From assembly GCA_002733705.1 (NCBI GenBank), contig NVWP01000048.1:1-33331 (forward strand): DNA of 33,331 nt, read 5' to 3'. Position 1 is the first letter of the stretch, and each line of letters begins with the position of its first letter. Below, in pieces: positions 1 to 33,331 of the stretch. The notes under the pieces were generated by a model. That model was given only the letters and a program-made list of their open reading frames with translations. It was not told where the DNA came from and searched no databases. Position numbers and translations under genes: made by a program. The DNA comes from Henriciella sp. (GTDB taxonomy: Bacteria; Pseudomonadota; Alphaproteobacteria; Caulobacterales; Hyphomonadaceae).

Positions 1-3000
1 TTGTGGGCAGGAACGTGAGCCGCCACATCATCGGTCATCTGCGCCAGGAGATGGTTGCGCTGGCCGCTTGGCAGCGAGCCGTGGCGCATGGCTTCCGAAC
101 AGAGGATCTTGATGTTTACCTCATGGTCGGAGCTGTCGACACCAGCTGAGTTGTCGATAGCGTCGGTATTGATGCGTCCGCCCTTCAGGGCAAACTCGAT
201 CCGGCCGGCCTGGGTGAGGCCGAGATTGGCGCCCTCGCCGATAACCTTGGCCTTCAGGTCGCGGCCATTTACGCGGATCGCATCATTGGCGCGGTCGCCG
301 GCATCGCCCTGCGTTTCACTCGTGGCTTTCACATAGGTGCCGATGCCGCCGAACCAGAGTAGCTCACACTCGCTCTTCAGCAGGGCATGCAGCAACTCGT
401 CGGGTGTTGCTTCATCGGTCTTGAGACCGGTCATCTTCTTGATCTGGTCGCTGAGAGGAATGGACTTCGCGCTGCGATCAAAGATGCCGCCGCCCTCGGA
501 AATCAGCGACTGGTCGTAATCCATCCAGGACGAACGCGGCAGGTCGAACATGCGCTTGCGTTCTTCCCAGAGCCGCTCGGTGTCCTGCGGGTCCGGGTCG
601 ATGAAGATATGCATGTGGTTGAAGGCGGCGGTAAGGCGGATCTGCTTCGACAGCAGCATGCCATTGCCGAAGACGTCCCCGGACATGTCACCGCAGCCGA
701 TAACGGTAAAGGGTTCGGTCTGGATGTCCTTGCCCATTTCGCGGAAGTGGCGTTTGACCGCTTCCCAGGCGCCGCGCGCGGTAATGCCCATCTTCTTGTG
801 GTCATAGCCGGCCGAGCCACCAGAGGCGAACGCGTCGCCGAGCCAGAAGCCGTGCTCCAGGCTGATCTCGTTCGCGATATCGGAGAATGTCGCCGTGCCC
901 TTGTCGGCGGCGACGACGAGATATGGGTCGTCGCCGTCCCAGACCACCGTATCCGCAGGCTGCTCGACCTTCCCGTCGACCAGATTGCCGGTGAGGTCGA
1001 GAAGCGAATTGATGAAGGTACGATAGGCCGCGATACCGCCCTGGTTGCGCTCTTCGCGTGTGGCGGTCGGGGGGATCTGTTTGGGAAAGAAGCCGCCCTT
1101 GGAGCCGACCGGGACGATGACCGCATTCTTGACCTGCTGGGCCTTTACGAGGCCAAGCACTTCGGTGCGGAAATCGTCGCGCCGGTCAGACCAGCGAAGA
1201 CCGCCGCGCGCCACCATGCCGAAGCGGCAGTGAACGCCTTCGACCTGCGGGCTTGCCATGAAGATCTCGCGGAACGGTTTGGGGGCGGGAAGGTCGCTGA
1301 TTTCCTGGCTGGCGATCTTGAAACTGATAAAGGGGTGCGGGCTGCCATCGGGGCGGCGCTGCCAGAAATTGGTGCGCTGGATTGCCATGATGAGGCGGGC
1401 CACCCGGCGGATCACGCGGTCCTCGTCCAGAGAGGAGACATCATTGAGATGGGTCTCGATCTCCTCGCGCTTGGTTTCGGCAGCCTCACGGCGGCTCTCC
1501 AAGTCCTTGCCTGCCCCGGGATCGAAGCGGATATAGAACAGTTCGAGCAGGTCGCGGCTGAGACCCGGATGGCGTTTCAGCGCTTCGATCTGCGTGCTGC
1601 GGGCCGGATCGAGACCGGTCTGATGGCGATAGGCGCAGAGCGCGCGCAGAAGGGCCGCCTCGCGCCAGCTCGCGCCGGCGGAAAAGACGAGACCGTTGAA
1701 CCGGTCATTCTCAGCGCGCCCGTCCCAGATGGCAACGAAGGCCTCTTCAAAGCGGGCCCCGACGGTCTCTATGTCCAGAGGGGTGCCGTCGGCGGTGCGC
1801 ATGCGCAAGGAATGCACCCAGTAGGTGTCGGGGCCGTCGGCCATGGGTTTGGGGTCTGGCTGGACCGGATAGCCGGTCTCGAAATCGACGAAGAGCCCCA
1901 TATTCTCAAAGACTGGAACGCAGTCGGACAGGGCAATCGATCCGCTGCGCGAATAGATCTTGGCGGAGATTTCATGGTCCGGCATGCCTTCGGGCCGGAA
2001 GGCGCGCAGGCGGATAGGGCGGTCGGCGCCGAGGTCGCGGATCGCTTCCACATCAATGAGGGCTTCGTGCGGCCCGAACGCCTCGCGATAGGCGGCGTTG
2101 AAGCCGACGCGGAAGGCATTGGCACGCTCGAACTCATCCTCTGGCAGGCCGAGATCGCTCAGCGCTTCGCGGAAGGCGTCATCCCATGTGCGGGCAATGG
2201 CGGCGACATCTGCCTCCAGCCTCTTGAGGTCGGGCTGGACCGACCCGTCGGGCAGCTCGATCAGCAGATGTACCCGCGCCAGCGGGGAAGCATCGAAGCG
2301 CGGCTGGAAGGAGATTAGCTCCCCCCTGAATGCCTTGGTGACATGTGCGCTGATGCGTTCGCGCACGCTGGAATCATAGGCGTCGCGTGCAACGAATACG
2401 AGGACGGAGACGAACCGGTTGAACTGGTCGCGGCGCACGAAGACACGGGTGCGTGGGCGCCCGACAAGGTGAAGCGCGCCCTGCAGCAGCGGGATAAGCG
2501 TCTCCGCCTCGGCCTGAAGCAGTTCATCGCGTGGCCAGGTCTCGAGAATGTTGGACAGGGCCTTGTAGTCGTGGCTGCCCTCAATCGCGCCGGTCGCTTC
2601 GAGGACGCGCGCGACGCGCTGGCGCACGAGGGGAATTTCCCGCGCGCTCTGATTATAGGCCTCAGCCGTATAGAGCCCCAGAAAACGGGTCTCGCCGACA
2701 ACATTGCCCTTCTCGTCGAAGTGTTTGACCCCGACATAGTCGCAGAGGGCGCGGCGATGGACGCGGGACGTCAGGGTCGATTTGGCGACAATGATCGGAT
2801 TGGGTTCGGACAGGAAGGCACCGATCTCCGGCGTCAGGACAAGCGGTTCGGACCCGCGGCGCAGGACATTCCGGTCCTCATCGCGCAGCAGGCCGAGATT
2901 TGAGCCCTCCACCATGACAGGCTCTTCCGGCCGCACTGAGCCATCGGATGCCGTCTCGAAATGGTAGTCGCGCACGCCGAGGAAGACGAAATGCTCGTCT

Positions 3001-3578
3001 GCAAGCCAGTTCAGGAAGGCAACGGCTTCCCTGCAGACGTCTTCTCTACAGGCAGGATCGTTCTCCAGCCGGTTGATCTCGGTCTGCATGCGCGCCTGCA
3101 TGCTGGAAAAGTCTGCAACAGCCATGGCCACATCACGCAAGGTGGCCTTGGCGCCATCGTGGAGTGTCTTGCATTCGGCCGCGCTGAGGGCGGGCACGTG
3201 GATCTGGATGAGCGACAGGCGAACGCCCTCGCTGCTTTTCAGGATCGGATGGAAAAGGGCGCGAACTTCCAGGCCCTGTTCGGCGCACAGGCCAAGCAGG
3301 GAATCGACCAGGAAGGGAGAGTCACGCGTGACGGTTTCAAGGACACTCGTTCCGGTCAGGCGGCCATCATCGCCGCGTCCGTCGCGAACTCTTATACTGG
3401 CGGGCCCGCCTTCATAGGCCGCGGCCAGTTCGCTGATGCTGGCGGCCTGTGCCTCGATGTCTTCTGAAGAGAGAAAGGCGAGGTGTTCGGTTTCGGCCGC
3501 GTCGCGGAAGTTCTGCAGGATATCTTCCAGCCGCACCTGACCGACTGGCGTAGTGGCGTTCTGACCGGCGTCCGACAT
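1..3578 (-). CDS. gdhB: NAD-specific glutamate dehydrogenase, large (GDH180-type), C-terminus outside window
   Basis: Oxidatively deaminates L-glutamate to 2-oxoglutarate with NAD+, a cytoplasmic catabolic enzyme feeding the TCA cycle. The minus-strand frame is open from ATG at 3578 to the window edge, about 1192 codons. The family is usually about 1600 residues, so roughly the last 400 are missing. The start has a clear AGGAG about 8 bases upstream. The N-terminal third is the regulatory region of large GDHs (for example SPFLVDSL, then EHFVFLGVRDY). The catalytic domain carries the conserved VPVGSKGGFF motif with Lys827, then GGLRWSDRRDDFRTEVLGL, GCGDMSGDVFGNGML and VIGEGANLGLTQ. No internal stop or frameshift was seen in the stretches translated. 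It lies 103 bp downstream of the aminopeptidase gene on the same strand, so amino-acid catabolism is a shared theme. The family call is firm; the symbol is by analogy. Confidence 0.95.
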   Translation of the reverse strand, partial: MSDAGQNATTPVGQVRLEDILQNFRDAAETEHLAFLSSEDIEAQAASISELAAAYEGGPASIRVRDGRGDDGRLTGTSVLETVTRDSPFLVDSLLGLCAEQGLEVRALFHPILKSSEGVRLSLIQIHVPALSAAECKTLHDGAKATLRDVAMAVADFSSMQARMQTEINRLENDPACREDVCREAVAFLNWLADEHFVFLGVRDYHFETASDGSVRPEEPVMVEGSNLGLLRDEDRNVLRRGSEPLVLTPEIGAFLSEPNPIIVAKSTLTSRVHRRALCDYVGVKHFDEKGNVVGETRFLGLYTAEAYNQSAREIPLVRQRVARVLEATGAIEGSHDYKALSNILETWPRDELLQAEAETLIPLLQGALHLVGRPRTRVFVRRDQFNRFVSVLVFVARDAYDSSVRERISAHVTKAFRGELISFQPRFDASPLARVHLLIELPDGSVQPDLKRLEADVAAIARTWDDAFREALSDLGLPEDEFERANAFRVGFNAAYREAFGPHEALIDVEAIRDLGADRPIRLRAFRPEGMPDHEISAKIYSRSGSIALSDCVPVFENMGLFVDFETGYPVQPDPKPMADGPDTYWVHSLRMRTADGTPLDIETVGARFEEAFVAIWDGRAENDRFNGLVFSAGASWREAALLRALCAYRHQTGLDPARSTQIEALKRHPGLSRDLLELFYIRFDPGAGKDLESRREAAETKREEIETHLNDVSSLDEDRVIRRVARLIMAIQRTNFWQRRPDGSPHPFISFKIASQEISDLPAPKPFREIFMASPQVEGVHCRFGMVARGGLRWSDRRDDFRTEVLGLVKAQQVKNAVIVPVGSKGGFFPKQIPPTATREERNQGGIAAYRTFINSLLDLTGNLVDGKVEQPADTVVWDGDDPYLVVAADKGTATFSDIANEISLEHGFWLGDAFASGGSAGYDHKKMGITARGAWEAVKRHFREMGKDIQTEPFTVIGCGDMSGDVFGNGMLLSKQIRLTAAFNHMHIFIDPDPQDTERLWEERKRMFDLPRSSWMDYDQSLISEGGGIFDRSAKSIPLSDQIKKMTGLKTDEATPDELLHALLKSECELLWFGGIGTYVKATSETQGDAGDRANDAIRVNGRDLKAKVIGEGANLGLTQAGRIEFALKGGRINTDAIDNSAGVDSSDHEVNIKILCSEAMRHGSLPSGQRNHLLAQMTDDVAAHVPAH

Positions 3579-3640
3579 GTCGAAGCTCCTGAATGGCTCT
3601 TTCAAAGCCCGCTTCTATCTGTCTCGAAGGGCTGGGGCCA

Positions 3641-3673
3641 GTGCCCTTCGCACGCTGCAGGTGCGAAGGGCAC
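3641..3673. terminator. Perfect 13-bp inverted repeat between aminopeptidase and gdh
   Basis: GTGCCCTTCGCAC at 3641-3653 is the exact reverse complement of 3661-3673, with a 7-base loop. It begins 8 bases past the aminopeptidase stop and ends 62 bases before the gdh start. No T-run follows on the minus strand, so it is not a classic intrinsic terminator. An RNA-processing, 3'-end stabilising or attenuating hairpin is equally possible. Confidence 0.6.
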
Positions 3674-3681
3674 AGTCCGTT

Positions 3682-6417
3682 TTAGTCTTCGTTTTCGCTG
3701 TTGAGCGCTGCGGAAAGCTCGCCAACCTTCTCGCTGCGGAAGGCCGCGCAGAGATTTGCCGATTCCTCAGCCTGCGCCAGCGAGCGCTCATAGCCCGGAA
3801 TGGCCTCGCTGTTGGAGGTGAAGAAGTCCCGTGCTTCTGCAATGTCCCCGGCTTCGCAGAAGGAAGACACGGCGCCTGCCGTCTGGGGCTTGCGGATTTC
3901 CGGGGTGCGCGCGACGAAGTCGCTGAAATTCGCCTGATAGAGCTCCCACGCCTTGTCGCGATTGGCCTCGTTCTCAAGCGATTGCTGCATCACCGACCAG
4001 GCTTCCTGACCCTGCCAGTCCTCGCCAGCGACTTCCTCGTAAAGCGCCTCCAGTCTCTCTTCGTCGACATTCTGCGCAAGGATCGCGAGGATGGCCCGGC
4101 GCTCGCGCTGGGCATCGGTGGTGCGGGCATAGTCGAGGGCAGCTTCATAGAAGTCTTCCCCGCCCATCCGCGTCCCGTATTTCATTGCCGCTTCGAACTG
4201 TTCCGGCGAGACAGCCGATGGGTCGGGCTCTCCTTCGACACCGACGAAGCGGGCCGCCTGCTGGGCGAGGGCTTCACGCTCTGCTTCCATGTCGCCCATT
4301 TCAAGAAGGCCGGCATAGAGGTCGTTGAAAAGCAGGGTCTCGTTCTGGCTCAGTTCATCCTCACGGGCTTTCAGGGCATCATAGACCGGGCGATAGGTCT
4401 CCTCGACCCAGTCGCTCATGGCGGCGCGGTCATCCTCTGGCAGGCTGGCATAATAGCTGCCCGCCATGGCGATCGACGCAATTGCCACGTCCCAGTCTGC
4501 CTCGGCGCCAGCCTCAAGCGCGGCCAGAACGGCAGACGCCGGGGCGTCACCGGCGCGGAAGGCGGCCGTCACGCTGTCGAGCAGGGAGAGCTGTTCGGCG
4601 GCCGAAAGCGCGCCGAAGTTGTCGATCAGGGCGTCCCAGTTCTCATCGGAGGTATGGAAGCGCCAGTAGCCGCCGGTCGCATTCGGCATGACCCAGTCGG
4701 CGCAGCCTGCCTCAAGCGGAAATTCGGTGGTCTTGCCGGTCAGCATCTCGCGGACGACCTCTTCGCCGTCCGGGCCTGACACCCGCATGGCGAACGGTAC
4801 CTGCCAGGTCTGGCCATCCACATTGATGTCGGAGCCGAGCGGTGCATAGCGCTGCTGGGTCACGGTAATGAGGCCGGTTTCGTCCTCCTTACAGGTCGCC
4901 TCGACATTCAGATACGGGATGCCGGGCTGGAAGATGAAGGACCTGAAGCTTTCGACCACCGCATCGTCGCCGCTGCCTTCGGCGAGCGATTGCATGAAGT
5001 CGTCGACATTGGCCGCATCGTCCTCAAAGCGCTTCATGTGCAGGCGGATGCCTTTTCGGAAACCCTCCTCGCCGAGATAGGATTCGAACATGGAGAGGAC
5101 ATGGCCGCCCTTGGAATAGGTAATGCCGTCAAACGCGTCGTTGATGTCGGCATTGCTCTCGATCGGGTTACGGATCTGGCGGGCCGATTTCAGGCTGTCT
5201 GTTCCCATCGCATAAAGCCCGCGGCGCTGCGTGGCGCGGTCATAGCCCTGGTCGGGGAAGAGCTCGTTCATCGTCTTGTAGCTCATCCAGGTCGCGAACG
5301 CCTCGTTGAGCCAGATGTCATTCCACCATTCGGGCGTGACGAGGTTGCCGAACCACTGGTGCGCCAGCTCGTGCGCATGCGTCGTCAGGATCCCGCGGCG
5401 CCGGTCGAGAGAGGTCCGGTCGGAAATCAGCAGTGCGCTCTCGCGGTAGATGATCGCGCCGGCATTCTCCATCGCGCCATAGGCAAAGTCCGGCACCGCG
5501 ATGATGTCGAGTTTGGCGTAAGGATAGGGGTAGTCGAAATAGGTTTCCTGCTGGCTCACAATGTCGTCGGTGATGTCCATCGCGACCTCAAGCTGGTCGC
5601 CCTTGCCGGCGGGGGCAAAGCCGCGGAATGGCACCTGTTTGGCCCGCAGCGAATTGGGCGGCAGCGGCTGACCCTCACGCATGTCATAGGGGCCGACGGC
5701 CAGCGCGACGAGGTAGGACTGGATTTCGCGTGTGGGCGCGAAGGAATGGCGCACCATGCCATTCTCGAGCTGGGTGGTGCCGGTCAAAGGTGCATTTGCG
5801 ATGACCTGATTGCCGGTCGGCGCTGTCACCGTCAGCGTCCACGGCGTCTTGAAGCGCGGCTCGTCGAAGCCGGGGAACATGCGGCGCGCATCAATCGGCT
5901 CCATCTGGGTGGCCAGATAGGGCCGGTCGTTCTGTGTCGCCTTGTAGAGGCCGGCGAGACCGAAATTGTACGGCGCGCGATAGTCGATCACGAGGGTGGA
6001 GTTTCCTGCCGGCACCGGTTCGGCAAAGTCGATCTTGGAAACACCGCCATCGGCGAGGCTGCCTTCGAACGTGCCCTCGATCTCGGTCCCGTCGTCCAGG
6101 CGCACCACCGCACTATTGATGGTCTGGTTGAGCGAGTGCAGCCAGATGCGCGAATGCGGCTGGTCGAGGCGGATGTCGATCTCAACCGTTCCGGTAAAGC
6201 CGTCCTTCGCTGGATCCGTCGTCAGGTCGAGGCGGTAGGCGGTCGGGCGCACGCCTTCCGGCAGCTGCCCCGCAGGCGGGGTCTCAAGACGGACCGGTTC
6301 ATTTTCCGCAGTTTCGGAAGGTGCGGTGTCTCCCGCATCCCTGGGGCCACAGCCTGCGAGCAGCGCAAGGCTGGCAGCAGTTGCTAGGATGGACGTTTTG
6401 AACCTGTTAAGCGACAT
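3682..6417 (-). CDS. M1-family zinc aminopeptidase, lipoprotein
   Basis: Removes N-terminal residues from peptides, probably in the periplasm anchored by lipid. The 911-residue product starts at ATG 6417, with GGAGA six bases upstream; an in-frame ATG at 6471 lacks such a site. Residues 1-23 form a lipoprotein signal ending in the lipobox LLAGC (Cys23), followed by an acidic, Pro-rich linker. The M1 hallmarks are all present: the exopeptidase motif GAMENAG, the zinc site HELAHQW (His349, His353) with Glu372 in WLNEAFATW, and the transition-state tyrosine in ITYSKGG. The C-terminal third resembles the helical ERAP1_C-type domain. The gene is divergent from the GST at 6528 (110 bp apart) and upstream of gdh. 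Substrate preference cannot be read from the sequence; a link to peptide scavenging that feeds gdh is inference. Confidence 0.93.
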   Translation of the reverse strand: MSLNRFKTSILATAASLALLAGCGPRDAGDTAPSETAENEPVRLETPPAGQLPEGVRPTAYRLDLTTDPAKDGFTGTVEIDIRLDQPHSRIWLHSLNQTINSAVVRLDDGTEIEGTFEGSLADGGVSKIDFAEPVPAGNSTLVIDYRAPYNFGLAGLYKATQNDRPYLATQMEPIDARRMFPGFDEPRFKTPWTLTVTAPTGNQVIANAPLTGTTQLENGMVRHSFAPTREIQSYLVALAVGPYDMREGQPLPPNSLRAKQVPFRGFAPAGKGDQLEVAMDITDDIVSQQETYFDYPYPYAKLDIIAVPDFAYGAMENAGAIIYRESALLISDRTSLDRRRGILTTHAHELAHQWFGNLVTPEWWNDIWLNEAFATWMSYKTMNELFPDQGYDRATQRRGLYAMGTDSLKSARQIRNPIESNADINDAFDGITYSKGGHVLSMFESYLGEEGFRKGIRLHMKRFEDDAANVDDFMQSLAEGSGDDAVVESFRSFIFQPGIPYLNVEATCKEDETGLITVTQQRYAPLGSDINVDGQTWQVPFAMRVSGPDGEEVVREMLTGKTTEFPLEAGCADWVMPNATGGYWRFHTSDENWDALIDNFGALSAAEQLSLLDSVTAAFRAGDAPASAVLAALEAGAEADWDVAIASIAMAGSYYASLPEDDRAAMSDWVEETYRPVYDALKAREDELSQNETLLFNDLYAGLLEMGDMEAEREALAQQAARFVGVEGEPDPSAVSPEQFEAAMKYGTRMGGEDFYEAALDYARTTDAQRERRAILAILAQNVDEERLEALYEEVAGEDWQGQEAWSVMQQSLENEANRDKAWELYQANFSDFVARTPEIRKPQTAGAVSSFCEAGDIAEARDFFTSNSEAIPGYERSLAQAEESANLCAAFRSEKVGELSAALNSENED

Positions 6418-6527
6418 GCGCGAGTCTCCGGACAGTAATTGAACAATCGATTGCCGGTACTGATTGCGCAAAGTCCTCGCGGATAAAAGGTCTGAACTGG
6501 AATGAAGACATCCAGAAGGGAAGTTTC

Positions 6528-7202
6528 ATGAAACGGCTCTGGCATTGGCCGCTCGATCCTGCGGCCCGGACGGTCCGTCTCGCGCTCGGTGAGAAGAAGG
6601 CGCAGGTCGACATGCGCGCCTGCCGGCCGGGCGCGCCGATCGCAGAGCTGCCCGACCTGCCGCCGGGGACGGAGCTGCCGGTCCTGATGGATACGACAGG
6701 CGAGCAGAAGATCGTCGCGTCCGGCAGTCACGCCATCCTCGAGCATCTAGAAGAGGGCGAAACGGGCGAGCGGCTGTTGCCCTTCCTGGCCAAGGACCGC
6801 GCCGAGGTGCGCCGGCTCTGGCAGTGGAGCGAAAACTCCTTCGGCGAGGTCAACCGGACCCTTCTGGCGGAACGCGAGAACCAGTGGGTGCGCCGTGCCA
6901 AACAGTCCGACACCGCGCGCCTTCGCGAAGGGGTGCACGCCCTTAAAAGCAAGATCGCGTTCCTCGAAGGTCTCGCAGGGATGCGGACCTATATGGCCGG
7001 GCGCACGCTGAGCCTGGCGGATCTCTCCATTGCCGCCCACCTCTCAGCCTATGACTATTTCGGGGATGTGCCCTGGGACCTGACGCCGGACCTCAAGGAA
7101 TGGTATGTGCGTATGAAGTCGCGCCCGTCCTTCCGCCCGCTCCTGGCGGACAAGGTGGAGGGCACGCGCCCGCCCAGCCACTATGCAGACCTCGACTTCT
7201 GA
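6528..7202 (+). CDS. Glutathione S-transferase family protein
   Basis: A 224-residue cytosolic protein with a thioredoxin-like N-terminal half (LPVLMD, then the Ser-containing VASGSHAILEHLE turn that usually binds the glutathione gamma-glutamyl group) and a helical C-terminal half with the typical AGRTLSLADLSIAAHLS helix-capping segment. AAGGGAAG precedes the ATG. The stop overlaps the queG start by one base (TGATG), so the two are translationally coupled and probably co-transcribed with mtgA. The substrate is unknown. The operon link to QueG, an Fe-S/cobalamin enzyme, may mean a thiol-protective role, but that is inference. Confidence 0.88.
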   Translation: MKRLWHWPLDPAARTVRLALGEKKAQVDMRACRPGAPIAELPDLPPGTELPVLMDTTGEQKIVASGSHAILEHLEEGETGERLLPFLAKDRAEVRRLWQWSENSFGEVNRTLLAERENQWVRRAKQSDTARLREGVHALKSKIAFLEGLAGMRTYMAGRTLSLADLSIAAHLSAYDYFGDVPWDLTPDLKEWYVRMKSRPSFRPLLADKVEGTRPPSHYADLDF

Positions 7203-8332
7203 TGACGCAGGAAACCGGAACGCTGGAAGCCCGCCTGAAAAGGGATGCGCTGGCGCTCGGTTTCGCAGACTGCGCCATTTGCCGGGCCGATGAGCCCTGG
7301 CAGGCCGGAGAGAGGCTGGAAGCCTTTGTCGAGGAGGGGCGCCATGGCGAGATGGACTGGATGGAAGCCACGCTGAAGCGGCGCAAGACCCCGCAGGCCA
7401 TGTGGGAGGGCGCGCGCTCTGCCATCATGCTGGCAGTCAATTACGGGCCGGACACCAATCCGCTCGAGACGCTGGAGCACAAGACGCTTGGCAACATCTC
7501 TGTCTATGCGCGCGGCGGCGATTATCACGACCTTATCAAGAAGCGGCTGAAACAGCTCGCCCGCGCCTTCGCCGAAGAGAGCGGGGCAGAGGTGAAGGTG
7601 TTTGTCGACACCGCCCCCCTCATGGAAAAGCCGCTGGCGGCGAAAGCCGGGCTCGGCTGGCAGGGCAAGCATACCAATCTGCTCAGCCGGACCTTCGGAA
7701 ACTGGCTGTTTCTTGGCGCGATCCTGACCGATGCGGAACTCACGCCAGATGAAGCGGAGACCGATCATTGCGGCTCGTGCACTGCCTGTCTCGATGTCTG
7801 TCCGACAAAGGCGTTTCCCGCGCCCTATCAGCTCGATGCGCGCCGCTGCATCTCCTATCTCACCATTGAGTATCCGGGCCATATCCCGCATGAATTCCGC
7901 GCTGCGATGGGTAACCGGATCTATGGCTGCGACGATTGCCTCGCCATCTGTCCCTGGAACAAGTTCGCCAGCCGCTCGGCCGAACAGAAGCTCTGGGCGC
8001 GCGCGGAACTGAAGCTGCCGGAGCTGTCCGATCTTGCCGCGCTCGACGATGCGAGCTTCCGGGAAGTCTTTGCCGGATCGCCCGTCAAGCGGACGGGCCG
8101 GAACCGGATGCTGCGCAATGTGCTTATCGCTATTGGAAACAGCGGGGAGCCGTCGCTGGTCGACCAGTCGGTGATCCCGCATCTTGGCGATGAAGCGGCC
8201 ATTGTGCGGGCGGCCGCCATCTGGGCGCTCGGGCGGCTTGATAAGACAAGGTTCGCGGCGGAGAAGGCAGACCGGCTGGAGCTGGAACACGATGAGGATG
8301 TGCGGGGCGAATGGCAGGCAGTAAATCAGTGA
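7202..8332 (+). CDS. queG: Epoxyqueuosine reductase QueG
   Basis: Catalyses the last step of queuosine synthesis in tRNA (epoxyqueuosine to queuosine), using cobalamin and two [4Fe-4S] clusters. The 376-residue product begins at the ATG that shares one base with the upstream stop; a longer in-frame start at 7100 would lie inside the GST gene. Cluster motifs are Cys190/193/196/200 (CGSCTACLDVC) and Cys243/246/250 (CDDCLAICP). The conserved VDTAPLMEKPLA and AGLGWQGKHTNL segments surround the active site. The C-terminal 80 residues look like a HEAT-repeat pair (QSVIPHLGDEAAIVRAAAIWALG), as usual for the family. The 3' end overlaps mtgA. No other queuosine gene is in the window. Note the cobalamin dependence shared with MetH further on. 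Confidence 0.96.
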   Translation: MTQETGTLEARLKRDALALGFADCAICRADEPWQAGERLEAFVEEGRHGEMDWMEATLKRRKTPQAMWEGARSAIMLAVNYGPDTNPLETLEHKTLGNISVYARGGDYHDLIKKRLKQLARAFAEESGAEVKVFVDTAPLMEKPLAAKAGLGWQGKHTNLLSRTFGNWLFLGAILTDAELTPDEAETDHCGSCTACLDVCPTKAFPAPYQLDARRCISYLTIEYPGHIPHEFRAAMGNRIYGCDDCLAICPWNKFASRSAEQKLWARAELKLPELSDLAALDDASFREVFAGSPVKRTGRNRMLRNVLIAIGNSGEPSLVDQSVIPHLGDEAAIVRAAAIWALGRLDKTRFAAEKADRLELEHDEDVRGEWQAVNQ

Positions 8333-9033
8333 GCAAGAGCGGCGGCTCCAAGGCCGGGCGCTGGGCCCTTCGCGTCTTCAAAATCCTGCTGGCGCTTTTT
8401 GTGCTGGTCCATCTCTATGCATTTGCCCTGAAATGGGTGCCAGTCCCGGGCAGTATCCTCATGGTGCAGCGAACGCTTGAGGGTGAGGATTTCCGGCGCG
8501 TCATCGTCCCGCTTGAAGAGATATCGCCGAACCTGGTGCGCGCAGTCATCGCGGCTGAGGACACCCGTTTTTGCTCCCATGACGGCATTGACTTCGAGGC
8601 CGTCGAGAAGGCGATTGAAGAACGCCGCGAGGGCCGCTCGCAGCGCGGCGCCTCCACCATCACCCAGCAAACCGCGAAGAACATCTTTTTCTGGAATGGC
8701 GGCGGCTTTGTACGCAAGGGCGGCGAGGCCTGGTTTGCCCTTTTCATCGATACGGTCTGGGGCAAGCGCCGCGTGATGGAGCAGTATCTCAACACGATTG
8801 AGTGGGGCGATGGCATCTTTGGCGCCGAGGCCGCTGCGCGCGTCCGGTTCGGCAAACATGCCAGTGAGCTGACAGAGCGCGAAGCGGCCCTGATGGCGGC
8901 GGTACTACCCAATCCGCATGAATGGCGCCTCGATCCGCCGGGCCCCTATGTGAATGGCCGGGCCGGGACGCTGCAATCACGCATGCGGGTCGTTGCCAGC
9001 GATGGACTGGCCGACTGCGTGCTGTCGCGCTGA
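8311..9033 (+). CDS. mtgA: Monofunctional peptidoglycan transglycosylase MtgA
   Basis: A GT51 enzyme that polymerises lipid II into glycan strands at the inner membrane. The product is 240 residues from ATG 8311, with one N-terminal transmembrane helix (about residues 20-40, ILLALFVLVHLYAF). It then carries the GT51 motifs AAEDTRFCSHDG (catalytic Glu), GASTITQQTAKN, EQYLNTIEWG and AAARVRFGK. There is no transpeptidase domain, so it is monofunctional. The start is ambiguous: ATG 8311 overlaps queG by 22 bases, while an in-frame GTG at 8329 would give a GTGA 4-base overlap; neither has a strong ribosome site. The gene is convergent with the TonB-like gene, which ends 10 bases away. Confidence 0.95.
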   Translation: MAGSKSVSKSGGSKAGRWALRVFKILLALFVLVHLYAFALKWVPVPGSILMVQRTLEGEDFRRVIVPLEEISPNLVRAVIAAEDTRFCSHDGIDFEAVEKAIEERREGRSQRGASTITQQTAKNIFFWNGGGFVRKGGEAWFALFIDTVWGKRRVMEQYLNTIEWGDGIFGAEAAARVRFGKHASELTEREAALMAAVLPNPHEWRLDPPGPYVNGRAGTLQSRMRVVASDGLADCVLSR

Positions 9034-9043
9034 GCGGGGCGCC

Positions 9044-9790
9044 TTACTCCGGACAGCCCCCTTCAAAGCTTCTGGCAAGTGTGCCGACGGCCGCGGCGGC
9101 GCCCTGACGGTATGGATTCTGGTCCTCAATAACGACATCCCGGATGACGCCATCGGATTGCTGGCACCATTCCTCCCGTTGTGGGATTTCGAATTCCGCC
9201 CATTCCTTTGGGGCCATGGTGGGGTCTTCAGCAAAGCCGGGTTTGGCCACCGCTTCCAGCACATCGCCGTCGCCATCATCACACCAGGCAGGCCTCTCCT
9301 TGCCGAGCCTGTTGCAGCTTAGCCCGCGCAGTGCATTTCTGGTGCGCGCCTGAGGCCCGGCGAGAATTGGCAGGTCAAGCTCTGGAAGTTCGCTGTCGCC
9401 GCCTGCCATCCGCCCCGCATCGGCGGTTTCGCCGGGCGCTGCGATCACGGGTGACTGGACAGGGGTGCGTTCGCTGGGCGTGGGTGTCTCCGTAGCCGGC
9501 AGCGCCAGAGGTCTCAGTGGTTCGGGATCGGCAAGGGGCGGTGGGTCCGGTTCGGGGGCGGGCTCTTGGTCTGGCTCTCGTTCGCGGGGCTCCGCTGTCT
9601 CTTCAGCTTCTGGCGGCTCCGACGCCTGCTCGACCAGGGTCACCGGAATGATATCCGGTGTGTCCGGGTCTGCGGGCAGCGATCTCTGTGGCAGGTTGAG
9701 GAGGAGGGCAATGAGCGCGCCATTGATACCGAAAGAGGCGAGAAAGGGCCAGCTGCGCCTCAAAAACCGGGATGCGAAGGCCCCCGCCAA
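9044..9790 (-). CDS. TonB-like proline/glutamate-rich envelope protein
   Basis: A 248-residue protein of unknown function. The reading frame extends upstream into the TPR gene, but the only sensible start is TTG 9790, seven bases after the TPR stop with AGGA upstream. The N-terminus has basic residues and one transmembrane helix (about residues 15-33). IIPVTLVEQASEPPE follows, closely like the TonB N-terminus, then a Pro/Glu-rich spacer (about residues 45-120) able to cross the periplasm. The C-terminal 120 residues contain four cysteines (SCNRLGK, AWCDDGDGD, EEWCQQ, GGCPE) and do not resemble the TonB or TolA C-terminal domain. No ExbB/ExbD is nearby. It probably forms an operon with the TPR gene. 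TonB-like architecture is seen directly; energy transduction is not supported. Confidence 0.7.
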   Translation of the reverse strand: MAGAFASRFLRRSWPFLASFGINGALIALLLNLPQRSLPADPDTPDIIPVTLVEQASEPPEAEETAEPREREPDQEPAPEPDPPPLADPEPLRPLALPATETPTPSERTPVQSPVIAAPGETADAGRMAGGDSELPELDLPILAGPQARTRNALRGLSCNRLGKERPAWCDDGDGDVLEAVAKPGFAEDPTMAPKEWAEFEIPQREEWCQQSDGVIRDVVIEDQNPYRQGAAAAVGTLARSFEGGCPE

Positions 9791-9797
9791 GCCGATC

Positions 9798-10508
9798 CTA
9801 GTCCTCTTCGGCGAGGCGCTTTGCCTCCCGTATATCGCCGCGCAGCACCAGCGTGTCGATATTGTCTCCGTCCAGCAAAAGCGCCTTGTTGATGTCGGCT
9901 TCGGCTGCCTGAAGGTCATCCTTTTCAAGATGGGCGCTGGCGCGCATCTGCAGCGCATCCACGAAATTCGGCCTGAGAGTCAGCGCCTGATCGAGGTCGG
10001 CCATCGCCTTGTCCACCTGGCCGGTGCCGAGATAGGCGGCGGCGCGGTCTGTCAGGATATCGGCGTCCTCCGGCGCGATCTTCAGCGCGTCGCTGAGCGC
10101 CACGATGGAGGCATCGGGATAACCGCCGATCAGCCAGGCATTGCCCGCCTGCGCGAGGTAGACTGCCCGGTCAGTGAGGCCGCCCGCATCCGGCGCATTG
10201 GCAAGCTCTTCCAGCCGTACAGCCGCTTCGCGGTAGTTCTCAAGGCCGAGCAGGGCCATGGCGTTGCAGTAGCGGGCTGCCGGGCGGGCGCCTTCGCCCA
10301 GCCAGCGCAGACTGTCCTCCAGCGCCGTTTCGGGGTCTTCCTGCGAGGTTTCGATACACGCGTTCAGACGGGCCTGTTCGGCGCGAACGGCGTCACCGGT
10401 CGCAGATTGCGAAACAGGAAGAACAGCGATGAGAAGCGCAATATAGGCTGACAACTGGATACGGGCCCTCTGAAGACTAGACTGACACTTCGGTAATAAG
10501 CGAGCCAT
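9798..10508 (-). CDS. Exported tetratricopeptide-repeat protein
   Basis: A 236-residue protein with a signal peptide (basic n-region RLLPKCQSSLQRAR, hydrophobic IALLIAVL, cleavage near SQSA) and TPR helices over about residues 70-230, the clearest being ILTDRAAAYLGTGQVDKAMADLDQAL followed by a second unit in ALQMRASAHLEKDDLQAAEADINKAL. TPRs are protein-protein scaffolds, so a periplasmic partner is expected. The next gene, the TonB-like protein, starts seven bases downstream, which suggests they work together. The start chosen is ATG 10508; ATG 10538 would run into the divergent gene, and TTG 10454 would lose the basic n-region. The 5' end abuts a divergent gene with almost no spacer. Confidence 0.8.
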   Translation of the reverse strand: MARLLPKCQSSLQRARIQLSAYIALLIAVLPVSQSATGDAVRAEQARLNACIETSQEDPETALEDSLRWLGEGARPAARYCNAMALLGLENYREAAVRLEELANAPDAGGLTDRAVYLAQAGNAWLIGGYPDASIVALSDALKIAPEDADILTDRAAAYLGTGQVDKAMADLDQALTLRPNFVDALQMRASAHLEKDDLQAAEADINKALLLDGDNIDTLVLRGDIREAKRLAEED

Positions 10509-10518
10509 GGGTGCGCAA

Positions 10519-11373
10519 ATGACAGATCCTTCACGCAAGCTCTTCCTGATCGGCCCCGGCTATTCGGCCAAGGCGCTGGTGGCCCTTTGCCAAGAGCAGG
10601 GCAACTGGTCGATTTCAGGCACCGCGCGCAGCGAAGACAAGGCAGACGGGCTGGAGCAGGACGGCATCGCCCCCGTCCTCACCGATGATGCGGCAGGTAT
10701 CGAGCAGGCGGGAGAAGGCAGTCACTGGGTTATCTCCACCCCGCCCCGCGATGAGGGCTGCCCCGGCTTTGCCCTGGCCGGCGCCTATGCCGCGAAAGCC
10801 GCCTCTATTACCTATCTGTCGACCACCGGCGTCTATGGCGACCTTGATGGCGGTTGGGCCTTTGAATGGCTGCCTGCCAATCCCGGCTCCAGGCGCGGCG
10901 AGCGGCGGGCCGAAGCCGAGGCTCAATGGCTGAGCGTGCGCCCCGATGCGCGCCTTGTCCGTCTGCCGGGCATCTACGGCCCCGGACGCTCGCAGATCGA
11001 GCGTATTCAGGACGGCAAGGATGAGCAGATGGTCAAACCCGGCCAGGTCTTCTCGCGCATCCATGTCGATGACCTCGCCGCGGGCCTTCTTGCCCTGATC
11101 GAGCATCCGCACCTTTCGGGGGTCTTCAACCTTTGTGACGATGAACCGGCGCCGCCGGAAGCGGTCATGGATTTTGCCGCCGATCTCCTCGGCGTCCCGC
11201 GGCCGGAACATGTCAGCCTGGACGAGGCAGAGGCCAGCGCGATGGCGCGCAGCTTCTATGCCGAATGCAAGCGTGTGCCCAATTCAAAGCTCAAGGCGGC
11301 GACCGGCTGGCGGCCAACATACCCGACCTATCGCGAAGGCCTTCGGACCATCTTCGCCGCTCAGAAAAACTGA
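10519..11373 (+). CDS. NAD(P)-binding epimerase-like SDR protein (YeeZ-like)
   Basis: A 284-residue extended/atypical SDR. The N-terminal Rossmann motif is LFLIGPGYSAKAL (a GxGxxA-type loop). It has the YLSTTGVYGD strand with Ser/Thr and Tyr near the active site, GRRAEAEAQWL-type lysine/arginine substitution instead of an obvious YxxxK, then LPGIYGPGRS and FSRIHVDDLAAGLLAL, both typical of nucleotide-sugar epimerase relatives. The nearest family is the SDR_a5 (YeeZ) group, whose substrate is generally unknown. The start could be ATG 10507 (four residues longer), which would overlap the divergent TPR start codon; ATG 10519 was preferred because it leaves a small gap, but neither has a good ribosome site. 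Confidence 0.82.
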   Translation: MTDPSRKLFLIGPGYSAKALVALCQEQGNWSISGTARSEDKADGLEQDGIAPVLTDDAAGIEQAGEGSHWVISTPPRDEGCPGFALAGAYAAKAASITYLSTTGVYGDLDGGWAFEWLPANPGSRRGERRAEAEAQWLSVRPDARLVRLPGIYGPGRSQIERIQDGKDEQMVKPGQVFSRIHVDDLAAGLLALIEHPHLSGVFNLCDDEPAPPEAVMDFAADLLGVPRPEHVSLDEAEASAMARSFYAECKRVPNSKLKAATGWRPTYPTYREGLRTIFAAQKN

Positions 11374-11472
11374 TCTGCCCGATTAGCGTCCGCCCCGCCG
11401 ATTGATTGCCCGTCGGCGCTGCCTACCTCTCTGTGGGACAGAAGATGCAAAGAGCAAGGATGGAGACCCAAG

Positions 11473-12339
11473 ATGAGCGACACCGAATACACCCCACCAA
11501 AAGTCTGGACCTGGGACCGTGAGAGCGGCGGCCGGTTTGCCAAGATCAATCGTCCGATTGCCGGGCCGACCCATGACAAGGAGCTCCCTGTAGGTGAGCA
11601 CCCGATCCAGCTCTATTCGCTCGGCACGCCCAATGGCGTGAAGGTCACCATCATGCTGGAAGAGCTTCTGGCGGCTGGCCACAAGGGCGCAGAATACGAT
11701 GCCTGGCTGATCAATATCGGGGAGGGCGACCAGTTCAGTTCCGGCTATGTCGAGCTCAACCCGAACTCCAAGATCCCGGTCATGGCCGACCATACGACCG
11801 ACCCGGTCACCCGCGTCTTCGAAAGCGGCTCGATCCTGCTCTATCTCGCCAACAAGTTTGGCGCCTTCCTGCCGGAAGACCATTACAAGCGCACCGAAGC
11901 CATGAACTGGCTCTTCTGGCAGATGGGGTCTGCACCTTATCTTGGCGGCGGATTCGGCCACTTCTACGCCTATGCGCCGGTCAAGATCGAATACGCCATC
12001 GACCGTTTCGCCATGGAGGCAAAACGCCAGATGGACGTGCTCGACCGCAACCTGGCTGACCGCGAGTTCATGGCAGGCGACGAATATTCCATCGCCGACA
12101 TGGCGATCTGGCCCTGGTATGGCGCCCTTGCCAAGGGCATCATCTATGAGGCTGGTGAGTTCCTGCAGGTTAACGAATACAAGAACGTCATCCGCTGGAC
12201 CGATCAGGTCGCCGAGCGCGAAGCGGTCAAACGCGGCCGCATGGTCAACCGCACCTTCGGCGACCCGTCATCGCAGCTGCGCGAACGCCACGACGCCAGC
12301 GACTTCGACACCAAGACGCAGGACAAGCTGGAGGGCTAG
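11473..12339 (+). CDS. yghU: YghU-type glutathione S-transferase / disulfide-bond oxidoreductase
   Basis: A 288-residue protein, the same length as E. coli YghU, a nu-class GST that binds two glutathiones or one glutathione disulfide and reduces organic disulfides and peroxides. Diagnostic segments are the extended N-terminus (TPPKVWTWDRESGG), GEHPIQLYSLGTPNGVKVTIMLEEL in the glutathione site, NPNSKIPVM, the FESGSILLYLANK turn, and REFMAGDEYSIADMAIWPW in the helical domain. GGAGA lies about eight bases before ATG. It stands alone, 99 bp after the epimerase gene and before the MarR operator. The family call is strong; the physiological substrate is unknown. Confidence 0.92.
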   Translation: MSDTEYTPPKVWTWDRESGGRFAKINRPIAGPTHDKELPVGEHPIQLYSLGTPNGVKVTIMLEELLAAGHKGAEYDAWLINIGEGDQFSSGYVELNPNSKIPVMADHTTDPVTRVFESGSILLYLANKFGAFLPEDHYKRTEAMNWLFWQMGSAPYLGGGFGHFYAYAPVKIEYAIDRFAMEAKRQMDVLDRNLADREFMAGDEYSIADMAIWPWYGALAKGIIYEAGEFLQVNEYKNVIRWTDQVAEREAVKRGRMVNRTFGDPSSQLRERHDASDFDTKTQDKLEG

Positions 12340-12392
12340 CGGAGTAACGCCCGGCACGAAAATCAGCTGACAGGGTTGCAATCGGCTCAGGC

Positions 12393-12432
12393 TATAATAT
12401 CTAGCAAGCTATCTATTAGCTAGCTAGATATT
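12393..12432 (+). promoter_or_regulatory. MarR operator overlapping a consensus -10 box
   Basis: A near-perfect inverted repeat: arms 12396-12411 (AATATCTAGCAAGCTA) and 12417-12432 match at 15 of 16 positions around a 5-base centre (TCTAT). A perfect TATAAT at 12393-12398 overlaps the left arm, and the right arm ends five bases before the marR start. A bound repressor would block transcription, which fits autorepression of the marR-emrB-emrA operon. The -35 is unclear: CTGACA at 12367 lies 20 bases away. Confidence 0.8.
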
Positions 12433-12437
12433 TTCGC

Positions 12438-12881
12438 ATGCCCGATACCCCACCTACCCAGACCTTCCTCCAGGAGTTCGCCGTCGTTACACGCAAGGTG
12501 CGAACCTTGTTCGACGCGCGTGTCCGCAAGCATGAGGGCATGACGCAATCGCGGGCGCGGCTATTGCTCCTGTTGGTGCGCGAGACACGCATGACGCAGG
12601 GCGAGCTGGCGACAGCCATGGAAGTGGCCGGGCCGACAATGGCCAGGACCATCGATTCCATGGAGAAAGCCGGACTTGTCGCACGAGAGGTCGATGTCGA
12701 CGACCGGCGGGTGCGTTGGGTCACCCTGACCGACACGGCAAAAAAGCAGGCCCGCAAGGTGCTTGATCTGTCCCTCACCCTCCAGGCCGATGTACTGAAA
12801 GGTATCTCATCGGAGGATATCGCGACGACACGGCGCGTCCTGGCCGCCATGATTGAAAATGTCGGGGAGGCGGAGGCGTGA
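12438..12881 (+). CDS. MarR-family transcriptional repressor
   Basis: A 147-residue winged-helix regulator. The DNA-binding region spans about residues 40-110: MTQSRARLLLLLVRETRMTQGELA, recognition helix in MEVAGPTMARTIDSMEKAGLV, and the wing VDVDDRRVRWVTLTDTAKK. Such proteins release DNA on binding phenolic or lipophilic compounds. The palindrome immediately upstream and the GTGA overlap with the exporter gene make it the local repressor of this efflux operon. No Shine-Dalgarno sequence lies before the ATG, since the operator occupies that place. The ligand cannot be told from the sequence. Confidence 0.93.
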   Translation: MPDTPPTQTFLQEFAVVTRKVRTLFDARVRKHEGMTQSRARLLLLLVRETRMTQGELATAMEVAGPTMARTIDSMEKAGLVAREVDVDDRRVRWVTLTDTAKKQARKVLDLSLTLQADVLKGISSEDIATTRRVLAAMIENVGEAEA

Positions 12882-14596
12882 CGTCCGACGAGCTTCAACC
12901 GGCCGATCTTCGGGATACGAATGTCGAAACGGACACTGACGAGCGTGTCACCTGGCCTGAAGAACCGGAAGAGGCGGCCGCCGAAGCTGCGGTGCCATTT
13001 GTCCCGATGCACCCGCTGCGGGCAGCCGGTTATTTTGCTGCTTCACTCACCCTGGCCCTGTCGCAAGGGTTCGGCCAGAGCGTAATTTCAGCGAACCTGC
13101 TTCAGTTGCAGGGCAGTTTCAGTGCCACTCAGGCTGAAACGCTCTGGTTGTCGGCGGCCTATCTGGCGCCAAATGTCTCGCTGACGCTGGTGCTCATCAA
13201 GGTGCGCAACCAGTTTGGCCTGCGCAATTTTGCTGAAATCAGCATCATTGGTTTTCTCGCTGCTGCCCTGCTGAACTATGCCGCCGGAGACCTGCAATCT
13301 GCGATGGCCGTCCGTTTCATGAGCGGTGCAGCCGCAGCCCCGATGACATCGCTCGCCTTCCTGTACATGCTGGAGCCGCTGCCGCCGGAAAGGAAGATGA
13401 ACTACGGCCTTTGCGCCGCACTTACGCTTATCTTCATGGGGCCCGCCCTGACACAGGTCGTCTCGCCCTACTTGCTCGAAATTGGCCTCTGGCATGGGCT
13501 GACGGCGCTAGAAGCTGCGCTCGCCATGATCGCTTTCGGACTGATATATCTGCTGCCGCTAGGCAAGCCGCAACATACGATGAAGGTGCATCCGAACGAT
13601 ATCACCAGCTACATCTTCATCGCCATTGGTATGGGCTCCATCACTGTGGCGCTGGTCTTCGGCCCGACCTACTGGTGGACGAGTACGCCCTGGATCGGCT
13701 GGCTGCTGGCGCTCGGCATCGTGTCGTCTGCCATTGCGGCTGTGATCGAGTTGAACCGCAAGGTGCCGCTGCTCGACATACGCTGGATCATGAGCCCGGC
13801 AGTCCTGCAATTTTCTGCTGTCTTGCTTCTGTTCCGCATTGTCCTGTCGGAGCAGACGTCGGGCGCTGCGGGTCTTTTCCGCTCGCTTGGACTCATGAAT
13901 GAGCAGATGCAGGTCCTCAATCTGATCATCATCGGGATGACGATTGCGGGCGGCGTGATCTGTGCCGTCACGCTGAAACCGGGGCGTGAGCGCCCGTTTC
14001 ACATCGTTGCGCTGATCCTGCTGGTCATCGGGGCGCTCATGGATTCCAATTCCACCAGCCAGACGGTGCCATCGGACATGTTTGTCAGCCAGGCGCTGAT
14101 CGCGCTGGCCTCTGCGCTCTTCCTGCCGCCAGCGCTGCTGTCCGGCATGATGTCGGCCCTGGAGAGGGGCTATGACTATATATTGAGCTTTGTCATCGTT
14201 TTCCTGACGACGCAGAAGGTCGGCGGTATTCTCGGTGGAGCGCTATTTTCGACCTTTATCACCTTTCGCAAACGTCTACATCTTGAGCGCATCGACGAGC
14301 AGTTGAGTATGACTGATCCGCTCGTCCAGGAACGGCTTGCCAAATATGGCGGCGCCTTTGGCAGTTCGACAACGGACGCCGGCGCCAGTGCGGCACAGGG
14401 CGTGGCTGTGCTGCAAGGCCAGGCCCAGACCGAGGCCTCCGTCATGGCCTATAATGATGCTTTCCTGACGATTGCCGTGATTTCAGCTGTCGCACTCGCT
14501 GCACTCCTCGCCCACATGGCGATCGACGGGCTGCGGGCCCATTCAGCTGAGCCGTCCGAGCCCGCTCCTGCTCCCCTTCAACCCCAAGCAACCTGA
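12878..14596 (+). CDS. EmrB-like MFS multidrug exporter (DHA2 family)
   Basis: A 572-residue inner-membrane proton-driven exporter that would pass substrates through the HlyD/EmrA adaptor encoded next. It has more than a dozen hydrophobic segments in the DHA2 (14-TM) pattern, with LQLQGSFSATQAETLWLSAAYLAP in helix 2 to loop and FMSGAAAAPMTSLAFLYMLE near the helix 5 motif. A long hydrophilic loop (about residues 465-510) precedes the last helix. The N-terminus has an acidic tail of about 45 residues. Translation starts at GTG 12878, overlapping the marR stop by four bases, with GGAGGCGGAGG just upstream. The adaptor gene follows after 16 bases. The substrate is unknown. Confidence 0.9.
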   Translation: MTSDELQPADLRDTNVETDTDERVTWPEEPEEAAAEAAVPFVPMHPLRAAGYFAASLTLALSQGFGQSVISANLLQLQGSFSATQAETLWLSAAYLAPNVSLTLVLIKVRNQFGLRNFAEISIIGFLAAALLNYAAGDLQSAMAVRFMSGAAAAPMTSLAFLYMLEPLPPERKMNYGLCAALTLIFMGPALTQVVSPYLLEIGLWHGLTALEAALAMIAFGLIYLLPLGKPQHTMKVHPNDITSYIFIAIGMGSITVALVFGPTYWWTSTPWIGWLLALGIVSSAIAAVIELNRKVPLLDIRWIMSPAVLQFSAVLLLFRIVLSEQTSGAAGLFRSLGLMNEQMQVLNLIIIGMTIAGGVICAVTLKPGRERPFHIVALILLVIGALMDSNSTSQTVPSDMFVSQALIALASALFLPPALLSGMMSALERGYDYILSFVIVFLTTQKVGGILGGALFSTFITFRKRLHLERIDEQLSMTDPLVQERLAKYGGAFGSSTTDAGASAAQGVAVLQGQAQTEASVMAYNDAFLTIAVISAVALAALLAHMAIDGLRAHSAEPSEPAPAPLQPQAT

Positions 14597-14612
14597 ACTG
14601 ATTGATCCTCCC

Positions 14613-15728
14613 ATGTTGTCCCGCCTGTCTCGACATATCGCCACTTTCCTCGCCATTATCATCGGCATTACCGGCCTGTTCGCCATTCTCTATGCCTGGA
14701 AGCTGCCTCCCTTCCAGAGCAGTCTGGAACTGACCGAGGATGCCTACATCCAGGGCGAGGTCACCATGCTGGCCCCGCAAGTGTCCGGTGCGATCACGGA
14801 GGTCGCCGTACAGGACTTCCAGCATGTCTCGAAGGGCGACCTGCTGATCCGAATAGACGACCGCATCTACCGCCAGCAGCTGGCCAAGGCGCAGGCCGTG
14901 CTGGCTGCGAAAGAAGCCGCGATCGCGACGCTGGAACAGGACACGGAAACTGCCCGTGCGCACATCCGTTCAGCCGAAGCCCGCGCCCAGTCTGCAAGGT
15001 CATCCCTGTCGCTCGCTGAATCCAGTCTTGAGCGCTTTAGCAAACTGCAGGCAAGCCACGCTATTTCCGAACTGGAAGCCGAGGAACATGCCGGCTCGAG
15101 GGATCAGGCGAATGCGGCGCTACAGGAAGCGCTCGCAGAGGTTGCGGCGGCGCGCCAGGACCTCGCGTCGATATCCAGCCGCAGACAGTCGCTCGACGCG
15201 GAAATCGACCAGGCGAAAGCGACAATCGACCTTGCGAAAATCGACCTTGCCAATACTGAGATCACCGCGCCTGTCGACGGTCGGCTTGGTCAGATCGGCG
15301 CGCGGACCGGCCAGTATGTGACGCCCGGCACCCGGCTCACCAGCATTGTGCCGGAGCACATCTGGGTGATCGCCAATTTCAAGGAAACCCAGCTGGAAGG
15401 CATGCAGATCGGCCAGCCCGTGACATTTGAAGTAGATGCGTTGGGCGGCAAGGAGCTCACGGGAACGATCTCGCGCTTTTCACCGGCGACAGGGTCTCAA
15501 TACAGTGTCATCAGCGCCAGCAATGCGACGGGCAATTTCATCAAGATCGCACAGCGCATACCGGTGATGATTGATATCGACACCGGGCAGGCGGGTTTGG
15601 ACCAGCTGGTGCCTGGCATGTCGGTCGTGGTGCACGTTGACACGGCAGCAGAGCCTGTAGGCCAGCCGACAGGCAAAAGATCTGCCCCCGGCGCCCCGGC
15701 GCGAAGCCTCGTCTCGCAAGCGCCATAG
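14613..15728 (+). CDS. EmrA/HlyD-family membrane fusion protein
   Basis: The periplasmic adaptor linking the MFS exporter to an outer-membrane channel. 371 residues: a single N-terminal transmembrane helix (about 8-30), the biotinyl-lipoyl half motif TEDAYIQGEVTMLAPQVSGAI with HVSKGDLLIRID, a long alpha-helical coiled-coil hairpin (about residues 85-215, rich in Ala/Gln/Glu/Arg), the second lipoyl half NTEITAPVDGRLGQIGARTGQYV, and a beta-barrel segment (VIANFKETQLEGMQIGQPVTFEVD). These are canonical EmrA features. No TolC-type gene is in the window, so a housekeeping channel is presumed. It ends the operon, facing the metH C-half 104 bp away. Confidence 0.93.
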   Translation: MLSRLSRHIATFLAIIIGITGLFAILYAWKLPPFQSSLELTEDAYIQGEVTMLAPQVSGAITEVAVQDFQHVSKGDLLIRIDDRIYRQQLAKAQAVLAAKEAAIATLEQDTETARAHIRSAEARAQSARSSLSLAESSLERFSKLQASHAISELEAEEHAGSRDQANAALQEALAEVAAARQDLASISSRRQSLDAEIDQAKATIDLAKIDLANTEITAPVDGRLGQIGARTGQYVTPGTRLTSIVPEHIWVIANFKETQLEGMQIGQPVTFEVDALGGKELTGTISRFSPATGSQYSVISASNATGNFIKIAQRIPVMIDIDTGQAGLDQLVPGMSVVVHVDTAAEPVGQPTGKRSAPGAPARSLVSQAP

Positions 15729-15832
15729 GCTGGACCCGGCGAGAGCATTGTCATCCATGGCCACGTCTCGCGGGTGGCTTAACCTGCGATAGGTGCAGGA
15801 TGAGGCCGGTTTCAGGGGTGGGGCAAGCTAAG

Positions 15833-18471
<2,639 letters not shown>

Positions 18472-18475
<4 letters not shown>

Positions 18476-18687
18476 GATTGATCCTGATCGGGATCCTTTT
18501 TCCTGAAGTTCACGATGCCGAGCAGGCGCCCGGAAATGAAGAAGGCCGTGGCCGCAGAGGCGCCGCCAATGGCGCCAAGCCAGACCAGTGCGAGATCGTC
18601 AAACAGCGTGCTGGCGGCGAACCGGCCAAGACCGTAAGCGGCAACAGCGATGAGAAAGCAGATGATGAATTTGATAAGAGGCGTCAT
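18472..18687 (-). CDS. Small two-helix membrane protein
   Basis: A 71-residue protein with two hydrophobic segments (about residues 4-20, [16 protein letters not shown], and 31-52, [18 protein letters not shown]) and a charged tail ([10 protein letters not shown]). I do not recognise a family. The start at ATG 18687 gives ATGA overlaps with both neighbours, the cyclotransferase upstream and the metH C-half downstream. A longer reading frame from 18795 only shadows the upstream gene. Its place as the coupled gene immediately before metH means it is made with it, but no function can be assigned. Confidence 0.8.
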
Positions 18688-19121
18688 GCGACCCTCTGAC
18701 GGCTTCTGCTCTCCGGCGAAGCCCAGAAGCCTGAGCGAACCATTGGACGGCCCGTTACCGGGCGGTTGTAGACATAGACCCAGGCTTTGGCGCAAGGGCG
18801 TCCAAAATCGTCAACGATAGAGACCTTTTCGCGCCGATAAAGCGCCTTGGACGGCGCATCGGTGCGCACGCCCTCAAACGCGTCAAGCTTTCGGGCAATG
18901 CGCGGATGATCGAGGCGGTAAAGCATGCCGTGGCAGATGCCTTTCTGGCGCACAACACCCGGATAGTCGCCCATATCGAACATGGCGCCCTTGAACCTGC
19001 AGGGGCCAAGAAATTCTCCATGACGCTTAAGGTCAACGTTCTTGGGGCCGCCAGGAAAGCCCTGCTTGAGCAGGCCGTAGAAGATGAAAAAATCACGGGC
19101 AGAGACAGGAGGCGTTATCAT
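18684..19121 (-). CDS. AIG2-like gamma-glutamylcyclotransferase family protein
   Basis: A 145-residue protein with the GGCT/AIG2 fold signature FIFYGLLKQGFPGG at residues 12-25 (family form YGTLxxG, here YGLL), GPCRFKGAMFDMGDYPGVV, and LDAFEGV, whose Glu is the candidate catalytic acid/base. Family members form 5-oxoproline from gamma-glutamyl compounds, including glutathione in the ChaC-type relatives; the substrate here is unknown. Its first codons (MITP) are identical to those of the sulfatase because a 24-bp direct repeat covers both starts. ATGA overlaps join it to the sulfatase upstream and the small membrane gene downstream. G+C is like the rest of the operon. Confidence 0.82.
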   Translation of the reverse strand: MITPPVSARDFFIFYGLLKQGFPGGPKNVDLKRHGEFLGPCRFKGAMFDMGDYPGVVRQKGICHGMLYRLDHPRIARKLDAFEGVRTDAPSKALYRREKVSIVDDFGRPCAKAWVYVYNRPVTGRPMVRSGFWASPESRSRQRVA

Positions 19122-19134
19122 TCTGCGGCCTCAT
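19111..19134. repeat. 24-bp direct repeat, downstream copy (sulfatase/cyclotransferase junction)
   Basis: Identical over 24 bases to 20483-20506 and in the same orientation. On the coding strand it contains the core GCAGAATGATAACG: the last codons (EAAE) and stop of the sulfatase and the ATG ATA ACG (MIT) start of the cyclotransferase. The identity ends abruptly on both sides. Confidence 0.95.
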
Positions 19135-20494
19135 CGGTATGGGCTCTTTGAACCCGAGCTTTTTCAGATTTAAATCTCTCTCTATATTCAGAGAGGATGA
19201 CTTGTGAGCCTGGAAGTAACGCTAAGTTGTTCAACTCGTATGGATCTATTCGAAGATCGAAGAGCATTTCGTAGGTCGATCCGCCAACGCCGTAGTTGAT
19301 GTATTTGTAAGAAGGCGACCAAATTCCTTCGCTCTTAATGATCCTCGGATGATCGAATAGATGCTCGTAAAAGAATTGGGTTCTTTGAGGCCCCGACGCC
19401 AACAAGGACTTACCATCCACAGTTTGAGGTATCTGAAGCGAGCACGCTTCTAGAATTGTCGGCATAACATCAATGTTAAGAGCGACTTGCGGTATAGGCT
19501 CTCTGCGGCTGCCAGAAGGCATTTTTATCACAAGTGGAACTCGAATTGACTCTTCGAACATCCACCATTTGCCAGAAAGACCATGTTCGCCCAAAAGCAT
19601 CCCATTGTCTGAAGTGAATACGATCAGGGTGTCGTCGTACAGGTTCCTCTCTTTTAAAGCAGATACAATTCGACCAACTTGCGCATCCAGCCCGTTGACC
19701 AGTCTATAGTAGTCTCGAAGAGTTTCGGACGCGGTTTCAGGATTACCAAACCTCTGTCTCCAACGTTCACGGCCTTCTGACGTTTTGAGAAACTCTGGCA
19801 GTCGATCAAAAGCTTCCGTGGTGGCGCTAGGTGCGGTTGGATAGAAAAGCTCTTTATAGCTTTCATCGTAAACGTGATCTGCGTCCCAATAAGGTTCGCG
19901 GTGTTGCGTATGCGGCGCGAGCGTCGCAAACGTTAAAAAGAATGGGGCGTCTTTTAACTGATTGATAGCATTGACGGCCTTCGCGCCGATGAATTCAGTT
20001 AGATGCTTTCCGCCATATTCTTCGTCGTAATATAACTTAAAGTTATCAAATCCGTACCAAATATTGAAAAAGTTTTCGCGGGATTCTGTTCCTAATCCCC
20101 ATTTTCCAATGTACGCTGTTTGATAACCAGCAGATTTCATCAGTCCATACAGACCGCGGTCTAGCTGAGCCTGAGTGATCTCACTCCAATTCCAATATTT
20201 ATGGTTAGATGCGAATTGCCCGGTCATGATTGAGGCGCGGCTGGTAGGACATATCGAAGTGGTTACGAAAGCATCATCGAAGCTGTGCCCCTCGGCAACT
20301 AACGCGTCGATATGAGGTGTTTTGATGCCTAGCTTGTCTCTTTTTGCTATCGCGTCAGCTCTTAGATCGTCTGCAATGATAAGTACAACATTGGGCTTTG
20401 AAGTAGAGCTTCGACGAAGGTTCGTGGCACAAGCACCGAGGCCGGCGACTGCTGCCAAACCTGCGACTACTTCTCTTCTTTGGGGCGTTATCAT
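19118..20494 (-). CDS. Sulfatase (arylsulfatase family S1), low-G+C, probably acquired
   Basis: Hydrolyses sulfate esters, probably outside the cytoplasm. 458 residues. The N-terminus has twin arginines and a lipobox (RREVVAGL to LGAC22), suggesting a Tat-exported lipoprotein. Metal-site aspartates are in VLIIADDLRAD (Asp42, Asp43) and FTSDNGMLLGEHG. The formylglycine position is Cys82 in SICPTSRASIMTG; the canonical motif is C-x-P-S-R, here Thr replaces Pro at position 3. Sampled lines of the gene are 38-48% G+C against about 60% around it, a strong sign of transfer. It is bounded by 24-bp direct repeats that form both its start and its end, and overlaps both neighbours by four bases (ATGA). 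No formylglycine-generating enzyme is encoded in the window. The natural substrate is unknown; marine polysaccharide sulfate is plausible inference. Confidence 0.92.
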   Translation of the reverse strand: MITPQRREVVAGLAAVAGLGACATNLRRSSTSKPNVVLIIADDLRADAIAKRDKLGIKTPHIDALVAEGHSFDDAFVTTSICPTSRASIMTGQFASNHKYWNWSEITQAQLDRGLYGLMKSAGYQTAYIGKWGLGTESRENFFNIWYGFDNFKLYYDEEYGGKHLTEFIGAKAVNAINQLKDAPFFLTFATLAPHTQHREPYWDADHVYDESYKELFYPTAPSATTEAFDRLPEFLKTSEGRERWRQRFGNPETASETLRDYYRLVNGLDAQVGRIVSALKERNLYDDTLIVFTSDNGMLLGEHGLSGKWWMFEESIRVPLVIKMPSGSRREPIPQVALNIDVMPTILEACSLQIPQTVDGKSLLASGPQRTQFFYEHLFDHPRIIKSEGIWSPSYKYINYGVGGSTYEMLFDLRIDPYELNNLALLPGSQVILSEYRERFKSEKARVQRAHTDEAAE

Positions 20495-20506
20495 TCTGCG
20501 GCCTCA
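20483..20506. repeat. 24-bp direct repeat, upstream copy (PNPOx/sulfatase junction)
   Basis: Perfect copy of 19111-19134, 1372 bp away. On the coding strand it carries the EAAE C-terminus and stop of the PNPOx-like gene and the MITP start of the sulfatase. Exact recombination between the copies would remove the sulfatase and join the PNPOx and cyclotransferase genes with the same ATGA overlap. Confidence 0.95.
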
Positions 20507-21060
20507 TTCGTCCGTGTGACGCCGGGCAGGCCATCAGTGCTTTCGGCATTGCCTTCATACCAGCGCTGTTCCCAGGTGCGTCCATCTGTGCGGGGATTGT
20601 TGGCATAGCGCTGAAGCTGTTCACGCTCGCCCTTGAACTCATAGAAGGGTACGCCCCAGCCGCAGCTGTCGGAAACCCGATCCAACTTAACGGTGACGAT
20701 GGCGCGCGCCTTGTCGAAATTGGAAAAGAGGGCCAGCAGACCGGCAAAGCGTGGATCATCGAACTGCACTGCCTCGCCTTGCCCATAGAGGCGCACGATA
20801 TTGGCCGCGCCGTCAAAGGCGCAAAACATGATCGTGATACGGCCATTTTCCTTTAGATGCGCCATCGTTTCGATGCCGGAGCCGCCAAGATCGAGCCAGG
20901 CGACCGTGCTCTCATCGATCACGACGAAGCTGTCATAGCCTTTGGGCGAGACATTCACATGCCCGTCGCGCGACAGGGGCGCTGTCGCGACGAAGAACAT
21001 TTTCTGTGCCTTGATGAACTCGATGAGCTTGTCATCGAGTTTCTCATACGTCTTGCTCAT
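20491..21060 (-). CDS. Pyridoxamine 5'-phosphate oxidase-related FMN-binding protein
   Basis: A 189-residue split-barrel flavoprotein-like protein. Signature stretches are IKAQKMFFVATAPLSRDGHVNVSPKGYDSF, WLDLGGSGIETMAHLKENGRITIMFCAFD and IVRLYGQGEAV, which match the PNPOx-like family of putative FMN-dependent oxidoreductases rather than true PdxH. GGGAGG lies six bases before ATG 21060, 12 bases after the metH N-half stop. This is the only junction in the operon that is not a start/stop overlap. Its 3' end lies in the upstream 24-bp repeat. The substrate is unknown. Confidence 0.88.
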   Translation of the reverse strand: MSKTYEKLDDKLIEFIKAQKMFFVATAPLSRDGHVNVSPKGYDSFVVIDESTVAWLDLGGSGIETMAHLKENGRITIMFCAFDGAANIVRLYGQGEAVQFDDPRFAGLLALFSNFDKARAIVTVKLDRVSDSCGWGVPFYEFKGEREQLQRYANNPRTDGRTWEQRWYEGNAESTDGLPGVTRTNEAAE

Positions 21061-21072
21061 GATTGCCTCCCG

Positions 21073-22119
21073 TCAGCTTGCGAGCTGGAACGGTTCTAGC
21101 CCGGATAGACGCATGGCGCGAGGTGGTTCCGGGATGTTTCGGGGCGTCTTGCCCTTCACTGCCTTGGAAATGGCCTCGATATGTGGCGGGGTTGTGCCGC
21201 AGCAGCCGCCAAGCACATTGACCAGGCCTGATTTTGCCCATTCTTCCAGCTGCGCCGCTGTCTGTTCGGGCAGCTCATCATACTCACCGAACTCATTCGG
21301 TAGACCGGCATTTGGATAGGCAATAACGCGTGTGTCGGCGACCTTTGAAATGGCCGCGATGTGCGGGCGCATCATCTTGGCGCCGAGAGCGCAGTTGAGA
21401 CCAATGGCCCATGGCTGCGCGTGACGGACCGAGTGCCAGAAGGCTTCGGCGGTCTGGCCCGAGAGCGTACGGCCGGAGGCGTCGGTAATCGTGCCGGAAA
21501 TGATGACCGGGATCTCCTTGCCCGTCTCGGCGCGGAAATCCAGAAGCGCCTTGATGGCAGCCTTGGCATTCAGCGTGTCGAAGATGGTCTCGATCAGGAA
21601 AAAGTCGATATGCGGCGCCATGGCGTGTGCCTGTTGCAGATAGGCAGCTCGCACATCGTCGAAGGTCACTTCCCGATAGCCCGGATTGTTGACGTCCGGC
21701 GAGAGCGACAATGTCTTGTTGGTCGGCCCGATTGCGCCGAGAACCCCGACAGGCTTGTCTGCGGCGTCGGCAGCTTCCCGCGCGACGCGGGCGCCGGCTT
21801 CTGCAATCTCGGCCGCGATATCCTGCATGTGATAGTCGCCCTGCGCGATGGTGGTCGCGCTGAACGTGTTCGTCTCAATGAGGTCGGCGCCAGCCGCGAT
21901 GAATTTCGCATGGATGTCGCGGACAGCATCCGGCTGGGTAAGGTTCAGGAGGTCGTTATTGCCCTGAACCGCCGTGTCCCAGTCGGCAAAACGCTCACCG
22001 CGAAACTGCTCCTCGGAGAAGGCATATTTCTGGAGCATGGTGCCCATCGCGCCGTCCAGGATCAGGATCTCTTCCCTGGCCTTTGCTTCAAGCTGGTCGA
22101 TCAGTGTCTCGTTTGCCAT
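21073..22119 (-). CDS. metH: Methionine synthase N-terminal part (homocysteine S-methyltransferase module)
   Basis: 348 residues forming the zinc- and homocysteine-binding barrel of B12-dependent methionine synthase. It opens with [13 protein letters not shown], has [12 protein letters not shown] and [12 protein letters not shown], and carries the zinc ligands Cys243 (GLNCALGA) and Cys306-Cys307 (GGCCGTTPP). It ends [13 protein letters not shown], exactly the linker that in single-chain MetH joins the folate domain; the rest of the enzyme is the separate gene at 15833-18475. Two-gene MetH is known in Caulobacter relatives, so the split itself is not damage. The ATG shares one base with the metF stop (TGATG). 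It must assemble with the C-terminal chain to work. Confidence 0.96.
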
Positions 22120-23027
22120 CAGGCCGCCTCCGCCGTTGCGGGTTTCAGGCCGAGCAGGTGGCAGGTCGAAAGCGCCAGATTTGCCCGGTTCAGTGTGTAG
22201 AAGTGGAATTGCTCGACGCCGCCATCGGCGAGCTTGTGACAGAGCTCGGCTGCGACATTGGCCGTGATGAGGTCACGGGTATCGGCGTCATCATCGAGGC
22301 CTTCATAAAGCTTGTGAAGCCAGTCCGGCAGGCTGGCGCCGCACATCTTGGCGAACTTTTTAAGGCCGTTGAAATTGGGCTGCAGCATGATGCCGGGAAC
22401 GAGCGGCATGGTGATGCCGGCAGCGCGGGCCTTGTCGACGAATTCGAAATAGACTTCCGGTTCAAAGAAGAACTGCGTGATCGCGCGGTCCGCGCCGGCC
22501 TCCTGCTTGCGTTTCAGGTGGGCAAGATCCTGCTCCCAGCCCCGCGAATCCGGGTGGGGCTCAGGATAGCAGGCCACCGAGATTTCGAACACCTTGCCAA
22601 GGTCCGGGCGGTGCGCACGAAGGTCGGAGACGAGGTCGACCACATTGGTGTAGCGCCCCTCGGGCTTGTCATAGTCTTCATCCTGCGGCGCATCCCCGCG
22701 CAAGGCGACGATGTGGCGGACGCCGGCTTCATAATAATCTTCGGCTGTCTGCAGGACTTCTTCACGCGGGGCGCCGACGCAGGTCAGGTGCGCTGCCGGT
22801 GTCAGGCGGGTGTCGGTCACGATGCGCTTGACCGTATCGTGGGTGCGCTCACGGGTGGACCCGCCGGCGCCATAGGTGACCGAAACAAAGTGAGGCGCCA
22901 TCGGCTCCAGCCGGCGCACGCACTCCCACAGGCGCTCATCCATGGTCTCATTCTTCGGGGGAAAGAACTCAAAGGAGACATTCGGGCCCTTCTCGCCCTG
23001 CCGGGTGGCAACTGATAGGTGGCTCAT
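22119..23027 (-). CDS. metF: Methylenetetrahydrofolate reductase
   Basis: Reduces 5,10-methylene-THF to 5-methyl-THF, the methyl donor of the MetH reaction encoded in the same operon. 302 residues, the usual bacterial length. It has the catalytic [11 protein letters not shown] segment near the N-terminus, [37 protein letters not shown], and [23 protein letters not shown] with [10 protein letters not shown], all FAD/folate-site features of the family. The start overlaps the sahR stop by four bases (ATGA) and its stop overlaps metH by one base. The protein ends in EAA. Confidence 0.97.
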
Positions 23028-24001
23028 GCGGCAACTTCCTCTTTGTGTTGCGGTTTCCGGGCACGCCAGATGAGAACGGCAATGCCTTGATCCAGGTCTT
23101 TGGGCGGCTCGAAGCGCAGCGCCTCGTCAAGGTGCAAGCCGGCCTGTTCGGCCCAGAGTTTCATTGTGTCTTCGCGAATGCCGAGACGCCGGTGGCCGAA
23201 GGCTTCGCGCATGAATTCGTGATCGTGCTGGGCGAAATCCACGATGACCAGCGTGCCGCCCGGACTGAGGATGCGGCTTGCCTCGCGCACCACTTTTTCC
23301 GGGTCTTCCAGATAGTGAAGCACCTGATGGACAATGACCATGTCGGCGCTTGCCGGCTCAAAAGGTGTTGCAGTGACGTCTCCCTGACGCACGCGCGCCT
23401 GGGTGACTCCGGCCTCGGCAAGTTTGGCCCGCGCCAGGGTCAGCATCTGATGCGACATGTCGAGGCCTTCGGACTCCTGCGCACGATTGCCGAGCAGGGT
23501 GAGCATGCGGCCTGTCCCGGTGCCAAGATCGACCACTTTGCGGAAAGGGCCAGGCCCCACGGCGCGCAGTATGGCCGCTTCGATAAGTTCATCTGGGTAA
23601 TGCATGGACCGGATCTGGTCCCAGTCCGACGCGATCGAGCTGAAATAGGTTTCGGCCGAAGCCTGACGGGCCTGACGCACCGCATCAAGCCGTGAAAGGT
23701 CGTTCGGGAAATCGCCCGTTGCTTCATCGATGAGGTCAAAAAGGTGGTCAGTCAGGGTGCCGGCCCAGCCAGAGGCCGGAATGCGGTAGAAGACCCATGC
23801 GCCTTCGGGAAGACGTTCGGTCAGGCCTGCTGACGTCAGTGCCTTGAGGTGGTGGGAGAGCCGGGGCTGGCTTTGGCCCAGAACGGTCACAAGCTCACCG
23901 ACCGACAGCTCCCCATGGCGCAGCAAAGCCAGAATGCGCAGCCGCGTTGGCTCGCCAGCGGCGCGCAATGCTTCTACCATGGTTTCCGAAGGCTGTCTCA
24001 T
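23024..24001 (-). CDS. sahR: ArsR-family regulator with methyltransferase domain, SahR-type
   Basis: 325 residues. Residues 1-95 are an ArsR winged helix (GEPTRLRILALLRHGELSVGELV, recognition helix QPRLSHHLKALTSAGL). Residues 115-310 are a class I SAM-methyltransferase fold with motif I VVDLGTGTGRM (156-166), QGDVTATPFE and VLHYLEDPEKVVREASRIL. SahR proteins of Proteobacteria have this architecture; their methylase-like domain senses S-adenosylhomocysteine, releasing DNA and inducing metF/metH. The operon position and the palindrome just upstream support the same role here. A true methyltransferase cannot be ruled out from sequence alone. The ATG lies six bases from the palindrome with no Shine-Dalgarno sequence. 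It ends in VAA. Confidence 0.88.
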   Translation of the reverse strand: MRQPSETMVEALRAAGEPTRLRILALLRHGELSVGELVTVLGQSQPRLSHHLKALTSAGLTERLPEGAWVFYRIPASGWAGTLTDHLFDLIDEATGDFPNDLSRLDAVRQARQASAETYFSSIASDWDQIRSMHYPDELIEAAILRAVGPGPFRKVVDLGTGTGRMLTLLGNRAQESEGLDMSHQMLTLARAKLAEAGVTQARVRQGDVTATPFEPASADMVIVHQVLHYLEDPEKVVREASRILSPGGTLVIVDFAQHDHEFMREAFGHRRLGIREDTMKLWAEQAGLHLDEALRFEPPKDLDQGIAVLIWRARKPQHKEEVAA

Positions 24002-24006
24002 ATCAG

Positions 24007-24028
24007 CATATAAACATGCCTTTATATG
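24007..24028. promoter_or_regulatory. Predicted SahR operator
   Basis: A perfect 8-bp inverted repeat, CATATAAA (24007-24014) and TTTATATG (24021-24028), with a 6-base spacer. It sits between sahR and mlaA, overlaps the likely sahR -10 box, and ends six bases from the sahR start codon. AT-rich palindromes of this kind are used by ArsR-family repressors, including SahR. The assignment is from position and symmetry. Confidence 0.75.
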
Positions 24029-24036
24029 GATGACAA
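24008..24036 (-). promoter_or_regulatory. Putative sahR-met operon promoter
   Basis: On the minus strand TTGTCA (24031-24036) is followed after 17 bases by TTATAT (24008-24013). The expected transcription start falls at or within a base or two of the sahR ATG, so the message would be essentially leaderless, which agrees with the missing Shine-Dalgarno sequence. The operator covers the -10 and spacer. Confidence 0.5.
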
Positions 24037-24131
24037 TATGCTGTGCTTCGGTGTGACCGATAGACCACCATACGTCGATATCTACTTATTCATTGAAGTG
24101 TTGGCGTTGAAAGCCGGGCAGGCTGCGCACA

Positions 24132-24149
24132 TATGCTGCCTCCAGCATA
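24132..24149 (+). other. Short hairpin before mlaA
   Basis: TATGCTG and CAGCATA form a perfect 7-bp stem with a CCTC loop, ending 11 bases before the mlaA ATG and just upstream of its weak GGAAG ribosome site. It could shape the 5' leader or act as a protein site. It is too short to be sure of function. Confidence 0.4.
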
Positions 24150-24160
24150 CGGAAGTTATC

Positions 24161-24952
24161 ATGAAGACAGTAGTTTCAGCCCTCATCGCGCTTACCACGC
24201 TTACGGCTTGCGCGACGACACAGGACACGACTGACACCGCCTCGGGCGTCTCCGATCCTTTTGAAGGCTTCAACCGTAATGTGTACGCTTTCAACGAGGC
24301 GGTCGACAAAGCGGCGATCGAGCCGGTGGCACGTGGCTACCGCGCGGTCGTGCCAGAGCCTGCCCGTGACGGTGTGCACAATGTGCTGACCAATATTCGC
24401 CAGCCCGTTGTCTTCGCGAACTCTATGCTTCAGGGCAATGCGCAGGCCTCTGCAGATACGTTCGGTCGCTTCCTGATCAACTCGACCATTGGTGTGGCTG
24501 GCATCTTTGATGTTGCCAGTACGCTTGGCGTTACCGAACATAATGAGGATTTCGGGCAAACGCTGGGTGTGTGGGGCGTTGAGCCAGGACCGTTCCTGGT
24601 TCTGCCTTTGCTCGGGCCAAGCAATTTCCGCGACACATTCGGAATTGCCACAGACCGGGCCCTGGACCCGCTGACCTGGACTGAATTCGAAAGCGATCCG
24701 GATCTCGACGACCACATCGCCGTGGGCCGGACCGTTCTCGGTCTGATTGATACGCGCGCGCGCCTGATCGAACCGATTGAAACGCTGCGCTCGCAGCCGG
24801 AACCTTATATTGCGCTTCGCCGCAATTATTCCTCGCAGCGCGAGGCTGCCATCCGAAATGGCGAGACAGAGGCAGATCCATACCAGGATTTGCCTGATTT
24901 TGATGTCTATGATGAGGAAAGCGCCGAGGGGACAGGCGCCGGAGACCAGTAG
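24161..24952 (+). CDS. mlaA: MlaA (VacJ) outer-membrane lipoprotein
   Basis: Extracts mislocalised phospholipid from the outer leaflet of the outer membrane and passes it to MlaC. The 263-residue product starts at ATG 24161 with a lipoprotein signal ending LTAC (MKTVVSALIALTTLTAC). The longer frame from 24026 runs through the operator region and was rejected. Family motifs are SDPFEGFNRNVYAFNEAVDK, INSTIGVAGIFDVAS, DFGQTLGVWGVEPGPFLVLPLLGPSN and FRDTFG, with the acidic, variable C-terminal tail usual for the family. mlaC follows after 10 bases. The gene is divergent from sahR and shares its upstream region. Confidence 0.95.
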   Translation: MKTVVSALIALTTLTACATTQDTTDTASGVSDPFEGFNRNVYAFNEAVDKAAIEPVARGYRAVVPEPARDGVHNVLTNIRQPVVFANSMLQGNAQASADTFGRFLINSTIGVAGIFDVASTLGVTEHNEDFGQTLGVWGVEPGPFLVLPLLGPSNFRDTFGIATDRALDPLTWTEFESDPDLDDHIAVGRTVLGLIDTRARLIEPIETLRSQPEPYIALRRNYSSQREAAIRNGETEADPYQDLPDFDVYDEESAEGTGAGDQ

Positions 24953-24962
24953 GACGACGACC

Positions 24963-25583
24963 ATGAAAATTGCCAGACACCTTATTGCGGCCGCCGCACT
25001 GGCAGCTGCAGCCAGCCCCGCCTTCGCGGATGCGAGCACTGAGGCTTTTGTCGAAGACAATGCCAATGAAGTGCTTGAATCGCTGAATGACCCTTCGCTC
25101 AGCCGTGACGAGCGTACCGCGCTTTTCAGCCGCTATATGGATGAGTTCGCAGACATCGAAGCTGTCAGCCGCTTCGTCATAGGCAAATATGCAAACCGCT
25201 TCACGCCGGAAGAGTTCGAGCGCTTTCAGGCGGCCTTCAAGAAATACGCGCTTGCCGTCTATGAGAATGAACTCGATGCCTATCGCGGCAATGAGGTTAT
25301 CGTTGAAGGATCAACAGACCGCACGCCGCGCGACTCGATCGTCGATACGAAGATCCCGCGCGCCGATGGCCAGGAGATGAGTGTCCGCTGGCGTGTGCTC
25401 AAGCGCAATGACGGCTATCAGGTGGTGGACGTCGCCCTGAACGTGAATGGCAATCTGATCTGGCTGGCGATTGAGCAACAGGCCCAGTTTCTGTCCCTGC
25501 TGGATCGCACGAACGGCTCTGTTGATGCTCTCATCAACCGGATCGAACGTATGACCCGTGATGTCGTGGCGGGCCGGCGCTAG
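24963..25583 (+). CDS. mlaC: MlaC periplasmic phospholipid-binding protein
   Basis: 206 residues with a Sec signal peptide (Ala-rich, cleavage near AFA-DAS) and the MlaC/Ttg2D fold: SRDERTALFSRYMDEFADIEAVSRFVIGKYANRF, FKKYALAVYENELDAYRGNEV and VDVALNVNGNLIWLAIEQQAQFLSL. It carries phospholipid between MlaA and the inner-membrane MlaFEDB transporter, which is not in the window. AGGA precedes ATG 24963 at 10 bases. A longer frame from 24777 overlaps mlaA and is a shadow. A strong terminator follows 25 bases after the stop. Confidence 0.93.
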   Translation: MKIARHLIAAAALAAAASPAFADASTEAFVEDNANEVLESLNDPSLSRDERTALFSRYMDEFADIEAVSRFVIGKYANRFTPEEFERFQAAFKKYALAVYENELDAYRGNEVIVEGSTDRTPRDSIVDTKIPRADGQEMSVRWRVLKRNDGYQVVDVALNVNGNLIWLAIEQQAQFLSLLDRTNGSVDALINRIERMTRDVVAGRR

Positions 25584-25608
25584 GGTAACCCAGACCCTTC
25601 CACATATA

Positions 25609-25638
25609 AAAAAGCCCTGCCAACCGGCAGGGCTTTTT
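25609..25638. terminator. Bidirectional intrinsic terminator
   Basis: AAAAAGCCCTGCC, loop AACC, GGCAGGGCTTTTT: a 13-bp perfect stem with T-runs in both directions. It serves mlaC on the plus strand and the PRC-barrel lipoprotein gene on the minus strand. Confidence 0.95.
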
Positions 25639-25657
25639 CAAAGGGCTGAACGTCCAT

Positions 25658-26494
25658 CTAGTTCTGATCGTCGTCCATCATGTCGTCAGAAGCATTGGTG
25701 TCGGCTTCATCAGCGTCCCAATCGCTCATGGAGTTGCGTTCGCTGTCTGCCGCTGATGCATCGTCTTCCATTTCATAGATAAAGATCGGCATCATCGCGA
25801 GATCGTCTGCTGCTGCGTCGATCATGAGCGCGTCGCCATCGTCATCTACAATGATGCGGTCGAAGTCGAGCTGACGATCATTGTCCATGATCGTGTCGCC
25901 GACGATGGCATATTTGGCTTCACCGTCTGCGGAGATGATGATGTCATTGATACGCGCAGACTCGTCGGAATTGGTGAAGTCGGCGGTGGTACCGATTATT
26001 TCCGATGCGAGGCTGTAATCATTCAGCCCGTCCTGATCGTATTCCTCGACGTTCTGAAGCGCTTCTTCCGTCATGGAAACAGTAAAGCGCGGCTCATTGT
26101 CGGCTGCCATTTCAAGGTCGAGCTGATCAAAGGCGAGCGCACCTTGGGTGCCGAGCAGGTCGATGAAATCGCCGCTGCGGAACACAACGCGGTCAATCTG
26201 GCCGTCGCTATTGATGATAAAGTCATCGATCGTGGCGGCATCTTCGCCATCTGCACCGATCACCTTGGCGCCGATAAGTTCTCCAGCGCTGAGATCGCCG
26301 GACATGAGATAGACCGTTTCGACGTCCGGCGCCTCGGCCTCATCGGTCATTTCAGGCGCGGTTTCGGTGTCAGCCGTCTCCATTTCGGCTTCATCGTAGC
26401 CATTGTCGTTCATCGCGACGTCGTTTTCGTTCGAGCAGGCGGCTGCACCCATTATCAGGGCGGACGCTGCTGCAGTAATCATGAGTTTTTTCAT
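25658..26494 (-). CDS. PRC-barrel-like acidic lipoprotein, internally duplicated
   Basis: 278 residues with a lipoprotein signal ending GAAAC (Cys20), an acidic linker, and two related PRC-barrel-like units. Unit one spans about residues 62-130 (AGELIGAKVIGADGEDAATIDDFIINSDGQIDRVVF), and unit two about 160-230 (SEIIGTTADFTNSDESARINDIIISADGEAKYAIVG). The protein is very rich in Asp/Glu and Met and ends in a poly-acidic tail (DDMMDDDQN). GGAG lies 10 bases before the ATG. PRC-barrel proteins of this type are common in alphaproteobacterial envelopes, but their function is mostly unknown. It is divergent from frmA across 185 bp. Confidence 0.82.
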   Translation of the reverse strand: MKKLMITAAASALIMGAAACSNENDVAMNDNGYDEAEMETADTETAPEMTDEAEAPDVETVYLMSGDLSAGELIGAKVIGADGEDAATIDDFIINSDGQIDRVVFRSGDFIDLLGTQGALAFDQLDLEMAADNEPRFTVSMTEEALQNVEEYDQDGLNDYSLASEIIGTTADFTNSDESARINDIIISADGEAKYAIVGDTIMDNDRQLDFDRIIVDDDGDALMIDAAADDLAMMPIFIYEMEDDASAADSERNSMSDWDADEADTNASDDMMDDDQN

Positions 26495-26679
26495 GATGCA
26501 TTCTCCTTGTTACTTCGCGAAAACAAAACGACTGGTGGTGAGCCCTTGTTCCACGCGGCGTACGACAGGGCCGCTCAAAAGGGGGGATGTGAGTCAGATT
26601 CATCTGCGGCAGACTTGGCGTCTTGTGCGCGCAGAGAGGCCCCGGCATGGTGGCGCCGATCCAAGCAGGAGAGACATTC

Positions 26680-27789
26680 ATGAAAACCCGCGCAGCTGTT
26701 GCTTTCGAAGCCAAGAAACCGCTCGAAATCGTTGAGGTGGACCTTGAAGGTCCAAAGGATGGCGAGGTGCTCGTCGAGATCATGGCGACGGGTATCTGCC
26801 ATACCGATGCCTACACGCTGGACGGCCTCGACAGCGAGGGGCTTTTCCCCAGCATTCTCGGCCATGAGGGCGCGGGCGTGGTGCGTGAGGTCGGCAAGGG
26901 CGTGACGAGTGTTAAGCCGGGCGACCATGTCATTCCGCTCTACACACCGGAATGCCGCCAGTGCAAAAGCTGCCTGTCGGGCAAGACCAATCTCTGCACC
27001 GCGATCCGCGCGACGCAGGGCAAGGGCGTCATGCCGGACGGCACAAGCCGCTTTTCCTATAAGGGTCAGAAGCTGCACCACTATATGGGCTGCTCGACCT
27101 TCTCGAACTTCACCGTGCTGCCGGAAATCGCGGTGGCGAAGATCGACCCCGAAGCCCCCTTCGACAAGACCTGCTATGTCGGCTGTGGCGTCACCACAGG
27201 TGTCGGCGCCGTGACGAATACGGCAAAAGTCACACCGGGTTCAAATGTCGTTGTCTTCGGCCTTGGCGGTATCGGTCTCAACGTGATTCAGGGGGCCAAA
27301 ATGGTCGGGGCGGACATGATTGTCGGCGTCGATATCAATCCTGACAAGGAAGAGTGGGGCCGCCGGTTTGGCATGACCCATTTCGTCAATCCGAAGGAAA
27401 TCTCCGGCGATACCGTCTCTCACCTTGTCGAGCTGACAGGGGGCGGGGCGGACTATTCCTTCGATTGTACGGGCAATACGGATGTGATGCGCCAGGCGCT
27501 TGAATGCTGCCATCGCGGCTGGGGTGAAAGCATCATCATCGGCGTTGCCGAAGCCGGTAAGGAAATCGCGACCCGCCCCTTCCAGCTGGTCACGGGCCGC
27601 GTCTGGAAAGGCTCTGCCTTTGGCGGTGCCAGAGGCCGCACGGATGTACCCAAGATCGTCGAGTGGTACATGAAGGGCAAGATCGAGATCGATCCGATGA
27701 TCACGCACGTGCTGAAGCTTGAAGACATCAACAAGGGCTTCGACCTGATGCACTCTGGCGAGAGCATCCGGAGCGTGGTGGTGTACTAG
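26680..27789 (+). CDS. frmA: S-(hydroxymethyl)glutathione dehydrogenase / class III alcohol dehydrogenase
   Basis: Oxidises the spontaneous glutathione-formaldehyde adduct to S-formylglutathione with NAD+, and in many bacteria reduces S-nitrosoglutathione. 369 residues, the standard class III length, from ATG 26680 with AGGAGAG upstream; a longer frame from 26623 is not supported. Catalytic zinc ligands are Cys40 (GICHTDAY) and His62 with Glu63 (GHEGAG). Structural zinc ligands are Cys92, 95, 98 and 106 ([16 protein letters not shown]). The NAD motif is [16 protein letters not shown]. The partner S-formylglutathione hydrolase is encoded at 30302. The VOC gene follows after 52 bases and may be co-transcribed. 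Confidence 0.97.
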
Positions 27790-27841
27790 GCCTCGACCCG
27801 ATATCATTCAAACAAGTCATTTGAAGAAGGGGATTCAAAAC

Positions 27842-28219
27842 ATGTACAGCCATATGATGGTCGGCTCGAATGACATCGACCGGTCCAAGGAGTTCTATGA
27901 CGCCCTGTTCGGCGCAGTGGGCGGCAAGCCAGGGATCACCGATCCCAAGGGGCGCCTGATCTACATGCACAATGGCAGCGTTTTCCTCGTGACCAAGCCG
28001 ATTGACGGCGAGGCCGCAACGCCGGGCAATGGCATGACGATCGGTTTTGCCATGAACTCGACGGACGAAGCCGACGCCTGGCACAAGGCGGGCGCTGCAG
28101 CCGGCGGCAAACCCATTGAGGATCCGCCCGGCTGGCGCGAAGGCGGCGGCCAGAAAATGTACCTTGCCTATCTGCGCGATCCGGACGGCAACAAGCTCTG
28201 CGCCCTCTGCCGCGGTTAG
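27842..28219 (+). CDS. VOC-superfamily (glyoxalase/bleomycin-resistance-like) protein
   Basis: A 125-residue single VOC domain of two beta-alpha-beta-beta-beta units: MYSHMMVGSNDIDRSKEFYDALFG, then GFAMNSTDEADAWHKAGAAAGGKPIEDPPG and YLAYLRDPDGNKLCAL. The start is ATG 27842, preceded by GAAGAAGGGG; an in-frame TTG at 27821 is weaker. Close relatives beside frmA in other proteobacteria are annotated glyoxalase-like or glutathione-dependent, so a role with glutathione adducts is reasonable but unproven. The stop overlaps the end of the convergent GST gene. Confidence 0.87.
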   Translation: MYSHMMVGSNDIDRSKEFYDALFGAVGGKPGITDPKGRLIYMHNGSVFLVTKPIDGEAATPGNGMTIGFAMNSTDEADAWHKAGAAAGGKPIEDPPGWREGGGQKMYLAYLRDPDGNKLCALCRG

Positions 28220-29310
28220 GCCAGAACCACCTGACAGTTTTCCCGCTTGAGCCTGGCGGGCAATTTGAAGGTCTTGAGACCGCTCCCGCCGATGCGTTCC
28301 AGAAGGGCGTCGGCGCGTGAGCGGTCTTTCTCTTCCATGTCATTATAGACGTCGAGCGCCGCCTGAAGGCGCCAGAGCGGGAAGCTGCGCGCCTTGGCAG
28401 GCCCCATGTGGCCTTCGATCTCAATCGGGATGTCCCCCAGCGCCCGCGGTACGCGAGCCCCCGGCTCTGCTGAAGCCGCCCAGTCCGCAAACAGCTTTTC
28501 GGTCCGCTCGATCGCGGGCAGCTGTTCGCGCATCTGCCGCGCGAGGATGGGCTCTAATGTGGCGGGAATGGCATCGCTTCCAATGAGGTCGCCGCCCGGA
28601 GTCTGACCGCCGGCTCTCATCCTCTCAACCCAGTCCCACACTTCAGGCGCCAGCCTCTGCATCAGTTTCCCTGATTCCGGGTCCCGGTAGAGGTGCGCAT
28701 AGAGCGGGCCATAGAAGGCGAAGTCGGCCAGTGAGGGGTGTGCGCCCAGAAGATAGGGGTGCTCTCCCAGATGGGCGGAGAATTCTGCCAGAAAGCTTTT
28801 ATAGCTCTTTTCGATCCCGGGTATGGTCGCATCGCTGACCCCGAGAATGGGGAGGGCGCCCTTGAAGCGCGCGCCATTCTTGCGGCCAAGTTCATATTGC
28901 TCCTGCGGGGAAAGCTGGGGTGCGGACAGGGCGCCAAACTCGCCATAGGCCCAGTCCTCATTGTAATTCCAGCGATAGTGCATCGCCGGAATGACGAGCC
29001 ATTCGTCGCCATAAAGATGAAGCAGTTCGCTGACGAAACGTTGCAGAGGACCAGCAGGCCAGGCTGGCGGACTGGCGCTTTCGCGCGCTTCGACAGCTTG
29101 CATGATGTCGGCTGTGTCCTGGACAACGGTCCCATCCGGCATCGTCGCGACCGGAATGACGGGCCAGCCGACATTGGGCAGGATCAGCGTCTTGTAGACC
29201 TCCTGCGTGGCGGGTTTTTCCTCATAATCGGCGCCGCGCCAGTCCAGATAGGCGCGTGCCTTCCCGGTGAAATAACTGACCTCGGCGCCGTATAATGTGT
29301 AGCTCGTCAT
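28216..29310 (-). CDS. Glutathione S-transferase family protein, long form
   Basis: 364 residues, longer than usual GSTs (about 200-230). The thioredoxin-like part (YTLYGAEVSYFTGKARAYLDWRGADYEE, PNVGWPVIPV, VVQDTADIMQAVEAR) is followed by a helical GST_C domain with LLGAHPSLADFAFYGPLYAHLYRD near residues 195-220. About 110 further C-terminal residues (EIEGHMGPAKARSFPLWRLQAALDVYND and beyond) may be an extra substrate or interaction region. The start is close to a divergent small gene at 29370 (59 bp). The 3' end overlaps the VOC gene by three bases on the opposite strand. The substrate is unknown. Confidence 0.88.
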   Translation of the reverse strand: MTSYTLYGAEVSYFTGKARAYLDWRGADYEEKPATQEVYKTLILPNVGWPVIPVATMPDGTVVQDTADIMQAVEARESASPPAWPAGPLQRFVSELLHLYGDEWLVIPAMHYRWNYNEDWAYGEFGALSAPQLSPQEQYELGRKNGARFKGALPILGVSDATIPGIEKSYKSFLAEFSAHLGEHPYLLGAHPSLADFAFYGPLYAHLYRDPESGKLMQRLAPEVWDWVERMRAGGQTPGGDLIGSDAIPATLEPILARQMREQLPAIERTEKLFADWAASAEPGARVPRALGDIPIEIEGHMGPAKARSFPLWRLQAALDVYNDMEEKDRSRADALLERIGGSGLKTFKLPARLKRENCQVVLA

Positions 29311-29369
29311 ATGAATTACGTTTTCCCGTGCCTATCGTGAGTGTGTGGGGCTGATAGGAAAGATATTAC

Positions 29370-29690
29370 ATGTCTGAGTTCAAGCACTTCTCGCTTGTCG
29401 CGGGCGGAGACACGATGGAGGGACATGCTGTTCCCGATGGCCGGGTCGGTCCTTCAGTCATGTCTCTCAAGGTCTGGGCGTCCTCGGTTGAAGAAGCTGT
29501 CGAGGTCATCATCTCCATCGGGAATGAGGTGGGTTTCAAGATCGAACAGAATGTCGAGGTCTTCCGGTCCAAGGCGACGCAGATGGCCCGTGACGAGACC
29601 TTTGCCTATGACGTCCGTGTGGTGCCCTGTGAGGACGGGGAGCTGGCCCTTGCTGTGGCCGAGGAAGCCGAGCGCATCCGTAACGCCTGA
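29370..29690 (+). CDS. Small conserved-looking hypothetical protein
   Basis: A 106-residue, soluble, acidic protein with no signal peptide or transmembrane segment. It has a region of alternating beta and helix (SLKVWASSVEEAVEVIISIGNEVGFKIEQNVEVF) that looks like a compact ferredoxin-like or ACT-like fold, followed by YDVRVVPCEDGE and a C-terminal helix. AGGAAAG lies about ten bases before the ATG and codon use matches its neighbours, so it is likely a real gene. I do not recognise the family and assign no function. Confidence 0.75.
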   Translation: MSEFKHFSLVAGGDTMEGHAVPDGRVGPSVMSLKVWASSVEEAVEVIISIGNEVGFKIEQNVEVFRSKATQMARDETFAYDVRVVPCEDGELALAVAEEAERIRNA

Positions 29691-29900
29691 TCTCCTCTGG
29701 CGCCCCTGCCGTCCGCTTTATTTCACTCGTGCGCTCAGAACGCTGAGGTCTGCGCAACTGGAACGGGTATTTCCCGGCTGCGTTGCTCGGGGTGTGCGGC
29801 CTCAATTTCCATCAAGGTTTTGAGGCTGGATGCGCCGCTTCCTCCGGAGCGATCCGTTGAGAGGAGCTGGCGCCGCGAAACGAGCCAGAGGAGATTCTTC

Positions 29901-30242
29901 ATGAAAACCCTTATCTATATGAGCGCAGCCGCGTCAGCTCTGACGCTAACGGCCTGTCAGAATGCGTCCGCGCCCCAGCGCAATGCCGCAATCGGTACCG
30001 CAGTGGGTGCTGCTGCCGGTGCAGCCGTCGCCGGGGACGAAGCCACAGGCGCCCTCGTGGGCGGTGCAGTTGGTGCAGCGGCAGGTTATTATACCGGTTG
30101 CCGGCAGCAGGGCGGCTGCTTCGTTGGTGGTGAACAGGTCGAGGCCGAGCGGCGTTATGACCAGCGCGCGGATCGCTATTATTTCGTCGATCCCAACACG
30201 GGCAATACCTATTGGGAAAATGGTGACCTTCGCTCGCGGTAG
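29901..30242 (+). CDS. Glycine-zipper outer-membrane lipoprotein
   Basis: 113 residues starting at ATG 29901 with AGAGGAG nine bases upstream; the longer frame from 29820 lacks such a site. A lipoprotein signal ends LTAC. A glycine/alanine zipper follows (IGTAVGAAAGAAVAGDEATGALVGGAVGAAAGYYTG, given here as one helical hairpin over about residues 30-65), as in the 17-kDa antigen/SlyB-type families that insert in the outer membrane. The C-terminal part has two cysteines (GCRQQGGCF) and the motif DRYYFVDPNTGNTYWENGDL. It stands 210 bp after the previous gene and 60 bp before fghA. Confidence 0.85.
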   Translation: MKTLIYMSAAASALTLTACQNASAPQRNAAIGTAVGAAAGAAVAGDEATGALVGGAVGAAAGYYTGCRQQGGCFVGGEQVEAERRYDQRADRYYFVDPNTGNTYWENGDLRSR

Positions 30243-30301
30243 GAATGTGGCACAGCTGTGCTACATCTGACTGAACAAGCAGAGAGAAGAGAGCAGAAGA
30301 A

Positions 30302-31135
30302 TTGGAAACAGTATCAGACTGGGTGACTTTCGGCGGGGATTTGAGCGTTCATGAACATGAAAGCGAGATTCTCGGTTGCAACATGCGGTTCGCAGTGTTC
30401 GATCCGCCGCAAACCGACGAGGAGCCCGTTCCGGTTCTCTGGTATCTGTCCGGCCTGACCTGTACCTGGGCCAATGTCATGGAGAAAGGCGGCCTTCAGA
30501 GGAAGGCGGCCGAACTCGGCGTCATGATCGTTGCGCCAGACACCAGTCCGCGCGGCGATGATGTCGCCGATGACGAGGCTTATGACCTGGGGCAGGGGGC
30601 CGGTTTCTATCTCACCGCCACACAGGAGCCCTGGGCCAAGCACTACAAGATGGACCAGTATGTGATGGAGGAACTGCCTTCCATCATCCGGTCCAACTTC
30701 GCGGCTGATATGCGCCGCCAGTCCATCTTCGGACATTCCATGGGCGGCCATGGCGCGCTGGTGCTTGCGCTGCGCAATCCCGGACATTTTCGCAGCGTCT
30801 CGGCATTCTCCCCAATCGTCGCGCCCAGTCAGGTGCCATGGGGCGAGAAGGCGTTCAGCGCTTACCTCGGAGATGGCAGAGAAGCCTGGAAGGAATGGGA
30901 TGCGTGCGAACTGGTCAAGAAGACCCAGCTCGACACCACGATCCTCATTGATCAGGGCGAGGATGACCAGTTCCTGGAAGAGCAGCTGAAGCCGGGTCTC
31001 TTTGAAGAGGCCTGCCGTGAAGCGGGCCAGCCGCTCGCGATCCGCTTGCGGCCCGGTTATGATCATTCCTACTATTTCATCTCCACCTTCATGGATGATC
31101 ACATCATGCACCACGCCAAGGCGCTTTACGGCTGA
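30302..31135 (+). CDS. fghA: S-formylglutathione hydrolase
   Basis: Hydrolyses S-formylglutathione to formate and glutathione, the second step after FrmA (26680). 277 residues, the family length, from a TTG start at 30302 with GAAGA just upstream; no ATG gives a full-length product. It is an alpha/beta hydrolase with LSGLTCTWANVMEKGG near the oxyanion hole, the nucleophile Ser146 in GHSMGGHGAL, Asp222 in GEDDQFL and His255 in GYDHSYYFI, the esterase-D triad. It lies 60 bp after the glycine-zipper lipoprotein gene and is followed by a strong terminator. Confidence 0.95.
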   Translation: METVSDWVTFGGDLSVHEHESEILGCNMRFAVFDPPQTDEEPVPVLWYLSGLTCTWANVMEKGGLQRKAAELGVMIVAPDTSPRGDDVADDEAYDLGQGAGFYLTATQEPWAKHYKMDQYVMEELPSIIRSNFAADMRRQSIFGHSMGGHGALVLALRNPGHFRSVSAFSPIVAPSQVPWGEKAFSAYLGDGREAWKEWDACELVKKTQLDTTILIDQGEDDQFLEEQLKPGLFEEACREAGQPLAIRLRPGYDHSYYFISTFMDDHIMHHAKALYG

Positions 31136-31159
31136 GCGGCGTGAGATAAGACACAAATG

Positions 31160-31195
31160 AAAAGCCCGCCTGGAGAGATCCGGGCGGGCTTTTTT
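31160..31195. terminator. Bidirectional intrinsic terminator
   Basis: GCCCGCC (31164-31170) pairs with GGCGGGC (31183-31189). Six T follow on the plus strand and four A precede on the other side. It lies between the convergent fghA and symporter genes. Confidence 0.93.
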
Positions 31196-31214
31196 GAACC
31201 TTTGGGCTGAGAGC

Positions 31215-32672
31215 TTACGGCTCCGGCGTTTCCACGACGGGGCTCTGCTCCAGTTCGGTCTTCGTGGCGGGGCGCGACAGCACCCAGCCGATGATCAGTG
31301 GGATCAGGATGCCAGGCAGGCCCTCATAGACACCGCCTTGCCAGCCGAGCCCGAAGCGCCAGACGAGCGTTATCGCGATCCCGAGAAGCATCATAACGAT
31401 GGCGGTTGGCTCGCTGATGCGCCGGTTGAGGGCATAAAGCGTCAGCATCGGCGCAAAGGCCGCCGCAAGCGCAGACCAGGCGATGATCACCAGGCTGAAG
31501 ACGCTCTGATTGTCCATCAGGGCCAGAGCGAGGGCGAAGATCGTAACCGACGCTGTGGCCGCCTTTAGCAGCCATGGCTTTTCGAGCCTCTGCGGGACGA
31601 GGTCATGGGTAATCGCCGCTGAGCACGATAGGACAACGGAGTCGGCTGTGGACATGGTAGCCGCGAAGATGCCCGCGAGAATAAGGCCGACGAGAACATC
31701 TGGCAGAAGCGCCTCTGCCATGCGTGGAAGGGCAAGCTCCACGTCGATACTGGCCGCGTCGGGCATATAGACCCGGGCGAGCAGGGAAAGGCCTGCAGCC
31801 AGGATATAGAACACGATGAAGAAGCCATAATACCAGGCGCGCGTGCGCTGCATGTTCTTGTCATCGTCGAGCGCCATGAAGCGCACCATGATGTGCGGCT
31901 GCCCCACAACGGAGAAACCGGCAAACAGCCAGCCAAGAACAAAGAGCCCGAAGCCGAGGGCGCCTGTCATGAGAAGTTCGTCAGCTTCCGGCAGCAGGTT
32001 CATGAATGTGCCGTCATCCATCGGCCGAAGCTGATCGATCATGCCTGTGAAGCCACCAGCCCAGCTGACGCCGACAAAGAACAGGATGAAGAGCGCGACC
32101 AGCATACAGATTGACTGGATCGCGTCGGTCCAGATGGAGGCCCGGATCCCGCCTGCAATCGAGTAGGCAAGAATGATGACCGCCGAGCCAATCGCGCCAA
32201 TGCGCCAGTTGAAGCCATCGAAAACGCCTTCCAGCGCTTTTGCGCCGGCTGTGATCTGGGCGGCGCCATAGACGATCAGCAGCACGACCATGATGACGGC
32301 AGCAATCCTGCGCCAGAGCGCGAAGTCGTCGCCATGCCAGCGCGACAGGACAGAGGCAAACGAGGCCTCATTGGTCACGCCCGTGGCCGTGCGCAGTTTG
32401 CGGTGAATGAATGTCGAGCCGATAAAGTCGCCGACGATCCAGCCAAACATAAGCCAGACGGCGGACAGGCCTGTGGCGTAGCCATAGCCGATCACACCGA
32501 TGAACAGATAACCGGAATTGTTGGTGGCAACGGCGGAAAGCCCGGCGAGCCAGGGAGAGACGCTCTGACCGGCAATGTAGTAGTCCTTTCTCTCCCCCGT
32601 AGCTTTTCTGGCCGAGGCCAGACCCACGCCAAGGAAGATGATCAGGATGACTACAAAGCTGGCTAATATCAT
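31215..32672 (-). CDS. Sodium/solute symporter (SSF/PutP-like)
   Basis: A 485-residue inner-membrane transporter, with about 12-13 hydrophobic segments in the LeuT-like SSS arrangement, that couples sodium entry to solute uptake. Family motifs include DYYIAGQSVSPWLAGLSAVATNNSGYLFIG in helix 1 (the unwound substrate/Na+ site), GGIRASIWTDAIQ, FSVVGQPHIMVRFMALDD and GIFAATMSTADSVVLSCSAAITHDL (the second Na+ site with Ser/Thr). It resembles the proline transporter branch (PutP), though the substrate is not certain. The ATG overlaps the upstream MFS stop by four bases, so the two transporters are coupled. Confidence 0.92.
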   Translation of the reverse strand: MILASFVVILIIFLGVGLASARKATGERKDYYIAGQSVSPWLAGLSAVATNNSGYLFIGVIGYGYATGLSAVWLMFGWIVGDFIGSTFIHRKLRTATGVTNEASFASVLSRWHGDDFALWRRIAAVIMVVLLIVYGAAQITAGAKALEGVFDGFNWRIGAIGSAVIILAYSIAGGIRASIWTDAIQSICMLVALFILFFVGVSWAGGFTGMIDQLRPMDDGTFMNLLPEADELLMTGALGFGLFVLGWLFAGFSVVGQPHIMVRFMALDDDKNMQRTRAWYYGFFIVFYILAAGLSLLARVYMPDAASIDVELALPRMAEALLPDVLVGLILAGIFAATMSTADSVVLSCSAAITHDLVPQRLEKPWLLKAATASVTIFALALALMDNQSVFSLVIIAWSALAAAFAPMLTLYALNRRISEPTAIVMMLLGIAITLVWRFGLGWQGGVYEGLPGILIPLIIGWVLSRPATKTELEQSPVVETPEP

Positions 32673-33331
32673 TCGTCGGTCTCTTGTGATGCCATCCAGG
32701 CCAGGAACAGGTCGAACTGCTCACTTGTGTCTTCGCCGCGCGGGTCGAGGTCCGATAGCGCGAGGCTGGTCGCCTGGGTGGCGTTGAAGGGTTCCTTGTC
32801 CTCAAGGTCGACAGGGACGGTATTGACTATACGTGTGAACATCAGCGCGGCCAGAAGAGCAAGGGCGCCGGCCGCAAAGAAAAACAGGCCTTCCCCTCCC
32901 AGAGGCGTCATAACCAGCCCTGCGACGGCGGGTCCGGCGATCGAACCGACCCCCCAGAGGATCAGGATACCGGCCATCATGGGAGTGGCCTGCGACGCAT
33001 CTGCGCGGTCTGCTGCATGGGCGACGGCCACCGCATAATAGGAGAGCGCGCCAACGCCATATCCAAAGCCAAGTGCAAGGATGGCGAACTGGGGAACATG
33101 CCCGGCCAGAAGGCCAAGGCCAAGTGCGCACAAGGCCCCGATAATACCGGTGCCCGCGATCACCATGCGCCGGTCTATGCGATCAGAGATCATGCCGGCG
33201 GGCCAGAGACCGACCATCGCACCCGCCAGAACGGCGGCGTTGAAGTTCGCTGAAAAGCTCGCCGGTTGGGCCGGCGCGACGGTCTGGGCATAGATCGGAT
33301 AGAGCTGGGCGACGGAATTACTGACGGCGCC
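32669..33331 (-). CDS. MFS transporter, N-terminal part outside window
   Basis: The minus-strand frame is open to the right edge, about 220 codons, and represents the C-terminal half or so of a major facilitator protein. It contains an MFS interhelical motif (PAGMISDRIDRRMVIAGTGIIGAL, typical of loop 2-3 or 8-9 repeats), further helices with GFGYGVGALSYYAVAVAHAADRA, and MMAGILILWGVGSIAGPAVAGL. A cytoplasmic acidic tail follows. An ATG at 33217 is internal, since VSNSVAQLYPIYAQT and more membrane sequence precede it in frame. Substrate not known; related to YcaD-like sugar/drug MFS. It overlaps the symporter gene by four bases. Confidence 0.85.
   Translation of the reverse strand, partial: GAVSNSVAQLYPIYAQTVAPAQPASFSANFNAAVLAGAMVGLWPAGMISDRIDRRMVIAGTGIIGALCALGLGLLAGHVPQFAILALGFGYGVGALSYYAVAVAHAADRADASQATPMMAGILILWGVGSIAGPAVAGLVMTPLGGEGLFFFAAGALALLAALMFTRIVNTVPVDLEDKEPFNATQATSLALSDLDPRGEDTSEQFDLFLAWMASQETDE

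Follow-up and report, generated by a model that had tools for sequence, protein, structure and literature searches.

A foreign sulfatase gene has been inserted into the ATGA junction between a PNPOx gene and a cyclotransferase gene, inside a split metH operon, in the window (the whole 33,331-nucleotide stretch of Henriciella sp. DNA that was analysed), and a 24-bp stretch of that junction is present at both ends of the insert, a duplication. Our best model of its origin, to which we give a probability of roughly 60%, is one nonhomologous insertion of an almost exact ORF, accompanied by a 24-bp target duplication and kept for metH coupling. Horizontal gene gain in operons is already known; what is new here is the unusually clear joint.

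The operon lies on the minus strand, and its coupled run opens with a gene (23024–24001) that presumably encodes a fusion of an ArsR-type regulator and a methyltransferase. It is followed by metF (methylenetetrahydrofolate reductase; 22119–23027, family match), the N-terminal part of a split methionine synthase gene, metH (21073–22119; TIGR02082 positions 2–338), the gene for a 189-aa PNPOx-fold protein (20491–21060; a match to PNPOx_N, and to PPOX_FMN_DR2398 below that model's cut-off), the sulfatase gene (19118–20494; 458 aa), the gene for a 145-aa gamma-glutamyl cyclotransferase-like protein (18684–19121; GGACT family match), the gene for a small hydrophobic protein (18472–18687; 71 aa from its ATG, judged by eye, overlapping each of its neighbours by ATGA) and the C-terminal part of metH (15833–18475; TIGR02082 positions 340–1182). 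Every one of the four joints from PNPOx through the metH C part is an ATGA overlap.

The direct repeat, GGCGTTATCATTCTGCGGCCTCAT, occurs as identical copies at 19111–19134 and 20484–20507 with a spacing of 1373 bp; the initial annotation had the first copy right, but placed the second one base too low (20483–20506) and gave the spacing as 1372 bp. Read on the coding (minus) strand, each copy is ATGAGGCCGCAGAATGATAACGCC and holds the end of the upstream gene (...EAAE and a stop) together with M, I, T and two bases of a Pro codon of the downstream gene, so that the repeats do, as had been claimed, rebuild both ATGA junctions. Copy 1, at the PNPOx/sulfatase junction (20484–20507, minus strand), contains the PNPOx tail and stop, the 4-base ATGA overlap at 20491–20494, and an SD-like GAGG at 20502–20505, seven bases upstream of the sulfatase ATG. 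Copy 2, at the sulfatase/cyclotransferase junction (19111–19134, minus strand), contains the sulfatase tail EAAE and stop, the 4-base overlap at 19118–19121, the GAGG at 19129–19132 with the same spacing to the ATG, and the first cyclotransferase codons. The 1349 bp of unique insert between the copies (19135–20483, minus strand) lack the start codon of the sulfatase as well as its stop codon; the repeat supplies both. Judged by its sequence, the repeat unit (GAGG, 7-nt spacer, ATGA stop/start and first codons) would constitute a translation relay, and the duplicated boundary appears to give the sulfatase its ribosome site, start and stop while leaving the chain unbroken.

With up to 3 mismatches allowed, the 24-mer has just two sites in the 3.37-Mb assembly and is absent from the genus's 28 other genomes, and viral contigs contained no exact match. 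The insert region gave a single match in the assembly. Repeats over start and stop were searched for in stop-to-stop ORFs of ≥100 codons, many of which are not genes, in 117 stretches totalling 1.98 Mb (the window, 40 from its own genome, 36 loci that are mostly the operon in relatives, and 40 from three congeners). The criterion was an exact repeat over the stop and over a start codon within the first 40% of the ORF. A repeat of 24 bp was present in one of the 7,496 ORFs, the sulfatase ORF, whilst three reached 10 bp, 20 reached 9 bp and 7,472 had none of ≥9 bp; the footprint thus exceeds what chance would give. The 1.98 Mb contained no second case of such a duplication, and so no second instance of a reusable cassette, and the 24-mer flanks no other gene in the genus genomes searched.

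The composition of the sulfatase gene confirms that the low G+C first remarked upon reflects a foreign origin. Its G+C of 46.9% was the lowest among 555 non-overlapping ORFs of ≥200 codons (median 61.8%) sampled from 833 kb of the same assembly, window included; in 300-bp windows the value was 0.44–0.51, versus 0.55–0.67 around the gene. Codon usage is likewise foreign. Compared with its seven neighbouring genes, the sulfatase has a third-position G+C of 0.46 (versus 0.66–0.78), a codon score of −0.34 (versus +0.12 to +0.32), eight TTA codons (versus none) and 14 AGA or AGG codons in 458 (versus 11 in 2,260). ATA makes up 6 of its 26 Ile codons, the shared start codon left out, and 1 of 119 in the seven other operon genes, the cyclotransferase codon in question left out; in the sampled ORFs, which may include antisense ORFs, the share is 8.5%.

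The encoded protein has kept the domains of its family (Pfam Sulfatase PF00884, E = 1.8e-50, and SGSH_C), and its best sequence match among solved structures was 6hr5 (E = 1.9e-67). Its N-terminus carries what we take to be a twin-arginine motif and a lipobox-like GLGAC. The active-site motif, CPTSR (20237–20251), is common to the distant homologues at loci L052 and L056 and departs from the S1 sulfatase consensus, CxPxR. The genome gave one strong sulfatase match, the window gene, and one at the cut-off (25.0 bits). With regard to formylglycine maturation in the host, the only PF03781 (FGE-family) gene found in the genome, at 94.5% completeness, was EgtB, adjoining EgtD.

Homologues of the sulfatase were scarce. 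At E ≤ 1e-60 there were none in 397 other genomes of the order and three in 384 other genomes of the class (36–43% identity), and at E ≤ 1e-65 none in 397 other genomes of the phylum; these samples overlap, their candidates came from a loose first look, and many genomes were scored for at most four only. The best full-length homologue, at 41–43% identity, belongs to an alphaproteobacterial MAG, which was also the one relative in genome_contigs (41%). Plasmids gave 662 matching records, all below 60% identity, the best 15 of the 662 lying at 27–35%. Among the matches listed (relatives, class, order and phylum samples, genome_contigs, plasmids and viral contigs) there was no full-length relative above 43% identity, and no donor lineage was identified in the samples searched, which covered the window's own phylum with genome samples and other phyla through genome_contigs (exact peptide patterns) and plasmids. 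The homologues start within a few residues of an RR pair (MNRREF, MQRRGF), and the insert does likewise (QRREVV). Since the homologues begin only a few residues before their RR, the insert corresponds closely to an exact sulfatase ORF.

The PNPOx gene was found in 26 of the 29 genomes of the genus; leaving aside the window's own, this gave 25 loci, every one of which was compared. The sulfatase was in the operon at none of 33 loci, these 25 and eight from outside the genus. The site is empty in nine congeners (G002, G004, G009, G013, G016, G017, G018, G019 and G020), where PNPOx is followed by the cyclotransferase with a 4-base ATGA overlap in all nine; together with the absence of the sulfatase from all 25 congeners, this upholds the initial reading of a foreign insertion into a translation-coupled junction. 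G002 alone among the nine has the full order PNPOx, cyclotransferase, hydrophobic gene and metH without the sulfatase. The further expectation, that an empty site should hold a single copy of the 24-mer, was borne out as to the ATGA overlap, but not as to identity. In the best ungapped match, which is in register, the 24-mer has 6 mismatches to the junction of G002 and 7 to that of G013; even at the closest empty site, then, 6 of the 24 positions differ, and no sibling with an identical single 24-mer was present among the genomes compared. The other seven empty junctions have 9–11 mismatches, near the 10–14 of junctions that lack a cyclotransferase. The PNPOx tail reads GAGGCCGCGAAATGAT in G002 and G013 versus GAGGCCGCAGAATGAT in the window, and because these two genomes match in register, the 24-mer is at least partly the recipient's own junction, namely in its PNPOx-tail part. 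The last part of the 24-mer, AACGCC in the window, has ATGATTGCACC, ATGATCGCACC or ATGATTGCCCC as its counterpart in the nine. The cyclotransferase starts MITP in the window (ATA ACG for I T) versus MIAP in 9/9 congeners, where the start reads ATGAT[T/C]GC.

With the insert removed, the window agrees with G002 at 72–97% in 30 of 34 60-bp bins and at 45–67% in the other four. G002 is the nearest congener for the methyltransferase (85%), metF (94%) and the metH N part (90%). For PNPOx, G011 and G025 come closer (86%) than G002 does (75%), the cyclotransferase is nearer to G004, G013, G016, G017 and G020 (86–88% over 107–135 residues) than to G002 (83%), and the metH C part is nearer to G017 and G018 (93%) than to G002 (91%). 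As the nearest congener differs gene by gene, the operon is a mosaic for which no congener is a clean parent. Within PNPOx, the stretch just before the repeat (20527–20610, codons about 151–178) matches the alleles of G011 and G025 (RYADNPRTDGRTWEQRW), whereas codons about 15–35 and the tail are G002-like; the stretch is either a mosaic patch adjoining the insertion site or a set of old shared alleles.

The slot between PNPOx and the metH C part varies across the genus. It holds nothing in G005, G023 and G027, a 66-aa gene resembling the hydrophobic gene by eye in G011 and G025, and in other congeners the cyclotransferase, a DUF1428 gene alone or with another after it, or an unnamed gene (G021). 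Five slot proteins were scanned and gave DUF1428 and RlaP (G003), a methyltransferase (G007), DUF4259 (G014) and no family (G021); the DUF1428 label in other genomes was assigned from the common start MTY[I/V]DGFV. Many joints in this slot across the genus are 1- or 4-base overlaps. With such varied contents, gene gain or exchange at the slot is recurrent. Differing genes, often overlapping, thus occupy the gap between the halves of split metH (window 15833–22119, loci L060–L084) and, in some genomes, also the gap between metF and metH. In a walk through the operon genes of congeners, no gene walked had a repeat of >10 bp at its ends; this walk was rough, was made without L067 and L064 (no usable metF start), and was partly wrong, through a start or a shadow ORF, in at least L071, L072, L079, L080, L083, L085, L086 and L089. 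Among the loci walked, the window alone shows the footprint of a duplicated boundary in the slot; such footprints may decay elsewhere, or this may be a single accident.

According to our preferred model, a foreign 1349-bp fragment, the sulfatase ORF minus its start and stop codons, would have entered in one nonhomologous event in which 24 bp of the target were duplicated, either when a staggered break was filled in or by a template switch back of 24 nt. Copy 1 would then have provided the sulfatase with a ribosome site and a start, whilst copy 2 would have supplied the sulfatase stop and remade a ribosome site and start for the cyclotransferase. Selection would have retained in-frame, coupled outcomes, because a broken chain would lower the downstream half of metH. 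We infer from the DNA as it now stands that there was one event, that a staggered break or a template switch lay behind it, and that selection acted. Counting against target duplication, a fragment that ends so near both a start and a stop is a notable coincidence. The host has a ComEC-type gene (PF03772), but 10 of 14 control genomes have one too, so its presence says little about transformation.

Part of the 24-mer may be the donor's, because I T departs from the I A of the congeners and the sulfatase uses ATA more often than the other operon genes or the sampled ORFs do. An unlikely, though the least unlikely, alternative to target duplication takes this up and regards the junction as chimeric: the right part of the 24-mer (ATGATAACGCC) would be the donor's own start, which first became fused, at ATGAT, with the tail of PNPOx. 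The second junction would then derive from this one, either through gene conversion or through a tandem duplication of the 1373-bp unit and a subsequent deletion, the first cyclotransferase codons being overwritten either way. A chimeric origin would account for MITP in place of the MIAP of all nine empty-site congeners, and for the ATA at codon 2, which the native operon genes seldom use and the sulfatase uses often; PMC11111574 also reports that transferred genes are activated by illegitimate-recombination tandem duplication. However, two or three events are required, and drift can explain the head of the cyclotransferase, which is diverged from G002 anyway (bins of 62% and 73%). The argument from codons had looked strong at 1/119 inside the operon, and is weakened by the 8.5% ATA in sampled ORFs.

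Integration of circular or other DNA through the 24-bp homology, which for a circular molecule was the model offered by the initial annotation, has the attraction that a single crossover yields exactly this geometry and that the empty site would be regained if the two repeats recombined. We nevertheless consider it quite improbable, as the 24-mer is partly of recipient type and a foreign circle would have needed a recipient-type 24-mer; no donor carrying the 24-mer was found, the sequence being absent from 28 congeners (≤3 mismatches) and from viral contigs (exact). Homology of this kind could explain transfer between strains within the species, not the origin of the arrangement.

Some integrases make long target duplications, and a cargo gene flanked by a duplication could be the work of a trans-acting enzyme, be it a casposase-like or another transposase or integrase. 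This is less probable again. No ORF of ≥100 aa other than the sulfatase lies entirely within the insert, so that there is, as initially reported, no transposase gene (nor an integrase gene) of that size there, and inverted repeats of ≥10 bp are absent from the insert ends, although 10 inverted pairs of ≥10 bp lie within it. Moreover, there is no second instance in 1.98 Mb, and the ends of the insert coincide with those of one ORF. An ordinary transposon was rejected, there being no transposase ORF of ≥100 aa, no terminal inverted repeats and no further copies of the insert region in the assembly or of the 24-mer in the assembly and the genus genomes. IS elements and transposons with target-site duplication share with this locus the direct repeats at the flanks of the insert, but their target duplications are usually shorter than 24 bp, and here neither a transposase gene nor terminal inverted repeats were seen.

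A draft assembly or binning artefact is made conceivable by the 156 contigs, by a repeat as short as assembly k-mers and by the low G+C of the insert, but we regard it as very improbable indeed. By reasoning, even a false join at the 24-mer would presuppose that molecules really exist in which this sequence flanks the sulfatase at either end, and both junctions are in frame, with the ORF intact and its active-site region conserved. An old vertical gene lost in relatives was rejected on the grounds of foreign composition, identical repeats and the absence of the sulfatase here from 25 of 25 congeners, with no support seen for it.

Insertion with target duplication has points in common with several known systems. 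Mosaic operons too have taken in a foreign gene while keeping their coupled layout, but at this locus an exact repeat of the stop/start relay still marks the joint. Illegitimate recombination at transformation, whether homology-facilitated or double, would be similar in needing no extended homology and leaving a small target duplication, whereas here the duplicated stretch is precisely the translation relay and the insert comes close to an exact ORF. In TDAH, the activation of transferred genes by tandem duplication described in PMC11111574, a short join likewise supplies an expression signal to a silent foreign gene, but there the signals are promoters in tandem arrays and here they are a translation start and stop within an operon, in a single copy. 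As to integron gene cassettes, the repeat here is coding sequence of the neighbouring genes. Among the literature matches listed, no title or opening of an abstract described a duplicated stop/start relay around an operon insertion.

To our knowledge, it is poorly understood how a single gene enters a tightly overlapped operon without loss of downstream expression. The locus looks like a still legible joint, and it suggests that duplication of a short stop/start relay can suffice. Whether duplication of a stop/start overlap along with its ribosome site serves operons generally as a way of gaining foreign ORFs with coupling intact is a more speculative matter, and we put this forward only tentatively. 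If it were so, target duplication would act as a gene trap, in which any in-frame ORF fragment gets a start and a stop, and the window would be a rare young case with its footprint yet undecayed.

Direct repeats elsewhere in the same assembly were listed over 833 kb (exact, ≥15 bp, 120–4000 bp apart). The longest, up to 47 bp (L126, 8454–9960), lie inside two neighbouring paralogues, which we take to be GGDEF-type, and were rejected as an insertion because they are a conserved C-terminal segment of these paralogues. No start/stop repeat of >10 bp was present at the long repeats of L126 (35 bp), L107 (23 and 18 bp), L112 (22 bp), L129 (21 bp), L103 or L133 (both 18 bp). At L126 (8441–11199) the C-terminal segments of the neighbouring paralogues are almost identical, perhaps through gene conversion. 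At L133 an AT-rich 18-bp element (TAGGATATTATTCCTAAT or a near shift of it) lies around low-G+C ORFs, at 8114, 10950 and 13345.
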